A model generated the notes under the pieces. That model worked only from the letters and a program-made list of their open reading frames with translations. It was not told the origin of the DNA and made no database searches. The position numbers were made by a program, and so were the translations under genes. From Halopiger goleimassiliensis (GTDB lineage: Archaea; Halobacteriota; Halobacteria; Halobacteriales; Natrialbaceae), in the NCBI RefSeq assembly GCF_000455345.1, contig NZ_HG315690.1, forward strand, positions 434,001 through 498,000: a stretch of DNA of 64,000 nt, written 5' to 3'. This document shows positions 1 to 64,000 of the stretch, one piece after another (positions within the stretch are counted from its first letter, which is position 1; each line of letters starts with the position of its first letter).

Positions 1-9
1 AATCGTGGC

Positions 10-1296
10 ATGATCGCCATCGCTGGATCGAAAGGTGGCTGTGGGAAGACCACGGTGACGTTGGGACTCGCCGAGGCGTTCGCCCGGGCGGAGACGGCGG
101 CGATCGCCGTCGACGCGGACAGACAACTGCCGAACCTGCACGTCAAGACCGACCTCGATCGGGGGCCGACGGTCGCCGACCTCGAGTCGGGTCACTCGCT
201 CGAAGAGATCGCCCAGGAACACCCCAGGGAACCGTCGGTCGGGATCGTTCCCGCCCCGAAGTCCTCGGAGGCCTTCGAGTTCGACGTGCTGGCAGAGCAC
301 GTCGACGAGGACGGTTACCAGGCCCTGATCGACTGTCCCTCCGGTGCCGGTCCCGACGTCGTCGATCCGATGAGCCAGGCCGACGGCGTCGTCGTCGTGG
401 CCTCGGAGACGGACCGCAGCCTCGAGGCGGCCGAGACGACGATCGAAATGGCTCGGCGACTCGGCGTCCCGGTCTACGGTGCCGTGTTGAACAAGTGCTC
501 GGAGATCCCCCAGCGGGCGAGCCGGTGGGACGTCCCGTTGCTGGGGTGTGTCCCCGAACGAACCTCGCCGCTGGTGAACGACGAGGTGATGGCCGCCTTC
601 GACGACGTCGTCGCGACGCTGCGGGAACAGTCCCCCAGCGACCGCGCGCCGCCGACGCTGTCCGGCGACCGACTGCCCACCGGCGTGACGGAACTGGATT
701 ACCGGATCGGTGGCGGTCTTCCACCGGGCTCCGTGGTAGCGCTGGTCGCGGAACCGGCCAGCCAGGCCGAACACCTCCTCTTCCAGGCGACCGGCGTTCG
801 CGGGACGCTCTATCTCTCGACGGCCCACTCGCGGGAAAACGTCCGCCGGTCGATCGAAGCCGCGTCCACGGGCACCGGAACGCCGACGATCAGACGGGTG
901 TCCGGCCCCGACGCCATCGACGACGCGCTGTCGTTGATCGAGAAGCTTCCCGACGCCGCGAACCTGATCGTCGATCCCGTCGACGAACTCGAGCGACGGG
1001 ATCGTTCGTCGTACGTCCGCTTCCTCGACGAACTCCGGGAGCGCATCGCCGAGACCGACAGTCTCGCTATCCTCCACTGTCTCGAGGGCGATCCGGAGAA
1101 CCGCGCGGCGACGCTTCGGGCCGCCGACGCAGTGCTCAAACTCGAGAGCGTCGCACCCGGGGCAGGGACGGACGTCGAACACTACCTGTCGGTTCCGAAG
1201 TACCGACCGAACGCCGAGTTCAGCGAGACGTTCGAGATCGACTTCGCCGACCACGCGGGCGCGGGACCGATCGAGTCCCCGCTCGAGTCGGACTGA
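10..1296 (+). CDS. MinD/ParA-like ATPase fused to a degenerate KaiC-like domain
   Basis: 428 residues. Residues 1-210 are a MinD/ParA/Soj-type P-loop ATPase: the deviant Walker A SKGGCGKTT lies at 7-15 with the signature Lys at 8 and the P-loop Lys at 13, and DCPSG and LNKC motifs follow. From about residue 218 a RecA/KaiC-like domain begins (TGVTELDYRIGGGLPPGS), but its Walker A is lost: the expected GPPGxGKT is replaced by AEPASQAEH, so the second half probably does not hydrolyse ATP. The gene ends 11 bases before a pair of RCK_C-like membrane proteins and lies upstream of a pilus locus. MinD homologues such as Haloferax MinD4 position archaella and pili at the poles; a similar role here is inference from context. 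The upstream region lies outside the window, so the promoter cannot be judged. Confidence 0.85.
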   Translation: MIAIAGSKGGCGKTTVTLGLAEAFARAETAAIAVDADRQLPNLHVKTDLDRGPTVADLESGHSLEEIAQEHPREPSVGIVPAPKSSEAFEFDVLAEHVDEDGYQALIDCPSGAGPDVVDPMSQADGVVVVASETDRSLEAAETTIEMARRLGVPVYGAVLNKCSEIPQRASRWDVPLLGCVPERTSPLVNDEVMAAFDDVVATLREQSPSDRAPPTLSGDRLPTGVTELDYRIGGGLPPGSVVALVAEPASQAEHLLFQATGVRGTLYLSTAHSRENVRRSIEAASTGTGTPTIRRVSGPDAIDDALSLIEKLPDAANLIVDPVDELERRDRSSYVRFLDELRERIAETDSLAILHCLEGDPENRAATLRAADAVLKLESVAPGAGTDVEHYLSVPKYRPNAEFSETFEIDFADHAGAGPIESPLESD

Positions 1297-1307
1297 GGTG
1301 ATCCCGG

Positions 1308-2432
1308 ATGGTCGATCTCCCGTACGAGTCACTGATCGGGATCTCCTACGGCCTCCTGCTCGGGTTCGTCCCCGCGTTGCTCTTCGGGCTGGCGGCGGTC
1401 GGCGTCGGAATCGGCCGGGACCGATCGGTCCCCCTCCTCGCCGGCGTGGGCACGGTTCCGATCGCGCTCGCGCTCGGATACTGGATCGGTATCTTCGATC
1501 CGAGTACCGGCCTCTCACAGACGCCGCGGCTCGCGATGGGGGCCGTCGTCGCCGGCGTCCTCGGCGTCGTCGCCACGAATCAGGGCAACCGGATCGCCGC
1601 CGAACTGCCGCGTGACCGGACGTTCCCGATCGTTCGGGGGCGCGCCCTCTCCGCAGATGCCATCGACAGCGTCGACGCGATGGGGCAGGTGACGATCCGA
1701 CCGACAGGTGCCATCCGCGAGTTCGATGGCTATCCACCGCTGTCCCCCGCGCTGCGATCCGCACTCGAAGACGGGGCCTGGCGGTTCCCCGCGGACCTGC
1801 AACTCGCGGAACTCGAACGGCGGCTCGAACAGCGCCTCGAGTCGGAGTACGGACTGTCGATGGTCGAGGTGTCGATCGACGGTCGCGGACGGGCGACGAT
1901 CGCCGCAGCACCGCCGGCAAAGGGCGTCGCGACGACGCTGTCCGACGGCACCAGGGCCGTGACGATCGCCGGCCTCCTGCCGACTGGTATCGAAGCGGGC
2001 GATACCGTCGCTATCGACGCGGATGGCCGAACCGTCGAGGGTGACGTCCTCGCCGTCGGAAATCGACCGCGGTCGTCCGAAATGGACCTCGACCTCGACG
2101 ACGACTACCGGGATGCGGCCGCGGGCTTCGACGGCGGGCACGGCCAACTCACCGTCGCCGTCGAGACGACCGCGGCCGGCCACCTCCTCGAATCGACGAC
2201 ACACCGCATCGCCGTCCTCCCGAGCGGTGACAACCACGAGTTCGAGGCGGCTGCCCTGCTCGAGGAAGCCGGCCATCCCGTCACCGCCGCCGAGCCGAGC
2301 GACGGGAGCGTCGATTCGGGAACGATCCTCGGCGTCCACGACGGAACCGACTGGCGCTTCGACGCCGACGACGCGCTCGACGCTGCCGTACAGGCGTTCG
2401 TCGCCGGAACCCCATCGGAGGTGAGCGACTGA
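1308..2432 (+). CDS. Membrane protein with RCK_C (TrkA-C)-like tail, copy 1
   Basis: 374 residues. Three hydrophobic segments (about 8-36, 41-63, 75-91) are followed by a long soluble part. It resembles haloarchaeal proteins annotated 'potassium transporter TrkA' because of a TrkA-C/RCK_C-like module that would bind a small ligand in the cytoplasm. No pore or selectivity-filter motif is visible, so calling it a K+ channel would be unsafe. The conserved core has the pattern DAIDSVDAMGQVTI, shared in looser form with the next gene (SARLAVDVDLPETI region). It starts 11 bases after the MinD fusion gene, and its stop overlaps the next start as TGATG, so translation is probably coupled. The function of the pair is unknown. 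Confidence 0.75.
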   Translation: MVDLPYESLIGISYGLLLGFVPALLFGLAAVGVGIGRDRSVPLLAGVGTVPIALALGYWIGIFDPSTGLSQTPRLAMGAVVAGVLGVVATNQGNRIAAELPRDRTFPIVRGRALSADAIDSVDAMGQVTIRPTGAIREFDGYPPLSPALRSALEDGAWRFPADLQLAELERRLEQRLESEYGLSMVEVSIDGRGRATIAAAPPAKGVATTLSDGTRAVTIAGLLPTGIEAGDTVAIDADGRTVEGDVLAVGNRPRSSEMDLDLDDDYRDAAAGFDGGHGQLTVAVETTAAGHLLESTTHRIAVLPSGDNHEFEAAALLEEAGHPVTAAEPSDGSVDSGTILGVHDGTDWRFDADDALDAAVQAFVAGTPSEVSD

Positions 2433-3646
2433 TGGTCGAACTGTCGCTGCTGTTCGAACTCGTCCGGGACGCGTCGATCGGCGTCGTCGGTGCCGGGCTT
2501 CTCGCCGCGATCACGAGTCTGCTCACCGCGACCGCCTATCGGTGGACGACGACCCGGGCACCACCGTCCGGCATGCCGACGTTCGTCGGTCTGTCGATCG
2601 TCGCGGTCTACCTGACCGCGTCCGTCCTCTCGGCAGGGGCCTTCTTCGCGACGACGCCGCTCGATCACCAGTTCAGCGCCGGCTACCTGCTCGCGACGTT
2701 CCTGCTCGGCGGCGTCGTCGCCGCCGCGAGCGGTCGGCTCGGCGACCGGATCGCGTGCCAGCTGCTCGATCTCTCGCGAATCGACGCTTCGGGTGACGCG
2801 GCCGCAGCCGTCCGATCGGCCCGCCTCGCCGTCGACGTCGACCTCCCCGAGACGATCGAGACGGCCGAGGGGTACCGACCGGTCGAGCCGTCCGTTCGAC
2901 GCGCCATCGAAGGAACGACCGTCCGACTCCCCCACGACCTCTCGGCGGACGACCGCCGTGGCCGGATCGAACGCCACCTTGAGCGGGAGTACGACCTCGG
3001 CTACGCGGAGGTTCGGACGACCGAAGACGGATCCGTCGACCGTCTCCTCGTCGGTCGCCAGTCCTCGGGACTGGGGCCGATGCTGCCGCCGCGAACCGTC
3101 GCCGTAGCGATCCAGGCCGACTCCGCGCCGGACGCGAGTCTCGGTGATCCGATCGAGATCTGGTCGACCGGCGAAGGGAGTCGACTGCTCGCGACCGGGA
3201 CGGTCCGATCGGTCGACGGCTCCGTTGCGACCGTCATCGTCGACCGCGACCTCGCCGACGACCTCGCCGACGACGAGCGGTATCGGCTGGTCACCCGTCC
3301 GGACGATCCGACCGACGCCTACGAGTTCGCCTCGACGATCCGCGAAGTCGACGAGACGGTGACGACCCTGACGGTGGCGGCCGACGGCCCGCTCGACGGC
3401 GAGTTCGCCGGCTGGCTCCCGGGCCGGGTCCTCGTCATCGACCGTGACGACGAGTTGCTGGCGATGCCCGACGACAAGGAGACGATCCGTGCGGGCGACG
3501 ACCTCTGGGTGCTCGCCGCGCCGGACGCGCTGACGGACTTCGATCCGACGGCCGGTGATGCGAGCACAATCCCGTCGAAACCCGACGAAACCGAATCGGA
3601 CGAAGCGGACGCGGACGAGACGGACGCCGAGGAACTGACAGTGTAG
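2432..3646 (+). CDS. Membrane protein with RCK_C (TrkA-C)-like tail, copy 2
   Basis: 404 residues, a diverged paralogue of the preceding gene with the same layout. Hydrophobic segments lie at about 14-36, 49-73 and 84-101, followed by soluble domains. The C-terminal module around residues 310-365 contains LPGRVLVIDRDDELLAMPDD and ends in GDDLWVLA, which fits an RCK_C fold. The last 35 residues form an Asp/Glu-rich tail. Two adjacent non-identical copies suggest an obligate heteromer (inference). The gene closes the first operon: a TATA box for the next gene lies directly after the stop codon. Confidence 0.75.
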   Translation: MVELSLLFELVRDASIGVVGAGLLAAITSLLTATAYRWTTTRAPPSGMPTFVGLSIVAVYLTASVLSAGAFFATTPLDHQFSAGYLLATFLLGGVVAAASGRLGDRIACQLLDLSRIDASGDAAAAVRSARLAVDVDLPETIETAEGYRPVEPSVRRAIEGTTVRLPHDLSADDRRGRIERHLEREYDLGYAEVRTTEDGSVDRLLVGRQSSGLGPMLPPRTVAVAIQADSAPDASLGDPIEIWSTGEGSRLLATGTVRSVDGSVATVIVDRDLADDLADDERYRLVTRPDDPTDAYEFASTIREVDETVTTLTVAADGPLDGEFAGWLPGRVLVIDRDDELLAMPDDKETIRAGDDLWVLAAPDALTDFDPTAGDASTIPSKPDETESDEADADETDAEELTV

Positions 3647-3647
3647 A

Positions 3648-3656
3648 AATTTAAAT
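3648..3656 (+). promoter_or_regulatory. TATA box AATTTAAAT for the 3679 gene
   Basis: The box AATTTAAAT is centred about 27 nt before the ATG at 3679, the spacing of a leaderless haloarchaeal promoter. The same arrangement recurs before 9631, 10859 and 14697. Confidence 0.6.
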
Positions 3657-3678
3657 CGGAGCAGGAGGGAGAACAAGT

Positions 3679-4044
3679 ATGGTATCGGTCGATACGAACG
3701 CCGAACGAACCAGCGGGATCACGACCGTCCGGGTGGTGCTCACGAACGACCACACGACGCCCCAGGCGGTTCGGCTGCAGAGCAATCTCGATGGCCCCGT
3801 CTGGCCGCCCCGACGCGGCGGGGTGGACGATCCTCGCTGGGCGGACGACGTCTGGGAGGCGACGATCCGGCCGGGCCGCACGCACGGCGTCGGCTTCGCC
3901 AGCCCTGCGCCGCCGACCGAACCGCTGGTCGAGGTCGTCTCGAGCGAGCGCCAGGACGCCGACAAGTTGCGGTCCGATTCCGAAGTGCTCGCCCAACTGG
4001 ACGACTGGCGACCGCGAAACGAGGTGCTCGAGCGCGAGCCATGA
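3679..4044 (+). CDS. Conserved haloarchaeal protein of unknown function, pilus/MinD locus
   Basis: 121 residues with no signal peptide or membrane segment. It reads as a small beta-rich domain: an opening strand pattern (TTVRVVLTNDHTTPQAVRLQS), then a WPP motif and a FASPAPP motif. I recognise the type as one found beside MinD-like genes in haloarchaea but cannot give a function. Its stop overlaps the start of the following MinD-like gene (ATGA), so the two are probably made together from the TATA box at 3648 and may act as a pair. Confidence 0.65.
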   Translation: MVSVDTNAERTSGITTVRVVLTNDHTTPQAVRLQSNLDGPVWPPRRGGVDDPRWADDVWEATIRPGRTHGVGFASPAPPTEPLVEVVSSERQDADKLRSDSEVLAQLDDWRPRNEVLEREP

Positions 4045-4739
4045 TCGTCACCGTGGCCGGCGGGAAAGGCGGCGTCGGAAAGTCGACGACGGCGTGGAAC
4101 CTGGCCCGCGAACTCGACGCCATCGTCGTCGACGCCGACCTCACGGGCGCGGATCTCCCGCCGGGTACCGGCCCGGACCTCCACGACGTACTGGCCGGGC
4201 GCGTGGACCCGATCGACGCCGCAGAGGAGGTCGGCCGGGTCACCCTGCTTCCCTGTGGTCGTAGCCTGTCCGGTGCCCGTGCGGCCAATCTCGAGGCTCT
4301 CGGGGATGCACTGCAGCGGATCGAGCGCGAGTGGGGCCGCGTCGTCATCGACTGTCCGGCGGGGCTGGCCCGCGACGTCGGAATCGAACTCCGAACCGCC
4401 GATCTCGCAGTCTTCGTGACGATGCCCGATCGAGCCGCATTAGTCGACCTGATGCGTACCTACGAACTCGCCGAGGACCTCGAGACGCCCGTCGCCTCCG
4501 TCGTGCTCAACAAGGCAGACCTCGAGCGTCACGACGAACTCGCCGGCCGGATGAGCCGCAGCCTCAGCGTCGACGTCACGATCGTCGAATCGCAGTCCGC
4601 CGTCGCCGAGGCCCAGGCTCGCTGGAAGCCGGTTCGCGACCACGACCCCGACGCCCAGGCGCTCGAGGCCTACGAATCGATCGCGAATCGGCTCGAGCGG
4701 GCCGAGCGACGTCTCTCCGATCGTCCCGAGACGATCTAG
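4041..4739 (+). CDS. MinD/ParA-like ATPase
   Basis: 232 residues, a complete MinD/ParA-family protein. The deviant Walker A GGKGGVGKST lies at 7-16, DADLTGAD follows as the A' region, the Walker B-like VVIDCPAG lies in the middle, and VVLNKADL is the base-binding motif. No long C-terminal amphipathic helix of the bacterial MinD type is obvious, although a short charged helix (ANRLERAERRLS) ends the protein. It is the second MinD-type ATPase within 4 kb. Context suggests spatial positioning of the pilus machinery or of a membrane complex (inference). It is translationally coupled to the preceding small gene. Confidence 0.85.
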   Translation: MIVTVAGGKGGVGKSTTAWNLARELDAIVVDADLTGADLPPGTGPDLHDVLAGRVDPIDAAEEVGRVTLLPCGRSLSGARAANLEALGDALQRIEREWGRVVIDCPAGLARDVGIELRTADLAVFVTMPDRAALVDLMRTYELAEDLETPVASVVLNKADLERHDELAGRMSRSLSVDVTIVESQSAVAEAQARWKPVRDHDPDAQALEAYESIANRLERAERRLSDRPETI

Positions 4740-4856
4740 TTCCTTTTGTGGACGCCATCGACCGGATGCCACATCGCGAGGAGGAACTCCGTCCTCGAGC
4801 AGTACAGTCCAAGGCGTTACCGATTCGACCCTTCCCACGTGCGGTGGCGCGCGCTG

Positions 4857-5308
4857 TCGACTGGCCGAGCGAAGCGAGGTGTGACCTCTGGGAGCACCTC
4901 GAAAAGCGAACGGGAAGCAGTGCGACCCGTGAGCGTCAGTGAGGCCAGTCGAAGAAGCCGTGCGAGGACTTCGCGAGCTGCGCGGGACCGCCAGGTCCCG
5001 CGAACTGATCGCGCGGCTGCGCCGCGCGACACGAAGCGAGCGAAGGCTTGGAAGACGCGAAGCGTCTTCCAGTGGATGAGCGACCGGAGGGAGCGTTAGC
5101 GCGGAACCGGAGGTTCCGCGAACCATGCGAATAGTGCGGGACCGCTGGTCCCGCATACCGTGCGAGCGGGCCAGTGGCCCGCGAGCAGACGGCGGCGTTG
5201 CCGCCGTGAGCAGAAATCGGCTGGGGAGAGCGAGGTGCGAACGAACGTGAGCACCTCGGAACAGCGAACGGCGAACGGAGTGAGCCGTGAGCGGCGTGGC
5301 CACTCCCC
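4857..5308. repeat. Array of at least ten different short hairpins
   Basis: An untranslated stretch packed with perfect inverted repeats, most with loops of 3-4 nt. Examples (arm/arm): 4981-4989/4994-5002; 5009-5017/5021-5029; 5049-5058/5062-5071; 5100-5108/5112-5120; 5135-5143/5147-5155; 5166-5172/5176-5182; 5189-5196/5200-5207; 5231-5238/5251-5258. A longer-range pair joins 4857-4866 to 4943-4952. The stems differ in sequence but change in matched pairs: CGCGGGACC..GGTCCCGCG, TGCGGGACC..GGTCCCGCA and CGCGGAACC..GGTTCCGCG. Short GCGA(A/G) spacers separate them. Such covariation implies selection on structure, as RNA or as single-stranded DNA. The array lies in the convergent gap between the MinD gene and the PGF-CTERM gene, so termination is one possible role. 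Confidence 0.8.
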
Positions 5309-5504
5309 GTGTCCACGATAGCAGAGCGCTTCGGTTCACTTTCCCTAGATCTCTAAAACCCTGTTCAATAAGCAGCGCTACTGATCGACCGATTCATCGA
5401 AGAAGTCTAGAAAGAAAGCCGTAGGCGTATTCATCGATCTGCAGATCCCTCACGATTCGACCACCATCGAACCGGTCTCCCGAAAAACGTGCGTCGGTAG
5501 CGAG
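5309..5504. other. Intergenic remainder with no recognisable gene
   Basis: About 200 bases of lower G+C between the hairpin array and the stop of the PGF-CTERM gene. I see no reading frame, tRNA or terminal repeat here. The short stretch 4740-4856 before the array is also without a gene. Confidence 0.5.
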
Positions 5505-7772
5505 CTACGCCAGAATCCGTCGACGCATGGCGACTGCACTCGCTGCAAGCGCCATCGCGACGACGGCGAGTGCCGGCCCGAAGCCAGGAATGCCGTCACC
5601 GTCGGCTTCGGTGACCGCGATTTCCGCCTCGACGACGTCGTCGGGCGACTCGAGGCCGACGGTCACGTCACCCAACTCCTCGAGCGTCGTGTCGAACTCG
5701 AGGGACTCAGAGGCACCGGCCTCGAGTTCGACCGTCGTCTCGTCGACCGATTCGTCGTCGACCGTCAGCGCGACGCTCGCCTCGTCCGCGCCGCCGCCGA
5801 CGTTGGTAACGGTCGCGTTGATCGTCGCCGACTCTCCCTCCGTAACTGACGCAGGGGCGTCGAAGGCCTCGAGCTGGAACTCCGCCGGCTCGAGGAGGTC
5901 TATCGTGGCGGTCTCGGTCTCGTCGTGCAGTTCGACGACGTGGGTTGCGGTTCCCTGTTCGTCGTGTGTGAGGGTGAACGTCTCCGTCGAGCCGTCGGCG
6001 TCGACCGTGACGGTCTCCGTGGCGACGGACTCGCCGTCGATGCGGACCTCGACCGTTTCGGCGACCGGTTCGTCCGCTTCGTTCGTGAACCCGACCTCGA
6101 GGTCGTACTCGCTGCCGGCGGCAGCCTCCTCGGGCAGGGAGACCGACTCGAGGCCGACCGTGCCTGGCTCGTAGATCGACAGGTCGCCGAGAGGTTCGTC
6201 GTTGAGGGCGACGGTGCCGTTCTCCGCGGCCGTCCAGCGGAGCGTCTCGGTCGTCTCGCCGTCGGCGTCCACGTGGACTGTACTGCGCGTGACCTGTTCG
6301 TCGCCGACGGCGACGGTCGCCGTTTCAGACCCGGGGCCACCCGTGTTCTGGTAGGTGACGGCCGCCTCGAGCGTCGTTCCTTCGACTGCCGCTTCGGTGT
6401 CGAACGACGTGTCGACGAGGTCGATACTCGGCGGCTCGAGGACTTCGACAGTGACCGAATCGCTCTCGCCGGCGACCGTCGCAGTTAGTTCCGTTTCGCC
6501 GACCGAGTTGGCCTCGAGCAAGCCATTGGTGACTTCAGCAACGGCTTCCTCGGAGTCGTAGTCGGCGACTTCCGTGGCTGTGACCGTGGAGCCGTCGTCA
6601 AGGGTGAGTTCGACGGTTACTGATGTGGTTTCTCCCTCGCCGATCGATGGCTGGGCGATTTGTAAATCGACGTCCTGGATTTGCCACTTGAGCACCGGGT
6701 ACTCGTCGGTAGCGGTCCAGTAATTGCCGAAGTCAAGGTTCGTGTTTGTTTTTGGATCTTCTCCTGTTAATTCCTGTTCCTTAAGACCAGTACCATATTC
6801 TTCACCAGTTCCTATACTGTCGTCAGTTTTTGTCATGTCCACGTCCCAGTAGACGTCTGTTAGACCAGAGCCATCACTAGAGTCCCCTCCAGCGATGCCA
6901 CCAGAGTATTCGTTAGAGGTATCGATATCAGACCTCGAGTAAATACCATTACCTGATCCTTCGAAATCTCCGAAAATTCCTCCGTTAAAATTCCCTTCTA
7001 CATTTGCAGCGGCGTATGACTGGCGGACCGCTCCAGAGCTATACTGATTACCGGTTATTCCGCCTGCAAAACCATCGGTTGCCTCTACGGTACTCGTTGT
7101 ATGTGACTCCATAATTGTACCCGCGTTAGCCCCAACAATCCCCCCGATATATTCATCTCCGTTCACACTTACATCCGCATATGCTCGTAAAAGAATCGGG
7201 TCTCCACGGTTCCGTCCAACGACACCACCTACGTATTCATTACCTTCAACTTCCCCAGTTACGGCGATTGAACGACCTTCTCCCTCGAGTTGACCAATTA
7301 CCCCACCCACATATTGATCTCCTCTTATAAACGCGTTCTCTATCTCCACGTTTTCTACGGTGCCTGTCGCTGTTCCAAACAAACCAATATATGAGTCGCC
7401 CGGCCGATCGATAGTTAATCCTTTGACTGTGTGATTTCGACCGTCAAAGGTCCCACTAAACGGGATTTCGGTTCGATCACCGTACTCACTATCGCCGATT
7501 GGTTCGAATCCAGTTCCACCAGCCCAGTGTTCGGTATCACTGGCATCAATATCGTTCCCGAGGATGTAGTGTGCTTCGAGATCCTGGTTCATCGCCTGCA
7601 ATTCCTCGGCATTGGTAATCACGTAGGGGTTCTCTCCAGTTCCGTCACCTTCTAGTTCGTCAAGAGCGGCAGTTTGCTCAGCAGCACCAACGCCTGCACC
7701 GAGAGCAATACCGAGTGCAACGATACAAATTGCAAGAGTAGTGATTATTGATTTTTCTCGTTGATGTGTCAT
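5505..7772 (-). CDS. GLUG-repeat surface protein with PGF-CTERM sorting signal
   Basis: 755 residues from the ATG at 7772; a TTG further upstream (7799) is less likely. A signal peptide spans about 1-31. Residues 60-330 hold six GLUG-type repeats (YIGLFG, YVGGVIG, YVGGVVG, YIGGIVG, FAGGITG, YSGGIAG). A bacterial Ig (BIG2)-like domain follows, then three CARDB-like repeats with ATV/SVT strands. The C-terminus is PGFGP plus a hydrophobic helix and RRR, a PGF-CTERM signal for cleavage and lipid attachment by archaeosortase. The protein should therefore sit on the outer face, attached to the membrane through the S-layer, probably as an adhesin. The 5' part (GLUG, about 6680-7772) is much richer in A+T than the 3' stalk, suggesting a chimera in which a foreign head was joined to a native stalk. 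Confidence 0.88.
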   Translation of the reverse strand: MTHQREKSIITTLAICIVALGIALGAGVGAAEQTAALDELEGDGTGENPYVITNAEELQAMNQDLEAHYILGNDIDASDTEHWAGGTGFEPIGDSEYGDRTEIPFSGTFDGRNHTVKGLTIDRPGDSYIGLFGTATGTVENVEIENAFIRGDQYVGGVIGQLEGEGRSIAVTGEVEGNEYVGGVVGRNRGDPILLRAYADVSVNGDEYIGGIVGANAGTIMESHTTSTVEATDGFAGGITGNQYSSGAVRQSYAAANVEGNFNGGIFGDFEGSGNGIYSRSDIDTSNEYSGGIAGGDSSDGSGLTDVYWDVDMTKTDDSIGTGEEYGTGLKEQELTGEDPKTNTNLDFGNYWTATDEYPVLKWQIQDVDLQIAQPSIGEGETTSVTVELTLDDGSTVTATEVADYDSEEAVAEVTNGLLEANSVGETELTATVAGESDSVTVEVLEPPSIDLVDTSFDTEAAVEGTTLEAAVTYQNTGGPGSETATVAVGDEQVTRSTVHVDADGETTETLRWTAAENGTVALNDEPLGDLSIYEPGTVGLESVSLPEEAAAGSEYDLEVGFTNEADEPVAETVEVRIDGESVATETVTVDADGSTETFTLTHDEQGTATHVVELHDETETATIDLLEPAEFQLEAFDAPASVTEGESATINATVTNVGGGADEASVALTVDDESVDETTVELEAGASESLEFDTTLEELGDVTVGLESPDDVVEAEIAVTEADGDGIPGFGPALAVVAMALAASAVAMRRRILA

Positions 7773-7896
7773 CGTAGAGGGTCGTGAGCGATATCCCAAT
7801 AGTGTTTTGGTTTCTTACTAGAATAGGGAATACTTATGTCGATTTTAGTTGACGGTTGGCGTATATAGATTGTATAAAGAACTGGTTTATTCTCCC

Positions 7897-8412
7897 CTAT
7901 TCAACAACAAGAAGTCGGTTATTAGGTTCATCATCCGCCCAGTTGGAATCTTCTGGGGGATAAATGTCGAACTTGATTTCTCCGGTAGATTGATCCGGTG
8001 GGAGTTCAAGATCGCCTTGGTCATCGAAGTCAAATTGAACTTCATTATCTTCCCAGCTATTATCCCCAGTCGTTTGATCTAATGCGCCATCCATACGAGC
8101 ATTAGATGCAGGCTCCGCTACAACTACAGCATCCTCGACCTCATTCCCGTCCTCGTCAATCACATAGACACTTACATCATCTTCATCAGGGCCAATAGAA
8201 CTGTCATTAAACCGTACATCTACTTCTGTATCACCCTCGAACGTATCCACACCACCGAGAATCTGCAACATAATCCCGAGCGATGCGACACCGATGACTA
8301 GCGCGATCACCAGTCGGATCGGAAGGCCTTCGATGGCCCGATCGTCCTCGAGGAACGACCGGTCCGGTGTCGAAACACTGACCGTGGGCTTCGTACGTTG
8401 TTTCGAACCCAT
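7897..8412 (-). CDS. Pilin-like single-pass protein (DUF7382-type)
   Basis: 171 residues. After a short polar start, DDRAIEGLPIRLVIALVIGVA begins a hydrophobic H-domain (residues about 30-53) like that of haloarchaeal type IV pilins, which usually read DDRAVSPVIG. The remaining 115 residues form a very acidic beta-rich exterior domain. I recall the family as DUF7382, but the number is from memory. The gene is divergent from the HerA-like ATPase gene with a short shared promoter region; a CTTTAAG box lies about 28 nt before the start. The first 150 bases are G+C-rich like the host, while the part coding for the exterior is clearly A+T-richer, a sign of domain replacement. Confidence 0.72.
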   Translation of the reverse strand: MGSKQRTKPTVSVSTPDRSFLEDDRAIEGLPIRLVIALVIGVASLGIMLQILGGVDTFEGDTEVDVRFNDSSIGPDEDDVSVYVIDEDGNEVEDAVVVAEPASNARMDGALDQTTGDNSWEDNEVQFDFDDQGDLELPPDQSTGEIKFDIYPPEDSNWADDEPNNRLLVVE

Positions 8413-8478
8413 ACCGTAGTTGGGCTCCTTATCTAACTTAAAGTTTGGATCTAAAATTGAAGTACGATCGGGGCCGAA

Positions 8479-8483
8479 AGGAG
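8479..8483 (+). promoter_or_regulatory. Shine-Dalgarno AGGAG deciding the start of the HerA-like gene
   Basis: AGGAG stands 3 nt before the ATG at 8487. It supports that ATG over the upstream TTG at 8445, which would leave only 32 bases for two divergent promoters. Confidence 0.6.
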
Positions 8484-8486
8484 CTT

Positions 8487-9542
8487 ATGAGCTTCGTCAT
8501 CGGACGGGGATCCGACGCTGAAGAGGAGCAAGCGGGGCACATCGGTCAGTATCGCGCCCTCGACGGGAGTCGCGGGGCAGATCTCTACCTGGACCTCGAC
8601 GGTCCCCACGCGATGTTGATCGTCGGGAAACGCGGCTACGGGAAGTCGTTCACGCTCGGGGTCGTCGCCGAGGAACTCGCACGCGCACCGGGCGTCGCAC
8701 CCGTAATTATCGATCCGATGGGCGTCTTCTCGACGCTCGCAGAACCCGCGGAGGGGGAACCGGTACCGGTCGAGGTGATCGACGACCCGGCGGTGTCCGC
8801 CGACGTCCTCGACCCACGGTCGTGGTGTTCGCTGCTCGGGCTCTCCCCCGAGAGCGGGGCCGGCAGCCTCGTCTGGGAAGCCGCCCAGCAGACGCGTACC
8901 CTCGAGGAGATGCGCCTCCACGTCGAGGAGAGCGACGCCCCAGGGACGGAGAAACGGTCGGCGACCAACCACATCAACCTCGCGGAGGCCTGGGGCGTCT
9001 TCGATCCCGACGGCCTCGACGCCGCCACGCTCTCGACGTCGGAAATCTCCGTGATCGACGTCTCCGGCCTGGATTCAGCGCCAATGAACGCCGTCTGTCG
9101 GGGCATCGGGGAAGCACTCTATCGGGCGCGGGTCGACGAACGTATCGATCGACTCCCCTGGGTGCTGATCGACGAGGCCCACACGTTCTTCGACGGGGTC
9201 GCACAGGACGCGCTCCACACGATCCTCACACGCGGGCGTGCGCCCGGCGTCAGTCTCGTTCTCGCGACCCAGCGACCGAGCGCCGTCTCCGAGACCGCCA
9301 TCTCGCAGTCGGACGTGTTGATCTCGCATCGCCTGACGGCCGAGGCCGACCTCGAGGCGCTCGACGAGGCCCAGCCGACGTACATGGAGGAGTCGCTGGA
9401 CGAACGACTGCCGACCGAACCCGGCGAGGTCGTCGTCATCGACGACGCGACGGAGACGATCCACGCCGCCCAGATTCGGTTCCGCGATACGCCACACGGC
9501 GGGGGAAGCCCAAGCGCTCGTGAGGTTGCCGGCCTCGAGTAA
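8487..9542 (+). CDS. HerA/DUF87-like ATP-binding protein of the pilus locus
   Basis: 351 residues from the ATG at 8487. It carries Walker A GKRGYGKS (about residues 51-58), preceded by LDLDGPHAMLIV, the Walker B WVLIDEAHTFF, and a sensor-type LVLATQRPSAV. This order is typical of HerA/VirD4-related pumping ATPases. No N-terminal HAS barrel longer than about 40 residues is present, so it is shorter than DNA-end-resection HerA (about 500 residues) and no nurA neighbour is seen. Its place beside pilin-like and coiled-coil genes suggests a role in pilus or surface assembly rather than repair (inference). Confidence 0.78.
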   Translation: MSFVIGRGSDAEEEQAGHIGQYRALDGSRGADLYLDLDGPHAMLIVGKRGYGKSFTLGVVAEELARAPGVAPVIIDPMGVFSTLAEPAEGEPVPVEVIDDPAVSADVLDPRSWCSLLGLSPESGAGSLVWEAAQQTRTLEEMRLHVEESDAPGTEKRSATNHINLAEAWGVFDPDGLDAATLSTSEISVIDVSGLDSAPMNAVCRGIGEALYRARVDERIDRLPWVLIDEAHTFFDGVAQDALHTILTRGRAPGVSLVLATQRPSAVSETAISQSDVLISHRLTAEADLEALDEAQPTYMEESLDERLPTEPGEVVVIDDATETIHAAQIRFRDTPHGGGSPSAREVAGLE

Positions 9543-9597
9543 GCTCCGAGGGGACGATTGACGGTCCAGCACCCGGGAACGCGTTCCACTACTGTCG

Positions 9598-9607
9598 AAA
9601 TTTAAAT
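9598..9607 (+). promoter_or_regulatory. TATA box for the 9631 gene
   Basis: AAATTTAAAT is centred about 28 nt before the ATG at 9631. The surrounding TGT-GAAATTTAAAT-GGA pattern matches the promoter at 3648. Confidence 0.6.
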
Positions 9608-9630
9608 GGGATCGGGCAGGAACCAACGGT

Positions 9631-10278
9631 ATGACTGACATCGATCGCCTCGATCAGCGGCTGTCGGCCGTCGAGCGGGTCGTCGTCGACGGCGACGTTA
9701 CGCTCGAGGAACTCTCGGAGCTGACGGCGCTGAGCGAGGAGGTCTCGGAGCTCGAACGCCGGATCGAGGAGCAGGAGCGTCGGATCGCGGATCTCGAGGC
9801 GTCCGTCCAGTCGATCGAGGGCTACGTCGGCAACGTCCAGTCGATCAACGACGACGTAGAGCGCCAGGCCGCGTCGGCAGTCGCGACGGTCGACCGCCTC
9901 GAGCGCCGCCTCGACAAACTCGAGGTCGAGATCAACGACCTCCAGGGCGGGTTGCTCGAGGAGGAATCCCCGGAGAAAGACGACGAGAGCGACGACGAGG
10001 GGACGGACGAGGAGGGCGACGATTCGACCGACGACGAGGTCTTCCAGTTTGGAACCGGGACCGACCCCACGCCGGAAGAGTCGGTAGCGGAACTCGTCGA
10101 GGAGACGACGGAGTCGGAACCGATCGTCGACGACGGCGTCGATCGCGAGATTTCCTCGGCGAATCAGTCGGCGGTCGCCTCCGCGATCGATGGAGAGTCG
10201 GATCACGGAACCAGTGTCGACGGTGAGGCCGAAGACGAGGAAAGCTTGCTCGATTCGCTGCGCGACCGGCTCTCATGA
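9631..10278 (+). CDS. Coiled-coil protein of the pilus locus (DUF7310-type)
   Basis: 215 residues. Residues 1-115 form a continuous coiled coil with heptads (LEELSELTALSEEVSELERR, then ERRIADLEASV). The C-terminal half is a highly acidic, disordered stretch ending in SLRDRLS. No catalytic motif is present. The layout matches the family I remember as DUF7310, always beside the small anchored DUF7311 protein that follows here with an ATGA overlap. It is probably a cytoplasmic scaffold of the secretion ATPase complex (inference). Confidence 0.7.
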   Translation: MTDIDRLDQRLSAVERVVVDGDVTLEELSELTALSEEVSELERRIEEQERRIADLEASVQSIEGYVGNVQSINDDVERQAASAVATVDRLERRLDKLEVEINDLQGGLLEEESPEKDDESDDEGTDEEGDDSTDDEVFQFGTGTDPTPEESVAELVEETTESEPIVDDGVDREISSANQSAVASAIDGESDHGTSVDGEAEDEESLLDSLRDRLS

Positions 10279-10751
10279 TTCGATACGTCCTGGCGGCGTT
10301 GCTGACGGTCGCGGTGCTGGGACTGGGCTGGATGGCCCTCGATCAGACCGCACCGGAAAACACCGAGCGTGAGCTACAGGCTGCTATTTCGGACATCGAG
10401 GAGGCGGCGATCGACCTCGCGGAACACGAGGAGGTGTCGCCGCCCGAACACCCCGATCCACAGCGGGTCGTCGAGTTCACGATTCCGCCGGACGACCTGA
10501 CGACCGAGGGCGTCTCGCACTTCGAGATCGATCCCGTCGACGAGAACGCCAGCATCGCTCGGTACGTGCTAGACGACGGGACGAGAAGCGAGGAGGTCGT
10601 CGACGAGCGGATCGTCTACTACGAACCGACCGAGAACCGGACGACGGAACTGGGCGGTCGCGGTACGGAACGACTCAGACTGGTACTGCTCGCCGACGAC
10701 CGCGGCGAGCCGGTAGTCGTCGCCCGGCCGAACGAATCCGTCACCGGGTGA
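10275..10751 (+). CDS. Small membrane-anchored protein of the pilus locus (DUF7311-type)
   Basis: 158 residues. A single N-terminal helix (about 3-22, RYVLAALLTVAVLGLGWMAL) anchors an exterior domain that starts with an acidic helix (AAISDIEEAAIDLAEHEE). Strands with FTIPPDDL and RLVLLADD follow. The N-terminus has the look of a class III pseudopilin or a simple signal anchor. It overlaps the coiled-coil gene by 4 bases. The next gene, the secretion ATPase, has its own TATA box 76 bases downstream. The role is unknown; the context places it in pilus assembly. Confidence 0.68.
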   Translation: MIRYVLAALLTVAVLGLGWMALDQTAPENTERELQAAISDIEEAAIDLAEHEEVSPPEHPDPQRVVEFTIPPDDLTTEGVSHFEIDPVDENASIARYVLDDGTRSEEVVDERIVYYEPTENRTTELGGRGTERLRLVLLADDRGEPVVVARPNESVTG

Positions 10752-10826
10752 CCGGTGATCGGCCGTCCCGTCAGTCTCTCGAGCCACCAGCACCGACGCA
10801 GGCGTCGGTTTTCTTCCCCTCGTACA

Positions 10827-10834
10827 ATTTTAAA
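10827..10834 (+). promoter_or_regulatory. TATA box for the secretion ATPase gene
   Basis: ATTTTAAA is centred about 28 nt before the ATG at 10859, the third of four similar leaderless promoters in the pilus locus. Confidence 0.58.
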
Positions 10835-10858
10835 CCAGAGGACGAAACCAGATAGAGT

Positions 10859-12784
10859 ATGTCAACGGACGGGGCCGAGAGTACGGTTCAGCAGGTCCTC
10901 TCGGGGATCGGCCTCGACAGGCTGCTCGGCGATTCGGCGTCGGAGGGAGCGTGTGACTGCGATCTCGAGTTCGAAGATCGAACGCTCCTGGTCGACGCCG
11001 CCGACTGTAGCGGCGACCTCGTCGAGTCGCCGGACTGTCGCCAGTCGGTCGTCGAGAAGCTCGCGGACCGGGACGCGAACGCCATCGTCGTCTTCTCCAA
11101 CGGACTGAAGTACCGGTACGATCGCGAAGAGACGGCGTTTCTGGGCGCAGCGGGTCGGTTCGTCGAGCTACTCGGGAGCAGAGACGAGGTCCTCGCACGC
11201 GACGTCGCTCGAGATCCGATCGAGTCGTCGGCAGGTCTGGAGACCCGGGTCGACGAAATCGGCGACATCGCCATCGAGTCGGGGCTCCTGGACGCGGTCG
11301 AGGGGGTCTCGTCGTACACGGACGTGATGTCACCCCGCGTCGGTCTCGAGATCGCGAACTACTTCATCGAGCGCTCGATCGATGACTCGACGCGGCTGGT
11401 CGACGTGCGCGAACTCGAGACCGGGAGTACGACCAGGGTGTACGAACGGGACAACGAGTTGCCGCTGTACGAACTCGACATCGTCGACCTCTCGCTGACG
11501 CCCGAGGAGCGAACGCTGATCATCGACGGCTACGAGGCGATCGCCGAGGGATGGGTCGAGGGCGACCGCGCCCCTTCCCGCGCGATCGAGTTTGCCTCGG
11601 ACGAACCGGTCGATCCGACGCTGACGACGGTACTCGAGAAACACACCGAGGGCTACGGCATCCTCGAGGACCTGTTCGCCGATCCGGCGGTCACCGACGT
11701 CTACGTCACGTCGCCGGTGACGGCGAACCCCCTGCGAGTCGAACTCGACGGTGAGGCGATGGAGACGAACGTCCACCTCACCGAGACCGGGGCGAAGGCA
11801 CTCGCCTCCCGGGTGCGTCGGACCAGCGGCCGGGCGTTCTCCCGGGCGAAGCCGACGGTCGACGCGACGGCGTCGCTGGCCAACGGTCGCGGCTTGCGTA
11901 TCGCGGGCGTCACGGATCCGGTCGCCGACGGGACGGCGTTTGCCTTCCGCGAACAGTCCGACGATCGGTTCACGATACCCGGTCTCGTGGCCAACGGGAC
12001 CATGCCGGCGGAGGTCGCCGGCTTCCTCTCGACGGCCATCGAACGCAACGCGGCGGCGTTGATCGCGGGGACCCGGGGGGCCGGGAAGACGACGTTGCTC
12101 GGAACGCTCCTCTACGAGGTTACGCCCGACACGCGGACGGTCATCATCGAGGACACGCCGGAACTCCCCGTCGATCCCCTCCAGTCGGTCGGTCGCGACG
12201 TGCAAGCGCTGCGGACTGGGACCAGTGACGGACCCGAAATTTCGCCCGCCGACGCCCTGCGGACGGCACTCCGACTCGGCGACGGCGCGCTCGTCGTCGG
12301 TGAGATCCGCGGCGAGGAGGCGCGGGTCCTTTACGAGGCGATGCGCGTCGGTGCGAACGCAAACGCCGTGCTCGGGACGATTCACGGCGACGGCGCTGAC
12401 GAGGTGTACGAACGCGTCGTCTCCGACCTGAAGGTCGAACCCTCGTCGTTCGGTGCGACGGACCTCGTCGTGACCGTGCAGGCCTACGCGACGCCGGAGG
12501 GACGGAAACGCCGCGTCGCCCGCATCGAAGAGGTGCTGGGCGACGGCGACGACATCTGGTTCGAACCGCTGTACGAACTCGACGGCCGAACCGCCGCGGC
12601 CACGGGCCGGATCGACCGCGGTGAGAGTCGGTTCGTCCACTCGATCGCCGGGCCGACGGAGGAGTACGCCGACGTCCGCGAAGCCATTAGCAGGCGGACC
12701 GAACGGATACGGACGCTCGCAGAGGACGGACGAACGTCTCCCGAAGAAGTGGCCGCGGCGTACGCCGATCGGGTGGAGAGGTGA
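10859..12784 (+). CDS. Type II/IV secretion (pilus assembly) ATPase, PilB/TadA/VirB11 family
   Basis: 641 residues. It should power pilin polymerisation at the inner face of the membrane. The catalytic domain holds Walker A GTRGAGKT (about 403-410), the Asp box IIEDTPELP, the Walker B-like GDGALVVGEIRGEE (about 475) and the His box GTIHGDGADEV. The N-terminal domain contains the four Cys residues 32, 34, 50 and 60, which could bind zinc; this is unusual compared with bacterial TadA. The gene is followed after 6 bases by the TadC-like gene, the normal ATPase-platform pair of archaeal type IV pili. Confidence 0.92.
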   Translation: MSTDGAESTVQQVLSGIGLDRLLGDSASEGACDCDLEFEDRTLLVDAADCSGDLVESPDCRQSVVEKLADRDANAIVVFSNGLKYRYDREETAFLGAAGRFVELLGSRDEVLARDVARDPIESSAGLETRVDEIGDIAIESGLLDAVEGVSSYTDVMSPRVGLEIANYFIERSIDDSTRLVDVRELETGSTTRVYERDNELPLYELDIVDLSLTPEERTLIIDGYEAIAEGWVEGDRAPSRAIEFASDEPVDPTLTTVLEKHTEGYGILEDLFADPAVTDVYVTSPVTANPLRVELDGEAMETNVHLTETGAKALASRVRRTSGRAFSRAKPTVDATASLANGRGLRIAGVTDPVADGTAFAFREQSDDRFTIPGLVANGTMPAEVAGFLSTAIERNAAALIAGTRGAGKTTLLGTLLYEVTPDTRTVIIEDTPELPVDPLQSVGRDVQALRTGTSDGPEISPADALRTALRLGDGALVVGEIRGEEARVLYEAMRVGANANAVLGTIHGDGADEVYERVVSDLKVEPSSFGATDLVVTVQAYATPEGRKRRVARIEEVLGDGDDIWFEPLYELDGRTAAATGRIDRGESRFVHSIAGPTEEYADVREAISRRTERIRTLAEDGRTSPEEVAAAYADRVER

Positions 12785-12790
12785 CGGATC

Positions 12791-14521
12791 GTGTCGCTGT
12801 TGGCCACTACGATCCGTGGTCTCGCCGGCCTCTACCCCTACGAGGTGGAGGCGAGCCGCGAACTCGTCGACTCGGTCCAGTTCGTCGACGCGCCCTACGA
12901 CGCCGAGACCGTCGTCAGGGCCGGATACGGGGCGGGGCTGATCGGTGCGCTCGTTCCGCTTCCGCTGATCTGGCTAGACGTCCCCCTCGTCTTCATCGCC
13001 GTCCTCGTGATAACCGCCTCGCTCGCGTCGATCCACGCCGTTCACTCCTGGCCCCACCTCCAGGCCGCGTTCCGTCGGACCGAAGCGTTGGGTGATACGC
13101 CGAACCTCATCGGCCGTGCCGTGTTGCGCATGCAGATCCAGCCCTCGCTCGAGAACGCGATCCGATTCGCCGCAGAGACGGGTGAAGGACCGCTCTCACG
13201 AAGCCTCGGTGCACACTTCAACCGTGCAAAAGGGACGCCACACGCCGGGTTGCTGTCGTTCGCCGAGGAGTGGTCCGAGTACTTCCCGGCGCTGCGCCGG
13301 TCCTCGACCCTGTTGGCGACCGCACAGGACGCCCCCGAAGGCGAACGTGCCCGGACGCTCGATCGCGCCCTCTCGGCGATTCTCGACGGGACGCGCAACC
13401 AGATGGCGGAGTTCACGTCGGCGATTCGGGCACCGACGACGATGCTGTTCGCGTTCGGTATCCTGTTGCCGATGGCGCTGATTGCCGTCGTACCGATCAT
13501 TCCGGTGACCGGCGTCACCCTCAACATCTGGATGTTCGTGTTGCTCTACAATATCGTGTTGCCGGGAGTACTCATCGCGGCGTCGCTGTGGCTGCTCGTG
13601 CGCCGCCCGGTCGCGTTCCCGCCGCCGAAGATCGACCGGAATCACCCCGAACTGCCCGACCGACTCTGGCTCCGTGCCGGCTGGGGCGTTCTCGCCGGGG
13701 CCATCGTCTACGTCGTCGTGAAACTGTACGGTCCCGCCTACCTCGCCGAGGTCACCGCGTTCGGTACCGGCGTCGGGGCCGCGTTGCTCGCCATCTACAG
13801 TCCCATCCTCGAGTTGCGCCACTACGTCCGCGACGTCGAGGAGAACCTCACCGACGCGCTCTATATCGTCGGTCGGCAGGTCGCCGAGGGCGAATCCGTC
13901 GAGTCCGCGATCGACCTGGCCGCCGAACGCGTCCCGAACGAGACCGGAGAGGTGTTCGAACACGCGGCTGGGGTCCAGAAACGCCTGCACACGAGCGTCG
14001 AGGAGGCGTTCCTCGGCACGTACGGGGCGCTTCGGAACATCCCGAGCCAGCGGGCCCGTAGCATGGCAGCACTGTTGGCGATCGCCGGCGAGGAAGGCAA
14101 ACCCGCCGGTCGAGCCATCGTCTCGATGGCCGACCACCTCGAGGAGCTCGAAGACGTCGAGGCCGAAACCAAACGAGCGCTGGTCCGCGTGACGAGTACG
14201 CTCGACAACACTGCGGCCTATTTCGGTCCGATGGTCGGCGGTGCGACCGTCGCCATGGCCGATATGATGTCGACCGAGAACTTCGAGACGCTCGAGGGCT
14301 TCGAGGAGGCGACGACGCTCTCGACCGATCATCTCGGTATCGTCGTCGCCATCTACCTGATCATGCTCGTCTGCATCCTGATCCCGCTGTCGTACGCGCT
14401 TCGCCACGGGATGGATCGAACGCTGTTTGGCTACCACGTCGGCCGCGGACTGGTGTCGGCGATGGTGCTGTTCGTCCTGACGGTCGGCCTGATCGAAATC
14501 GCGCTGGTCGAACCGATCTGA
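12791..14521 (+). CDS. TadC/PilC-like pilus platform membrane protein
   Basis: 576 residues starting at a GTG 6 bases after the ATPase stop. It contains two T2SSF-type halves, each with a cytoplasmic helical bundle (TRNQMAEFTSAIRAPTTMLF in the first; RALVRVTSTLDNTAAYFGPM in the second) followed by hydrophobic helix pairs. About nine membrane segments can be seen, the last ending LIEIALVEPI. The double-F-domain size is normal for archaeal PilC/FlaJ proteins. It forms the membrane platform on which the ATPase at 10859 works. Confidence 0.9.
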   Translation: MSLLATTIRGLAGLYPYEVEASRELVDSVQFVDAPYDAETVVRAGYGAGLIGALVPLPLIWLDVPLVFIAVLVITASLASIHAVHSWPHLQAAFRRTEALGDTPNLIGRAVLRMQIQPSLENAIRFAAETGEGPLSRSLGAHFNRAKGTPHAGLLSFAEEWSEYFPALRRSSTLLATAQDAPEGERARTLDRALSAILDGTRNQMAEFTSAIRAPTTMLFAFGILLPMALIAVVPIIPVTGVTLNIWMFVLLYNIVLPGVLIAASLWLLVRRPVAFPPPKIDRNHPELPDRLWLRAGWGVLAGAIVYVVVKLYGPAYLAEVTAFGTGVGAALLAIYSPILELRHYVRDVEENLTDALYIVGRQVAEGESVESAIDLAAERVPNETGEVFEHAAGVQKRLHTSVEEAFLGTYGALRNIPSQRARSMAALLAIAGEEGKPAGRAIVSMADHLEELEDVEAETKRALVRVTSTLDNTAAYFGPMVGGATVAMADMMSTENFETLEGFEEATTLSTDHLGIVVAIYLIMLVCILIPLSYALRHGMDRTLFGYHVGRGLVSAMVLFVLTVGLIEIALVEPI

Positions 14522-14666
14522 TCCCGATTTCCGGGCCGCTCTCGAGGATCGCCGACGGACATCGTCTCACGAGAAAGGAACGGCGCGGGCTTTTCGTGCG
14601 TCGGTTGGCGACGCCAGTCGTAGCGCCATTCGATGCTCGGACGAGGACGTTAATTCACCTGTGTAT

Positions 14667-14675
14667 CTTTAAATA
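14667..14675 (+). promoter_or_regulatory. TATA box for the pseudopilin operon
   Basis: CTTTAAATA is centred about 26 nt before the ATG at 14697. It should drive the four overlapping pseudopilin-like genes 14697-20380. Confidence 0.58.
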
Positions 14676-14696
14676 CTAACGAGTAGCAATCACGAT

Positions 14697-15749
14697 ATGG
14701 ACTTCGAGGCTCCGGTAGACGCCTGGTACGTCTTGGTGGCGGTGATGATCATCACCACCGCACTCGCCGGGATCGTACTGGGCCTTCCCTCGGCTCCGCC
14801 GCCGGACGCCCAGCAGACCGCAAACGCCATCGAGGGAACAACCAGCAGCGAGTACGCCGCTAGCTCGTCCTACGAGCACGATGCGGAGACCGTGACCATC
14901 AACCGGAAGACGATCACGATGGAGAACGATCACGGGACCGCTCACGCGAGTTTCGGCTACGGCACTGTCGTCCCCGTCAACGGGTACGAACGCCTCGAGA
15001 ACCTCACCTACGGCGCGTCGTTCGAGGACGAATACGAGGCGGAACTCCAGGACGGGGACACGCACGCGTTCGCGGTGTTCGAAGACGAGGTCGAAACCGC
15101 TTACGAGGAGAATACCGACGAGGAACTCGTCGCCGACGGCACGCTTCAGGCCCGCAAGGTCACGGTCGACTCCGGAATCGACGAACTCGAGCCGCTCGAA
15201 GAGAGTATCACGGTCGAAGTAGCGGAGACGTGGGAACCTGCGATCAACAAAATTCCTGGGTGGGACCCAGACGAGTTCATCGGCGCGGTCAGGATAGCGT
15301 ACGACGGAGTCGAAGACAGGCAGATAAGCGCCGATATAGAGGGAGACCACCGGCTCCAAGATACATTCCCGTCTGTGATCCCTGATCAGTTCCTCCCCTC
15401 TCCCGATGATCTGGACGAAACTGAACAGCTACAGGCTAACAATGCTGGATACGACTCGGAAACAGTCGAAACCAAATCTGAGGGGTTTACGATCGAGACA
15501 ACGGTCCTTGGCCAGGATTTTTACGCCGAATCCAAGCAGCCTGCCGAAGATCCGGTTGAGTTCGACATCCGCGTTTCCGATCCAGCCGGAGAGCTGCCGA
15601 CCGAAACGGTGGACCTAGAACTCGAGCACGATGAGGGTTCGAAAACGTGGGAAAACGAGATCGAACGCGAGATGGACTTCGACCACGACCATCCGGCGAT
15701 CGGGCTCAACGACGGAGGGAACTACTATGTCACGCTCGTCAAAGTCTAG
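14697..15749 (+). CDS. Anchored exterior pilus-locus protein (DUF7283-type)
   Basis: 350 residues. One N-terminal helix (about 8-31, AWYVLVAVMIITTALAGIVL) is followed by PSAPPPDAQQTANAI, a motif I associate with the family DUF7283 (from memory), then an exterior domain of strands with a HAFAVFEDEVE element. The gene segment coding for the C-terminal half (about 15240-15640) is noticeably richer in A+T than the start. That pattern is also seen in the other exterior domains of this locus. The gene overlaps the next start by 23 bases. It is probably a minor pseudopilin or an assembly partner. Confidence 0.72.
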   Translation: MDFEAPVDAWYVLVAVMIITTALAGIVLGLPSAPPPDAQQTANAIEGTTSSEYAASSSYEHDAETVTINRKTITMENDHGTAHASFGYGTVVPVNGYERLENLTYGASFEDEYEAELQDGDTHAFAVFEDEVETAYEENTDEELVADGTLQARKVTVDSGIDELEPLEESITVEVAETWEPAINKIPGWDPDEFIGAVRIAYDGVEDRQISADIEGDHRLQDTFPSVIPDQFLPSPDDLDETEQLQANNAGYDSETVETKSEGFTIETTVLGQDFYAESKQPAEDPVEFDIRVSDPAGELPTETVDLELEHDEGSKTWENEIEREMDFDHDHPAIGLNDGGNYYVTLVKV

Positions 15750-16221
15750 GGGACAGACCGAACCCCTCGCGGCGATCCTGGCGGTCTCTATCTTCGTCAT
15801 CGCCCTGGGCATGTACGTGATGGCGACACAGCCGTTGTTACCGGGTTCTAGTGACGAAGCGACCGCCGATCAGACGATCGACCGGATCTGGAACGACGTG
15901 GAAGAAGACGGCATCTTCCACGCGTACCCAGGCTCCGACGACATCTCCGACCTGGTCGAGCACGAGTCGATCCCCGGTGGATCGTCCGTGTACGTTTCTG
16001 TAACCGCGATCGAGAACGGTGCGGAACGAACCGTCGACGAGGCTGCGTTCCCGTCGGGCTATGCCTCGGACACGAGCCAGAGCGACATTACCGAACTCGA
16101 GCAGTACATCGCCGACGAGGGCACCCCCGACGACGCCAGCGTGGCGACGCGCTCGATTCCGGTTGCCGTCGAGAGCCGTGCAGACGTTCGCTCCGGAACC
16201 CTCCGGGTGGAAGTATGGTAA
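15727..16221 (+). CDS. Pseudopilin-like protein (DUF7285-type)
   Basis: 164 residues. The chosen ATG at 15727 lies inside the end of the previous gene; the longer frame from 15631 would add an Arg-rich tail without sense. RGQTEPLAAILAVSIFVIAL gives a pilin-like polar-hydrophobic junction and a single helix (about 12-35). The rest is a small exterior domain. The TEPLAA start of the helix is typical of the haloarchaeal family I recall as DUF7285. It overlaps the next gene by 7 bases. Confidence 0.72.
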   Translation: MSRSSKSRGQTEPLAAILAVSIFVIALGMYVMATQPLLPGSSDEATADQTIDRIWNDVEEDGIFHAYPGSDDISDLVEHESIPGGSSVYVSVTAIENGAERTVDEAAFPSGYASDTSQSDITELEQYIADEGTPDDASVATRSIPVAVESRADVRSGTLRVEVW

Positions 16222-17258
16222 CACGCGATCGAGCCATCTCGACGGTGATGGACGTCTGCCTGGCGCTGCTGATCATCAGCGCGAGCGTGATGCTCGTCGG
16301 GATGTACCTCCACGACGACGAGGAGTCGATCGAAGGCGACCGCGGTGATCAGGCGCTGGAGACCCTGTCCGGATCGACGGTGACGATCACGTACAATCTC
16401 GACGCGCCCAACGAGTCCGGCCACGCTGCGACTGACAGCGACAATTACGACCTCCCCGATAATCTGGAGCCGGAAAACGTCGGGGAACTCTACAATATCA
16501 CTACTTACGGCTCGGCGGCCGATCTGCTCGGGGAGGCGGCCCTCTCGAACCTCCGGATCGACGGGACCGAACTGTTCGCCTACGGTCACGAGGTCGAGCG
16601 ATCAGTCGAAGCGGCGATTCAGGGTCGACTGGTCGGCAGCGAGGGGAACGTCTACGCCGTCGCGACCTGGGAACCCTACGAGGGTGCCGGGATCAACGGT
16701 ACCGCAACCGCCGGGAGCCGACCGCCGTCGACGGCCGACGTCTCGAGTGCCACGATGGAAGTCTCGACCGACATTCCGGCACTCGATCCCCGGTCGCTGG
16801 CTAACTCCCTCTTACAGAATCCAGCGAGTCGGCCCGACGCCGAAGACGGATTCGACTTCGTCGGTCGGGATATCGCTGCGGCGATGGTCGAGGGCTATTT
16901 CCCGGCCACCCAGAGCCAGTATACCCTCGAGTCGACGCTCTCGGAGAATCCGGCGACGCTGTACAACTATCGACAGATGGCTGACGTAGCAGGCGTCGAT
17001 ATCGAGTCGGAACTTACAGGGACGCTTCCCGACGCTACCGAGGCGAACGAGAAACTTCGCGGTGATCCCGGTGCGGACGGGCTGGCCCCCATTATCGCAG
17101 ACGACCTGCGCAACAGTACGGCCGGAGAGAAACTGGAGGCGGCTATTGACGACTTCGGCAACAATCCGACGCCGGCCGAACGGGACGAACTCGAAGCGCT
17201 GTGCGAAGAACTCTTCGAACCCGAAACGATCGAAATTACCGTCCAGACCTGGGACTAA
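16215..17258 (+). CDS. Pseudopilin-like protein (DUF7284-type)
   Basis: 347 residues. TRDRAISTVMDVCLALLIISASVML gives a pilin-like leader plus H-domain (residues about 6-30), matching the family I know as DUF7284. The exterior domain is long and acidic. It has a conserved-looking region around YNYRQMADVAGVDIE and ends in a TWD strand. Its stop overlaps the next ATG as TAATG, so the large pseudopilin downstream is probably translated by coupling. Confidence 0.72.
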   Translation: MVTRDRAISTVMDVCLALLIISASVMLVGMYLHDDEESIEGDRGDQALETLSGSTVTITYNLDAPNESGHAATDSDNYDLPDNLEPENVGELYNITTYGSAADLLGEAALSNLRIDGTELFAYGHEVERSVEAAIQGRLVGSEGNVYAVATWEPYEGAGINGTATAGSRPPSTADVSSATMEVSTDIPALDPRSLANSLLQNPASRPDAEDGFDFVGRDIAAAMVEGYFPATQSQYTLESTLSENPATLYNYRQMADVAGVDIESELTGTLPDATEANEKLRGDPGADGLAPIIADDLRNSTAGEKLEAAIDDFGNNPTPAERDELEALCEELFEPETIEITVQTWD

Positions 17259-20200
17259 TGTCACGACGCAATCGCTCACGACGGGACGCATCGTTTACGA
17301 TCGCCGAACGCGGCCACGTACCGTTCGCGATGATCGCCGTCCTCTTGCTCGTCTCGAGCATCGGCGTCGTCGCCGTGCTCGAACAGCGATCCGAGCCGAC
17401 GATCAACCGCGACGCACAGGAGGTGATGGATCGCAGTGAAACCGCAGCACAGAGCGAACTCCGGACGGCCGCGCTCGAGGCGACCCACCAGGCCGGTGCC
17501 GCGCCAATCAATACGACGGCCGGCAGTTCCGTATCCGCTATCGCATCGGAGTCCGGCCAGGAAGCTTTCGAACGGTACGTGAAACTGCTCGTCTATATCG
17601 AGGCAGCCGACCGCCTTCCTGCGGCGGGACAGTCGATGGGTACTGATACCCGTTCGTCCGTGTCGCTGGAGCCGGTGACCAGTGGAGGAAGCGGTGACGG
17701 GATAACGCCGTCGGAGGCTATCGAACGGGTCGAACTCGACATCGGACGCTACGAGAGCGGCCTCGAGAACGGCACCGTCGACGTGACGATCGAAGACGTC
17801 GAGTTCGAGGCGCAGGTCGACGGCGAAACGGTGCCGACGGAGACGCGATCCATCAGCACCACGGTCGGGACGCCGGTGTTCGAACTCAACGAGAAGATGA
17901 ACGAGTACGAATCGGAGCTCAACAGGGGCTTCTTCGAGTCCGACGGCATGCCCGATCCGACGAGTCTCGACGGGCTCGGTCAGGAGATGGCGGCGCGACT
18001 CTACCCCATCGCGTACATGAAAGCGGGTTGGAACCGGCTGGGTGAGAAAACGACGGCTCCCCAGAACCAGACCTTCGAAGAGGTCATCGACACCGATCAC
18101 GCCGAAGTGCTCGCGAATAACGCCATCTTCTCCGTGCAGGAGGAGGTCTTCGGGACGCGCGATCCACACGCCTCTCGCACGATGCGACCACAGTATCTCT
18201 GTATGAGTCTCGATCTCGCCACGAATATCGGAGACGTCGATCTCGAGGTGGACATGAACGACATCGTTCCGAGCGATAACATCACGTTTGCTGAAGATCT
18301 CGAAGACCAAGGAGTCAACAGCAGTGAGATGGACGGCGACGAGAACGTGACGGTACCAGTCAACGGAACGGTGGACTTCCAGGAGGAGTTCTGTGACGAC
18401 AGTGGAAGCCTAAACAAGTGGATCTTCGGCGACAAGGCGACGGGCGACCTCCCCGAAGTACCGCCGGTGTCGGAACTCATCCAGGACGGCGTCGACAGCA
18501 TGGAGGTCGGTAATCAGGAGATCGAAGTGCCGGTGAACACGCTCGCGAACGCGACGTACTACGAGTACGCGATCGAGGACTATACGCTCAAAGACCTGAA
18601 GGATCCCGCCACGTATATCGAAGATCAGGCCGACAATCTGAGGAGCACTATCCAGGGCGAAGGTGGTGACGTAGACGACTTCGAGATCGACGACATTACG
18701 GACGACGATTACGAACGGACGCTGGAGGACATCAGGGACGAACTCTACAAACTCGGCGTGCGCATCGAATCGGATGCGTGGTCTGGATCGGTACCGAGTC
18801 CCTCGTCGCCCGGAAGCGGATACAGTCGCTACTATGCGTTAGATACCGAGCGCATCGAAGACGTCACCATCAACGACGTCAGACACAACCCGCACCCCGA
18901 CGGTGACGACTACACGAACCGTGAGATCCACACCATTACGGCCGACGCATCCGTAGACGTATACGTCAGACATGGATGGGTAAAAGTCGAGGACAACAGG
19001 ACCATAACGGAAACGACGAACACTACGGGATCCGTGGGCGTCGGGTTCAACGCGACGATCACGAGCAACTACAGATACAGAGAAGGCGGAGAACACTTCG
19101 AATCTGCGGGTCAGTTCCGCGTCGCGGAGAACCCGATCGAGACCGACTACGGTACCCACGAGAACGTCACGTTCCGAGAGGGCTTCGAAACGGCGCTCGA
19201 GGAACTGACGAGTGTGGGCGATTACAGTAGGGCCGAGAGCGACCTCGAGTCGGATCTCAGATCGGCGCTTTCGAGTTCCGATCCCGATTCCCTCGAGAGT
19301 GCCGCGGAAAGCGCCCTCACGGATGGGAGCAGTGCGACCCTAACCGTCGATCAGGTGATCGAATCCAGCGAGGAAAGCGAGCTCGAACCGGTGATGCATA
19401 ACGAACTCGAAACGGTACACTCCGAGTTCCAGTCGGCCTGGGAAAACGACCCGTTCAAAGTCGAACTCAGCGAGCTCACCGAGGACGAGACGCCGCCCCA
19501 GAAGGTCATGGAGTACATCAAAGACGAGATTCAGCCCGATCTCGTCGACGAAAGCGGGTACGAGACGCCCGAGGACAATCTGCGACAGCAGGTTCGCAAG
19601 GCCTACTTCGACCGGATCTACTACTGGCTCGAACTGTTCGACGACGAGTACAGTACTCAGTTGGACGGCGTGAACGACAAACTCAACGACGTAACCGGTG
19701 ACCAGATCGACGGGCTCAACGAGGTGCTGGGCTTCGTCCAGGACTTTGCCAACGCCGACTTCGATCCCGATCCGGTCGACCTCGAGGGGTCGCCGGTGTT
19801 AGACGACGCCCAGTACGAGGTGTCGGGTGCGCCGACGTACTTGGCGGCGACGTCGATCAATCGCTCGATCGATCCCGCCGTCCGTCCCGAAACGTCGACG
19901 GTCGCCGACGCCAACGTTCCGTCGGACTTCCATCATGACCCGCTGGCGATCAAGACACACAATCGCGTCCCCTGGCCCGGGTTGCCCGTCGTCCTGCCGC
20001 TGCCCAGCAACTGGTACGCTACCGTCAATACCTGGAACGTCGAGGTTGAAGGCGAGTACGCCCGCCTCGAGGTGAGTTCGACGGTGGGCGATCCAGCCGA
20101 CACGGATCGGCTGACCTACGTCGCCGAGGCCAGCCCCGTCGAGGTCGAACTCAACGACGGCTCGACGGTTCAAGTGGGGAAGAACGAGGCCGTCGACTTC

Positions 20201-20380
20201 GACACCAGTACCGAAGTGATCGTCATCATGCCCGGAGCCGTCGTCCAGACCGGTGGACCGGTGCCGGCTGTCGCGGATGGGCGGTCTACAGGATCTGGAG
20301 CCACATACTGTTCACAAACATGGGACGAAGTTGGTCCAGATGCAGCAGTAGACTACGATAATTGTGACAACCTCGGTTAA
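17258..20380 (+). CDS. Very large pseudopilin-like exterior protein (DUF7286-type)
   Basis: 1040 residues from the ATG at 17258, which overlaps the previous stop. FTIAERGHVPFAMIAVLLLV begins the single N-terminal helix (about 20-38). About 1000 exterior residues follow: helical segments in the first half (EKMNEYESELNRGF), a region of WSGS and strand motifs, and a C-terminal domain with LPLPSNWYATVNTW. The last 33 residues hold a Cys pair (TYCS...NC). It resembles the family I recall as DUF7286, the largest member of this pilus locus, and may form a tip or cell-surface platform. The 3' 198 bases before the tail are repeated at 21928, making the tail exchangeable in principle. Confidence 0.78.
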   Translation: MSRRNRSRRDASFTIAERGHVPFAMIAVLLLVSSIGVVAVLEQRSEPTINRDAQEVMDRSETAAQSELRTAALEATHQAGAAPINTTAGSSVSAIASESGQEAFERYVKLLVYIEAADRLPAAGQSMGTDTRSSVSLEPVTSGGSGDGITPSEAIERVELDIGRYESGLENGTVDVTIEDVEFEAQVDGETVPTETRSISTTVGTPVFELNEKMNEYESELNRGFFESDGMPDPTSLDGLGQEMAARLYPIAYMKAGWNRLGEKTTAPQNQTFEEVIDTDHAEVLANNAIFSVQEEVFGTRDPHASRTMRPQYLCMSLDLATNIGDVDLEVDMNDIVPSDNITFAEDLEDQGVNSSEMDGDENVTVPVNGTVDFQEEFCDDSGSLNKWIFGDKATGDLPEVPPVSELIQDGVDSMEVGNQEIEVPVNTLANATYYEYAIEDYTLKDLKDPATYIEDQADNLRSTIQGEGGDVDDFEIDDITDDDYERTLEDIRDELYKLGVRIESDAWSGSVPSPSSPGSGYSRYYALDTERIEDVTINDVRHNPHPDGDDYTNREIHTITADASVDVYVRHGWVKVEDNRTITETTNTTGSVGVGFNATITSNYRYREGGEHFESAGQFRVAENPIETDYGTHENVTFREGFETALEELTSVGDYSRAESDLESDLRSALSSSDPDSLESAAESALTDGSSATLTVDQVIESSEESELEPVMHNELETVHSEFQSAWENDPFKVELSELTEDETPPQKVMEYIKDEIQPDLVDESGYETPEDNLRQQVRKAYFDRIYYWLELFDDEYSTQLDGVNDKLNDVTGDQIDGLNEVLGFVQDFANADFDPDPVDLEGSPVLDDAQYEVSGAPTYLAATSINRSIDPAVRPETSTVADANVPSDFHHDPLAIKTHNRVPWPGLPVVLPLPSNWYATVNTWNVEVEGEYARLEVSSTVGDPADTDRLTYVAEASPVEVELNDGSTVQVGKNEAVDFDTSTEVIVIMPGAVVQTGGPVPAVADGRSTGSGATYCSQTWDEVGPDAAVDYDNCDNLG
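20080..20277 (+). repeat. Direct repeat 1, copy A (inside the large pseudopilin gene)
   Basis: 198 bases that match 21928-22125 with only two mismatches (20188 and 20257). Both ends are sharp: similarity begins at 20080 and falls off after 20277, where the variable tails start. Confidence 0.93.
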
Positions 20381-20410
20381 CGTTGGGGAATACACTATGA
20401 TGGCTTTGAT

Positions 20411-20437
20411 AATATAAATATTACGTGGATTTATATT
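20411..20437. terminator. A+T-rich hairpin after the pseudopilin operon
   Basis: Perfect 9-bp inverted repeat, AATATAAAT at 20411-20419 and ATTTATATT at 20429-20437, 31 bases after the stop at 20380. It lies in an A+T-rich segment (20381-20620) that is absent from the second cassette copy. It could end the pilus transcript, but its stem is A+T only and therefore weak. Confidence 0.4.
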
Positions 20438-20620
20438 TGAGTGTATAAGTTATCTACTCATACAATCCTAATTCTCAAGCGAATCATGGTGGATTGGATG
20501 CCACGATGTCAACCACGAATGTTAAAATTCAACGTCATTTGGGCCAACGTACCCTTCAGAGAGGAGGACAATCGCCCTAAAACAGACAATACTGATCCGA
20601 ACAGCCGATTATAGATCCGT

Positions 20621-21817
20621 TTAGCTAAATGCAATGAGCCCAGGATCGTCAACAGCAACCAAAACGAGACCGTTCAAAACGACTGGAGAGTGCCATTCTG
20701 TCTGTTCAGGAATCTCCTTTTCTCCCCGAAGTTCACCCGTTTCTGCTTCCATTGACACGAACTTCTGCGGGGACACAACTCCTGCCTGATGAGTCCCGTA
20801 CAGATTTCCAGCTGCTGCTACGAGTGGATCATCAGGACTTGCTTCGGGCTCCCAGTCTGCTACGGGCTCGTTAGCATCGAGATCGTACGCAATCAGGCTG
20901 CAGTAGATCCTTTCATTGTCCACTGTTGGTCTATTTCTTAGTGTAGTGTCCTCAAACTCTGCAATTTCGTCTATCTCCCCACTGGATCCCTCAATCGTGA
21001 TGAGAGAATTTTCATCTCGAGTATATATTTCTCCATCGACAACCGGAAACGTTCGGGTATAGCGGTCATCAATCCAAGTTTCTGTTTTATAAAGGTCGTG
21101 TTCCCAGAGATGGTCGCCTGAATCTCGTTCGTATGCTGCCACCGTGAACTCATCTTCGTCACTCTCCTCTCGTGATTGGACGTAGATCCAATCGGCATCG
21201 ATTGCGATCGATTGAAGCGTTTCAGCCACCTCGAATTCGTTGCGTTCTTCACCGTCTTCGTCGACAACGAGAAGCCGATCCTCGAGACCAGCATAGATTA
21301 GCTCGTCGTAGATCCGAATACTACGAACGGATTGCTCGTGGCCGGTCGTCCACTGCACATCACCCGTCTCGTGGTCTCGTGCTTCGAGGCCATCTCCACC
21401 GGTAAAAACGGCCGACTCGGAAACTGCAAGTGCCTTTTGTTCTCCGGTTTCGTCTTCCCAGATAACTTCACCATCGGAAAGGTCAACTGCACTATACATT
21501 CCGCTCCTGTGGCTTACAAATGCAGTATCGTCGTAGACAACTGGTGGTTCGACGGTCCCTTCTAGGTCAGCAGTCCACTCAATTTCGGGTTCGCCATCGA
21601 TACCGTCGTGTGGAACCGAGAGTCGATTGCGGGAATTGTACCGGATCATCGGCCAGGCCCCGTACTCGCCGTCGTCCGCGACGGCACCGGGATCGTCCTC
21701 CGGCGAGGTTCCGTTCCCGTCGGAGCCACTGGTACAGCCCGCGAGAGCGGCCATCCCGACTGTCGTCCCGGCACACGCCACTAACCACTGCCGGCGGGTT
21801 CGTCTATTTTCACCCAT
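20621..21817 (-). CDS. PQQ-like beta-propeller Tat lipoprotein, copy 1
   Basis: 398 residues from the ATG at 21817. A Tat-type start (TRRQWLVACAGTT) and a lipobox (ALAGC, Cys about 28) predict an exported lipoprotein. The body shows repeated propeller blades with motifs such as VVYDDTAFV, GEVIWE, DVQWTTG, IYAGLEDRL and GDHLWEHDL, which fit a PQQ/Gmad-type beta-propeller that probably binds another surface protein. No quinone-binding residues can be claimed. The gene converges on the large pseudopilin gene. Its first 159 coding bases are nearly identical to those of copy 2, while the rest is only about half identical in protein. Confidence 0.85.
   Translation of the reverse strand: MGENRRTRRQWLVACAGTTVGMAALAGCTSGSDGNGTSPEDDPGAVADDGEYGAWPMIRYNSRNRLSVPHDGIDGEPEIEWTADLEGTVEPPVVYDDTAFVSHRSGMYSAVDLSDGEVIWEDETGEQKALAVSESAVFTGGDGLEARDHETGDVQWTTGHEQSVRSIRIYDELIYAGLEDRLLVVDEDGEERNEFEVAETLQSIAIDADWIYVQSREESDEDEFTVAAYERDSGDHLWEHDLYKTETWIDDRYTRTFPVVDGEIYTRDENSLITIEGSSGEIDEIAEFEDTTLRNRPTVDNERIYCSLIAYDLDANEPVADWEPEASPDDPLVAAAGNLYGTHQAGVVSPQKFVSMEAETGELRGEKEIPEQTEWHSPVVLNGLVLVAVDDPGLIAFS
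21647..21805 (-). repeat. Direct repeat 2, copy A (head of PQQ lipoprotein 1)
   Basis: 159 bases equal to 23276-23434 except for three clustered mismatches. It covers the signal peptide, lipobox and first mature residues of the PQQ lipoprotein. Similarity drops sharply on the body side. Confidence 0.92.
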
Positions 21818-21927
21818 ACATTTACTTATCGATGTTATTGACAGTAATGTATTCTTCGGAAGTGATTTTCTTCCTTCATTCACGTTGGAAAAATACTGCA
21901 CAGAAACGGCACGTGGGGGCAAAGTTA

Positions 21928-22125
21928 GACGGTGGGCGATCCAGCCGACACGGATCGGCTGACCTACGTCGCCGAGGCCAGCCCCGTCGAGGTCGAACTC
22001 AACGACGGCTCGACGGTTCAAGTGGGGAAGAACGAAGCCGTCGACTTCGACACCAGTACCGAAGTGATCGTCATCATGCCCGGAGCCGTCGTCCAGACCG
22101 GTGGGCCGGTGCCGGCTGTCGCGGA
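21928..22125 (+). repeat. Direct repeat 1, copy B (orphan pseudopilin segment)
   Basis: Second copy of the 198-base segment at 20080-20277, exactly 1848 bases downstream. Here no upstream part of the pseudopilin gene precedes it. Confidence 0.93.
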
Positions 22126-22222
22126 CGGCAAAGCGACCGATTCTGGTACCACCTATTGTTCAGACACTTGGAAGGAAGTCGGCCCAGATGCGAACTCGGA
22201 CGCTGCAAACCGTTGTGATTGA
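21928..22222 (+). pseudogene. Orphan 3' tail of the large pseudopilin gene (silent cassette)
   Basis: An open frame reading in phase with the end of the DUF7286-type protein. The first 65 codons are almost identical to that protein's C-terminal domain. A different 31-residue tail follows that keeps the Cys pair (TYCS...RC) but changes most other positions. There is no start of the N-terminal part, no TATA box at the right distance, and only an internal GTG could serve as start. It is therefore a partial copy that is probably not translated alone. Recombination with 20080-20277 would give the large protein this alternative tail and would delete PQQ copy 1. Confidence 0.8.
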
Positions 22223-22240
22223 AAGAGGTTAGGTTGCTCC

Positions 22241-23446
22241 CTAACTGAACGCTACAAGACCGGGAGAATCGATCGGAAGTAGTACCAGTCCATTCAGAAC
22301 GATCGGGAGATGAGACTCCGCTTGTTCTGGGGATTGTTTGTCCCAGTTTACGTCTCCAGAAGTAGCATCCATCGACACAAGATATTGGGGTTCAGTGACA
22401 CCGCCACTATCTGTGGTGTAGATTTCATCGTCGGCAAGAACCAACGAACGTCGCGTATTCACTTCCGGGTCCCACTCAGATAGCATGCTGTCGGTCTCGA
22501 GATCGTAGGCTACCGGTTCCGTTGTACGAATGTACAACCGGTCGTGATGAATTGTCGGTCTCGTCCACGGATCTCCCTCATCGAACGTGGCTACTGCTTC
22601 TCTTTCACCGGTAGCTCCATCGATAGCAATCACTTCGTTTTCGTCGACAGTATACACTGACTGGTCGATGACGGGGAACGTTCTGGTCACTCGATCGTCG
22701 AACCACTGTTCGGTCTGATGAACGCTATGTTCCCACAGTTGTTCTCCAGTATCGTGGTCGTACGCAGTCATCACGAACTCGTCTTCCTCTTCGTTAGGTC
22801 GGGAACGGACGTAGATCTGGTCGGAATCGATAGCCAGTGATAAAACAGTCTCCGGCGCTTCGAACTCGAGTTGCTCGTCCCCTTCTGCGTCCAGAACGAT
22901 TACTCGATCCTCGAGACCAGCGTACACTTGTCCGTCGTAAATACGAAGTGTTTCGACGGACGGATCGTGACCAGTCGTCCATTGAACATCACCCTCGTCG
23001 TGATCGAGGGCTTCAACGCCATCTCCAGCAACGAAAACAGCGGCTTCGGACACCGCAATTGTCCTCATATCATCTGTTTCGTGTTCCCACACGATCTCGC
23101 CCTCGCTCAAGTCAATTGCAGTATACTTTCCGATAGAATGACTAACAAATGCCATCTCATCGTACACGACGGGTGGATCAACAGGCGACTCGAGATCGAC
23201 AGTCCACTCAATCTCGGGTTCACCATTCAGGCCATCGTGAGGGACCGACAGCCGATTTCGAGAATTGTACCGAACCATCGGCCAGGCCCCGTACTCGCCG
23301 TCGTCCGCGACGGCACCGGGATCGTCCTCCGGCGAGGTTCCGTTCCCGTCGGAGCCACTGGTACAGCCAGCCAGGGCGGCCATCCCGACTGTCGTCCCGG
23401 CACACGCCACTAACCACTGCCGGCGGGTTCGTCTCTCTCGAGCCAT
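22241..23446 (-). CDS. PQQ-like beta-propeller Tat lipoprotein, copy 2
   Basis: 401 residues. It has the same Tat lipoprotein start (RRTRRQWLVACAG, lipobox ALAGC) and the same propeller layout as copy 1: VVYDEMAFV, GEIVWEHET, DVQWTTGHD, VYAGLEDRV, GEQLWEHSV. Roughly the first 70 residues are almost identical to copy 1; later blades are only about half identical, so the pair is old but its ends have been kept alike. It converges on the orphan tail 18 bases away, just as copy 1 converges on the full pseudopilin gene. The tail-propeller pairing suggests the two products interact (inference). Confidence 0.85.
   Translation of the reverse strand: MARERRTRRQWLVACAGTTVGMAALAGCTSGSDGNGTSPEDDPGAVADDGEYGAWPMVRYNSRNRLSVPHDGLNGEPEIEWTVDLESPVDPPVVYDEMAFVSHSIGKYTAIDLSEGEIVWEHETDDMRTIAVSEAAVFVAGDGVEALDHDEGDVQWTTGHDPSVETLRIYDGQVYAGLEDRVIVLDAEGDEQLEFEAPETVLSLAIDSDQIYVRSRPNEEEDEFVMTAYDHDTGEQLWEHSVHQTEQWFDDRVTRTFPVIDQSVYTVDENEVIAIDGATGEREAVATFDEGDPWTRPTIHHDRLYIRTTEPVAYDLETDSMLSEWDPEVNTRRSLVLADDEIYTTDSGGVTEPQYLVSMDATSGDVNWDKQSPEQAESHLPIVLNGLVLLPIDSPGLVAFS
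23276..23434 (-). repeat. Direct repeat 2, copy B (head of PQQ lipoprotein 2)
   Basis: Second copy of the 159-base head of the PQQ lipoprotein, 1629 bases from copy A. The upstream promoter regions of the two genes are also related (TTACTT-TCGA-G-TGTTGA patterns). Confidence 0.92.
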
Positions 23447-23595
23447 AGTGTTACTTTTCGAGGGTGTTGAGAGTAAAGTATCCTCCGAAAGGAGTGCTCT
23501 TTTCGACCAGGGTCGCGGAACGAATACTCGAGCCGGTTTCTCGCCGGTCGTCGCTCACCCGAACACCTTTTGCCCTCACGGGAATCCTCTCGAGT

Positions 23596-24447
23596 ATGAT
23601 CGACGAGACGGTCGAGGAGATCACGGAGATGCAGACCCACAGCTCCTCGGTGGTCGCGGTGAAGGCGACCCGGGCGCTCGAGGAGTTGCTCGAGCGCGAG
23701 TTCGCGACGGTCGAGGAGTACCTCCGTGCGCTCGAGCGGAACGGAACCGTGTTGCGGCGGGCCAATCCCTCCCACGCGTCGCTCCAGAACGCGATTCGGG
23801 AGGTCGTCACGGACGTGACCGAGGCGGACCCGGAGACCGTCGCGGACGCGAAAGAACGGACCCAGGAGCAGATCGACGCCGTGATTTCCCGGGTGCAATC
23901 GGGCAAACGGCTGGCCGCCGAGAACGCGGCCGAACTATTAAGCGACGGGGAGACGCTGTTGACACACGACTACTCGTCGACGGTACTCGAGGCGCTCGAG
24001 CAGGCGACCGCCGAGGGCAAATCGTTCGAGGTCTACGTCACCGAGGCCCGACCCCGGTACATCGGCCGGAAGACGGCCCGGCGGCTGGCGGACGTCGAGG
24101 GCGTCGAGCCGACGCTCATCACCGACAGCGCCCACGGCCTCTACCTGGAGGAGTGTGACCGCGTCATCGTCGGGATGGACTGTATCGTCGACGAGACGCT
24201 GTACAACCGGGTGGGGACGTTCCCCATCGCGGCGACGGCGAACCAACTCGAGGTGCCGGTCACGGTGTTGGGGTCGGCGTCGAAGATCGTTACCGAGGGG
24301 TTCGTCTTCGAGAACGAGTATCGGTCGGGGAGCGAGGTGATGCCCGAACCCGCCGAGGGGTTCGCCGTCGAGAACCCCAACTACGACGCGACGCCGGTCG
24401 CGTTGCTCGAGAGCGTCGTCACCGACGAGGGTCGCCGGGAGTTTTAG
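23596..24447 (+). CDS. eIF2B alpha/beta/delta-like protein, probable ribose-1,5-bisphosphate isomerase type
   Basis: 283 residues from the ATG at 23596; the longer frame from 23464 runs through the divergent promoter region. Motifs of the eIF2B/MtnA/R15P isomerase superfamily are present: an N-terminal helical domain, [51 protein letters not shown] and a C-terminal FENEYRSG region. The archaeal members act in the AMP/NMP degradation route to ribulose-1,5-bisphosphate, but haloarchaeal forms are often annotated simply as eIF-2B. I cannot decide the substrate. The sequence is slightly shorter than the 320-residue Thermococcus enzyme. Its 3' end overlaps the convergent thuA-like gene by 4 bases. 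Confidence 0.8.
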
Positions 24448-25139
24448 TCGCGTTCGCCGAACGTTCGGGGGGACCCCTCGCGGGGTGTTGCCCAGTCCAC
24501 GGCGTTTCGCAGCACTTGCTGGACGTGTTCGTGCTCGTAGATGGGATAGGTCTCGTGGCCGGGTCGGAAGTAGAAGATCCGGCCGCTGCCGCGCAGGTAA
24601 CAGCAGCCGCTGCGGAACACCTCGCCGCCCTCGAACCAGCTGACGAAGACGAGTCGATCGGGTTCGGGGACGTCGAACGGCTCGCCGTACATCTCGGTTT
24701 GGGGCAACTCGAACGACTCCGGGAGACCGTCGGCGATCGGGTGGCCGGGATCGACGACCCAGACGCGCTCGGTAGCGCCGTCCTCGCGGTACTGGAGGTT
24801 ACAGGAGGTCCCCAGGAGCCGCTTGAAGATCTTCGCGTAGTGGCCCGAGTGCAGGACGATCAGGCCCATCCCCTCGAGAACCTGCTCCTGAACGCGGTCG
24901 ACGACGTCGTCCGAGACCTCGTCGTGGGCCTCGTGGCCCCACCAGAGCAGGACGTCCGTCTCCTCGAGTCGGTCCGGCGGGAGTCCGTGATCGGGTTCGT
25001 CGAGCGTCGCCGTCCGGACCGCGAATCGCTCGTCGAGCGCCGCGGCGATCGTGGCGTGAATGCCGTCGGGATACACCGCCTGCACTGCCTCGTCGGTTCG
25101 TTCGTGTCGGTACTCGTTCCAGACGGTGACCGTTACCAT
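24444..25139 (-). CDS. thuA: ThuA-like trehalose utilization protein
   Basis: 231 residues from the ATG at 25139; the upstream GTG at 25187 would add a basic stretch. ThuA has a class I glutamine-amidotransferase-like fold. Motifs seen are [50 protein letters not shown] and [16 protein letters not shown]. In Sinorhizobium ThuA and ThuB act in trehalose/disaccharide catabolism through 3-keto sugars. Here it is divergent from a ThuB-like oxidoreductase and near a sugar ABC importer, which supports a similar pathway. The exact sugar is not known. Confidence 0.85.
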
Positions 25140-25433
25140 ACCGTCTCCGACCACCTCGAAGCCCTTAGCTCGCCCCCGTAGACTCACGAGGAACTCGGGG
25201 CACTCCAGGTCGCGGTGCCGGCTTCCAGCGCCCCGAATTGTCTGGACGTTTGAAGAAAATATATCGTAATAAGTGAATGATTAGTGGTGTAACGGATTAA
25301 TCGTACACAACTCTTATTTCCATCCCCGACCGGGTTCCTACATGGACTTCTGCCCTCACCCACAACCGACACCGAAATGGCGTCTTTCTCGGCGATCGCA
25401 CCAGATCTCCCTCGAGAAATTCGGTGTTTACAC
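25140..25433. promoter_or_regulatory. Divergent promoter region between thuA-like and Gfo/Idh genes
   Basis: 294 bases without a gene. It is A+T-rich around 25255-25320, with AAATATATCG at about 25257 as the best TATA-like stretch for the rightward gene. I could not find a convincing repeated operator. Confidence 0.4.
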
Positions 25434-26549
25434 ATGAGCGATGGGAGCGTCGGTATCGGCGTCGTCGGCCTCGGTGGAATGGGAACCCTCCACGCCCGCC
25501 GTCTCCAGGAGCTCGGTGCCGACGTCGTGGCGGGGGCGGACCTCGTGGAAACCCAGCGACGACGCTTCGCCGACGAGTTCGGAGCCACCGTCTACGAAAC
25601 CCACGACGAGCTCGTCGTCGACGAGGCGGTCGACGCGGTCGTCGTCACCACGCCCAACCGGTTCCACGAACCGATCGCGGTCGCTGCCCTCGAGGCCGGC
25701 CGTGACGTCCTCGTGGAGAAGCCGCTGGCACACTCCCTCGAGAGCGCGGAACGGATCGCTGCGGTCGCGAGGGAAGCCGAGGGCGTCTGTATGGTCGGCT
25801 TCCACAACCGCCACGCCGCGTCGATGCGGATGTTCGAGGAACACCGCGCTCGCGGCCGATTCGGCGATCTCACTCACGTCGAGGCGAACTACGTGCGGCG
25901 TCGGGGCGTCCCCGGCCCGGGATCGTGGTTCACCGACCCCGAACTGGCCGGCGGCGGCGCGTTGCTCGACATCGGCGTCCACGCCCTCGACCTCGCGCTG
26001 TACGCCCTCGAGTTCCCGGAGATTACCGAAGTCTCGGGCGTCACGCGTACGACGTTCGGCGACCGGCCAGACTACGCCGACCCCGAGGGCTTCGGCGACA
26101 ACTGGGACGCCGAGGCAGAGACCTACGAGGTCGACGACTCCGTCAGCGCGTTCCTGCGGACCGCCGAGGGACAGACGATTTCGCTCGAGGCAGCCTGGGC
26201 GACCAACCGCGAGGAGGGCATGGACTTCCGCGTCCGGGGGACGGACGCCGGTGCCCAGTTCGACATCGGCGACACGGACGTGACTATCCTCGAGGCTGGC
26301 ACCGCGGGCTGTGACCACTACGCCGACGTCGAACTCTCCGGCGATCCCTCGTTGACCGGCTACAGCACGCAGGACCAGCGGTTCCTCGAGGCTATCACGG
26401 CGGGGGCAGAACCCGAGACGAACACCCTCGAGCAGGCACTGACCGTCCAGCGGGTCATCCACGCCATCTACCGCTCCAGTGAAAGTGGCCGCTCGGTCTC
26501 GCTCGAGGAGGCCGACCTGGCGGTCGGTCAACGGGCCCAGCTCAACTGA
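25434..26549 (+). CDS. Gfo/Idh/MocA-family oxidoreductase (ThuB-like)
   Basis: 371 residues from the ATG at 25434. An N-terminal Rossmann fold has GVVGLGGMGTLHA and the strand-helix DAVVVTTPNRFH. The family motif EKPLAHS follows, and then the C-terminal substrate domain with GGGALLDIGVHALDLALY (the catalytic His region). NAD(P)-dependent oxidation of a sugar or sugar derivative is expected. The divergent thuA-like neighbour and downstream sugar importer suggest a ThuB role, forming 3-keto disaccharides, by analogy to Sinorhizobium. A large hairpin covers the stop codon and may separate it from the transporter genes. Confidence 0.85.
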   Translation: MSDGSVGIGVVGLGGMGTLHARRLQELGADVVAGADLVETQRRRFADEFGATVYETHDELVVDEAVDAVVVTTPNRFHEPIAVAALEAGRDVLVEKPLAHSLESAERIAAVAREAEGVCMVGFHNRHAASMRMFEEHRARGRFGDLTHVEANYVRRRGVPGPGSWFTDPELAGGGALLDIGVHALDLALYALEFPEITEVSGVTRTTFGDRPDYADPEGFGDNWDAEAETYEVDDSVSAFLRTAEGQTISLEAAWATNREEGMDFRVRGTDAGAQFDIGDTDVTILEAGTAGCDHYADVELSGDPSLTGYSTQDQRFLEAITAGAEPETNTLEQALTVQRVIHAIYRSSESGRSVSLEEADLAVGQRAQLN

Positions 26550-26596
26550 CGACTCGAGCGTGATCGACGCGTCAGTCGAACACTCGAGTCGTCAGT
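26545..26596. terminator. 14-bp stem hairpin at the end of the Gfo/Idh gene
   Basis: Perfect inverted repeat ACTGACGACTCGAG (26545-26558) and its complement (26583-26596) with a 24-base loop. The left arm contains the stop codon. No U-run follows directly, so it may be a transcript stabiliser or processing site rather than a classic terminator. Confidence 0.55.
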
Positions 26597-26902
26597 CTTC
26601 GAGTATCGACAACGGGAGGGATGGGACCGAAACCGATCGAAGCCCGATCCTCCGGTGAGCGAACGAACACCCACCCGTGAACCGGACGGTTCGGCTAGAA
26701 CTTGATCGACGAGCGAGGAGTCACTCGAGGGACTGTAGAACGAGTGGTACCGTCGACTTGCCGTCCCTCGCTGGCCGGGTGCGTCCCCGGTACCGAGGGG
26801 AATAGCACCGATCGAAGCCGTTTTCGACTTCGTCGCGACTCCGTGGTAATCCCAAAGGTATTAATGCACATTCCTTCATCATTATCGAAGTAGAAGTTGA
26901 CT
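26597..26902. promoter_or_regulatory. Leader region of the sugar ABC importer operon
   Basis: About 306 bases without a gene. A TATA-like GTATTAATG sits near 26858-26866, about 40 nt before the ATG at 26903. I saw no clear TrmB-type operator (TACT-spacer-GAGTA). Confidence 0.4.
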
Positions 26903-28231
26903 ATGGATCGAAAGAATTCTAGCGTATCCACACCGTCCCGACGAACGGTACTCCAGGTCGCCGGTGCCACGGGGGCCGCCGCGCTCGCGGGGTGTCTCGG
27001 GGGCGACGACGAGGCCGAACCGCTCGGCGAACTGCTCGAGGAGGAGCCGGACGAGTTCGAACCGCTCGAGATCGCACACTGGTGGACCGCCGGTGGCGAG
27101 GAAGAAGCCTTCGATGCGCTCGTCGAGGGCTTCGAGGAGGCGTATCCCGAGATCGAGGTCGACTCCTCGCCGTCGCCGGGCGGGGCCGGGAGCGCGCTCG
27201 AGGCCGACGTGCGCAACCGGGTCGTCGACCAGAATCCGCCGAGTACGTTCCAGGTCTGGCCCGGTCAGGCTCTGACTGACTACACCGACGAGGACCTGCT
27301 GTACGACATCGGCGATCACGTCTGGGACGACGAGATGGAGGACGCCTACATGGACGGGCCGATCGACGCCGCGCGCCCGAACGGGGACTTCGTCGCCGTC
27401 CCGATCAACATCCACCGGCTGAACAACCTGTTCTACAACGTCGACGTGGTCGAGGAGGCCGGCGTCGACCCGGCCGAGATCGACAGTCCGAGCGAACTGC
27501 TCGACGCGATGGCGGACGTCGACGACGCCGGCTACGTCGGGATGGCCCAGCAGACCCAGTCGGAGTGGTCGACGCTCCAGCTGTGGGCACAGGTCCTGCT
27601 CGGCGAGTACGGCGCTGATACCTACGAGACGTTCATCGAGGGGGACGTCGAGGCGGTCGAATCCGAGGTCCGCGACAGCCTCGAGATCGTCGTCGACTAC
27701 AGCGAGTACTTCAACGAGGACGCGAGTTCGATGGCCGACTGGGACGACGCCAGCGCCTACATCAACCGGGGCGAGGCGGCGTTTTTCCACCAGGGCGACT
27801 GGGCCGCCGGCGAGTACGAGGCCGACGACGACCTCGAGTACGGCGAGGACTGGGACCACGTCGCGTTCCCGGGAACCGAGGACATGTACGCGTTGAACAT
27901 GGACTCGTTCGTGTTCCCCGTCTACAACCCTTCGCCGAACGCGACGCTGCGATTCCTCCAGTACGCGGGGAGTGTCGACGCACAGGAACGGTTCAACCCG
28001 CCCAAGGGGTCGATCCCGCCGCGGACCGACGTCTCCGACGAGGCGTTCACGCCGTTCCTCTCCGACCAGATGGCCGACTTCGAGCGTTCGAGCGAGCAGC
28101 CGCCCTCGATCGCCCACGGGCTGGCGGTGCGACCGGCAATCCAGTCGGACGTCGAAGGTGCCTTCGCCAACTTCATCGACAACTGGGACGTCGACGAAAC
28201 GTACGACGAACTCGTCGCCGCATTCGAGTAG
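26903..28231 (+). CDS. Sugar ABC transporter substrate-binding lipoprotein
   Basis: 442 residues from the ATG at 26903; the TTG at 26897 is less likely. A Tat-type signal (SRRTVLQVAGATGAAALAGC) with a lipobox Cys at about 32 predicts an exported lipoprotein tethered to the outer face. The mature part is a family 1 solute-binding protein: IAHWWTAGGEEEAFDALVEGF at the start, NPPSTFQVWPGQ, NIHRLNNLFYN and GEAAFFHQGDW. It resembles haloarchaeal glucose/disaccharide binding proteins of the TsgA/GltS type. It heads a complete importer with two permeases and an ATPase. Confidence 0.9.
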   Translation: MDRKNSSVSTPSRRTVLQVAGATGAAALAGCLGGDDEAEPLGELLEEEPDEFEPLEIAHWWTAGGEEEAFDALVEGFEEAYPEIEVDSSPSPGGAGSALEADVRNRVVDQNPPSTFQVWPGQALTDYTDEDLLYDIGDHVWDDEMEDAYMDGPIDAARPNGDFVAVPINIHRLNNLFYNVDVVEEAGVDPAEIDSPSELLDAMADVDDAGYVGMAQQTQSEWSTLQLWAQVLLGEYGADTYETFIEGDVEAVESEVRDSLEIVVDYSEYFNEDASSMADWDDASAYINRGEAAFFHQGDWAAGEYEADDDLEYGEDWDHVAFPGTEDMYALNMDSFVFPVYNPSPNATLRFLQYAGSVDAQERFNPPKGSIPPRTDVSDEAFTPFLSDQMADFERSSEQPPSIAHGLAVRPAIQSDVEGAFANFIDNWDVDETYDELVAAFE

Positions 28232-28246
28232 CGTCCGGACTGAGCT

Positions 28247-29224
28247 ATGGACTCGTTACGACAATCGCTCGACCGGCTCAACCCGCTGTCGACGGCCGAC
28301 GTCGACGAGACCGACGCCCACGGAGATGCTGGCCTGTTCGAGAGGGTCCGTCGCAGCGACTTCGTCCAGTCGATGCCGTTCTGGCTCCCGCCGACGCTGC
28401 TCATCATGCTGTTCGTCTACGGAGCGATCGGCTGGAACGTCGCCATCTCGCTGACCGGCTGGTCCGGCCTCGGACAGCCCGACTACACGAATCTGACGCT
28501 CGATATGTACCGGCAACTGCCGGGCGATCCCGACTTCCGGGCGTCGTTCGTCAACACGATCTACCTGCTCGTTTCGTTCACCGGGGTCTCGCTGATCGTC
28601 GGGCTCGTACTCGCCTTGCTCGTCGACCGCAAGGTCCGCTTCGAGAACACGTTCAGAACGATCTACCTGCTTCCGATGGCGCTGTCGTTCGTCGTGACGG
28701 CGATCTTCTGGACGTGGATGTACAACACGTCGGAAGGATTGATCAACACGGCGTTGAGCGCCGTCGGACTCGACGCCCTCACCCAGGACTGGCTGGGTGA
28801 TCCGCGGTTCAAACTCGCCGCGGTCGTCTTCGCGTTGATCTGGCAGTTCAGCGGCTACTGTATGATCGTCTACCTCGCCGGCCTCCGGTCGATCCCGACC
28901 GAACACTACCAGGCAGCACGGATCGACGGCGCGTCGACGCTGAAAGTCTACTGGCGAGTGATCATCCCACAGCTTCGCTCCTCGACCGTCGGGGCGGTCG
29001 TCGTCCTGATGGTCTTCGCCCTCAAGGCGTTCGACTTCATCTACGTCATGTTCGGCACGAATCCCGGTCGGTCGGTCGACATCCTCGCGGTGACGATGTA
29101 CCGCGAGGCGTTCGAACGGACCGAGTGGGCCTACGGCGCAGCGATCGCCGTCGTGCTCTTCTTGCTCGCACTGACGATCATCGGTCCCTACGCCTACAAC
29201 CAGTACAAACGAGGTGCACTCTGA
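28247..29224 (+). CDS. Sugar ABC transporter permease, MalF/UgpA type
   Basis: 325 residues. After a 40-residue cytoplasmic start come six membrane helices. The EAA loop that touches the ATPase is TEHYQAARIDGASTLKVYWR, followed by VIIPQLRS. The final helix ends at YNQYKRG. It begins 15 bases after the binding-protein gene and overlaps the next permease as TGATG, so the importer genes form one operon. Confidence 0.9.
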   Translation: MDSLRQSLDRLNPLSTADVDETDAHGDAGLFERVRRSDFVQSMPFWLPPTLLIMLFVYGAIGWNVAISLTGWSGLGQPDYTNLTLDMYRQLPGDPDFRASFVNTIYLLVSFTGVSLIVGLVLALLVDRKVRFENTFRTIYLLPMALSFVVTAIFWTWMYNTSEGLINTALSAVGLDALTQDWLGDPRFKLAAVVFALIWQFSGYCMIVYLAGLRSIPTEHYQAARIDGASTLKVYWRVIIPQLRSSTVGAVVVLMVFALKAFDFIYVMFGTNPGRSVDILAVTMYREAFERTEWAYGAAIAVVLFLLALTIIGPYAYNQYKRGAL

Positions 29225-30114
29225 TGGCTTCGACCGACGATACACACAGCCCCATCGATCGGCTCCGCGAGTTGCCCCGGCGCGTTCGCCGACTCGAGCG
29301 CAAACGCGTCGCCCTGTACGGCACGCTGTTCGCGCTGGTCCTGGCCTACCTCTCGCCGCTGTACAGCGGCCTTACCACCGCGTTCAAGACACAGGACGCG
29401 TATCAGGAGACGACGCCGCTTCATCCCCCCTTCCTGGAGGGGTTTACGATCGATCCGTGGGTCACGGCCGGGAGCGAACTGGCCTTCGCGATGGTCAACA
29501 GCTTCGCGTTGACGATCCCGGGGGCCGTGCTGTCGGCGGTTCTCGGCAGCTTCGCGGCCTACGGGCTGACCAAGGTCGACTGGCGCGGACAGGCGTTCCT
29601 GCTCGCGCTGTTTCTCGCAGCGGTGTTTATCCCCTATCAGGCGGTGCTCGTTCCGCTGCGGCAGTTCTGGTCGATGATCGGCCTGAGCCAGCTCCATCCC
29701 CGGGGCGAACTGGTGGAGTTGATCGTCACCCACGTCGCCTACGGGGTTCCGATCTGTACGATCCTATTCCGATCGTACTACCGGACGCTCGATACGGAAC
29801 TCATCGAAGCGGCCCGCCTCGACGGGGCGACCCTCGCGCGGATCTACCGGAAGATCGTGTTGCCGCTCTCGCTCCCGATGTTCGCCGTGACGCTGATCTA
29901 CCAGTTCACCCAGATCTGGAACGACTTCCTCTTCGCGCTGGTGTTGCTCACGAACCGCTCGAACTACGTCGCCACCCTCGAGTTGAACGCGCTCGCGGGG
30001 TCGATGTCGACGGACTACAGCGTCCAGATGGCGGGGGCGTTCATCGCAGCGCTGCCGACGATTCTGGTCTACGTCCTGTTCGGAGAACAGTTCGCCAAGG
30101 GACAAACGATATGA
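29224..30114 (+). CDS. Sugar ABC transporter permease, MalG/UgpE type
   Basis: 296 residues from the ATG that overlaps the previous stop. Six membrane helices are seen. The EAA loop is ELIEAARLDGATLARIYRK followed by IVLPLSLPM. The C-terminus GEQFAKGQTI is the usual MalG-family ending. It forms a heterodimeric channel with the preceding permease. Confidence 0.9.
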   Translation: MASTDDTHSPIDRLRELPRRVRRLERKRVALYGTLFALVLAYLSPLYSGLTTAFKTQDAYQETTPLHPPFLEGFTIDPWVTAGSELAFAMVNSFALTIPGAVLSAVLGSFAAYGLTKVDWRGQAFLLALFLAAVFIPYQAVLVPLRQFWSMIGLSQLHPRGELVELIVTHVAYGVPICTILFRSYYRTLDTELIEAARLDGATLARIYRKIVLPLSLPMFAVTLIYQFTQIWNDFLFALVLLTNRSNYVATLELNALAGSMSTDYSVQMAGAFIAALPTILVYVLFGEQFAKGQTI

Positions 30115-30129
30115 ACGAACGGAGAGACG

Positions 30130-31272
30130 ATGGCTGATCTAGAACTCGACGACGTAACCAAAGTGTACGTAGAGAACGACGGCAACGAGATCACCGCCGT
30201 CGACGAGGTATCGCTCGAAATCGACGACGGGGAGTTCCTGGTGCTGGTCGGCCCCTCGGGCTGTGGGAAGTCGACGACCCTCCGAATGGTCGCGGGCCTC
30301 GAGAGTATCACCAGCGGCGAGATCAGGCTCGACGGGGAAGTGATCAACGACCGCAAACCCAAGGATCGGGACATCGCGATGGTGTTCCAGTCGTACGCGC
30401 TGTACCCCCACATGACCGTCCGCGAGAACATGGCGTTCGGGCTCGAGGAGTCGACGACGATGCCCGACGACGAGATCGCCGAGACGGTCGAATCTACCGC
30501 AGAGATGCTCGGCATCGACGATCTCCTCGACCGTAAGCCCGACGACCTCTCGGGCGGCCAGCAACAACGCGTCGCGCTCGGCCGCGCGATCGTCCGCGAT
30601 CCCGAGGTGTTCCTCCTCGACGAGCCCCTCTCGAACCTCGACGCGAAGCTCCGGGCCCAGATGCGGACCGAACTCCAGCGACTGCAGGAGGAACTGACCG
30701 TCTCGACGATCTACGTCACGCACGACCAGACCGAGGCGATGACGATGGCGGACAAGATCGCCATCCTGAACGAGGGGCAGTTACAGCAGGTCGGCACGCC
30801 CCTCGAGTGTTACCACGAGCCCGCGAACCTGTTCGTCGCCGGCTTCATCGGCGAGCCGTCGATGAACTTCTTCGAGACGACCCGCGAGGACGACCGACTC
30901 GTCCACGACTGTTTCGAGTACGACCTCTCGAGGGAGACGGCCGCCGAGGTCGGCGACCACAGCGACCTCGTGCTCGGCATTCGACCGGAGGACGTCGAGC
31001 TGTCCGCCGGATCGGAGGGACGACACTCCTACGAGACCGTCGTCGACGTGGTCGAACCGATGGGCAACGAGAACAACGTCTATCTCACGTTCGCCGGCGA
31101 CCACGACGAGACGTTCGTCGCGACCATCGACGGGTTGCAACACGTCGAGGAGGGAGAGTCCGTGATCGCGAAACTACCGGAGGAGGCGGTACACGTTTTC
31201 GACCGGGAGAGCGGACGCGCGCTTCGCAACCGGACGCTCGACACGGAGTCGGTGACCGACCTCCGTATCTAG
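30130..31272 (+). CDS. Sugar ABC transporter ATP-binding protein, MalK/UgpC type
   Basis: 380 residues. Walker A GPSGCGKST, Q-loop FQSYALYPHMTV, signature LSGGQQQR, Walker B VFLLDEPLSNLD and switch THDQTEAM are all intact. The C-terminal 140 residues are a TOBE/MalK regulatory domain (LGIRPEDVEL). The GGAG-containing sequence before the ATG gives a usable Shine-Dalgarno site, fitting an internal operon gene 15 bases after the MalG-type gene. Substrate range cannot be told from the ATPase. Confidence 0.92.
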   Translation: MADLELDDVTKVYVENDGNEITAVDEVSLEIDDGEFLVLVGPSGCGKSTTLRMVAGLESITSGEIRLDGEVINDRKPKDRDIAMVFQSYALYPHMTVRENMAFGLEESTTMPDDEIAETVESTAEMLGIDDLLDRKPDDLSGGQQQRVALGRAIVRDPEVFLLDEPLSNLDAKLRAQMRTELQRLQEELTVSTIYVTHDQTEAMTMADKIAILNEGQLQQVGTPLECYHEPANLFVAGFIGEPSMNFFETTREDDRLVHDCFEYDLSRETAAEVGDHSDLVLGIRPEDVELSAGSEGRHSYETVVDVVEPMGNENNVYLTFAGDHDETFVATIDGLQHVEEGESVIAKLPEEAVHVFDRESGRALRNRTLDTESVTDLRI

Positions 31273-31301
31273 CCGGCCGTCGGTCGCTCTCGGCTCCGTT
31301 C

Positions 31302-32048
31302 TCAGTCGATCGAACCCGCAGCGTCTTCTACAGCCGACCGATAGCCCCGCGCGACGAGCCGTGCGGCGACGACGTGTGCGTAGAACGCGACGAAAATCGC
31401 GACGACGCCGAACGCCGTCGCACGCGAGAGCGCCGCGAGGAGGAACGCCCAGCCCGGGACGACGAACAGAGCCGCGAACGTCCAGGCCATGAAGTAACCG
31501 CTGTGTCCGAGAATCGGGACGTACCGGTGGACGTCCGCGGCACCCGCCAGCCGTCCGCCCGTGGCCACGTATCCGACGGCCGCGGGATAGACGTAGCCGA
31601 CGGTCACCACCAGCACCAGGACGACCGTCGTCCCGGTGAAAAACAGCAACGATCCGGCGAACCCGAGCGAATCCGCCGATACGGGGACCTGTAACAGCCC
31701 GCCGACCGTCGCGGCGACGATCACACCTCCTACCGCGGCGTATCCGAGCGTCACGGCCAGCAGTCGACAGCCGTCCCTGAAGACGGTGCCGACTGGCCGA
31801 AACCCGGGCGGGGTATCCGCGCCGTCGATCGTCGTCGCGACGACCCTGAACAGGTACCCGAGCAAGGCGACGACCGGGACCGTTCCGAGCGCGAGGAACA
31901 CTACGGCCAGTGGAAGCGAGTGACTGACGCTCGTGAGCTGGAGGGTCATCGCCGCCACCAGCCCCAGCAGGCCGCCGGTCGCGAGGAGATCCGGTGACCG
32001 ATCGCCCCGGAACGGGTACCGCATCCCCTCGTTCACGAGCAGCGCCAT
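31302..32048 (-). CDS. DUF4013-type multi-pass membrane protein
   Basis: 248 residues with about six hydrophobic segments and the typical start of archaeal DUF4013 proteins (ALLVNEGMRYPFRGDR). The loop DGADTPPGFRPVGTVFRDGCR is also characteristic. The function of the family is unknown. The gene converges on the importer ATPase gene; the 29-base gap holds no obvious terminator. About 200 bases separate its start from the psmB stop and contain no gene. Confidence 0.72.
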   Translation of the reverse strand: MALLVNEGMRYPFRGDRSPDLLATGGLLGLVAAMTLQLTSVSHSLPLAVVFLALGTVPVVALLGYLFRVVATTIDGADTPPGFRPVGTVFRDGCRLLAVTLGYAAVGGVIVAATVGGLLQVPVSADSLGFAGSLLFFTGTTVVLVLVVTVGYVYPAAVGYVATGGRLAGAADVHRYVPILGHSGYFMAWTFAALFVVPGWAFLLAALSRATAFGVVAIFVAFYAHVVAARLVARGYRSAVEDAAGSID

Positions 32049-32249
32049 GGTCGGTCACAGGGAGCCTCCCCCTAAAACGGTTTCAATCCCTCTCCGAGCA
32101 GTGCCACTGCGGTCCCGGACCGGTGATCGACACTCGAGCGATGGCCATGCCTCCACGGGGGGATCGACGGCGAGAGGCGGACGGGGTCCGGCTACGAGAC
32201 AGGACGATTCCGTCCTCAGGCCGGTCGAAATCGGGAGAATCGAGTGGAG

Positions 32250-32981
32250 TTAGATTACTTCGTCGAAGTCGTGGTGGCCGTGGATGTCGACGCCCTCGTC
32301 GGTGATCTCACAGAGGAAAACGCCGTTACCGGAGCCGGTGTCGCGCTCGGCGGCGGACTTGATCGAGCGGGCCGCGATGGTCGTCGCCTCGTCGTTCGAG
32401 AGGTCGTCCTCGTAGGCCTGCTCGAGGTGGCCGTAGGCCAGTTGCATCCCCGACCCCGTCACGGTGTACTCGTCCTCCATGACGCCGCCCGCGGGGTCGA
32501 TACTGAAGACGTGGCTGCCCTCTTCGTCGACGCCGCCCAGGATCGGGTGGATGGCGAAGAACGGGCCGCCGCGGGCGAAGTTGCCCGCGAGGTTCGCCAG
32601 CGCCTCGATGCTCATGTCCTCGCCGCGACGGGACTCGTAGAGGTTGACCTCGGCCCGCAGCGTCGAGATAAAGGACTGTGCGCCGCCGACGCTACCGACC
32701 AGCGTCAGCGCGCCGGTCGGGTGGATCTGCTCGACCTTCTGGACGTTCTTGTTGGAGACGAACCGACCGCCGAGACTGGCGCGCATGTCCGTCGCGATGA
32801 CGACGCCGTCCTCGGTCGTGATGCCGATGGTCGTCGTCCCGGTCTTGTTCACGTTGTCGAGGTCGGCCGTCGAGAGGTCGTTCTGTGGCAGACGACCCAC
32901 TTCGGGCGCGTAGGGGTCGGAGTCGTCGGCCAACTGATCGACCGTCCGCGAGAAGTCCGAGTCGTGGTGCGGTGTACGCAT
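32250..32981 (-). CDS. psmB: Proteasome beta subunit
   Basis: 243 residues. A propeptide of 48 residues precedes the autocatalytic cleavage site KTG|TTTIGI, so Thr49 becomes the N-terminal nucleophile of the 20S proteasome. Other conserved features are DGVVIATDMRASLGG, the catalytic Lys in SNKNVQKVEQI, VGSVGGAQ, and SGSGMQLAYGHLE near the end. It forms the inner proteolytic rings with alpha subunits coded elsewhere. The TATA box at 33006-33013 lies about 29 nt before the start, fitting a leaderless or nearly leaderless transcript. Confidence 0.96.
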   Translation of the reverse strand: MRTPHHDSDFSRTVDQLADDSDPYAPEVGRLPQNDLSTADLDNVNKTGTTTIGITTEDGVVIATDMRASLGGRFVSNKNVQKVEQIHPTGALTLVGSVGGAQSFISTLRAEVNLYESRRGEDMSIEALANLAGNFARGGPFFAIHPILGGVDEEGSHVFSIDPAGGVMEDEYTVTGSGMQLAYGHLEQAYEDDLSNDEATTIAARSIKSAAERDTGSGNGVFLCEITDEGVDIHGHHDFDEVI

Positions 32982-33005
32982 TGACGGAACGTTACGGCCG
33001 GACGG

Positions 33006-33013
33006 TATAAAAC
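33006..33013 (-). promoter_or_regulatory. TATA box of psmB
   Basis: GTTTTATA read on the minus strand, centred about 29 nt before the psmB ATG at 32981. Confidence 0.6.
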
Positions 33014-33149
33014 ACCGGCGTTCGTCCTCCCGTTTTACCGTAACGCGCGTGAGCGGACGGTCGACGCGCTCTCGGAGTCACGAAGCGAACTAGGCCCACG
33101 GGGCCGTCGCTCGGTGGCGAGTCAGCGCAAAACGAGCGCGAGCGGTCGA

Positions 33150-33320
33150 TCAGGGCTGGGCGTTTTCGTAGGCCTCCTCGACGTTCGCGAGGAGTCGGTG
33201 GACCGGAAGGGTGATCCCGGCCTGGCGGGCGGTGATGGCGAGGGGCATCGCGACGATACCGATCACGATGCACAGTTGGTACAGTGCGAACAGGGTCGCG
33301 CGGTACACGCGGGTTATCAT
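33150..33320 (-). CDS. Small conserved-looking membrane protein, 56 residues
   Basis: Read directly from the minus strand, ATG at 33320 and TGA at 33150. The product starts MITRVYRATLFALYQLCIVI, continues through one hydrophobic helix to ARQAGITLPVHRL and ends NVEEAYENAQP. It is too short for usual gene finders. A strong TATA box (TATATAAG read from the plus strand, 33351-33358) sits about 35 nt upstream, and the codon use is normal for the region. I believe similar proteins occur widely in haloarchaea but cannot name a function. Confidence 0.75.
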   Translation of the reverse strand: MITRVYRATLFALYQLCIVIGIVAMPLAITARQAGITLPVHRLLANVEEAYENAQP

Positions 33321-33350
33321 CGGCGTTCAGCCGTGTTCAGAGGCAGGGAG

Positions 33351-33358
33351 TATATAAG
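33351..33358 (-). promoter_or_regulatory. Strong TATA box of the 56-residue membrane protein gene
   Basis: The minus-strand sequence GCTTATATA gives one of the best TATA boxes in the window, about 35 nt before the ATG at 33320. The gap 33321-33627 otherwise holds no supported gene. Confidence 0.6.
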
Positions 33359-33627
33359 CTTTCTTGAAACTCGTAAAGTATAATGATCGTCCCTTATCGA
33401 CCAGGTCGCCGCCGTGTTGCGATTCAACTGGAGTTTACTCGAGCCAAACTGAGGCAGTTTTCGGCTCGACATCGGGCTAAGCCTGCGGGAATCGACGCGG
33501 CAAATTCGCATAAGTTACGAGCATTATCGCTTTGACGTGCGCGGTCGGTCCGGACTGCCGTCTCGAGAGCGCGCGCCTCGGAGCGACGAACCGCAAAACA
33601 GGAAACCCCTCGGAACGACCAGGGCAT

Positions 33628-33981
33628 ATGGGCAATTATCTCGTCGCGATGGAGGCCGCATGGCTCGTTCGTGACGTCGAAGAGATCGACGACGCGATCG
33701 GCGTCGCGGTCAGCGAAGCCGGGAAACGACTCAACAACGAGGACATGGACTACGTCGAAGTCGAAGTCGGCGCGACGGGGTGTCCAGCCTGTGGCGAACC
33801 CTTCGACTCGGCGTTCATCGCGGCCGACACCGCGCTGGTCGGCCTGGCGCTCGAGATGGAAGTGTACAACGCCGACAGCGAGGAACACGCTTCCCGGATC
33901 GCCAAAAGCGAGGTCGGCGGCGCGCTGCGGGACGTCCCGCTGTCCGTCGTCGAAGTCGTCGAGACCCCCGACGACGAGTGA
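33628..33981 (+). CDS. UPF0212 / DUF555 protein
   Basis: 117 residues from the ATG at 33628. It matches the archaeal UPF0212 family: NYLVAMEAAWLVRDVE at the start, then DAIGVAVSEAGKRLN, a CPACGEPF motif with two Cys that might bind metal, and ADTALVGLALEMEVYNADSEEHA. The function is unknown. It stands alone, with an upstream region of ordinary composition. Confidence 0.88.
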   Translation: MGNYLVAMEAAWLVRDVEEIDDAIGVAVSEAGKRLNNEDMDYVEVEVGATGCPACGEPFDSAFIAADTALVGLALEMEVYNADSEEHASRIAKSEVGGALRDVPLSVVEVVETPDDE

Positions 33982-34118
33982 ACCCGACTGCCGTTCCGAA
34001 CTACCGCCGCGACCGCGACGCGGACGCGATCGGTCCGACGCTGTCCTCCAGCGTCGGTACGTGACGGGAGTCCGACGTTCGTCCCGACCGAGGATTGGCA
34101 CGTACCCAAAGTACTTTT

Positions 34119-34135
34119 GATAACCCGTAGTTATC
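34119..34135. promoter_or_regulatory. Palindromic operator GATAAC-N5-GTTATC before the HTH-CBS gene
   Basis: A perfect 6+6 inverted repeat with 5-base spacer, ending 7 bases before the ATG at 34143. It covers the expected transcription start, so binding there would block transcription. The product's own HTH is the obvious candidate. Confidence 0.55.
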
Positions 34136-34142
34136 CCTTCGT

Positions 34143-34682
34143 ATGGAACTTCCGACGCCCGCGGACCTGCGCCAGCGCCGAACCGAACTCGGGCTGACCC
34201 AGAGCGAACTGGCCGAGAAAGCCGACGTCTCCCAGCCGTTGATCGCCCGGATCGAAGGCGGTGACGTCGATCCACGCCTCTCGACGCTGCGGCGCATCGT
34301 CAACGCCTTAGAGAAGGCCGAAAGCGACGTGGTTCGCGCGGCGGACCTGATGAACGAGGCCGTCGTCAGCGTCGCGCCCGACGAACCGGTCAGCGAGGCC
34401 GCCCGCAAAATGGAGGAAGAGGCCTACTCGCAACTGGCCGTCATCCAGGAGGGGATTCCGGTGGGTTCGATCAGCCAGAGCGACCTCGTCCACCTCGACT
34501 CCGAGGACCGCGACGAACCCGTGGAACAGCACATGAGCGAGAGTTTCCCGACCGTTTCGAAGGACGCGACGCTCGACGAGATCAGTAACCTGCTCGAGCA
34601 CTACAAGGCCGTGATGATCACCGAGGCCGGCGAGACAGTCGGGATCATCACCGAAGCCGACGTCGCCGCGCGGCTGTCGTAA
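34143..34682 (+). CDS. HTH (Xre-type) regulator with paired CBS domains
   Basis: 179 residues. Residues 6-60 are an Xre-type helix-turn-helix (LRQRRTELGLTQSELAEKADVSQPLIARIEGG). Residues 66-179 are two CBS motifs (LMNEAVVSVAPDEPVSEAARKM and MSESFPTVSKDATLDEISNLL), which normally bind adenine nucleotides or SAM-like ligands. It is a one-component sensor linking a nucleotide signal to transcription. The target set is unknown; a palindrome directly upstream suggests autoregulation. Confidence 0.88.
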   Translation: MELPTPADLRQRRTELGLTQSELAEKADVSQPLIARIEGGDVDPRLSTLRRIVNALEKAESDVVRAADLMNEAVVSVAPDEPVSEAARKMEEEAYSQLAVIQEGIPVGSISQSDLVHLDSEDRDEPVEQHMSESFPTVSKDATLDEISNLLEHYKAVMITEAGETVGIITEADVAARLS

Positions 34683-34749
34683 CTCCCGTTCGGCCCGGTT
34701 GTGTCCGACGCACCGTGATCGGAACGACTCGCTCGCCTGGGATAACTGA

Positions 34750-34759
34750 CTTGTACAAG
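34750..34759. promoter_or_regulatory. Palindrome CTTGTACAAG at the TATA position of tenA
   Basis: A perfect 10-base palindrome centred 27 nt before the tenA-like ATG at 34782, exactly where the TATA box should be. It may be an operator overlapping a weak TATA element, or chance. Confidence 0.35.
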
Positions 34760-34781
34760 GGGCGAATACCGGGGCGTACGT

Positions 34782-35465
34782 ATGGCGTTCAGCGATCAGT
34801 TGCTCGAGGAGGGCGAATCGATCTGGGAGGCACAGAAGAGCCATCCGTTCGTGACGGAACTGGCCGCGGGCACGTTAGACGAGGCGGCGTTCCTCCACTG
34901 GGTACGCCAGGACTACCGCTACTTGCTCGACTATGCCCGGGTGTTCTCCGTCGCGGGGACCAAGGCCCGCGACGAGGAGACGATGACCCACCTGCTCGGC
35001 GTCGCCCACGAAATTCTGGACTTCGAGATGGACCTCCACCGGGAGTTCGCCGCCGACTACGGGATCGACCCCGCCGACCTCGAGTCCGTCGAGAAGGCAC
35101 CGACCTGCCACGCCTACACGAACTACCTCGTGCGGACGGCCCACGAGGGATCGATCGCCGAAATCGCGGCGGCGATCTACCCCTGCGGCCAGGGGTATCT
35201 CGACATCGCCGCCCACATGGACGACCTGCTCGAGGATCCCGAATCGAACCCGTACACGCCCTTTATCGAGAAGTACACCAGCGAGGAGTTTCACGAGGCC
35301 GTCGACTGGATGCGTGCGTTCGTCGACCGTTGTGGCGAACGTTACCCCGGGGAGCACGAGGCCATGCGCGAGGCCTTCCTGACGAGCGCGAAACTCGAAC
35401 ACCAGTTCTGGGAGATGGCCTACACCCAGGAAGGCTGGGAGACGACCGCGGGCAAGACGGTCTGA
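34782..35465 (+). CDS. tenA: TenA-family protein (thiaminase II / aminopyrimidine aminohydrolase)
   Basis: 227 residues. All-helical TenA fold with HPFVTELAAGTLDEAAFLHWVRQDYRYLLDYARVF at the start, and YTNYLVRTAHEGSIAEIAAAIYPCGQGYLDIA in the middle, which includes the conserved Tyr/Cys catalytic region (YPCGQGY). A second conserved Glu (LEHQFWEMAY) lies near the end. The family salvages the pyrimidine of degraded thiamine. It converges on a winged-helix regulator with a gap of a single base, so the two may be related in function. Confidence 0.9.
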   Translation: MAFSDQLLEEGESIWEAQKSHPFVTELAAGTLDEAAFLHWVRQDYRYLLDYARVFSVAGTKARDEETMTHLLGVAHEILDFEMDLHREFAADYGIDPADLESVEKAPTCHAYTNYLVRTAHEGSIAEIAAAIYPCGQGYLDIAAHMDDLLEDPESNPYTPFIEKYTSEEFHEAVDWMRAFVDRCGERYPGEHEAMREAFLTSAKLEHQFWEMAYTQEGWETTAGKTV

Positions 35466-35885
35466 TTATGCGTCGTCGACGTCGGGACGGGGCGCGTTCT
35501 CGTATTTGACCATCTTCTCCGGTCTGTCCGTGATCGACTCGTAGAGGCGTTCGAGCGTCTCCTCGGCGGCCAGCAGGTTGTGCTCCTCGAGAAACGCCCG
35601 TCCCTCCTCGGTCAGGCGGTAGAACTTCCAGGGGTAGCCCTGCCGTCGCCGGTCGTCGGGGAGCGTCACCTCCTCGAGCAGGCCCGCCTCGATCAGTTTC
35701 TGGACGTGTTTGTACACCGTCGCGTCGCTGACGCTCGGGTTCAACTGCTCGAGTTCGTACATCGAGGGCATCCCCTCGGGATGCTGGAGCACGTTGTTGA
35801 GCAGCGCGAACCGGGTCTCCTGGGTGACGAAGTGGAGGAGTTCGCGCGTTTGCGTCCCCTCGCCGGTTCCTAAACGGGTACTCAT
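35466..35885 (-). CDS. Winged-helix transcriptional regulator
   Basis: 139 residues from the ATG at 35885. TRFALLNNVLQHPEGMPSMYELEQLNPSVSDATVYKHVQKLIEAGLLEEV is a winged-helix DNA-binding domain of the PadR/MarR-like kind, followed by KFYRLTEEGRAFLEEHN (the wing and third helix). No ligand domain remains after it, only a short helical tail. A 35-base near-perfect palindrome lies 30 bases before the start and is a clear candidate for its own operator. The gene is convergent with tenA. Confidence 0.82.
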   Translation of the reverse strand: MSTRLGTGEGTQTRELLHFVTQETRFALLNNVLQHPEGMPSMYELEQLNPSVSDATVYKHVQKLIEAGLLEEVTLPDDRRRQGYPWKFYRLTEEGRAFLEEHNLLAAEETLERLYESITDRPEKMVKYENAPRPDVDDA

Positions 35886-35914
35886 ACGTGCCCCTTTGGA
35901 CCGAGGGGGTAAGT

Positions 35915-35949
35915 AGTTTACCCTAGAGTAAATTACTCTCGAGTAAACT
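35915..35949. promoter_or_regulatory. 35-bp near-perfect palindrome, probable operator
   Basis: Runs from AGTTTAC to GTAAACT with inner TAGAGTAA/TTACTCTC, two nested GAGTAA/TTACTC half-site pairs. Further GGAGTAAC and GGAGTAGTTAC sequences follow to about 35980. It covers the promoter of the winged-helix gene and could also reach the rightward gene at 36121. Confidence 0.7.
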
Positions 35950-36120
35950 TCCGTGGAGTAACGCACCTCGGAGTAGTTACCCGGTGCGGTTCACTCCGGA
36001 GGAAGTGCCGATGAAGGGGCATACCGGCCGCTTCTCGACCGGACCGAACGATAGCCGACGGAAATCGGAAACGGAAACGACTCGACAACTACTATTTTCC
36101 GGTCGCGTGAACGGTCACGT

Positions 36121-36672
36121 ATGACCGACTCCCAGCCGCCCGTCCCGGAGGAGATCCTCACGAGCGCGAGCGACCGCCTCGCCGAGGAGGAACTGACGCT
36201 GGCGGAGAACGAGGAACTCCTCCACGCGCTGAGCGAGTTGACCGGCATCTACGAACACGAGCGATCCTACTTCGTCCTCGGGAACTACGACCCCGAGCCG
36301 ATTCGACGGGTGAACCTCGTCGTCGACCGGCTCAACCGCCGCACGGACGCCTACGCGTTCCGGATGGTCGACGTCCGCGGCGACTGGGAGAACGGCATCC
36401 AGAAGTTCTGTCTGATCGCGGATCTGGTCTCCCACGTCGTCGGCGTCGCCGAGAGGGAGCCGAGCGGCTTCCTCGTCGAACAGGGCCTGCTCGTCGGCAC
36501 CGAGGAGTACTTCGAGAAGAGCCACGTCCTCAAGCGAACCTATCCGGACGCCGACGGCCACCCCTACGGCTGGATGGAAGACGGCGTCTTCGAGTTGCTC
36601 GAGCGGGAGGAGCGACTTCACGAGTGGCGAACCGAGGACGACCTGCTCGAGGCCATCGAGGAAATTCCGTGA
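36121..36672 (+). CDS. Conserved haloarchaeal protein of unknown function
   Basis: 183 residues, no membrane segment. The motif ELTGIYEHERSYFVLGNYD opens the main domain, then RRVNLVVDRLNRRTDAYAFRMVDVRG and QKFCLIADLVSHVVGVAE. The C-terminus is WRTEDDLLEAIEEIP. I recognise it as a type common in haloarchaea but without a known role. The upstream region is shared with the operator at 35915. Confidence 0.72.
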   Translation: MTDSQPPVPEEILTSASDRLAEEELTLAENEELLHALSELTGIYEHERSYFVLGNYDPEPIRRVNLVVDRLNRRTDAYAFRMVDVRGDWENGIQKFCLIADLVSHVVGVAEREPSGFLVEQGLLVGTEEYFEKSHVLKRTYPDADGHPYGWMEDGVFELLEREERLHEWRTEDDLLEAIEEIP

Positions 36673-36704
36673 GATTGTGGCCGTGACCGACCGATCGTAC
36701 CGAA

Positions 36705-36735
36705 CGTTGAAGGATTGTCAACGCGAACGTTAACG
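36705..36735. promoter_or_regulatory. Two palindromes before vapB, probable toxin-antitoxin operator
   Basis: CGTTGA-N7-TCAACG at 36705-36723 and CGTTAACG at 36728-36735, the second ending 3 bases before the ATG at 36739. Both contain CGTT/AACG, fitting binding by a VapB dimer in the usual autoregulation. Confidence 0.55.
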
Positions 36736-36738
36736 ATA

Positions 36739-36981
36739 ATGGGGACCGCGAACGAACACATCCGCGTCAGCGAAACGGTGAAACGGGAGCTCGAGAATCG
36801 CCGGCGAGACGGGGAATCCTACAACGACGTCCTCGAACGGCTCCTCGACGAGGACGACCGCGACCTGCTCGCCGGATTCGGACGGTGGTCCGATGACCAC
36901 GCGGATCGCGTCAGGGAACGGCGCGAAGCGTCGAAACGCGAGTCGAAAGCGCGGACGAAACGGCTGGAGAAGGACGAATGA
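36739..36981 (+). CDS. VapB-like antitoxin
   Basis: 80 residues from the ATG at 36739. The start EHIRVSETVKRELENRRRDGESYNDVLERLL is a ribbon-helix-helix-like DNA-binding domain. The rest is a very basic/acidic helical tail (RERREASKRESKARTKRLEKDE) that would wrap the toxin. It overlaps the downstream PIN toxin gene by 4 bases, the typical order of a VapBC pair. Autoregulation through the CGTT palindromes upstream is likely. Confidence 0.82.
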   Translation: MGTANEHIRVSETVKRELENRRRDGESYNDVLERLLDEDDRDLLAGFGRWSDDHADRVRERREASKRESKARTKRLEKDE

Positions 36982-37373
36982 AGGTTCTCGACGCGACGTT
37001 TCTCATCGACTATCTCGACGGTGTCGACGCAGCCGCCGAGTATCTGCTCGCACACGAAACGGAGCGATTCATCGTTCCGGCACCCGCCTACGCCGAAGTA
37101 CTCGTTGGAGAAGGGAACGCACCGAACGGGGACGTCGCCGCAGTGAAAGCCGACCTCTCCTGGGGAGAAGTCTACGAACCGACCGCCAACACTGCCACGC
37201 TCGCCGGCGAAATAGCGAACGAGATCGGGCCGGACGGCCCGTTCCTCACTGGGATGGACGGATTGATCGCTGCTACCGGCCGCGAACTCGGCGCTCCGGT
37301 CGTCTCGAACGATACCGATCTCACACACGAGGCGACGAAAGCGGTAGTCGACGTCGAAGAGTACCGCGATTGA
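36978..37373 (+). CDS. VapC-like PIN-domain toxin (ribonuclease)
   Basis: 131 residues. The four PIN acidic residues are visible: Asp5 (VLDATFLIDYL), Glu40 (YAEVL), Asp94 (TGMDGLIAATG) and Asp112 (SNDTDL). This fits an active Mg-dependent ribonuclease of 125-135 residues, inhibited by the antitoxin encoded just upstream. Its RNA target cannot be read from the sequence. Both genes have the ordinary composition of the region, so recent transfer is not evident. Confidence 0.88.
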   Translation: MKVLDATFLIDYLDGVDAAAEYLLAHETERFIVPAPAYAEVLVGEGNAPNGDVAAVKADLSWGEVYEPTANTATLAGEIANEIGPDGPFLTGMDGLIAATGRELGAPVVSNDTDLTHEATKAVVDVEEYRD

Positions 37374-37434
37374 TCGTCGATAGGCCCGCTTCGATCCCTC
37401 TCACTGCGATTTCGGGAAGCCGAACGGCCGGCCC

Positions 37435-38409
<975 letters not shown>

Positions 38410-38568
38410 GGGCGGTCGTACGGACGAGTAACCCAAAACGGTACGTGGTCCGGCAATGCGAACGCCGGCCCGGTAGCTGACGTTCGCGTCATCCGTGGCG
38501 AATTTCTATCATTAACGGTAATACATCCGTCATTTTTTAGTGAGGCGAGAACGTATGGAATCGTGACC

Positions 38569-38658
38569 ATGGCGGAAGAACAGAACGACCGTGACCGAAG
38601 CGGTAGCGACGACGGAGGCATCGTCTCCCGAATCAAGAACGTCTTCAGCCGCAGCTAA
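38569..38658 (+). CDS. Possible 29-residue amphipathic peptide
   Basis: ATG at 38569, TAA at 38656. The product is acidic and polar at first (EEQNDRDRSGSDDGG) and ends in an amphipathic IVSRIKNVFSRS, as in small membrane-binding peptides. It lies alone after an A+T-rich stretch (ATTAACGGTAATAC, about 38510) that might act as a promoter. No similarity known to me; it could be chance. Confidence 0.4.
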   Translation: MAEEQNDRDRSGSDDGGIVSRIKNVFSRS

Positions 38659-38776
38659 TCGGTTCGTCGGCCGTTCGATTCCGTCATTTTCGTATTTCTC
38701 ACGCAGTCCGCCAGTGATGAGTACCGTCGTGGTCCGACTGTGAGCGGCCCGAACTGTTCGCGCCGCCGTCGGTCGC

Positions 38777-39139
38777 TCAAACGATTCCGCGGACGAGCGA
38801 TCCGAACGCGGGGAGGCCGATCGCCGCCACGATCGGCACGTAGACGATCGGCGTCGCCTCGAGCGCGACCGCCGCCGAATCGCCGAGCGAGACGGCGAAC
38901 AAAACGAGTACGAGGAGGCCGAACCCGATCGCACCGAGGAGGGCCCGACCGATCGTCGGCGAGACGAGTCCGATCAGGATCCCGCCGAGGAGCAGGCCGA
39001 TCCAGTGGACGTGCGCGACGCCGATGCCGACCCCAACGGCGGTCAGAACGGCACCGAGGTGGACCGTCGGTTCCGTCCGTAGGCGTTCGAGAGCCGCCAC
39101 GAAATCCGTCGACTGGGAGCCACCCGTCTCGGTCCCCAT
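38777..39139 (-). CDS. Small multi-pass membrane protein
   Basis: 120 residues with about four hydrophobic helices (residues 27-50, 51-63, 66-87 and 94-118) and short loops. No known motif. The start overlaps the stop of the penicillin-acylase-like gene by one base (TGATG), so it is translated with it and may help its export or activity (inference). Confidence 0.65.
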   Translation of the reverse strand: MGTETGGSQSTDFVAALERLRTEPTVHLGAVLTAVGVGIGVAHVHWIGLLLGGILIGLVSPTIGRALLGAIGFGLLVLVLFAVSLGDSAAVALEATPIVYVPIVAAIGLPAFGSLVRGIV

Positions 39140-41679
39140 CAGTCGTCACCTCCGTCGACGAACGTCAGGTCGGGATCGCCCTCGGGGTCGGCGTCCATCG
39201 ACCGCAGTTCGCCGTCGAGCCAGGCGTCGAACTGGTCGGCGTAGTGAGCCGAGAAGTAATCGCCCGAGTTGCCGCCCGGCAGGATCGCCCGGGCCTCCTC
39301 GCCGGGCGCAACGACCATCCGCCAGCTCGAGCCCACGGCCGAGTCGACGCGGTAGTTCTTGACGGTGGCGTCCGAGCCGTCTGCCGGGCGCTCCTCGTAG
39401 TTCAAAAACGGGGCCTCGCCGCCGAAGGGGTGTTCCACGACGCGGGTCGAGTTCCAGTCGCCGTAGCGGTCCCAGCCCTCCGCGTCGATCTCCTCGAGGG
39501 CCGCCTCGAGCGCGTCGACCATCGCGTCGGCTCTCGAGCGGTCCGCGAAGACGTCGCTCTCCGGGGGAAGCGTCGCGAGCACCCAGTCGTTCGGGTAGTA
39601 CGACGAATCGAGGTCGACGGGATCGAACACCGGTTCGAAGACGCCCTCGCGGTAGTGGGCGAACCACCTGGCGAACACGAGCGCCCCCTCGGCGTCGCGA
39701 TCCATGCGGTAGTCCCAGTCCTCGAGCGTGCTCCTGGCTTCCGCGAGCCGTTCCGACTCGTCGGCAGTCGGCGCGTCGTCGAGCGCCTCGAGGAGGTCCG
39801 GGACCAATTGTGCTGCGCGCCCGTCGTAGACGTCGTCCTGCAACTGCCGGTGGAACTCGAGGTCGGTCGCCTCGCCGGACGCGACGCGGTCGTCCAGCCG
39901 ATCGTAGATGCGCGCGCCGCGGTAAGGCGTCGCGTAGGCGACGCCGACGTAGTGGTCGGGATCGTCGACGACTCGCTGATTCGCCGTGGCGAGCACGTCC
40001 GGGTCGACCGCGTGGGGTTTCTCCTCGAAGGGGACGAACCCCTCCCAGGTGGACTCGCCGAACGGAGTGAACCCGTCCCACTCGCCCTCGCCGGCGGAGC
40101 CGTCGAAGATCCGGTTCCCCGAGACGACTTCGCCGTCGACCTCCCTGATCGGGAGCTTCCCGGTCGCGTAGTACAGCGTTCGGCCGTCGACGTCGGCGTA
40201 GACGAGGTTCTGGGTCGGCAGGTCGAACCGCCGGGTCGCCTCGAGGAGGTCCGCCAGTCCCTCGCTGCGTTCGTACTCGTAGATCGCCTCCGTCGTCCGG
40301 GTCGCGGTGTGGCCGGTCCACGCGACGCCGACGGTTCGGCCCTCGCGCTCGAGCACCGGGCCGTGAACCGTCTTTCGGACGGTCACGGTCCGATCCTCGC
40401 CACCGGAGACGGGGATCTCGCGCGTCTCGGTCTCGAACGCCCGCCACTCGCCGTCGTACCGGTAGCGGTCGCCGTCCTCGTCGATCTCGTAGGTGTAACA
40501 GTCGAGGACGTCGGCACCGACGTTGGTGAACGACCAGACGCCGGTCCCGTTCGCCCCGGTGATGACGAACGGAACCCCCGGGAAGGTCGCACCCCGGACC
40601 GCCGTCTCGGGCGTCTCGACGGCCTGTTCGTACCACAGCGGCGGCGTCATGAGCGAGAGGTGGGGATCGTAGGCCACCGTCGGCTGCCCGCTCGCCGTGT
40701 GCTCGCCGGAGATCACCCAGCTGTTCGAGCCGACGCCGGTCGGCGATTCGAACCGCGAGAGCCAGTCGGTCAACGCCTGGCCGATTCGGGACGCCGCCTC
40801 GTCAGCGTCGTCGGTCGATTCGTCGTCCCTCCTGCTGGAAGCGTCGGCTCCACTCACTCCGCCGGCCGTCCCGCTCAAACCACCGATGCTGCTCGTTCCG
40901 CCCGCCCCGCCCGCCGTCCCGCTCGAGGCACCGATACCGTTCGTTACGCTCGCCCCGTCCGCGTCGTCCAGTCTGTCGGCATCGATCCCGTCGCGGAGGA
41001 TGGGTACGTCGTGATCCAGTCGGTCCGGGAACAGTTCCTCGTAGCGGTCGTCGTCCAGTCGATCCGCGATCACAGCCCGGCGGAGTTCGCCGAAGTCACC
41101 GGTCAGGTCCCAGGAGATCTGTTTCTCCATCAGCATCGAGTCGACCGCCGTCCAGGGATCGGGCTCGTACCCCAGCAGTTCGAACTCCAGGGGGAGCTGT
41201 TCCCGGTCGATAGCCGCGTTGACGCCGTCGACGTAGGCCTCGACGAGCGGGGCGGCGGGCGTCTCGGCGACCACCTCCCAGGTCGCCTCCGCCGCGCCGA
41301 CGAAGTCCATCGCGACGTGGAACTCGTCGTCCTCGAGCGTCGCCTCCCCGGCCAGTTCGGACACTCGCCCGCGCATGACGCGTCGCTGCAGGTCGAGCTG
41401 GAAGAGCCGGTCGAACGCCTGGACGTAACCCACGCCGAAGTACGCCGCCGCCTCGTCGTCGGCCTCGACGGTCGGGACGCCGTACTCGTCGTACCGGACG
41501 GCGGCCTCGCCGTACGGACTCTCGACCCGCTCGGAAAGCGTTCGGTTCGCCGCCTCCCAGGCGTCCCCCGACAGCGGCGCGAACGAATCGAGGAGTTCTC
41601 GAGCCGACGGCAGCGTCAATCCACCCACCCCTGCGGCCAACGCTCCGGCGAGTACGCCACGACGTGTGGTATCGTTCAT
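39139..41679 (-). CDS. Penicillin acylase family Ntn-hydrolase
   Basis: 846 residues. A Tat-like signal (DTTRRGVLAGALAAGV) predicts export. Residues 46-210 are the alpha part (YDEYGVPTVEADDEAAAYFGVGY, QAFDRLFQLDLQRR). At 317-321 GSNSW carries the nucleophilic Ser318 that becomes the N-terminus of the beta subunit after self-cleavage. The beta part contains YDPHLSLMTPPLWYE, GVPFVITGANGTGVWSFTNVGADVLD and the C-terminal HPFGGEAPFLNYEERPADGSD. Family members hydrolyse amides such as acyl-homoserine lactones or beta-lactams; which one here is unknown. A Gly/Ser/Ala-rich insert at about 248-290 lies just before the nucleophile, in the place of the excised spacer peptide. Confidence 0.88.
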   Translation of the reverse strand: MNDTTRRGVLAGALAAGVGGLTLPSARELLDSFAPLSGDAWEAANRTLSERVESPYGEAAVRYDEYGVPTVEADDEAAAYFGVGYVQAFDRLFQLDLQRRVMRGRVSELAGEATLEDDEFHVAMDFVGAAEATWEVVAETPAAPLVEAYVDGVNAAIDREQLPLEFELLGYEPDPWTAVDSMLMEKQISWDLTGDFGELRRAVIADRLDDDRYEELFPDRLDHDVPILRDGIDADRLDDADGASVTNGIGASSGTAGGAGGTSSIGGLSGTAGGVSGADASSRRDDESTDDADEAASRIGQALTDWLSRFESPTGVGSNSWVISGEHTASGQPTVAYDPHLSLMTPPLWYEQAVETPETAVRGATFPGVPFVITGANGTGVWSFTNVGADVLDCYTYEIDEDGDRYRYDGEWRAFETETREIPVSGGEDRTVTVRKTVHGPVLEREGRTVGVAWTGHTATRTTEAIYEYERSEGLADLLEATRRFDLPTQNLVYADVDGRTLYYATGKLPIREVDGEVVSGNRIFDGSAGEGEWDGFTPFGESTWEGFVPFEEKPHAVDPDVLATANQRVVDDPDHYVGVAYATPYRGARIYDRLDDRVASGEATDLEFHRQLQDDVYDGRAAQLVPDLLEALDDAPTADESERLAEARSTLEDWDYRMDRDAEGALVFARWFAHYREGVFEPVFDPVDLDSSYYPNDWVLATLPPESDVFADRSRADAMVDALEAALEEIDAEGWDRYGDWNSTRVVEHPFGGEAPFLNYEERPADGSDATVKNYRVDSAVGSSWRMVVAPGEEARAILPGGNSGDYFSAHYADQFDAWLDGELRSMDADPEGDPDLTFVDGGDD

Positions 41680-41762
41680 CAGTGTTGGATCACCTCATCC
41701 CAGCTACAAAAACGTCCCCCGTCAGCGCAGTCGTGAAAATACACGACCGATCGCTCGGCCGA

Positions 41763-42965
41763 TCACAGCGCGTCCGCCTCGAGGCGGACGACGGCGCGTC
41801 GGACGAGGCCGATCGCGACGGCGGCGAACAGACAGTAGGCCGCCAGCAGCAGCCAGGTCGTCGCCGTCGGGTTGCCGATGGCGAACTTCGCGACGGTGTT
41901 GGCGGGGTGTTCCGGCAGGAGCGTGGCGACGACCAGCGCGCTGACGACGCCGATCGAGTACAGCAGTTGGGCCTGTCGCCGATCGGGTGCGTAGAGGGCG
42001 ACGCCGGCCCCGACGGCGACGACGAACAGCGACAGCGCCCCGACCAGACCGAGCAACGCGAGCGGGTTCGCGATCGCCGTCCCGTTGACTGCGAGCAACG
42101 CCAGCCAGGCGGCCGCCTGGATCGGCGCGAGCGCGGTGATCGCGAGCAGTTTGGCGTCGATCACGTCGACGAGCGAGGGCGGCGCGACCCGGAGCAAGGC
42201 GAGCGTCCCCCGCTCGCGTTCCTCGCTGAGCGAGTCGACGACGAGCGACCCGCTGATAAACGGTGGCAGGAACAACAGCAACGGAACCAGTACGGTGTAC
42301 GTGAAGCCGACGTACGGACTGGCCTCGATTCCCGAGGGCACCGACAGCGGCGGCCGCTCGAGTCGGTTCGCGTTCGCCAGCCGCGCGTCCTGTTCGACGC
42401 TCTCTAGGACCTCCCGGAGCTGGACGACGAGGACCGTCGACTCGATGCCGCCGTCCGGTGCCGTCGCGTCGACCACGAGTTGTCCCTGGTCGTTCCGGTT
42501 GGCGTCGAGTACGGCCGAGACGGCCTCGCTGTCGAACGCCTCGTACGCGTTCGAGCGGTCCGCGAACTCGTGTGCGCTGACGCCCGCTTCCGCGTTCGCC
42601 GCCGCCAGCAGTTCGTCGGGATCGTCGCCGGTGATGGCGATGTCGGTCTGATACCCCTCCACCGCACCCGGATCGTACATCGAGACGAGGCCGACGACCA
42701 GGAACGACGAGAAGGCCGCGATGAACAACTGGATGGCGATCGCCAGCACGATCGTCTTCTCCGAGCGCAGCGAGGCCAGTTCCCGCCGTGCAATCGCCCA
42801 CCGGGCACGCCAGACGGACTGTGGCCCCGTCTCTTGGGCTCGAGTCGGCGGGTTCGGTCCGATCGCGTCCGACCGAGCCGTGCCGTCGGTCTCCGAAAGC
42901 GACTCGCGCTCCGGCGATCCGACGTCGTCCTCGGGGGTCGATCCGTCGTCGCGATCAGGCGACAA
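41763..42965 (-). CDS. ABC-2 type permease subunit of an exporter
   Basis: 400 residues. An acidic disordered start (1-50) is followed by WAIARRELASLRSEKTIVLAIAIQLF (first helix), an exterior domain of about 150 residues, and five helices in the second half (FTYTVLVPLLLFLPPFISGSLVVDSLSEERERGTL is the conserved NatB/ABC-2 motif). It overlaps the large permease-protease gene by 11 bases and belongs to the operon led by the ATPase at 45932. It probably pairs with that permease to export an unknown substrate. Confidence 0.82.
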   Translation of the reverse strand: MSPDRDDGSTPEDDVGSPERESLSETDGTARSDAIGPNPPTRAQETGPQSVWRARWAIARRELASLRSEKTIVLAIAIQLFIAAFSSFLVVGLVSMYDPGAVEGYQTDIAITGDDPDELLAAANAEAGVSAHEFADRSNAYEAFDSEAVSAVLDANRNDQGQLVVDATAPDGGIESTVLVVQLREVLESVEQDARLANANRLERPPLSVPSGIEASPYVGFTYTVLVPLLLFLPPFISGSLVVDSLSEERERGTLALLRVAPPSLVDVIDAKLLAITALAPIQAAAWLALLAVNGTAIANPLALLGLVGALSLFVVAVGAGVALYAPDRRQAQLLYSIGVVSALVVATLLPEHPANTVAKFAIGNPTATTWLLLAAYCLFAAVAIGLVRRAVVRLEADAL

Positions 42966-44979
42966 GCGTGATCACCCCCAGATTGTAGACGGAGTGGACC
43001 AGGGTCGCCAGCAGGAAGGCGACGGCGTAGGCCGCCCGGCCGCGCGTCGCGCCGAGCGCGCCGATCACGGCCGTACCCACGTGCAGCACCATCGGCGCGA
43101 AAAAGAGCGCGACCAGGACGAGCGGATCGCTCGAGATCGCGGGGCCGAACGCGGCGACGGCAACGTCCAGTTCGGGTAAGCCGACGAGCTGGACGATCTG
43201 TGTGAACTTCTCGCCGACGAAGAAGCCGACGCCGGAGAGCGTACCCAGGACGACGCCGACCCGGAGCGAGCGATCGAACCGCGAGCGGGCGACGCCGGCG
43301 TAGACGTGGATGCTCTTGGCGAACTCCTCGATGGCGGCCGCGAGCACGAACACGATGGGGAGCGCGAGGGCGTCGGGGACGGCAAACAGCAACGCGACCA
43401 CGAGCAACTGCCCCGCGAAGACGAACGGGATGAACAGGATCGAGAGAGCGAAGGGGGCGGCGTTGCGGTGGACGCGAGCGGTGATCGCGTCGATCTGGGC
43501 CACGATGGCGTCGACGATCTTTGCGGGGATCGGCTTCTGGGCGAACATGTCCTCCTCGCGGTAGACGCCGATTCCGAGCAGGAAGAGGACGGCCCCGCCG
43601 AGGTAGAACGTCCCCGTCGAGAACGCGTACTCCCCGAGCGAGACTGCCTCTCCCTGCAGGTCCATCACGATCAGCGTCAGCGGCGAGATCAACGCGATCG
43701 GCGTCACGTCCGTGAAGATCGCCGGGACGAACACGTACGTCGTCAACACCACGCTGATCGTGACGGTGACGAACGTGAGTTCCTTGAACGAACGGGCGAA
43801 CATCGCGCCGGCGAACGTCGCCGCCAGAAACGCCACTGCGATCGGGAAAACGGCGGCGATCGAGAGAACGCCGCCATCGATCGCGAGCGCGATGACGGTC
43901 GAGATGGCGGCGAGACCGAGGAGGTAGGGAAGCGTCTTCCCCGCGACGATCTCGCGGCGGGCGGCCGGCGAGACCAACAGCAGTTCCCCCCGACGGTTGA
44001 TGCGCTCGTCCATGATCGTGCTTCCGTACGCCTGGATCACGAAGTTCATCGGCACGACGAACAGAAACGCCAGCACCAGCGACTCGAACGGGAACGGCGG
44101 GGAGAGCGTCGACGGCGATCCCGGACTCGTGCCCGTCGACTCGAGCGTTCCGTCGCCGACGTCGGGAACCGGCATCCCGTCGTCCGTGGACGCCGTGCGG
44201 TCGCCAGCGCCGGCCGATCCCTCGTCGCCGTCGACCGTCGGCTCGTCGTCCGCTCCCCGCTCGTCGGTCTCGCCCGCCGTCGAGTCGGATTCGGACCCGT
44301 CATCCGTGCCGCCGTTCCCTCCTTCGGCATCGTCGTCAGAGAGGTGTGCGTCTCCCTCGTCGGTAGCCGTCTCCTGACCGGTATCGGTCTCGATCCCGCC
44401 TGCCGCGCCGTCGTCGTCCGTCGTCTCGGACGCGGCAGTCGAGTCCGAACCCGCCTGCGTCCGGTACTCGAGATCGACGAGGACGGGATAGGCGGCCGTT
44501 TCGTCGCTCTCGGCGGCCATCAGGTGTTCGTTGTACGTCTCGACGGCCGACTGGAACGCGTCGTAGGCGGCCTCACCGTTGGGACCGTGGTAGCCGATTC
44601 GGCCGTCACCGAGGACGACGACGTCCGCGTTACCGTCCCCGTCGGATATCGCGACCGCCGAGAGCGGAATCGGTCTGAACTCCTCGCTCTCGACGGCGAC
44701 GTCGTAGTAGGGATCGTCCTCGTCGACGCCGACGACGTAGATCTCTTCCTCGAGGCCGAGACCGTCGTCGGCGACCGAAAGCCCGACGACGCCGGCGACG
44801 ACCACCGTCGCGAGCACGAGCAGGAGGGTCTTTCGATCGACGGTTCCGGTCGTTCGCGTGACCTCCCAGCGGGCGATCCGGGCGGTTCTGGCGACGCCGG
44901 CGCGGAGCCGCCGCCACCGCGAGGCCGGTTCGCCGTCGGCGTCCGGATCGAAACCGTCGACGTCCCGATCGTCGCTCAC
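42955..44979 (-). CDS. ABC-2 permease fused to a PrsW-type intramembrane protease
   Basis: 674 residues. The first part (1-440) is an ABC-2/NatB permease: a helix at about 50-70, an exterior domain with a very acidic Ser/Thr-rich linker (about 165-290), then VVPMNFVIQAYGSTIMDERINRRGELLLVSPAARREIVAGKTLP and several helices. The second part (about 490-674) has the PrsW pattern: EEFAKS with Glu551/Glu552 and Lys555, FFVGEK with Glu590, His633 and HSVYN (His662) in successive helices. PrsW cuts membrane-bound substrates such as anti-sigma factors. Fusion to a transporter suggests that export and cleavage are coupled. It overlaps the ATPase gene by 4 bases. Confidence 0.85.
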   Translation of the reverse strand: MSDDRDVDGFDPDADGEPASRWRRLRAGVARTARIARWEVTRTTGTVDRKTLLLVLATVVVAGVVGLSVADDGLGLEEEIYVVGVDEDDPYYDVAVESEEFRPIPLSAVAISDGDGNADVVVLGDGRIGYHGPNGEAAYDAFQSAVETYNEHLMAAESDETAAYPVLVDLEYRTQAGSDSTAASETTDDDGAAGGIETDTGQETATDEGDAHLSDDDAEGGNGGTDDGSESDSTAGETDERGADDEPTVDGDEGSAGAGDRTASTDDGMPVPDVGDGTLESTGTSPGSPSTLSPPFPFESLVLAFLFVVPMNFVIQAYGSTIMDERINRRGELLLVSPAARREIVAGKTLPYLLGLAAISTVIALAIDGGVLSIAAVFPIAVAFLAATFAGAMFARSFKELTFVTVTISVVLTTYVFVPAIFTDVTPIALISPLTLIVMDLQGEAVSLGEYAFSTGTFYLGGAVLFLLGIGVYREEDMFAQKPIPAKIVDAIVAQIDAITARVHRNAAPFALSILFIPFVFAGQLLVVALLFAVPDALALPIVFVLAAAIEEFAKSIHVYAGVARSRFDRSLRVGVVLGTLSGVGFFVGEKFTQIVQLVGLPELDVAVAAFGPAISSDPLVLVALFFAPMVLHVGTAVIGALGATRGRAAYAVAFLLATLVHSVYNLGVITLVA

Positions 44980-45932
44980 GTTTCGGCCGCCTCCGGGTCG
45001 GGTGCGTCGCTCGCGATCTCGAGGAAGATGTCCTCGAGACTGGGCGTTTCCGTCTGAATGTCGGTGATCTCTCCGCCTGCGGCCGTGACGGCCTCCCGGA
45101 TCGCCTCGACGTGGCGCATCTCGTGGACGACGTGCTCGACGTGGCCGTTCTCGCGTCGGACTTCGACGGCGGCGGATTCCGCATCGGCCTCCCGGGACGA
45201 ACCGTCGTCGGGTACCAGCCCGTCGCTCCCGTCGACCGTCGCGTAGACGTGGTACGTCGTGCCGCCGTGTTCGTCGCGGATCTCCTCGAGCGTCCCCCGG
45301 GCGACGATCCGTCCCTCGTTCATCACGGCGACGCGATCGCAGATGCTCTCGACGTGAAAGAGGTTGTGCGCGCTGAAGACGACGGTCTTGCCCTCCTCGC
45401 TCAGCTCCCGGGTGAACTCGATGATGTAGTTGGTGGTGAGCGGGTCGAGCCCTGAGGCAGGTTCGTCGAAGATGAGTACGTCAGGATCGTTCACCAACGC
45501 CCGCGTGATCGCGACCTTGCGTTGCATCCCCTTCGACATGTTGCCGATCCGCCGGTCGCGGTGCTCGAGGTCGAGGCGATCGAGCGTCCGTTCGATGCGT
45601 TCCGCGGCGATATCGCTGGGAACGCCGTAGAGGTCGGCGAAGAAGGCGAGATAGCTCCGCGGAGTCATGTCCTCGTAGAGCGGCGATTCTTCGGGGAGGA
45701 AGCCGAGTCGGCGTTGCATCGCCGGCTCGCCGGGTTCGTGGCCGGCGACGACGGCGGTCCCGTCGGTCGGTTCGATCAGTCCGGCCAGCATCTTCAGCGT
45801 CGTCGTCTTCCCCGCGCCGTTGGGGCCGACGACGCCGTAGACCTCGCCGCGCTCGATGGCGAAGCTACTGCCTTCGACCGCGGCGAACTCCCCGTATTCC
45901 TTTCGTAAATCCGTAACGTCGACGATCGCCAT
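44976..45932 (-). CDS. ABC transporter ATP-binding protein (NatA-like)
   Basis: 318 residues. Walker A GPNGAGKTT, Q-loop LPEESPLYEDMT, signature MSKGMQRKV, Walker B LIFDEPASGLDP and switch SAHNLFHVE are intact. The C-terminal 100 residues form a regulatory domain with VEVRRENGHVEHVVHE and the closing TPSLEDIFLEI of NatA/CcmA-type exporters. It leads an operon with the permease-protease fusion and the second permease. Confidence 0.9.
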   Translation of the reverse strand: MAIVDVTDLRKEYGEFAAVEGSSFAIERGEVYGVVGPNGAGKTTTLKMLAGLIEPTDGTAVVAGHEPGEPAMQRRLGFLPEESPLYEDMTPRSYLAFFADLYGVPSDIAAERIERTLDRLDLEHRDRRIGNMSKGMQRKVAITRALVNDPDVLIFDEPASGLDPLTTNYIIEFTRELSEEGKTVVFSAHNLFHVESICDRVAVMNEGRIVARGTLEEIRDEHGGTTYHVYATVDGSDGLVPDDGSSREADAESAAVEVRRENGHVEHVVHEMRHVEAIREAVTAAGGEITDIQTETPSLEDIFLEIASDAPDPEAAET

Positions 45933-46050
45933 AGAGTCGTTACTCGAGACTGGGAGCCACCGAAGGTAAGTCTAGTGGCGGCTGAGTGTCACGCCGTCCG
46001 GCGACTCGGCCGAAACGTTCCTGATCCGACGACGCCATGACACGGCTAGA

Positions 46051-46461
46051 ATGACCCGACTCCGGCGAACGCGAACGGCGGCCGGGCGACGGCTCGAGGG
46101 CTCGCAGATCGTCGACGTCCCGGCCGACGCGGCCTGGGACCTGTTCGTCGATACGACCCGCTGGCCCGAGTGGTCACCGATCGTCTCCGGCGTGGACGCC
46201 TCGGATCGGTACGTTCGCGAGGGGACGACGGGCCGAATCCGGATCCCGGGGGCCTGGGTTCCGTTCACCGTTACCGACTGCCGGGACCGCCGATGGGAGT
46301 GGCGCGTGACCGGCCTTCCCGGCTCCGGCCATCGCGTCGACGACCTCGGTCCGGAGCGCTGTCGGATCGTCTTCGAACTCCCGACCCACGCCGTCGGCTG
46401 TGCGCCGATCTGTCTCGAGGGGCTCGAGCGGATGGCGTCCATCCTCGTCGAAGAGCGATAG
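46051..46461 (+). CDS. SRPBCC (START-like) family protein
   Basis: 136 residues. The helix-grip fold is recognisable from EGSQIVDVPADAAWDLFVDTTRWPEWSPIVSGVDASD and the following strands (GRIRIPGAWVPFTVTDC, WEWRVTGLPG). Proteins of this class bind hydrophobic ligands in a cavity. Residues after GCAPICLEGLERMAS form the C-terminal helix. It is followed by an HxlR regulator in the same direction 104 bases later, and may belong to the same response (inference). Confidence 0.75.
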   Translation: MTRLRRTRTAAGRRLEGSQIVDVPADAAWDLFVDTTRWPEWSPIVSGVDASDRYVREGTTGRIRIPGAWVPFTVTDCRDRRWEWRVTGLPGSGHRVDDLGPERCRIVFELPTHAVGCAPICLEGLERMASILVEER

Positions 46462-46510
46462 TCCTGCGGTACCATCCTCGCGAACCCTGTTGAACTATCG
46501 CGGTGTTAGC

Positions 46511-46528
46511 TGGTTCGCTACCGAACCA
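46511..46528. promoter_or_regulatory. Palindrome TGGTTCG-CTAC-CGAACCA before the HxlR gene
   Basis: A perfect 7+7 inverted repeat with 4-base spacer, 37 bases before the ATG at 46566; CTATAGG follows as a possible TATA element. HxlR proteins bind such sites as dimers, so autoregulation is plausible. Confidence 0.55.
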
Positions 46529-46565
46529 CTATAGGGACGCGGCCCGTACGATCCGGCGACGAGCA

Positions 46566-46916
46566 ATGTCGACCCCCCAAGCGAAATCCGCCGACGACAC
46601 CCCGGACGCCTGCCCCGTCATCGAATCCCTCGAACAGATCGGCTCCCAGTGGCGACTGGCCGTGTTGCACGAACTGCTCGCGGGCGAACAGCGCTTTAAC
46701 GAACTGAAACGGTCGACGGGCGCGAACGCGCGGACGCTCTCGCGCGTACTCGACGACCTCGGCGAGATGGGGTTCGTCGAACGCCGGATCGAGGAGGACG
46801 CGCCGATCGCCACCTACTACAGCCTCACCGAGAAGGGCCGCTCGCTCGAACCGGTCTTCGACGAGATCGAGTGCTGGGCCGGCAGTTGGCTCGAGGACGA
46901 CCCGAAAAGCGACTGA
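46566..46916 (+). CDS. HxlR-family winged-helix regulator
   Basis: 116 residues from the ATG at 46566. DACPVIESLEQIGSQWRLAVLHELLAGEQRFNELKRSTGANARTLSRVLDDLGEMGFVERR is the full HxlR winged helix, with the conserved early Cys (Cys17) that senses electrophiles or redox state in HypR-like members. A palindromic site upstream suggests self-control. The next gene converges 12 bases later. Confidence 0.88.
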   Translation: MSTPQAKSADDTPDACPVIESLEQIGSQWRLAVLHELLAGEQRFNELKRSTGANARTLSRVLDDLGEMGFVERRIEEDAPIATYYSLTEKGRSLEPVFDEIECWAGSWLEDDPKSD

Positions 46917-46928
46917 CCGTATCGAGCG

Positions 46929-47147
46929 TTATCCGTCGCGATTTCTGGCCGCCTCGAGGCTCGCGAAGAAGCCGAAGTAGGCGACGATCCCCGAGAGCAT
47001 CAGCAGGTAGTAGGCGTACTGCGGGCCGTCGATCACCCGGAAGATGAGATCGACCATCGTCACCCAGGCGACCGCGAACACGAGGTCGACGGCGAGACCC
47101 CAGCGCTCCTCGCGGGCGGTCTCGAGCCACTCGCGCACGCCGCTCAT
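46929..47147 (-). CDS. Small two-helix membrane protein
   Basis: 72 residues. Two hydrophobic helices (about 18-37 and 43-63, LVFAVAWVTMVDLIFRVI and YAYYLLMLSGIVAYFGFF) with charged ends. A type common in haloarchaea, function unknown. It converges on the HxlR gene. Confidence 0.65.
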   Translation of the reverse strand: MSGVREWLETAREERWGLAVDLVFAVAWVTMVDLIFRVIDGPQYAYYLLMLSGIVAYFGFFASLEAARNRDG

Positions 47148-47298
47148 CGATCTCTCACCCGCCGCCGCTCTACTCGAGCCATCGTGTGAAACGTTCTCCC
47201 GATTCGGGAAAAAGCCTGTCGGCGAGGTCGCGTCGGATCGACCGTCGATCGCGCTGGAAAACGAAACCCCCTAACCCCGGCCGCGACTGGTCTCGAGC

Positions 47299-47847
47299 AT
47301 GCAGGGATCCCCCGAGGTCGCCGTGTTGCGACTGGGCCACCGGCCGGGCCGGGACGAGCGGATGACGACCCACGTCGGCCTGACAGCGCGGGCGCTCGGC
47401 GCGGATAGCGTGACGCTTCCCGACAACGCCGCCCAGTCGATGGAGACGATCGAGGACATCACCGACCGCTTCGGCGGCCCGTTCGACGTCTCGCTGACCG
47501 ACTCGCCGAAAGCCGTGATCCGCGACTGGGAGGGGCGAGTCGTCCACCTGACGATGTACGGCGAACGGATCCAGGACGTCGAAGGCGAGATTCGCCGCTC
47601 CCACCGCGAGGACGACCAGCCCCTGCTGGCCGTCGTCGGCTCCGAGAAGGTGCCCTTCGACGTCTACGAGGCGGCCGACTGGAACGTCGGCGTCACGAAC
47701 CAGCCCCACTCCGAGGTGGCCGGGCTCGCCGTCTTCCTCGACCGCCTGTTCGAGGGGGCGGAACTCGAGCGGGAGTGGGCGGACGCTCAGCGGCAGGTGG
47801 TCCCGATGGAGACGGGCAAACGCGTGGAGTCGCTCGAGGAGGAGTAG
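47299..47847 (+). CDS. trm56: tRNA (cytidine(56)-2'-O)-methyltransferase
   Basis: 182 residues, matching the archaeal Trm56 family of SPOUT methyltransferases that methylate the 2'-O of C56 in the T-loop of tRNA. Motifs are EVAVLRLGHRPGRDERMTTHVGLTARALGA at the start, VVHLTMYGERIQD, LLAVVGSEKVPFDVYEAADWNVGVTNQPHSEVAGLAVFLDRLF, which is the SAM-binding trefoil knot. Length and order are normal for the family. Its upstream gap of 151 bases has no gene. Confidence 0.94.
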   Translation: MQGSPEVAVLRLGHRPGRDERMTTHVGLTARALGADSVTLPDNAAQSMETIEDITDRFGGPFDVSLTDSPKAVIRDWEGRVVHLTMYGERIQDVEGEIRRSHREDDQPLLAVVGSEKVPFDVYEAADWNVGVTNQPHSEVAGLAVFLDRLFEGAELEREWADAQRQVVPMETGKRVESLEEE

Positions 47848-47867
47848 CCCCGGACGGAGACGCTTCG

Positions 47868-48530
47868 TTAGCGACCCGGACGGAGCACCGAGAACGGCCG
47901 CAGCAGCCGTCGAGCGGCGTCCCTGAGGAGTGACGACGCGCCCATCTCGCGTTCGTCGACGGTGTACCGATCGTCGCCGACCCGTTCGATCGGATCGGCG
48001 TCGCCGAGGTCCGCGAGGATCGATTCGACCTCGTCCCGCGAAAACGCCGTTCGATCGGCGAGTTGGGCGGTCGAAAGCGGCGTCGGGGACTCCCGGAGTT
48101 CCGCTACGAGCAGGCGGCCGTCGGACATCACCGCCACGCTCTCGCGAACCGAGTAGTCGGCCATGGGATCGGCCGGCGGCTCCGACCGGTCGATGCCGTG
48201 GCGTCGATCGTAGAGCGCGTCGAGGAAGAGCCAGCCGCCCGCGACGGCGAAGGCGACCAGCAGCCACGAGAACTCGACCGCGACGACGGTGACGGCTGAG
48301 CCGACGGCGACGCTCGCGCCGACGACGAGTCCGCTTACGTACTGTGGCGCGCCCAGGGACGTGCGGGCGGCCTCGAGCACGGCGAGGCCGAAGAGCGTGC
48401 CCGCGATGATCGCCAGCGACGCCGGAGCGACGTCGAACACGAAGTACAGCAGCGCGAGGACGACCGCGAGGACGAGCGGCCCCCTCGAGGCGACCTCGGA
48501 GCGGAGGGCGGTGACGAAGGACTCTCCCAT
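47868..48530 (-). CDS. Membrane-anchored winged-helix protein
   Basis: 220 residues from the ATG at 48530. Four hydrophobic helices occupy about 17-105, then a cytoplasmic C-terminal part with DGRLLVAELRESPTPLSTAQLADRTAFSRDEVESILADLG, a winged-helix-like DNA-binding module. Membrane-bound one-component regulators exist but are uncommon in archaea. The sensed signal and DNA target are unknown. It converges on trm56. Confidence 0.72.
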   Translation of the reverse strand: MGESFVTALRSEVASRGPLVLAVVLALLYFVFDVAPASLAIIAGTLFGLAVLEAARTSLGAPQYVSGLVVGASVAVGSAVTVVAVEFSWLLVAFAVAGGWLFLDALYDRRHGIDRSEPPADPMADYSVRESVAVMSDGRLLVAELRESPTPLSTAQLADRTAFSRDEVESILADLGDADPIERVGDDRYTVDEREMGASSLLRDAARRLLRPFSVLRPGR

Positions 48531-48625
48531 AGGATCACGTCTACGAACCGACACTAAAATCGATCGATACTTCGAATCCTGTAACCCGGACGAACGTTTA
48601 TGTGGGAATCGCAGTATCGTCAACC

Positions 48626-50206
48626 ATGGAACTGGATGACGTTACACAAACGTCACGTGAGGGGAACGTCGCCAACCTGTTCGAGGAGACCGCGGCCCAC
48701 CACGGCACGGAAGATGCGATGGAACACCACGGCGAGCGGACGACACACGCCGAACTGCGGGACTGGACGGCGGCGTTCGCCGGCGGTCTTCACGACCTGG
48801 GGCTGGAGCCGGACGATCGGCTGCTGTTGTTCATGCCGAACTGTCCCGAGTTCCTGGTCGCGTCGCTGGGCGCGTTTCGGGCCGGCGTCGTCATCTCGCC
48901 GGTCAACCCCCAGTACAAGCGTCGGGAGGTCGCCTATCAGCTCGCAGATACGGACGCGAAGGCGGTCGTCACCCATCCCTCGCTGCGGTCGGTCGTCGAG
49001 CAGGCGGCCGAGGACGTCGGCACCGATCCCGAGGTGATCACCGTCGAGAGCCGGTACATGGACCGCAACTCGGACGACACGTTCTTCGAGGACGTCCGCG
49101 GCGAACCGACGCTCGTCGAGCGGGCCGACGACGACGTCGCTCTCCTGCCGTACACGTCGGGGACGACCGGCGATCCGAAGGGCGTCCAGCTGACCCACCG
49201 CAACACTCGCGCCCAGCTGAACTGGACGCTGGCCGGCTCGGGCGAGGACGTCGATCCGGAGGACGTGCGTAGCCTCATCTGGCTCCCCCTCTACCACATC
49301 ACCGGCTTCACCCACACCGCGCTCCAGCCGCTGGTCGGCGGCGGCACCTGCTACTTCCGGAGCGCGCTCGAGTGGGACGCCGAGGCCTGCATGCGACTCA
49401 TCGAGGCGGAGGAGATCACCCACTTCGTCGGCGTGACGACGATGTACGCCGACATGGTCGAGGCCGACGCGTTCGGCGAGTACGACCTGACGAGCCTCGA
49501 GTCGGCCTCGGAGGGCGGCGCGAAACTCTCCGGGGCCGTCCAGGAGCGGTTCGAGGAGACCGCCGGCGTCGCCATCTCGGAGGGGTACGGCCTGACCGAG
49601 ACCCACGGCGCGACCCACACCCAGACCGGGTCGACGTTCGGCCTGAAACACGGGACGATCGGCCAACCGGTCCGGATGACCGACTGCAAGATCGTCGACG
49701 AGCGCGGCGAGGAGGTTCCGGTGGGCGAGGAGGGCGAACTCCTCGTCCGCGGCCCGCAGGTCATGAAGGGCTACCACGGGATGCCCGAAGCGACCGAGGC
49801 CGCCTTCACCGAGCTGGGCTACTTCCGGACCGGCGATATCGCCCGTCGCGACGAGAACAACTACTACGAGATCGTCGATCGGAAGAAACACGTGATCGTC
49901 ACTGCGGGTTACAACGTCTACCCCAGCGAACTCGAGGAACTCCTGCTGGAACACGAGGCCGTCGCCGACGTCGCGGTCGTGGGGATTCCGGACGAGCGGC
50001 GCAACGAGGTCCCGAAGGCGTTCGTCGTCGCCGCGGACGGGATCGAGCCCGGGGCCGACGTCACGGGTGAGGCCCTCCAGGAGTACTGTCTCGAGCGCGT
50101 CGCCGAGTACAAACACCCCCGCGAGGTCGCGTTCATCGACGAACTCCCGCGGACGACCAGCGGCAAGATCCAGAAGTACAAACTCGAGCAGCGTGAGACC
50201 GAGTGA
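48626..50206 (+). CDS. Acyl-CoA synthetase (AMP-binding enzyme)
   Basis: 526 residues from the ATG at 48626, with GTTTATG about 28 nt upstream as TATA. The ATP/AMP signature LLPYTSGTTGDPKGVQLTHRN, the A5 motif ISEGYGLTETHGATH, the hinge YFRTGDIARRDENNYYEIVDRKKHVIVTAGYNVYPSELEELL and the catalytic Lys in PRTTSGKIQKYKL are complete. It activates a carboxylic acid to its CoA thioester; similarity to medium/long-chain fatty acyl-CoA ligases is good, but the chain length cannot be told. Confidence 0.9.
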   Translation: MELDDVTQTSREGNVANLFEETAAHHGTEDAMEHHGERTTHAELRDWTAAFAGGLHDLGLEPDDRLLLFMPNCPEFLVASLGAFRAGVVISPVNPQYKRREVAYQLADTDAKAVVTHPSLRSVVEQAAEDVGTDPEVITVESRYMDRNSDDTFFEDVRGEPTLVERADDDVALLPYTSGTTGDPKGVQLTHRNTRAQLNWTLAGSGEDVDPEDVRSLIWLPLYHITGFTHTALQPLVGGGTCYFRSALEWDAEACMRLIEAEEITHFVGVTTMYADMVEADAFGEYDLTSLESASEGGAKLSGAVQERFEETAGVAISEGYGLTETHGATHTQTGSTFGLKHGTIGQPVRMTDCKIVDERGEEVPVGEEGELLVRGPQVMKGYHGMPEATEAAFTELGYFRTGDIARRDENNYYEIVDRKKHVIVTAGYNVYPSELEELLLEHEAVADVAVVGIPDERRNEVPKAFVVAADGIEPGADVTGEALQEYCLERVAEYKHPREVAFIDELPRTTSGKIQKYKLEQRETE

Positions 50207-50313
50207 TCTCGCTCGGATGGGATTCGACGAGAGACGTGGTGACTTCGCCACGGCGTCGACCTCCGACGAGTGAGAAGGGCTAGTTTTTCGGCCTCGGCCC
50301 CTGGAGTAGGGGT

Positions 50314-50532
50314 ATGGCGTCGGACACGATTCTGCCGCGGACGGCGATCGAGTGGTACATGTTCGGAGCGCTGCTGGTCGTCGCCAATATGGTCGTCTTG
50401 CTCGCGACCAATCACACGCTCCCCCAGGCGTTCGGGATGGGCGTGGTCTTCGGCCTGTTGATGGCGCTCGCGGTCGCGTTCGCGACCGCCGCCTGGACCT
50501 CCTACACTAGTGATCCCGACAGCATCGAGTGA
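50314..50532 (+). CDS. Small two-helix membrane protein
   Basis: 72 residues. Two hydrophobic helices (about 14-31 and 37-62) with a short polar tail (YTSDPDSIE). No motif known. It stands alone between the acyl-CoA synthetase and an amphi-Trp protein gene. Confidence 0.65.
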   Translation: MASDTILPRTAIEWYMFGALLVVANMVVLLATNHTLPQAFGMGVVFGLLMALAVAFATAAWTSYTSDPDSIE

Positions 50533-50630
50533 CCGTCGGCATCGTCACCGAATCGACACGGATCCGAACGGTCACCGGGCTTGCCAGTTCGCCGGCAACC
50601 TATATCCGTCAGTCCGGTGGGGAATGGCGT

Positions 50631-50882
50631 ATGGGCGATACGACCACTCACAGCGACGAACTCCCGCGAGAGGAAGCCGCGGATCGGTTGCAGGAACTGG
50701 CGCGCGAACTGCGACGCGACGGCCCGGCGGAGGTGAGCGTCGGCAACAAACTCCTGACGCTGTCGCCCGACGCGGCCGTCGAGTACGGCATCCAGGTCGA
50801 GGAACGGTCGCCGATGCTCGGCGGCGACCGCGAGGAGATCACCGTCACCCTCGAGTGGGAGACGCCAGACGCGAACGAGTAA
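50631..50882 (+). CDS. Amphi-Trp domain protein
   Basis: 83 residues from the ATG at 50631. The pattern ELPREEAADRLQELARELRRDGPAEVSVGNKLLTLSPDAAVEYGIQVEE and a final TVTLEWETPD fit the small amphi-Trp domain family: a helix, then amphipathic strands with a conserved Trp. The family's role is not known. A gene of this kind is often found single, as here. Confidence 0.78.
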   Translation: MGDTTTHSDELPREEAADRLQELARELRRDGPAEVSVGNKLLTLSPDAAVEYGIQVEERSPMLGGDREEITVTLEWETPDANE

Positions 50883-50893
50883 CCGGTTCTCCG

Positions 50894-51889
50894 TCAACAG
50901 GTCCGGTAGTACCGGACGCCGTCCTCGACGTCGTACGCCACGATTCCCCGGCGCTCGAGCGTGCCGAGCGCGCCCAGCGAGTCAAGCACGGGGGCGTAGT
51001 ACTCGACTTCGCCGACGCGTTCTTCGGCGACCGACAGCGGCGTCGCGGGTTCGACCGCCTCGAGCGCGTCCGCCGTCTCCTCGAGCAGGTCCTCGAGCCA
51101 CTGGCGGGTGCGGTCGACGACCGCCTGCGGCTCGTCGAAGACCGGCCCGTGACCGGGATATCCCCGGACAGCGTCGATGTCGGCCAGCCGATCCAGCGCC
51201 TCGAACGTGGCGTCGACGGCCTCGAACGCGCCGCGGTTGATCCCGGCGTGGAACGCGCCGACGCGGAACGTCTTCGCGAGCGCGTCACCCGCGAACAGCA
51301 GGCGCTCGTCGTCGACGGCCGTCTCGAAACACAGGTGGTGCATCTCGTGGCCCGGCGTCTCGATCGGCCGAAACCGTCGTCCACCGACGGTGATCGGGGA
51401 GTCGGGATCGATCGCTCGCGTTTCGTCGGGATCGAGCAGCCGTCGGTCCCGACGGATCGAGTCGGACTCGGCGTCGACGATCTCCTCGATTCTCCCGTCG
51501 GGGTAGCCGGCCACCCGGGCCATCTCCCGCGCTCCCTCGCGCATCGTCTCGAGGTCGGTCTCGAGTCGCTCGATGGCGGGTCCGGGTGCGTAAATCGTCG
51601 CGCCGGCCTCCCGGAGGGCGTCCACCTGCCCGATGTGGTCGCTGTGGACGTGCGTGACGAGGACGTGCTCGACGTCCGCTGGCGCGAAGCCTACCGACTC
51701 GAGCGCGTCAGCCATTGTCGTTTCGGTGGTCGACTCGTGCCCGCCCGCGTCGATCAGGATCGGCTCCGGACCGTCGATGAGGTACGCGGCGACGTGTTTC
51801 GGCGGCCACGGCACGTCGAACTCGAGGCGGTGGACGACTGCAGACTCGCGTCGTCCGTCGGTGACACCGCCCGACACGTCGGAATCCAT
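50894..51889 (-). CDS. Metallo-beta-lactamase-fold hydrolase
   Basis: 331 residues from the ATG at 51889. The zinc ligands are HVHSDH (about residues 77-82), His in TPGHEMHHL, Asp in FAGDALAKT and His in YPGHGPVF. A C-terminal winged-helix-like region (about 250-331) ends in ERRGIVAYDVEDGVRYYRTC, as in LACTB2/glyoxalase II-related hydrolases with a tail. Substrate unknown. Confidence 0.87.
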   Translation of the reverse strand: MDSDVSGGVTDGRRESAVVHRLEFDVPWPPKHVAAYLIDGPEPILIDAGGHESTTETTMADALESVGFAPADVEHVLVTHVHSDHIGQVDALREAGATIYAPGPAIERLETDLETMREGAREMARVAGYPDGRIEEIVDAESDSIRRDRRLLDPDETRAIDPDSPITVGGRRFRPIETPGHEMHHLCFETAVDDERLLFAGDALAKTFRVGAFHAGINRGAFEAVDATFEALDRLADIDAVRGYPGHGPVFDEPQAVVDRTRQWLEDLLEETADALEAVEPATPLSVAEERVGEVEYYAPVLDSLGALGTLERRGIVAYDVEDGVRYYRTC

Positions 51890-51980
51890 CGTCAGTAGCA
51901 CGGCGAGCCAGCGACGTGAATGTTACTCACTGCGATCCGCAGCCGGACCCGGCTTCCGGGCTGTGGCGTCCGCCGGTCGC

Positions 51981-52937
51981 TCACTGTCGCCGGTACCACG
52001 CGATCGTTTCGGGAAGGTGGTCCTCGAGCGAGCCGTACTCGTAGCCCAGTTCCTCGCGCGCCTTCCGGGAGCTGTAGAAGAGTTGTTTGGTCGCGAGCGC
52101 GGCCATCCCCCGGTCGAACGGGAAGATTCGCTGGCCGGTGACGGCGTGAACGCCCTCGGCGACGGGGCCGGCCGCACGAATCGCGGTCGCGGGAACGCGA
52201 ACCGGAGCGGGAACGCCGCCGGCGTAGTCGGCGATCCGTTCCGCCGCCCGGTCGTAGCTCATGTTCTCCCCGCCGAGGAGGTAATGCTCGCCGGAGTCGC
52301 CGCGTTCGTAGGCCAGCAGGAGGCCGTCAACGACGTCCGAGACGCCCACGATACTCGCCCCGCCGGGCAGCGTCGCCGGCATCGTCGGCTCGAGGCCCAT
52401 CGCGAGCAGTTGGCCCGTGAAGGAGTCGTCGCCGGGGCCGAAGACGGACGTCGGATGCACGATGACGGCGTCCCCGTCGGCGGCCGCGTAGTGATCGACC
52501 AGTCGCTCGGCGGCGGCCTTCCCCTCCTGGTAGGCCCCGATTGGGTCCGCGACGGCGGTTTCGTCGGCGAAGGCCCCGTCGTCCGCTCGTCGCGTCCCCG
52601 CCGTGCTGGTGAAGACGAGTCGGCCGACGTCCTCGGCTCGGCAGGCCTCGAGGACGTTCGCGGTGCCGTCGCGGTTGACGCGGACGACGGTGTCGGGATC
52701 GGCGCTCCAGAGGCCGACGCCCGCGAGGTGGAAGACGGCGTCCGCCCCGTCGACGAGCGACCGGAGCGTCTCCCCGTCGAAGAGGTCCCCCACGTACCAG
52801 TCGATCCCCTCGAGGTCGCCGCGATCCGACGTCGGCCGGGCGAGAGCGTGGACGTCCCACCCCTCCTCGAGTAGCCGCTCGCAGAGGTGGGTACCCAGGA
52901 ATCCGGTCGCGCCGGTGACGGCTGCCGTCTCGCTCAT
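51981..52937 (-). CDS. NAD-dependent epimerase/dehydratase (extended SDR)
   Basis: 318 residues. Rossmann motif GATGFLGTHL, DLFDGETL, HLAGVG and the catalytic YQEGK (Tyr-x-x-x-Lys) with FTSTAGT as the Ser/Thr. It resembles dihydroflavonol reductase-like/sugar nucleotide epimerases. It is the last gene of an operon with DUF362 and Gfo/Idh (4-base overlaps), which suggests modification of a surface sugar or lipid-linked precursor. Confidence 0.88.
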   Translation of the reverse strand: MSETAAVTGATGFLGTHLCERLLEEGWDVHALARPTSDRGDLEGIDWYVGDLFDGETLRSLVDGADAVFHLAGVGLWSADPDTVVRVNRDGTANVLEACRAEDVGRLVFTSTAGTRRADDGAFADETAVADPIGAYQEGKAAAERLVDHYAAADGDAVIVHPTSVFGPGDDSFTGQLLAMGLEPTMPATLPGGASIVGVSDVVDGLLLAYERGDSGEHYLLGGENMSYDRAAERIADYAGGVPAPVRVPATAIRAAGPVAEGVHAVTGQRIFPFDRGMAALATKQLFYSSRKAREELGYEYGSLEDHLPETIAWYRRQ

Positions 52938-53968
52938 CGGACCCCTCCCTCGAGTTGCGGAGGGACGGCGTCGCCGCCGATCGCCGCGTAGAGCCGGTAC
53001 GCTGCGGTCACGGCCGGGTGGGTATCGTCGGCCGGGGGCAACCCGCCGCCGTCGAGCCGATCGCGAACCGCCGCGAGATCCGGTTCGGCGTCCCCGTACG
53101 CGACGGATTCGACCCCGATCGCCGGCTCGCCGTCGAACGACCGGCGTAAGGCGGGGTCCGCCTCGATCGGCCGCTCGAGCAGCGAGCTCCCGATGGCGTC
53201 GACTGCGGGCGTCGACCCCGCGAACAGGTGGGTCGTCGCCGCCGGACGGCCGTGGTAGGCGACCGTGGCGTCGAGGACGGTCGCGACGGGGTCGATCGCA
53301 CGCGTGGCCGTAGCCGCGAGTGCGCCGTCGTCGCTGGTTCCCGTGTCGCTCTCGATGTCGGCCCCCGTCGTCCCGGCCAGCGACGACAGCGTTCGCATCC
53401 CGCCCGCGATCGTGTCTTCAGCGGTCGGTCGAAGCGATGGGACGACCACCACCGCGTCGTCGACGAGTCGCTCGGGGACGAAACAGCGACTGACCGCGGC
53501 CGGGTGGCGGTCCTCGCGGTCGGCGGTCCCGTCCGCGTCGTCCGCGAGCGCTCGCTCGACCGTCGGTTCGCCGGCGAGATCGACCAGGTCGGCGGCGAAC
53601 CCCTCGAGCAGGGATCGGTAGCCGAGGACGGTCGCCGACCGATCGAACGCGATCGTCTCGTCGCTCCGACCGGCGACCGCCACGTCCGCGTCGGTCCTGC
53701 GCTCGAGTATCGCGACGATCGCGACGACGACCGCCGGATCGGCGACGACCCCCGACGAGGGGTGGAACGGGTAGTGGGCGTCGGGGACGACGGCGATTCG
53801 GTCGGCCTCGGCCAGAGCGGGCAGGTCCCGCTCGAGCACCGCCTCGACGCCGTCTTCGTACCGATCCAGCCGTGCGTCGACGTCCGGCGTCCACCCCCCG
53901 CGCGGCCACGGTTCGGTGGCGACCGCGCGGACGGTCGCGTCTACTGCGGTCGATGGCTCCCGGCTCAT
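52934..53968 (-). CDS. DUF362-like protein
   Basis: 344 residues from the ATG at 53968, which overlaps the upstream gene by 4 bases. Motifs are VVPDAHYPFHPSSGVVADPAVVVAIVAILERR, DAVVVVPSLRPTAEDTIAGGMRTLSS and ATVAYHGRPAATTHLFAGSTPAVDAIGSSLLE; this order matches DUF362 proteins (some of which carry Fe-S clusters, not seen here). No catalytic role is known. The tight operon with a Gfo/Idh oxidoreductase and an SDR epimerase suggests sugar modification. Confidence 0.72.
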   Translation of the reverse strand: MSREPSTAVDATVRAVATEPWPRGGWTPDVDARLDRYEDGVEAVLERDLPALAEADRIAVVPDAHYPFHPSSGVVADPAVVVAIVAILERRTDADVAVAGRSDETIAFDRSATVLGYRSLLEGFAADLVDLAGEPTVERALADDADGTADREDRHPAAVSRCFVPERLVDDAVVVVPSLRPTAEDTIAGGMRTLSSLAGTTGADIESDTGTSDDGALAATATRAIDPVATVLDATVAYHGRPAATTHLFAGSTPAVDAIGSSLLERPIEADPALRRSFDGEPAIGVESVAYGDAEPDLAAVRDRLDGGGLPPADDTHPAVTAAYRLYAAIGGDAVPPQLEGGVR

Positions 53969-55068
53969 CGCGTCACCTCCGGCGGCTCGAGTGGTTCCCC
54001 TGTGGATTCGGCGGCCTCGTCGTAGGCGGTCTCGACGAGTTCCAGGGTCCGTCGCCCCCGCTCGCCGTCCACGGGCGGCTCCTCGTCCTCGCGGACGGCC
54101 TCGAGGAAGGCCGACAGCGCCTCGTAGTGGGCCTGCAGGTAGAACGTCGGGCCGAAGACGTCCGGGTCGTCCCGCGTCAGGCGGCTCACCACGTTGGAGA
54201 CGGCCGATTTGGCCGCGTCCACGTAGAAGTTCTCGGGGAGGTGATCCCCGTTGGTGATCGTCCCGGTCACGCCCTCGAGGCGCAGTCTGGTGTTGACGTC
54301 GGGCAACTCCTCCCACTGGTAGGAACCGCAGTGGAGCGTGATCGTCGTCTCCGTTTCGGGCGCGCGAAGGAGGACCGTCGCGGCGTCTTCGACGGGCACC
54401 TCCAGGGTCGATCCGACCGCCGCGCTCTCGACCTCGAGGTCGCCGAAGAGCCACTCGAGCACGTCGAAACAGTGGACGCCCAGTTCCAGCAGCGCGCCGC
54501 CGCCGGCCGCGTCGGGGTCGAGCGGCCACTCCGGCGGCGCACCGTCGGCCGGTGGCCGGCCGAAGTGGCCGTCGTTCACCCGCGTCATCGAGGCGTAGGG
54601 GACCTGCCCCACGCGTCCCTCGTCGTACTCGCGTTTGACGCCCCGCATATCGGGCTGGTAGCGCAGCGTGTGATCCACGCCGACGGCGATTCCCGCCCTC
54701 TCTGCCGTCTCGAGCAGCCGATCGGCCTCCTCGGTCGATCTGGCCAGCGGCTTCTCGACGAAGACGTCGACGCCGGCCTCGGCCGCCCGCTCGACCGCCT
54801 CGGCGTGGAGAAACGGCGGGAGCGCGACGACGGCCGCGTCCACGTCCTCGGCCCCGAGCAACGTCGCGTAATCGTCGTAGGTCCGCGCGACGCCGGCGCG
54901 TTCGGCCCGTGTACGGTTCTCCGGGACCGCGTCGGCGGCCGCGACGACCTCGACGCCGTCCATCGCGAGCGCCGCCTTGAGATGGACAGTCCCGATGTTC
55001 CCGACCCCGAGTACCGCGAGCGAGAGATCGCTCGAGTCGGACCACCGACTGAGAAGTCCTGATGACAT
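53965..55068 (-). CDS. Gfo/Idh/MocA-family oxidoreductase
   Basis: 367 residues. LSLAVLGVGNIGTVHLKAAL is the Rossmann motif, EKPLARS the family signature, GVDHTLRYQPDMRGVKR and GGGALLELGVHCFDVLEWLFG the substrate domain. It is the first gene of the three-gene operon leading to the DUF362 and SDR genes. Such enzymes make amino or keto sugars for surface glycans. The ATAACAAA element at 55095-55103 lies about 30 nt before the start. Confidence 0.87.
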   Translation of the reverse strand: MSSGLLSRWSDSSDLSLAVLGVGNIGTVHLKAALAMDGVEVVAAADAVPENRTRAERAGVARTYDDYATLLGAEDVDAAVVALPPFLHAEAVERAAEAGVDVFVEKPLARSTEEADRLLETAERAGIAVGVDHTLRYQPDMRGVKREYDEGRVGQVPYASMTRVNDGHFGRPPADGAPPEWPLDPDAAGGGALLELGVHCFDVLEWLFGDLEVESAAVGSTLEVPVEDAATVLLRAPETETTITLHCGSYQWEELPDVNTRLRLEGVTGTITNGDHLPENFYVDAAKSAVSNVVSRLTRDDPDVFGPTFYLQAHYEALSAFLEAVREDEEPPVDGERGRRTLELVETAYDEAAESTGEPLEPPEVTR

Positions 55069-55094
55069 CTATCCGGGACGGCGGCCCCGTCGGG

Positions 55095-55103
55095 CTTTGT
55101 TAT
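55095..55103 (-). promoter_or_regulatory. ATAACAAAG promoter element of the sugar operon
   Basis: On the minus strand, about 30 nt before the ATG at 55068, the position of a TATA box. The same ATAACAAA sequence occurs before the genes at 58335, 58738 and 62490. Confidence 0.55.
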
Positions 55104-55483
55104 CGCGGTCGTACACCGCGCCGCCAGCCGTTGGCGTCGCCGTACAGCGATTCGCGAGGGGTTTACGCGGCCGTACAGCCCAATGGATCTCGGAGGGCAA
55201 GTCGGACGACAGCCGAATCTCGAGCGGCCCCGTCGCTGGCTGCGTTCCTCGTACCGTCGACGATGGCGGTGAACGGATCCACTCCGGCAGTCCCCACCGA
55301 CGGGATGTCAGCACGGAGACGCGAAACCGATACGTACACCGACCAGTACGGCTGTTCGTGAACGATACCCGACCGAATCGCGAACGGTAGACGGCGCTTC
55401 GACGCGCGAACGAAACCCACCCGACAGGCACGCGACGGCCGGTAACCCAAATTTGACGGCACGGGTCTCCCAACGTGAGGTCG
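55104..55483. other. Intergenic stretch without a gene
   Basis: Divergent region between the sugar operon and the rhomboid gene. It contains two CGTACAGC repeats (about 55141 and 55171) and AAATTTG (about 55449) as a possible TATA for the rhomboid gene. No small gene or RNA could be supported. Confidence 0.45.
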
Positions 55484-57349
55484 ATGCCCGTCTCACCCTC
55501 GCAAATCGGGCTGGGGATCGTCGTCGTCGCCGTTCTCGGATTCGTCTGGTACGTCACGGATCGGGATCGGTGGCGAACCCGGCTCGAGGAGCGGTTCGTC
55601 TACGGTCTCCCCGTGGGGACGCTGCTGACCGTCGCGGTCGTCGTCGGCGTCTATCTGTTCGTCCAGGGTGGCCTGTTTCACTGGAGCGATCCCGTGACCG
55701 TCCCGTACGTCAGCTGGTCGTACTTCTACCCGACGGGGCTGTTCGCGTCCGGCCTGGCCCACGGCTCGCCGAGCCACCTCGTCTCGAATATGCTCGCGAC
55801 GCTCGCCTTCGGTGCCGTCGCGGAGTACGCCTGGGGTCACTATCCGCCCGGAGCCGACTCGAGCGAGGGACTCCTGTCCCGACCGCTAGTTCGGGCGCTG
55901 GTCGTCGTCCCGGTTGCGCTGGTCGCCCTGGCGGTCGCGACCGCCGTCTTCGCGATGGGGCCGGGGCTCGGCTTTTCCGGTGCCGTCTACGGCATCGTCG
56001 GCTTCGCGGTCGTGATGGCCCCGCTGTGGACGGTCGTCGGCGTCGTCACGGCGAGCGGGCTGAGCGTCGTCTACGACGGACTCGCCCAGCCGGTGCTGTA
56101 CGCGTCGACCGATCCCGGGCCGCCCGGGCCGCCGGGCTGGGCCGGCGTCGGCTTCCAGGCCCACCTGCTTGGCTTTCTGATCGGGGTCGTCGTCGCCATC
56201 ACCGTGCTCCGGGTACGCACCGACAGCCGATCGTTCGAGCGGGTCTTCGCCGCGACGCTGCTCGTCGGACTGGTCCAGAGCCTCTGGTTGCTCGTCTGGA
56301 GCACCGGCGACACCTTCGTTCGCTATCAATCCGCCGGCGTCGCCTTCGTGTTCCTCCTCTCGCTGGTGATCGCGAGCGCAGTCGCCGGGAGCCTTCAGCC
56401 CCTCCTCGGTCGGTTCGCGTCCGTAGCGGGTCGCCCGATTCGTCGCCTGGCGAGTCTGGGCTGGCTCGCGCTCCTCGTCGGGACCGTCCTCCTGGGACTC
56501 GCGGCCAGCGTCCTCGCCGCCCTCCCGCTGGTTCCGATGGCGATAGGACTGGTCGTCGTGGCCGCGTTGCTCGCGATTCCAGCGCTACCGGCGGCCCTCC
56601 GCGATCCCGACGCGATTGGCCCGCTGAGTCGGCGCGGAGCGGCCGTCTCCGCCCTCCTCGTGCTGACCGTCCTCGTCGCATTTCCCAGCGTCCCGGCCAA
56701 TATGCTCGTCGTCGACGACGCCGGTCTCGAGGGCCAGGTCGAGGCCACGGTCGACGTCGAGGGCTACACCGTCGCGTACGGCGAGAACGTGACGAACCCG
56801 CGAATCCCGGCGTTCGACCCCGGCATCGACGACGTCGACGAGGAACTCACGACGAACCGGAGCGGGCTCTTCGTGGCAGACGCCGAGCGGGAACTCTGGA
56901 CCGTCTCGGCCAGCGACGACCTGCTCGCCTACCACGGCGACGAACAGGTCGAACTCGGTGGCCCCGGCTGGTACGAGGTCGTCACCGCGAACCGAACCGG
57001 CTGGGACGTCGTCGGCAACGACACCGCCTACGCCGTCGACCTCGAGCACGACGGCGAGACGGTCCGGTCGTTCACCGCCGATCCCGTCCGCGCGTCGGTG
57101 GTGATCGACGGTCACGAACTCGAAGTCGTCCCCACGGCGGACGACTTCCGCCTCGAGGTCCGTCGAAACGGCACTACCGTCGGCGCGGAACCGATCCCGG
57201 CGGCCAACGAGTCGGTACCGATCGGCGACCTGGTGGTGACGACCGACGGGGCCGACGACAGCGACGAGGCCGACCGACTCTCCGTAGCGACGGCCGACGG
57301 CGCTACCGAAGCGGAGATCGCCGTCGAAGAAGCGTACGCCGGGGACTGA
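55484..57349 (+). CDS. Rhomboid family intramembrane serine protease with exterior domain
   Basis: 621 residues from the ATG at 55484; a GTG 9 bases earlier is possible. The active-site pattern is complete: SHLVSN in the second helix (His98, Asn102), GFSG with nucleophile Ser166, and FQAHLLGFLIG with His227. About seven helices for the rhomboid core are followed by further helices up to about 400. A C-terminal exterior domain of about 220 residues with strands (VEATVDVEGYTVAYGENVTNPRIP) is unusual for a rhomboid and may present or bind its substrate. It lies in a surface-glycan neighbourhood; the substrate is unknown. Confidence 0.87.
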   Translation: MPVSPSQIGLGIVVVAVLGFVWYVTDRDRWRTRLEERFVYGLPVGTLLTVAVVVGVYLFVQGGLFHWSDPVTVPYVSWSYFYPTGLFASGLAHGSPSHLVSNMLATLAFGAVAEYAWGHYPPGADSSEGLLSRPLVRALVVVPVALVALAVATAVFAMGPGLGFSGAVYGIVGFAVVMAPLWTVVGVVTASGLSVVYDGLAQPVLYASTDPGPPGPPGWAGVGFQAHLLGFLIGVVVAITVLRVRTDSRSFERVFAATLLVGLVQSLWLLVWSTGDTFVRYQSAGVAFVFLLSLVIASAVAGSLQPLLGRFASVAGRPIRRLASLGWLALLVGTVLLGLAASVLAALPLVPMAIGLVVVAALLAIPALPAALRDPDAIGPLSRRGAAVSALLVLTVLVAFPSVPANMLVVDDAGLEGQVEATVDVEGYTVAYGENVTNPRIPAFDPGIDDVDEELTTNRSGLFVADAERELWTVSASDDLLAYHGDEQVELGGPGWYEVVTANRTGWDVVGNDTAYAVDLEHDGETVRSFTADPVRASVVIDGHELEVVPTADDFRLEVRRNGTTVGAEPIPAANESVPIGDLVVTTDGADDSDEADRLSVATADGATEAEIAVEEAYAGD

Positions 57350-57363
57350 CCCATCCAGCGTCG

Positions 57364-58335
57364 TCACACCCGACTGTCCGGGTTCGTCGTCGCCCCGTCG
57401 ACCTCGCCGCTCGAGGGGATCGACCCGCCATCGACGCCGCGTGCCTGATCGATCCGCCTGGCGACCTCGCCGATCGTCTCGACCTCGAGGGGGCTCGTTC
57501 GACGTTTCCGATCGAGATACGAGAGGATCGCCCGCAGTCGCTTGTCGTCGCGCGGGTTCGTGAGGTTGTTCGGGTGGAACCAGACGTGGAAGAGGCCGTC
57601 TCGCTGGGCCGCCTCGTCGATGCCGCGACGGGCCTGGACGACCATCGGATCGCCCCAGACCGACTCCGTCACCGTCCTGACCGGCCCCTCGAAACCGAAC
57701 AGGAACAGCGACGCCGGCACGTTGACGAGGCCGTGGTCGTCGACGGTCGGTTCGACGAGCAGCGAGCGGTTCCGGACCGTCGTATCGAAGATGCCGCGGA
57801 CCCCGTCTCTGGTCGGCGATGCCCCGCGGTAGGCCCTGATTCCGTACTCCGGCAGGACGTCCAGGTGGCCCACGTCGTTCCGCGGGAAGACGAACGTCTC
57901 GATCGAGAGCCCCCACTCGTCGGCGATCTCGACGGAGCGCTCGAGTTCGGCGGCCGCGAGGACCCGGTCCGTCTCCGGCCGGCCGAAGAGGACGTGGGAA
58001 AACGAGTGGCTCGCGACCTCGTGATCGACCTCGGAGTCGAGCAGCGCGTCGACCAGGTCCGCTCCGAACCGGAGATCCTTGCGATCCTTCCAGTCGGTTC
58101 GTTCCCGACGGAACCACCCCTCCGGGGCCGGGTGATCGGCGTGGCGGCCGTCGCAGGACTCGAGCATGAGGTGGCCGACCACGGCCCACGTCGCGGGAAC
58201 GTCGTACTCGGCGAACAGATCGAGACAGGTGCTCCAGCCACGGCGACCGGCCTCGACGCGTTCGGTCGGCGGCTCCGCGAGGTCGTGAAACCCCCAGCCG
58301 AGTTCGGCGTCGAGCGAGACGACGACGCTACCCAT
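57364..58335 (-). CDS. Polysaccharide deacetylase family protein
   Basis: 323 residues from the ATG at 58335. NodB-like barrel: the metal-binding Asp in VVSLDAELGWG, TWAVVGHLML, SHSFSHVLFG (the His-x-x-x-His type motif), then VFPRNDVGHLDVLPEYGIRAYRG and a C-terminal HVWFHPNNLTNPRDD. Such proteins are found in haloarchaeal polysaccharide and teichuronopeptide-like clusters. It is convergent with the rhomboid gene. Confidence 0.85.
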   Translation of the reverse strand: MGSVVVSLDAELGWGFHDLAEPPTERVEAGRRGWSTCLDLFAEYDVPATWAVVGHLMLESCDGRHADHPAPEGWFRRERTDWKDRKDLRFGADLVDALLDSEVDHEVASHSFSHVLFGRPETDRVLAAAELERSVEIADEWGLSIETFVFPRNDVGHLDVLPEYGIRAYRGASPTRDGVRGIFDTTVRNRSLLVEPTVDDHGLVNVPASLFLFGFEGPVRTVTESVWGDPMVVQARRGIDEAAQRDGLFHVWFHPNNLTNPRDDKRLRAILSYLDRKRRTSPLEVETIGEVARRIDQARGVDGGSIPSSGEVDGATTNPDSRV

Positions 58336-58462
58336 TCGTGTCACCACCGAACACGCCTCCCCCGAAACAGTTTGCGGGCACCCCCTCGAGCAGGTTGCCG
58401 GATCCGGATGCGATCGACCCACCGTCGGTACGACGCATATCGACCCGAACGCTTGCGCGTGG

Positions 58463-58472
58463 TTTTGTTATT
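58463..58472 (-). promoter_or_regulatory. AATAACAAAA element upstream of the deacetylase gene
   Basis: Minus-strand ATAACAAA-type element about 130 bases before the ATG at 58335, farther than usual; a longer leader would be needed. Confidence 0.4.
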
Positions 58473-58682
58473 CAGCCCCTTTGGACCCGACGGCGGCGGT
58501 GTAAGGTGCCACGACTGGACCGGCGTCCCCCGGAGGACCGTTCGTCCGCGGATTATCTCCGTTCGAGCGGACCTTCGAGTCGACTGACGGTAACGTCACC
58601 GAACAGCCGACGGTCGGTCAGATTGACTGGTTAAGACGGTCGAACGCGTGGCTGACTCACCCGCCGGGGTGCTGAACACGCT

Positions 58683-58692
58683 CTATAACAAA
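58683..58692 (+). promoter_or_regulatory. CTATAACAAA element before the phosphodiesterase gene
   Basis: Plus-strand element about 50 nt before the ATG at 58738, identical in ten bases to that at 62406. Confidence 0.5.
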
Positions 58693-58737
58693 GCCGTCGT
58701 CGGGCGACCCTCCGGTCAGCAGACTTCTCAGGAAATC

Positions 58738-60333
58738 ATGAGCGGATCCACCCCTGCGTCCGAGCGTGCGTTCGTGCTCGGGTTCGACGGCGTCCCGTGG
58801 CGGCTCATCGAACGATGGAGCGCGGCCGGCGAGCTCCCGAACTTCGCGCGTCTGCGCGAGGAGGGGGCGTCCGGCCCGCTCGAGAGCACGAGCCCCCCGA
58901 CGACGCCGCTGGCCTGGCCCTCTATCGCGACCGGCGTCTGGCCGGACAAACACGGGATCTACGGCTTCCAGAACCTCTCCTCGTCGTACTCCCACGAGAT
59001 GTACACGAGTCACGATCTCAAGCAGCCGGCGCTCTGGGAACAACTCTCGCCGGCTCACGTGGGAAACGTACCGATGACGTATCCGCCCCGCGAGATCGAC
59101 GGGACGACCGTCACGGGCATGATGACCCCATCGACGGAGACGGAGTACACACATCCCCCGTCGCTACGGGACGAGGTCGACCGACGTATTCCAGACTACG
59201 AGATCAGCCTCGACTACCCGGAGTACGCGGATCGCCTCGACGCGTTCGAGGACGCGGTCGACGAGATGCTCACGAAACGCCGCGAACTGATGCGCCTCCA
59301 GATGGAGGAGGCCGGCGACGACTGGGAGCTGTTTTTCTTCGTTTACACGGCCCCCGACCGGTTCCAGCACCTCATCTGGGACATGGATCGGCTCCTCGCC
59401 CACTACAAGCGACTCGACGACGTCCTCGGCGAGGTCATCGAGTACACCGAGGCTCGAGACGCCGACCTCTACGTCGTCTCCGACCACGGCTTCGGCGAGA
59501 TCGACCACCTGGTCTACGTCAACCACGTGCTGGAACGGGAGGGGTACCTGTTCCGGCGCGAGGACGACGGAGCCCGCGGCGCGCTCGCGAGCCTGGGCAT
59601 CTCTCGGGACCGGATCACCACGGCGCTCGAGCGCGTCGGTATCTCCGAGGAGCGACTCGTCTCCACGCTGCCCCGGACGCTGCTGGATACCGTCGCCGAA
59701 CAGATCCCCGGCGAGCACGCGCTGTACGACGTCGATTTCGACCGTACCGTCGCATTCGTCCACGACGGCGGAAACTGCTACGTCAACGACACCGAGCGCT
59801 TCGAGGACGGCGTCGTCGATCCCGCCGAGATTCCGGATATCAAGGCGGAACTCGTCGAGGTGTTCGAGTCGGTAACCGACGCGGACAACACGCAACTCCT
59901 GTCGGTCGAGGACGGCGACGAGCTGTTCCCCACCGACGACGCCTCGCCCGACCTCGTCGTGAACGGGATCGACGGCTACGAGTCGCGGACGACGATCACG
60001 GACGAGGTGCTCGGCGACACCGGGACCTACGCCGCGAGCCACCGGAGTACCGGGATCATGCTCTGTCGCGGCCCCTCGATCGAACCCGGTGCGACCCTCC
60101 GCGGTGCTCGCGTGGTCGACGTCGCCCCGACGCTGCTCCACGGCATCGGGCGGCCGGTTCCGACGAACGCCGACGGACGCGTCCTCTTCGACGCGTTCGA
60201 TCCCGAGTCCCGACCGGCCCGTACCAAAGTCGCGCGGACCGACGTCACCCGCACCGACCGCGAGGACGGGGACGTCGACGAGGACTTCACGGACGTCGAG
60301 GATCGGCTGAAAGGTCTCGGCTACATGGAGTAA
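58738..60333 (+). CDS. Alkaline phosphatase superfamily phosphodiesterase/transferase
   Basis: 531 residues from the ATG at 58738. Metal-binding motif VLGFDGVPWRL, nucleophile Thr in SPPTTPLAWPSIATGVWP, DRFQHLIWDMD, YVVSDHGFGEIDH and a final ASHRSTGIML His complete the type I phosphodiesterase/nucleotide pyrophosphatase pattern. No signal peptide is seen, so it should be cytoplasmic or act on lipid-linked substrates at the inner face. In haloarchaeal surface-polysaccharide clusters such proteins are frequent. The exact reaction is unknown. Confidence 0.88.
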   Translation: MSGSTPASERAFVLGFDGVPWRLIERWSAAGELPNFARLREEGASGPLESTSPPTTPLAWPSIATGVWPDKHGIYGFQNLSSSYSHEMYTSHDLKQPALWEQLSPAHVGNVPMTYPPREIDGTTVTGMMTPSTETEYTHPPSLRDEVDRRIPDYEISLDYPEYADRLDAFEDAVDEMLTKRRELMRLQMEEAGDDWELFFFVYTAPDRFQHLIWDMDRLLAHYKRLDDVLGEVIEYTEARDADLYVVSDHGFGEIDHLVYVNHVLEREGYLFRREDDGARGALASLGISRDRITTALERVGISEERLVSTLPRTLLDTVAEQIPGEHALYDVDFDRTVAFVHDGGNCYVNDTERFEDGVVDPAEIPDIKAELVEVFESVTDADNTQLLSVEDGDELFPTDDASPDLVVNGIDGYESRTTITDEVLGDTGTYAASHRSTGIMLCRGPSIEPGATLRGARVVDVAPTLLHGIGRPVPTNADGRVLFDAFDPESRPARTKVARTDVTRTDREDGDVDEDFTDVEDRLKGLGYME

Positions 60334-60422
60334 GCCGCCACGACGAATCCCGTTCTCGGTGGCTCGAGCCAACGTAGACTCGCAAGCAGTGTCGCTACCC
60401 TTTCGGCCACCGAGATACGGTT

Positions 60423-60800
60423 ATGGTCGAGGAGGACCTCGAACTCGAGCGCGATCTGGGCGAGGCGACGATCGTCTACGACGACCCGGACGAAGGGACG
60501 GTCCGGAAGACGGTGCCGAACGAACACGTCGCGTACTTCCAGGATCACTGGATCATCAAGACCGACGAGGACGACCAGGGCCACGACATCGTTCGGCGGA
60601 TTCCCTCCTGGAAGGTCCACTACGTCGAACGATCCGTCGAAGAGTTCGAAGACGAGATCGACACGATCGTCGACCGGGTCCAGTCGGTCGCCTCGACGCT
60701 CCGGACGAAGATCCCCGTCGGCGACGAGGGGTCCGACGAGGACGCCGCACCGCTCGAGGTGGATCTCGGGGAGGAACCGGGACACTCCGACGAGGGCTGA
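60423..60800 (+). CDS. Conserved haloarchaeal protein of unknown function
   Basis: 125 residues, acidic, no helix in the membrane. Core TIVYDDPDEGTVRKTVPNEHVAYFQDHWIIKTDEDDQGHDIVRRIPSWKVHYVERSVEEFEDEI reads as a small beta domain plus a helix; the tail is disordered. It lies between the phosphodiesterase and PP-loop genes and converges on the latter. No function can be given. Confidence 0.65.
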   Translation: MVEEDLELERDLGEATIVYDDPDEGTVRKTVPNEHVAYFQDHWIIKTDEDDQGHDIVRRIPSWKVHYVERSVEEFEDEIDTIVDRVQSVASTLRTKIPVGDEGSDEDAAPLEVDLGEEPGHSDEG

Positions 60801-60837
60801 CGACGCCGTCGTCAGAGGCCTATCGGGCTGGCAACGA

Positions 60838-62163
60838 TTACGAGGACCTGATGCGCTCGAGTCCCGACTGGACCGACTTCCAGGCCGGGTAGGCGACGTT
60901 GTAGACGCTGTTCGGCGTGTTTCTCGCGCCAGCGCGGAGCAACCGGTGGGACAGCGGCGACCGGGATTCGGCGACCAGCTCCTCGAGATCGACCGAACAC
61001 AGCCACTCGAAGAAGGCTCGTTCCTGCGGGGATTCGGGGTCGGCCTCGCGGACGCGGTCGCGGATGTCGGCCCACATGTAGCGTTCGTCCTCGCCGAGTT
61101 CCCACGCGCCGGCCTCGAGGTTGCGACGGACCTCGTCGTAGTCGTCGCTCGAGAACGGATAGCCGTGGGCGGTCGGATCGAGGCCGGAGAGCCTGAGCCC
61201 GATCGCGGTCCGGTAACACTTCTCGCACTCGCCGCAGTTGCCGTCCATCCGGTCGTTGCAGGTCTGTACCTCGAGCGTCGGGTCCTCGTTTCGGACGTAC
61301 TCCGCGATGACGTCGATGCGTTCCTGGCGAGTGAGTTCGTAGCCGTCGTGGTGACACCGGGTGCCACCCCAGCGAACGTGGTCGTCGATGTCGGGGCGTG
61401 ACCCCCACTCGAGGTCGATCCCCTCCCAGTGGGTCGCGGCGACGTAGAGGTCCTCGATCCCGCGGACGTAGGCCATCGGCGCACAGAGACCGAGCAATCC
61501 GAGGCCGTGCCCGACCGAACTGTACCAGGCCCCGTCGACGAACCGTTTGTAGTGGGCGAGCAACATGGCGTGATCGAGCGCCGAGAGCGCGTTCGTCTCG
61601 AGGAACGCGGTCTCGAGGCCGCGGTCGGCGGCGAACGCGGAGACGCGTTCGCGGAGGTGCTCCCAGTCGGGGTCGTCGGCAGGATCGGGCGTGATCGTCC
61701 ACCCACGGAGGCTCACGAGCGTCGGCGCTTCGTCCCGGTGGCGGACGTACGAACAGGTCGAGTCGACGCCGCCGGTGAACAGCAGAGCACTGTCGCTACC
61801 TTCGGTCGTCGACTCTCGGTCCGCTGTCGGATCGGCGTCGATGGTTTCCCGTGCGTAGAGCGTCCCGCCCTCGAGGAAGTCGTGCATCTCGAGCAGCGAC
61901 GCTTTGGCTTCTTCTAACGCGTGCGCGAAAGTGACGTCGACCTCGTCGACGTAGACGTCGGCCCCGTTTGCCCACGCGACGGGACAGACGTTCGCGAGGG
62001 CGGGAATCGCGAGGATTCCCGCCGGAACGTCCTCGATGGGCTGGTCGTACTCGACCCGGAACGGTTCCCCCGTGACGAACCGCTCCAGGTCCCGCGTCGG
62101 GCGGAGTCTACACTCGAGTGTCGATCCGTCGGCGTCGATCCGATCGATGGCGATCCGGGACAT
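60838..62163 (-). CDS. PP-loop ATPase with Cys cluster (QueC/asparagine-synthase-like)
   Basis: 441 residues from the ATG at 62163. The PP-loop ALLFTGGVDSTCSYV (TGGVDS at 130-135) binds ATP and would adenylate a substrate carboxyl or amide. A later CNDRMDGNCGECEKCYRT holds four Cys in a CxxC-like zinc site, as in QueC. The first 120 residues are a separate domain with the strand-rich FRVEYDQPIEDVPAGILAIP. Neighbouring genes suggest formation of an unusual amidated or nitrogen-bearing surface sugar or lipid rather than queuosine synthesis; no que genes are near. Confidence 0.8.
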   Translation of the reverse strand: MSRIAIDRIDADGSTLECRLRPTRDLERFVTGEPFRVEYDQPIEDVPAGILAIPALANVCPVAWANGADVYVDEVDVTFAHALEEAKASLLEMHDFLEGGTLYARETIDADPTADRESTTEGSDSALLFTGGVDSTCSYVRHRDEAPTLVSLRGWTITPDPADDPDWEHLRERVSAFAADRGLETAFLETNALSALDHAMLLAHYKRFVDGAWYSSVGHGLGLLGLCAPMAYVRGIEDLYVAATHWEGIDLEWGSRPDIDDHVRWGGTRCHHDGYELTRQERIDVIAEYVRNEDPTLEVQTCNDRMDGNCGECEKCYRTAIGLRLSGLDPTAHGYPFSSDDYDEVRRNLEAGAWELGEDERYMWADIRDRVREADPESPQERAFFEWLCSVDLEELVAESRSPLSHRLLRAGARNTPNSVYNVAYPAWKSVQSGLERIRSS

Positions 62164-62489
62164 ACTGGGACGACGGCGCGGCCGTCGACGCTTCCGACCA
62201 CGGATCGCGACAAAAATCGGACGAATCGTTTGTGGGCCGAGAACGGCGAAATCGACACGTAACAGGCCGTATGTGGCCAATGTACGCTCGTATCGGGTTC
62301 CGAAATCCGGCTCGGTCCGTCGCCGATGCTCTCGGCGCAACGGCCGAGCCTGCGGGGCCTCGGGCGGGACGCGAACCGTCGGCTTCGTGGCCGTGAATAA
62401 GACGTCTATAACAAACTCCGTGATCGGAGAGCCTTCCGCCAAGACATGCGTCCGGATTCGAACGCGAGCGGTCGGTGGGGCGATCGACG
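62164..62489. other. Divergent intergenic region before the GT-C-like gene
   Basis: 326 bases without a gene. The only notable element is CTATAACAAA at 62406-62415. Confidence 0.45.
62406..62415 (+). promoter_or_regulatory. CTATAACAAA element before the GT-C-like gene
   Basis: Ten bases identical to 58683-58692, about 75 nt before the ATG at 62490. Confidence 0.5.
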
Positions 62490-64000
62490 ATGAGACGGAC
62501 GACGCTGAATCTCACGTTCGCGATCGGTTATCTCGTCGTCGCGTTCGGGGTTCTCCACGCGCGTGCGAACCCCGCGACGAGTTACGAGGCGTCGATATAC
62601 GCGGGAACGCCGGCGCTCGTCTGGGTCGCCCTCGCAGTCGCGCTGGCGATCGCCGTCGGTACGACGCTGGTCTGTCGGGACCGCGAGCAAGCGCTTGGCA
62701 TCGGCCTCGGCGCACTGGTCGTGACGACGATCGTCAGCCTGCCCGTGATCAGGAACTACCGCTACTCCGGGATGGGCGACGCGATGACCCACCTCGGCTG
62801 GACCAGGGACCTCGTGGAGGGATCGCTCGCACCCCACGAACTGTTCTACCCGGCGGTTCACTCGCTGGGGAGCGTCCTGCACTTCCTCGGGGGCGTCTCG
62901 ATCGAACGAGGGCTGTTGTTGACGATGGTCGTACTGTTCGTGCCGTTCTTGCTCTTCGTTCCGCTGGTCGTCCGGGACCTCTCGGGAAACGCGCTGGCCG
63001 TCGGCATGGCGGCCGTCGTCTCCTGGATGGTGCTGCCGATCAACAACATCGCGACCCACATGGGCGTACACACGAACTCGAACGCCCTGTTCCTCGTTCC
63101 GGTCGTGATCTTCGCGTTCGTCGCCTACGTCCGCCGACGGGCGACGATCGATCGGCTTCCGCTGGGCCTGTCGCCGTTTAGCGTCCTCATCTACGTCACC
63201 GGGGTCGCACTGCTGTTGGTCCACCCCCAGCAGATGATCAACGTCGTGGTGTTGTTCGCGGTCATCGCAGGCGTGCAGTTTCTCGCCCGGTACAGGTACG
63301 ACGACCACCCGATCCTGAACCATCCGACCACCTACGCACAGACGCTCGTACTCGGCACGATCTTCACCGTCTGGGCCGCGACGAACGAACGGTTCAGACA
63401 GGCAGTGATCGGACTCGTGGAGGGGCTGGCGGCGGAGGACATCGGTACCGCTGCCGAGGTCGACGAACGGGAAGCCGCCCTCACGGAGATCGGCGGCAGT
63501 ATCGGCGAGCTGTTCGTCACCATGTTCCTCGAGGCCGCCGTGATCGGCCTCCTCGTCGCGCTGTTCGTGCTGGCGACCTGGCTCGGCTGGACGAGCGTCG
63601 ACCGGGAGACGGGGTCGTTCGTCACGTACTTCGGGATCGGCCTGCTCCCGCTCGGCGGCATGTTCCTGATCTACTTCGTCGGGACCCCGACGATGGCGTT
63701 CCGGCAGGTCGGGTTCATCTTCGTCGTCCTGACGATCCTCGGTGGGCTGGCCCTGGCCCACCTCTTCGGTCGCATGGCCCAGTACATCACGACGCCCGGG
63801 GCAAACGCCGTCGCGTCGCTCGTGATCGGTGCCTTCCTCGTCCTCGGATTGATGACGGTCTACGCGTCGCCGATCATCTACGACCCCGGCCAGCACGTCA
63901 CCGAGGAGACGTTCAGCGGCTACGAGGCCACCCTCACGTCGGACGACGATCGCCCCCTCGCTGGATTGGGCTACGATCCCTTCCGGTACGACCACGCGAT
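62490..64000 (+). CDS. Large multi-pass membrane protein, GT-C glycosyltransferase-like (runs off the window)
   Basis: At least 503 residues from the ATG at 62490; no stop before the end. Translated by hand: MRRTTLNLTFAIGYLVVAFG begins the first helix, and about ten further helices follow. An early exterior loop contains YRYSGMGDAMTHLGWTRDL, resembling the Asp-containing first loop of GT-C enzymes, and LAPHELFYPAVHSLGSV continues it. The exterior C-terminal part starts after ASPIIYDPGQHVTEE. It may transfer a lipid-linked sugar to a surface glycan; DUF6541-like or AglB-like families are alternatives. The catalytic residues cannot be proven. Confidence 0.72.
   Translation, partial: MRRTTLNLTFAIGYLVVAFGVLHARANPATSYEASIYAGTPALVWVALAVALAIAVGTTLVCRDREQALGIGLGALVVTTIVSLPVIRNYRYSGMGDAMTHLGWTRDLVEGSLAPHELFYPAVHSLGSVLHFLGGVSIERGLLLTMVVLFVPFLLFVPLVVRDLSGNALAVGMAAVVSWMVLPINNIATHMGVHTNSNALFLVPVVIFAFVAYVRRRATIDRLPLGLSPFSVLIYVTGVALLLVHPQQMINVVVLFAVIAGVQFLARYRYDDHPILNHPTTYAQTLVLGTIFTVWAATNERFRQAVIGLVEGLAAEDIGTAAEVDEREAALTEIGGSIGELFVTMFLEAAVIGLLVALFVLATWLGWTSVDRETGSFVTYFGIGLLPLGGMFLIYFVGTPTMAFRQVGFIFVVLTILGGLALAHLFGRMAQYITTPGANAVASLVIGAFLVLGLMTVYASPIIYDPGQHVTEETFSGYEATLTSDDDRPLAGLGYDPFRYDHA

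Follow-up and report, generated by a model that had tools for sequence, protein, structure and literature searches.

A dispersed haloarchaeal intergenic element with a conserved, covarying fold enlarged by hairpins at fixed sites

In IS200/IS605 elements, subterminal hairpins are recognized by the mobilization machinery. The PATEs of Haloquadratum walsbyi have ends that resemble those of IS605-type transposons, and their palindromes lie near the termini (PMC3119063). The omega-RNAs of the IS200/IS605 (TnpB) elements have been seen as RNA in Halobacterium (PMC12558985), and the archaeal table of a survey of REP sequences contains no haloarchaeon (PMC12306157). Here we analyzed a hairpin-rich segment in a window of 64,000 nucleotides of Halopiger goleimassiliensis (contig NZ_HG315690.1, positions 434,001 to 498,000); all positions given below are counted from the first letter of the window. 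The literature searched, which lay outside subscription journals, yielded no description of the element found there; its nearest matches were the PATEs, MITEs and SMRs (PMC3119063) and the REP survey.

Architecture of the element

A first-pass annotation of the window had described at least ten perfect inverted repeats at 4857-5308. The hairpins themselves stood far above chance, with seven perfect inverted repeats that do not overlap (loops of 3-4 nt, stems of 7 bp or more) against a mean of 0.1 and a maximum of 1 in 300 dinucleotide shuffles of the segment, but the count was too high, as even the inclusion of 5-bp stems gave eight. Further hairpins at 4869-4940 and 5229-5292 contained tandem G.A interruptions or longer loops. 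The compensating changes that had been read in the stems were found as described, in CGCGGGACC/GGTCCCGCG (4981), in CGCGGAACC/GGTTCCGCG at 5100 (inner G-C to A-T) and in TGCGGGACC/GGTCCCGCA at 5135 (outer C-G to T-A), and about 20 distinct hairpins of the 5100 type showed the same stem alternatives, compensating changes included. Folding of both strands, which the annotation had proposed as a check, gave a better RNA fold for the + strand (-275 kcal/mol, z -7.4) than for the - strand (-240 kcal/mol, z -5.6). The flanking genes, 4041-4739 (+) and 5505-7799 (-), are indeed convergent. Upstream of the element on the + strand, the window (10-4739) contains the genes 10-1296 and 4041-4739, both for ParA/MinD-like ATPases, along with three others.

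Comparison with homologous copies showed that the hairpin array is the most enlarged copy (4840-5323, +) of a dispersed haloarchaeal element with a conserved fold. The limits first assigned to it were too narrow, as the conserved element covers 4840-5323 and is followed by a conserved tail to about 5336. The copies in the Halopiger genome, located by their left ends, varied in length from about 130 to 484 nt, measured from TGCGGTGGCGCGCGCTG to CCACGATAGCA, and the window copy was the longest of the 28 measured. The short copies form a self-contained fold of about 131 nt, consisting of the closing stem P0, the arm P1/P2, the P3 arm and P4 (Table 1). This is the core, to which long copies add hairpins at four fixed sites; all four are filled in the window copy, and in other copies they are empty or hold insertions that measure about 50-64 nt or a multiple of this. 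The hairpins listed in the first-pass annotation belong mostly to inserts B and C. The array is therefore not an independent unit but results from the expansion of a conserved core by inserts at its four fixed sites, nor is it special to one convergent gene pair, with about 52 copies of the element dispersed in the same genome.

Table 1. Features of the window copy
Feature	Position	Strand	Evidence
Whole structured element, closed by P0	4840-5323	+	Homologous copies begin at TGCGGTGGC; conservation falls sharply upstream
P0, 5' strand (TGC 4840-4842, GTGG 4844-4847)	4840-4847	+	Partners GCA 5321-5323 and CCAC 5313-5316
P1, 5' strand (CGCGCG; partner CGTGCG 4959-4964)	4848-4853	+	99.2% of cells paired, both-side changes
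P2, 5' strand (TCGACTGGCC; partner GGCCAGTCGA 4943-4952)	4857-4866	+	Double-sided changes at every P2 pair
Insert A, P2 apical loop (72 nt; 8 in short copies)	4869-4940	+	Insert-size comparison
Insert B, P1-P3 junction (107 nt; absent from short copies)	4968-5074	+	Insert-size comparison
Insert B hairpins	4981-5002, 5009-5029, 5049-5071	+	Inverted-repeat search
P3 arm (GAT-GA-GC-GA-CC-loop-GG-GA-GC)	5075-5094	+	Family: 99% of cells paired, both-side changes
Insert C, P3 3' strand (119 nt)	5096-5214	+	Inverted repeats, insert-size comparison
Insert C hairpins	5100-5120, 5135-5155, 5166-5182, 5189-5207	+	First hairpin: 20 distinct compensated variants
P3, 3' strand (ATC; partner GAT 5075-5077)	5216-5218	+	Family covariation
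P4, 5' strand (GGGGAG; partner CTCCCC 5303-5308)	5223-5228	+	Pairing in about 90% of cells, G-C often changed to G-U
Insert D, at P4 (64 nt; absent from short copies)	5229-5292	+	Insert-size comparison; predicted fold: two hairpins with tandem G.A
P4b, small hairpin (GC-GTG-GC)	5294-5300	+	91.8% of cells paired
P0, 3' strand (CCAC....GCA)	5313-5323	+	Pairs with P0 5' strand
Conserved pyrimidine-rich tail (consensus GrACGCTtctttTc), putative 3'-end signal	5324-5336	+	73-copy consensus

At each position of the closing stem P0 (TGC/GCA and GTGG/CCAC), 48-61 of 64 copies were paired, wobble variants among them, and the start of P0 coincided exactly with the onset of sequence conservation, none being present upstream. 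The complete P3 arm reads GAT-GA-GC-GA-CC-loop-GG-GA-GC-GA-ATC, in which 2-bp helices alternate with tandem G.A; a further step is present in longer versions. In the minimum free energy fold, insert A also formed a two-hairpin module with tandem G.A. The spacers GCGAG/GCGAA noted in the first-pass annotation are halves of these tandem G.A steps, at which the G.A pairs would probably be of the sheared type. The unpaired stretches GCGAGGGAUGAG and UCGGCUGGGG were nearly invariant. The tail contained a run of at least four T in only 8 of 73 copies, and no conserved promoter-like sequence was found upstream of the element in the family consensus. After some copies the tail (ATAGCAGGACGCTTC and about 20 nt) was tandemly repeated two to three times (L011:1620-1760, L022:1625-1720). 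Two further pairings were rejected: an extra stem between the CGGYT motif and the upstream RCCG, whose correlation was weak by eye and which clashed with the covarying P1, and a hairpin GTGTCC/GGACGC at the 3' side, which some copies were predicted to form but which was broken in several, P0 giving the better fit.

Covariation and genomic context

A covariance model was built from nine short copies, and 34 pairs were counted over 64 copies that it found. Paired cells made up 95.5% of the total, compared with 82.2% after shuffling. Both-side changes occurred in 23 of the 34 pairs, and 277 cells were doubly compensated, all of these counts leaning towards the structure as the alignment was fitted to it; the shuffled controls had a mean of 62, none of the 500 shuffles reached 277, and shifting the partner by 1-3 columns gave 15-38. 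Given a gap of this size, and given that single P2 positions showed all canonical pair types, the covariation is unlikely to be an artefact. In addition to these compensations, the paired cells contained 195 G.U or U.G and 24 A.C or C.A. A cruciform folds both strands, so G.U and A.C should be equally frequent in it, whereas A.C was eight times rarer; one strand, in the orientation given here, folds, as RNA would and single-stranded DNA might. The element thus showed features of a structured noncoding RNA, namely compensation above both shuffles and register shifts and the asymmetry of a single strand. Single short copies folded only moderately better than their shuffles (z -1.8).

The proposals of the first-pass annotation that the structure rather than the sequence is kept, and that the array might be a structured RNA, are strongly supported by the family-wide covariation and the G.U excess over A.C. 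The same asymmetry disfavors a two-stranded cruciform or a nucleoid role, the second of which it had also considered; a role in termination, which it had likewise named, or at 3' ends may hold. The annotation had named the absence of similar arrays and of covariation as outcomes that would speak against it, and both related copies and covariation were found.

Of the paired positions that differed between orthologous copies, 21 had changed on both sides, 25 had changed on one side with pairing preserved, and 21 were disrupted. The one-sided changes were mostly G-C to G-U or G-U to A-U, and G-C to A-C did not occur. These substitutions suggest that selection for RNA pairing acts on resident copies as well as on mobile ones; exchange by gene conversion among copies could contribute to such in-situ constraint or partly mimic it. 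At one orthologous locus an unrelated but self-complementary sequence had taken the place of the entire P2 stem (L124:3677-3830 versus L234:3680-3834 and L235:5230-5380), which suggests a cassette-like exchange or gene conversion between copies.

The genomic context was counted for clean single copies pooled from two samples (n=73), with genes called by a simple gene caller. Copies lay between convergent genes in 36 of 73 cases and between divergent genes in 5, and avoidance of promoters explains most of this preference. Between tandem genes, sense and antisense elements were equally frequent (16 and 16), and a sense bias relative to the upstream gene was accordingly rejected there.

We read the element as a haloarchaeal repeat, non-autonomous and dispersed between genes, that functions as a single-stranded RNA fold rather than as a duplex-DNA palindrome, a reading in which belief and doubt are about evenly balanced. 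Since no conserved promoter was found, the RNA would come from neighboring transcription that runs into the element, where it would fold in place. The fold and its pyrimidine-rich tail might then mark or protect the 3' end of the incoming transcript. Judged from the sequences, the element probably acts at the 3' ends of transcripts. This is weakened by the equality of sense and antisense copies between tandem genes, which a sense 3'-UTR role would not predict, and the scarcity of T runs in the tail also speaks against it. The element would spread via an activity acting in trans and survive mainly between convergent genes, where no promoter would be harmed, and the long window copy would be the same fold with all of its expansion sites filled.

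Distribution, turnover and tail-to-tail pairs

A BLAST search of the Halopiger genome with 4840-5310 gave 62 matches, some of which were full-length with the same ends and different middles, and the covariance model gave 72 hits, which merged into the approximately 52 copies (E-values down to 1e-54). Model hits were present in 45 of 61 genomes of the family and in 140 of 292 genomes of the class Halobacteria, Natrinema thermotolerans being among the named carriers, and a phylum-wide sample of 295 genomes contained 17 positives, all in the same order. No match to any family of Rfam 15 was obtained at the gathering score, and nothing relevant at permissive thresholds. The phage records contained no match to the element; two viral contigs had an 18-mer in common with it, yet the model gave no hit in them. 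In the Halopiger genome (G000, C1 and C2) the copies were skewed in orientation, with 37 on the + and 15 on the - strand (two-sided binomial p 0.003), and C1 was without any copy from about 1.50 to 2.17 Mb.

Copies within the Halopiger genome were 82% alike and shared 71-76% with the copies of other genomes, which indicates amplification in this genome; the copies in other genomes are old and diverse. The element was missing downstream of the orthologue of 4041-4739 in Natrialba asiatica and Natronoglomus. At one intergenic site in the genus of genome G137, a pair was present in G137, G150, G220 and G313, a single copy in G062, and about 14 congeners had no element there; a second site was occupied in G137, G150 and G220 and empty in G197; and a third held the bare core in G137, one added hairpin module in G220 and two in G150. 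From these occupied and empty sites and module differences, it follows that both elements and modules come and go. No target-site duplication was found, the empty orthologous sites being too diverged to read one.

The strongest rival to the RNA reading is that the fold serves as substrate or guide of its own mobilization, as RNA or folded single-stranded DNA recognized in trans by a transposition, retro-mobility or nuclease complex. The sporadic, dispersed distribution, the empty sites and the higher likeness of copies within the Halopiger genome agree with this, and the nearly invariant unpaired stretches suggest a protein partner. However, a search of that genome with PF01797 for a Y1 (HUH) transposase, as in a RAYT association, gave no match, its six TnpB genes have ends and flanking sequences that do not resemble the element, and old resident copies keep their pairing, which mobility alone does not require. 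Mobilization is thus possible without being the favored account, although it is nearly as likely as a transcript-end RNA.

Close neighbors in genomes G035, G137, G062, G220, G224, G150, G313, G197 and G043 comprised 27 tail-to-tail cases, a few of which are the same locus in related species and so not all independent; the remaining case was a weak head-to-head one, and tandem neighbors did not occur. The Halopiger genome contained singles only. The tail-to-tail arrangement held between convergent, tandem and divergent genes and is therefore a property of the element, not of the genes. The two members of a pair were not copies of each other, and at two orthologous loci they were swapped relative to the flanks between species: the values were 0.90/0.89 in swapped and 0.75/0.73 in same-side comparison for G137/G062, and 0.92/0.89 and 0.82/0.82, respectively, for G313/G197, with a similar pattern for one pair member in G150/G220. 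The swap of members relative to conserved flanks at the pair loci L123/L125 and L176/L103 looks as if the pair had been inverted in place. Inside the pair spacer of G150 and G220 (L240, L241) lay a palindromic repeat of about 110 bp (CTATAGTAGCCGCTGAAA ... GGCTACTATAG), which was cleanly missing in G137 (L124:8862-8922), with related ends in L125 and L173, and which seems to be a short mobile repeat in its own right. That the elements form the ends of a larger transposon was rejected, as one 3.8-kb interval between two tail-to-tail copies contained ordinary-looking genes.

Another rival is a DNA-level role, in which the element would act as a cruciform, nucleoid or replication/recombination site, bidirectional where it is paired. 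Such a role would fit the tail-to-tail orientation of 27 of 28 close pairs, tandem-gene sites included, the swapping of members relative to their flanks, and the inverted repeat that the conserved tail GCCACGATAGCAGAACG makes on either side of a spacer richer in AT; against this, the rarity of A.C relative to G.U and the singles-only state of the Halopiger genome leave it improbable. That the hairpins are functionless GC-rich palindromes of chance and composition, as the G+C-rich genome and the modest z of single short copies might hint, can be dismissed, since segment shuffles gave at most one hairpin, E-values reached 1e-54 genome-wide, and the covariation against column shuffles and register shifts had already refuted it.

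Returning to the single-stranded RNA fold, we tentatively propose, while thinking it somewhat apter to fail than to hold, that the element represents a new class of archaeal mobile noncoding RNA, which spreads as singles or invertible tail-to-tail pairs, is selected for its fold in place, takes up hairpins at fixed sites and has a tandem-G.A ladder as its signature. Apparently, it constitutes a widespread family of structured intergenic RNA elements that is unlisted in Rfam, with what seem to be as many as tens of copies in a haloarchaeal genome. The family offers a clear test of whether archaeal dispersed repeats act as RNA. Its copies, in which from 0 to 4 of the expansion sites are filled, form a natural series of a single fold, and its orthologous insertion and inversion polymorphisms provide a handle for finding the mobilizing enzyme.

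Comparison with known systems

As the first-pass annotation had held, the array is neither a CRISPR nor a normal terminator; its hairpin stems differ and its spacing is irregular, in contrast to the identical repeats and equal-length unique spacers of a CRISPR array. The REP/BIME and ERIC repeats of bacteria resemble it in their many dispersed intergenic copies, GC-rich stem-loops and modular mosaics, and they likewise occur often in the vicinity of 3' ends and where genes converge. The element does consist of dispersed, multicopy, intergenic palindromic units, as REP/BIME sequences do, but it differs from them in its multi-helix covarying fold, its closed ends, its fixed expansion sites and its tail-to-tail pairs in other genera, and the Halopiger genome lacks a Y1/RAYT-type transposase.

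PATEs share with the element a haloarchaeal host, a non-coding nature, many copies, palindromes, and single copies without classical short terminal repeats (PMC3119063). In the element, however, the palindromes form an integrated RNA domain, and its ends are unlike the TnpB loci of its own genome: derivation from a PATE or IS605 element was rejected after BLAST of the core against the six TnpB loci of that genome, which the comparison of ends covered, gave matches at chance level only. The omega-RNAs are, like the element, structured haloarchaeal RNAs tied to dispersed elements, and identity with a TnpB omega-RNA was rejected as well, since the TnpB genes and the element copies of the Halopiger genome do not coincide in position and no tnpB locus matches.

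Haloarchaeal MITEs and SMRs are similarly non-autonomous, short and dispersed, and a tail-to-tail pair resembles a MITE with long inverted repeats (PMC3119063). Single copies of the element have no evident terminal repeats and its pairs have long inverted arms, but these arms differ in sequence while each keeps the fold, and no parental transposon was found. With the expansion segments of rRNA, which are unrelated to it in sequence and function, the element shares, by analogy only, a conserved core that is enlarged by hairpin modules at fixed sites.

Follow-up and report, generated by a model that had tools for sequence, protein, structure and literature searches.

In the window, a 64,000-nucleotide stretch of a Halopiger goleimassiliensis contig, the last ~300 bases of a gene encoding a large pseudopilin-like protein (DUF7286) are repeated 1848 bases downstream, and each copy of this tail faces a convergent gene for a beta-propeller lipoprotein. 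Comparison with related loci indicates that the end of the tail, together with the 3' portion of the propeller gene, probably constitutes a recombining polymorphic cassette, the tandem units being spare cassettes that were either displaced or captured.

The DUF7286 gene is the final gene of a T2SSE/T2SSF locus of the type IV pilus type, in which a T2SSE ATPase and a T2SSF platform protein (a weak match) are found beside pilin-like proteins (Table 1). The encoded protein consists of a long N-terminal helix, an ectodomain, a C-terminal beta domain (approximately residues 921-992), and a short Cys-containing tail, which in the AlphaFold2 model (pLDDT 74) is a short peptide beyond the last beta domain. 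A fold search with this model against the PDB gave no significant match, and DUF7286 was not named in the literature searched. A second complete DUF7286 gene, 59% identical, is located elsewhere in the same genome (C1:297789-300944), beside a cbiG-like gene and without a propeller. The propeller lipoproteins of the window carry a Tat signal and a lipobox, and propeller 2 was modelled as a BamB-like propeller, so that propeller fold, signal sequence and lipobox were all found; their scores are far under the BamB equivalog cut-offs, hence we call them BamB-like and not BamB. Given the Tat signal and lipobox of the propeller and the helix and beta-domain layout of DUF7286, both the lipoprotein and the C-terminal domain with the tail are expected to be outside the membrane.

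Table 1. Features of the pilus-type locus and of the two tandem units (window coordinates).
Feature	Position	Strand	Remarks
T2SSE-type ATPase of pilus-type locus	10859..12784	+	PF00437, E 1e-18
T2SSF-type membrane platform protein	12791..14521	+	PF00482, E 0.0015, under gathering score; adjoins ATPase
DUF7283 protein	14697..15749	+	PF23954
DUF7285 protein	15631..16221	+	PF23956; true start probably more internal
DUF7284 protein	16215..17258	+	PF23955
DUF7286 large pseudopilin-like protein, 1040 aa	17258..20380	+	PF23957, E 9e-115
Tail constant part, copy 1 (left end of cassette 1)	20080..20277	+	198 bases, 2 mismatches to 21928-22125
Tail variable end, copy 1, in frame with main gene	20278..20380	+	divergence starts here
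PQQ-type beta-propeller Tat lipoprotein 1, 398 aa	20621..21817	-	PF13360; MGENRRTRRQWL...LAGC signal and lipobox
Propeller constant 5' end, copy 1 (right end of cassette 1)	21633..21805	-	offset 1629
Inter-unit junction	21863..21922	.	unmatched either side
Tail constant part, copy 2, without upstream gene	21928..22125	+	
Tail variable end, copy 2, silent	22126..22222	+	PF23957 positions 931-981 for 97-codon ORF; no ATG start
PQQ-type beta-propeller Tat lipoprotein 2, 401 aa	22241..23446	-	PF13360; pLDDT 84; best PDB match BamB
Propeller constant 5' end, copy 2 (right end of cassette 2)	23262..23434	-	offset 1629

The tail repeat described in the initial annotation, with its offset of 1848, was recovered exactly, and in a longer form it covers 20075-20343 and 21923-22191 at 91% identity. 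The repeat at the propeller end, given there as 159 bases with 3 mismatches at an offset of 1629, turned out to be slightly longer in its best segment (173 bases, 5 mismatches). The interiors diverge as had been proposed, even at synonymous sites: identity at four-fold sites falls from 0.76 to 0.18-0.42, and the two propellers, 61% identical overall, share 0.93 of residues 1-80 and 0.43 of the last 130. The interiors are also AT-rich, with ~41-53% G+C versus ~58-67% at the ends and flank. The Cys pair is indeed kept, within a C-S-x-T-W ... C pattern present in both tails, and the second unit holds only the tail of the DUF7286 gene, as a 97-codon open stretch (21929-22222). Neither an inverted repeat pair in 16000-26000 nor a recombinase among 9 further neighbouring genes tested (8.4 to 30 kb) was found.

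When the number of units was compared among relatives, as the initial annotation had suggested, genomes with one, two or relic units were observed. The same order as in the window (main tail, propeller, orphan tail at L099:8191-8466, propeller) occurs in G067, a member of another genus, where the right-hand repeat spans 362 bp at ~99.7% identity, the core of the tail repeat is ~95% and the interior ~60% identical, and four-fold identity is 0.98 in the signal end versus 0.40-0.43 elsewhere. Its units join at a 10-bp microhomology (GCGACTCGAG), a different joint from that of the window. This tandem is therefore independent and has the same design, which must have arisen at least twice; such a recurrence of conserved ends around a divergent interior takes the pattern well beyond chance. 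In the genome of the window itself, an orphan tail of another type lies beside rpsB between two intact propellers (L049:5637-8627), the large gene being gone, and since genus g5 carries a complete DUF7286 locus at the equivalent rpsB site, we read this unit as the relic of a locus. Relic tails were likewise found in L051 and L052. Intact propellers without a tail of their own are the second propellers of L049 and L114. In G022, one orphan unit is 300 kb away, adjoining an N gap, and another unit is interrupted by an IS240-type transposase gene. True tandem units are rare in Natrialbaceae (unambiguous in G000 and G067; G000 and G022 hold relic or broken units), hence most exchange must proceed by allele replacement and not by switching from a silent copy. 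The tails of G020 at contig ends were considered as orphans and dropped, as their cores may belong to two near-identical full genes; the G020 units were used for the propeller trees only.

A tail profile search detected DUF7286 tails in 70 of the 125 Natrialbaceae genomes and in 283 of the 392 genomes sampled across the order; the assignment to Natrialbaceae is based on hits that carry a name. In the Natrialbaceae loci fetched, the gene directly after DUF7286 is usually a convergent one for a BamB-like Tat lipoprotein propeller of one family; in 20 loci outside Natrialbaceae this arrangement is usually absent, and in one of them from another family (L174) a propeller is located at 832 bp. An exception is L163 (G174, also of another family): its tail and convergent propeller resemble the window's type, and the sequence likeness suggests that the whole locus was probably transferred between families. 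In L120 the propeller is missing and the tail end is altered, apparently a natural deletion. Over 37 loci, the cassette interiors are AT-rich, with G+C contents of 48.7% and 45.9%, as compared with 55.4% in the core and 63.8% in the flank.

The strongest indication of exchange came from genus-mates that have single units. In the pairs L128/L132, L124/L127, L128/L130, L054/L107 and L117/L125, the core and the downstream flank are ~80-97% identical, and identity drops to 40-60% in the block made up of the end of the tail and the propeller's 3' portion. The block in L124/L127 has abrupt edges: 45-76% identity over ~400-600 bp and ~95% on either side, the replaced part being the tail end and roughly the last 110 residues of the propeller. 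In most pairs showing the dip, the block, unlike its surroundings, is close to saturated at synonymous sites; four-fold identity in L128/L132, for example, is 0.77 in the core and 0.42 in the last third of the propeller. Windows below 70% identity made up 30 of 88 inside the cassette versus 62 of 505 outside (Fisher p 2e-6, a rough guide as such windows are not independent). The close pairs L065/L123, L113/L115 and L061/L116 showed no block dip. In L065/L123, the last ~800 bases of DUF7286 are ~100% identical, the two species being ~95% identical elsewhere, and this core end looks like the product of a recent exchange. A different PQQ protein, encoded on the same strand, follows the DUF7286 tail in L056 and L102, and there the dip again spans the tail end along with the adjoining part of the following PQQ gene; these propellers were omitted from the propeller alignment because their N-terminus differs.

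The two ends of the propeller give different trees. The tree of its N-terminal part follows genome and genus and matches the core tree, uniting the propellers of the window and of L099 with their respective orphans, L057 with L058, and L128 with L130 and L132. The tree of the C-terminal part does not: the clades L057+L058 (AU p 3e-5) and L128+L130+L132 (AU p 2e-9) are rejected, with p-values somewhat flattering since these clades were picked after the identity values were known, and L058 falls together with L130/L132, which belong to another genus (support 100/97). The two G020 propellers are sisters at the 5' end and not in the 3' part (p 3e-5), while sisterhood in the 3' part is not rejected for the window's pair (p 0.12) or for that of L099 (p 0.32). 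The expectation that tail and propeller types co-vary was borne out in close pairs, on which we base this claim: over 24 pairs, tail identity correlates with that of the last third of the propeller (rho 0.81), the correlation with the first 95 propeller residues being much weaker (0.37), a gradient that linkage of two convergent 3' ends also yields, so that co-variation is no proof of contact. Over 12 disjoint pairs, rho was 0.80 (p 0.002; permutation p 0.0035), and the partial correlation given the core was 0.76. Whole-family co-variation was discarded as evidence, since common descent accounts for most of it (partial Mantel no higher than 0.18).

From these results, a mechanism of exchange may be proposed. 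The variable tail end and the 3' part of the convergent propeller lie side by side as one block, framed by the beta domain of the tail on one side and, on the other, by the signal-peptide end of the propeller and the chromosome beyond it. Homologous recombination in these conserved flanks would import divergent alleles of the block from other strains or species, so that the tail and the propeller end would change jointly. Tandem units would be extra cassettes, displaced old or captured new ones, with the tail severed from the main gene. A crossover between the tail repeats would remove 1848 bp and bring tail 2 and propeller 2 into the active position, and one between the propeller ends would remove 1629 bp and with it the spare. 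The original proposal that recombination swaps the tail together with its partner lipoprotein is thus supported between species by the dips, the trees and the co-variation; within one strain, switching of cassettes may take place. Circles or imported fragments may serve as the exchange route; a search for a carrier yielded 12 pattern matches and no relative among viral contigs, and no match among plasmids. Tail and propeller may pair physically, and selection may favour diverse surface recognition, in virus attachment or self/nonself discrimination. The most likely reading of the function is a matched tail-receptor pair whose diversity would be maintained by viruses or partner recognition. Tentatively, the whole could represent a haloarchaeal recognition system with a matched polymorphic tail and lipoprotein, selected diversity, cross-genus block exchange, and tandem spare cassettes.

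The initial annotation had offered a simpler alternative, a plain tandem duplication with gene conversion at the ends; in this account the last gene pair was copied in tandem and its interiors then diverged, with no intergenomic exchange or switching role. The origin of unit 2 in the window is compatible with this account, as the 3' parts of the window's propellers may be sisters. Those of L099 may be sisters too, and the microhomology at the G067 junction resembles a simple duplication joint. However, the dips between genus-mates with a single unit are left unexplained, for their blocks diverge equally without any duplicate, and the units of G020 are sisters at the 5' end only; we therefore consider duplication as the full explanation rather unlikely. 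That an exposed tail and a propeller under little constraint simply evolved fast, with no recombination involved, appears very improbable: the tail follows the last beta domain in the model and so may be exposed and under weak constraint, but within one pair synonymous sites approach saturation in the block and not in the core, the signal end or the flank, which argues against it, as do the abrupt edges in L124/L127 and the allele classes that cross genera, with conflict between the trees (p 2e-9).

The remaining alternative concerns function, namely contact-dependent recognition or antagonism, in which the tail would be the acting tip and the propeller its cognate protector, analogous to toxin and immunity protein. 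The layout with orphan units is similar to that of Rhs/CDI loci, and the persistence of intact propellers without tails recalls orphan immunity genes. Yet the variable tail comprises ~17-45 aa and belongs to no toxin family, and a PADLOC search was without match, which makes this version improbable. The preferred reading, an exchangeable cassette, provides an archaeal case in which the edges of the exchanged block, the joint of the spare unit, and the joint change of two facing genes are readable per base, and a defined target for testing archaeal surface variation against viruses or in mate and kin recognition.

Among known systems, C-terminal displacement in Rhs proteins (Jackson et al. 2009, PMC2935791) and CDI orphan tips share with this locus a large surface protein with a conserved core and an exchangeable C-terminus evolving apart, dissociated tips with a core fragment downstream (here window 21928-22222, L099, and L049, L051, L052), interiors of differing base composition, and homologous recombination, probably via circles or imported fragments. 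In Rhs/CDI the C-terminus is a toxin accompanied by an immunity gene, whereas here the tail is short and unlike a toxin; since its partner is a propeller lipoprotein encoded convergently, exchange affects a block enclosed by the 3' ends of two genes that face each other. The locus is moreover archaeal, pilus-type, and has few tandem units. The PilV shufflon of IncI plasmids (PMC9045228, PMC5430464) also exchanges C-terminal ends of a pilus protein, but inverts segments with a dedicated site-specific recombinase, in contrast to the direct repeats found here. In Haloquadratum, deletion-coupled insertions and a cell-wall island (PMC3119063, PMC4535781) likewise exchange haloarchaeal surface genes in a conserved background, although whole genes or islands are replaced there and a block of ~0.4-1.3 kb alters parts of two genes together here. 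The VARTIG modules of Thermococcales (Makarova et al. 2021, PMC8416519) likewise combine a hypervariable C-terminus on an archaeal surface protein with recombination between species and shorter copies downstream, and they too resemble polymorphic toxin systems; they differ in their immunoglobulin-domain protein (by Pfam, the haloarchaeal DUF7286 has no Ig domain) and in their many partner families as opposed to one constant family. That study lacked close genomes for base-level edges, which can be read here, and its search for counterparts in other archaea, which looked for Ig domains, found none. With no toxin and no Ig domain, neither the Rhs nor the VARTIG definition applies fully, and our comparison suggests that the cassette may best be regarded as a variant of polymorphic C-terminal cassette systems.
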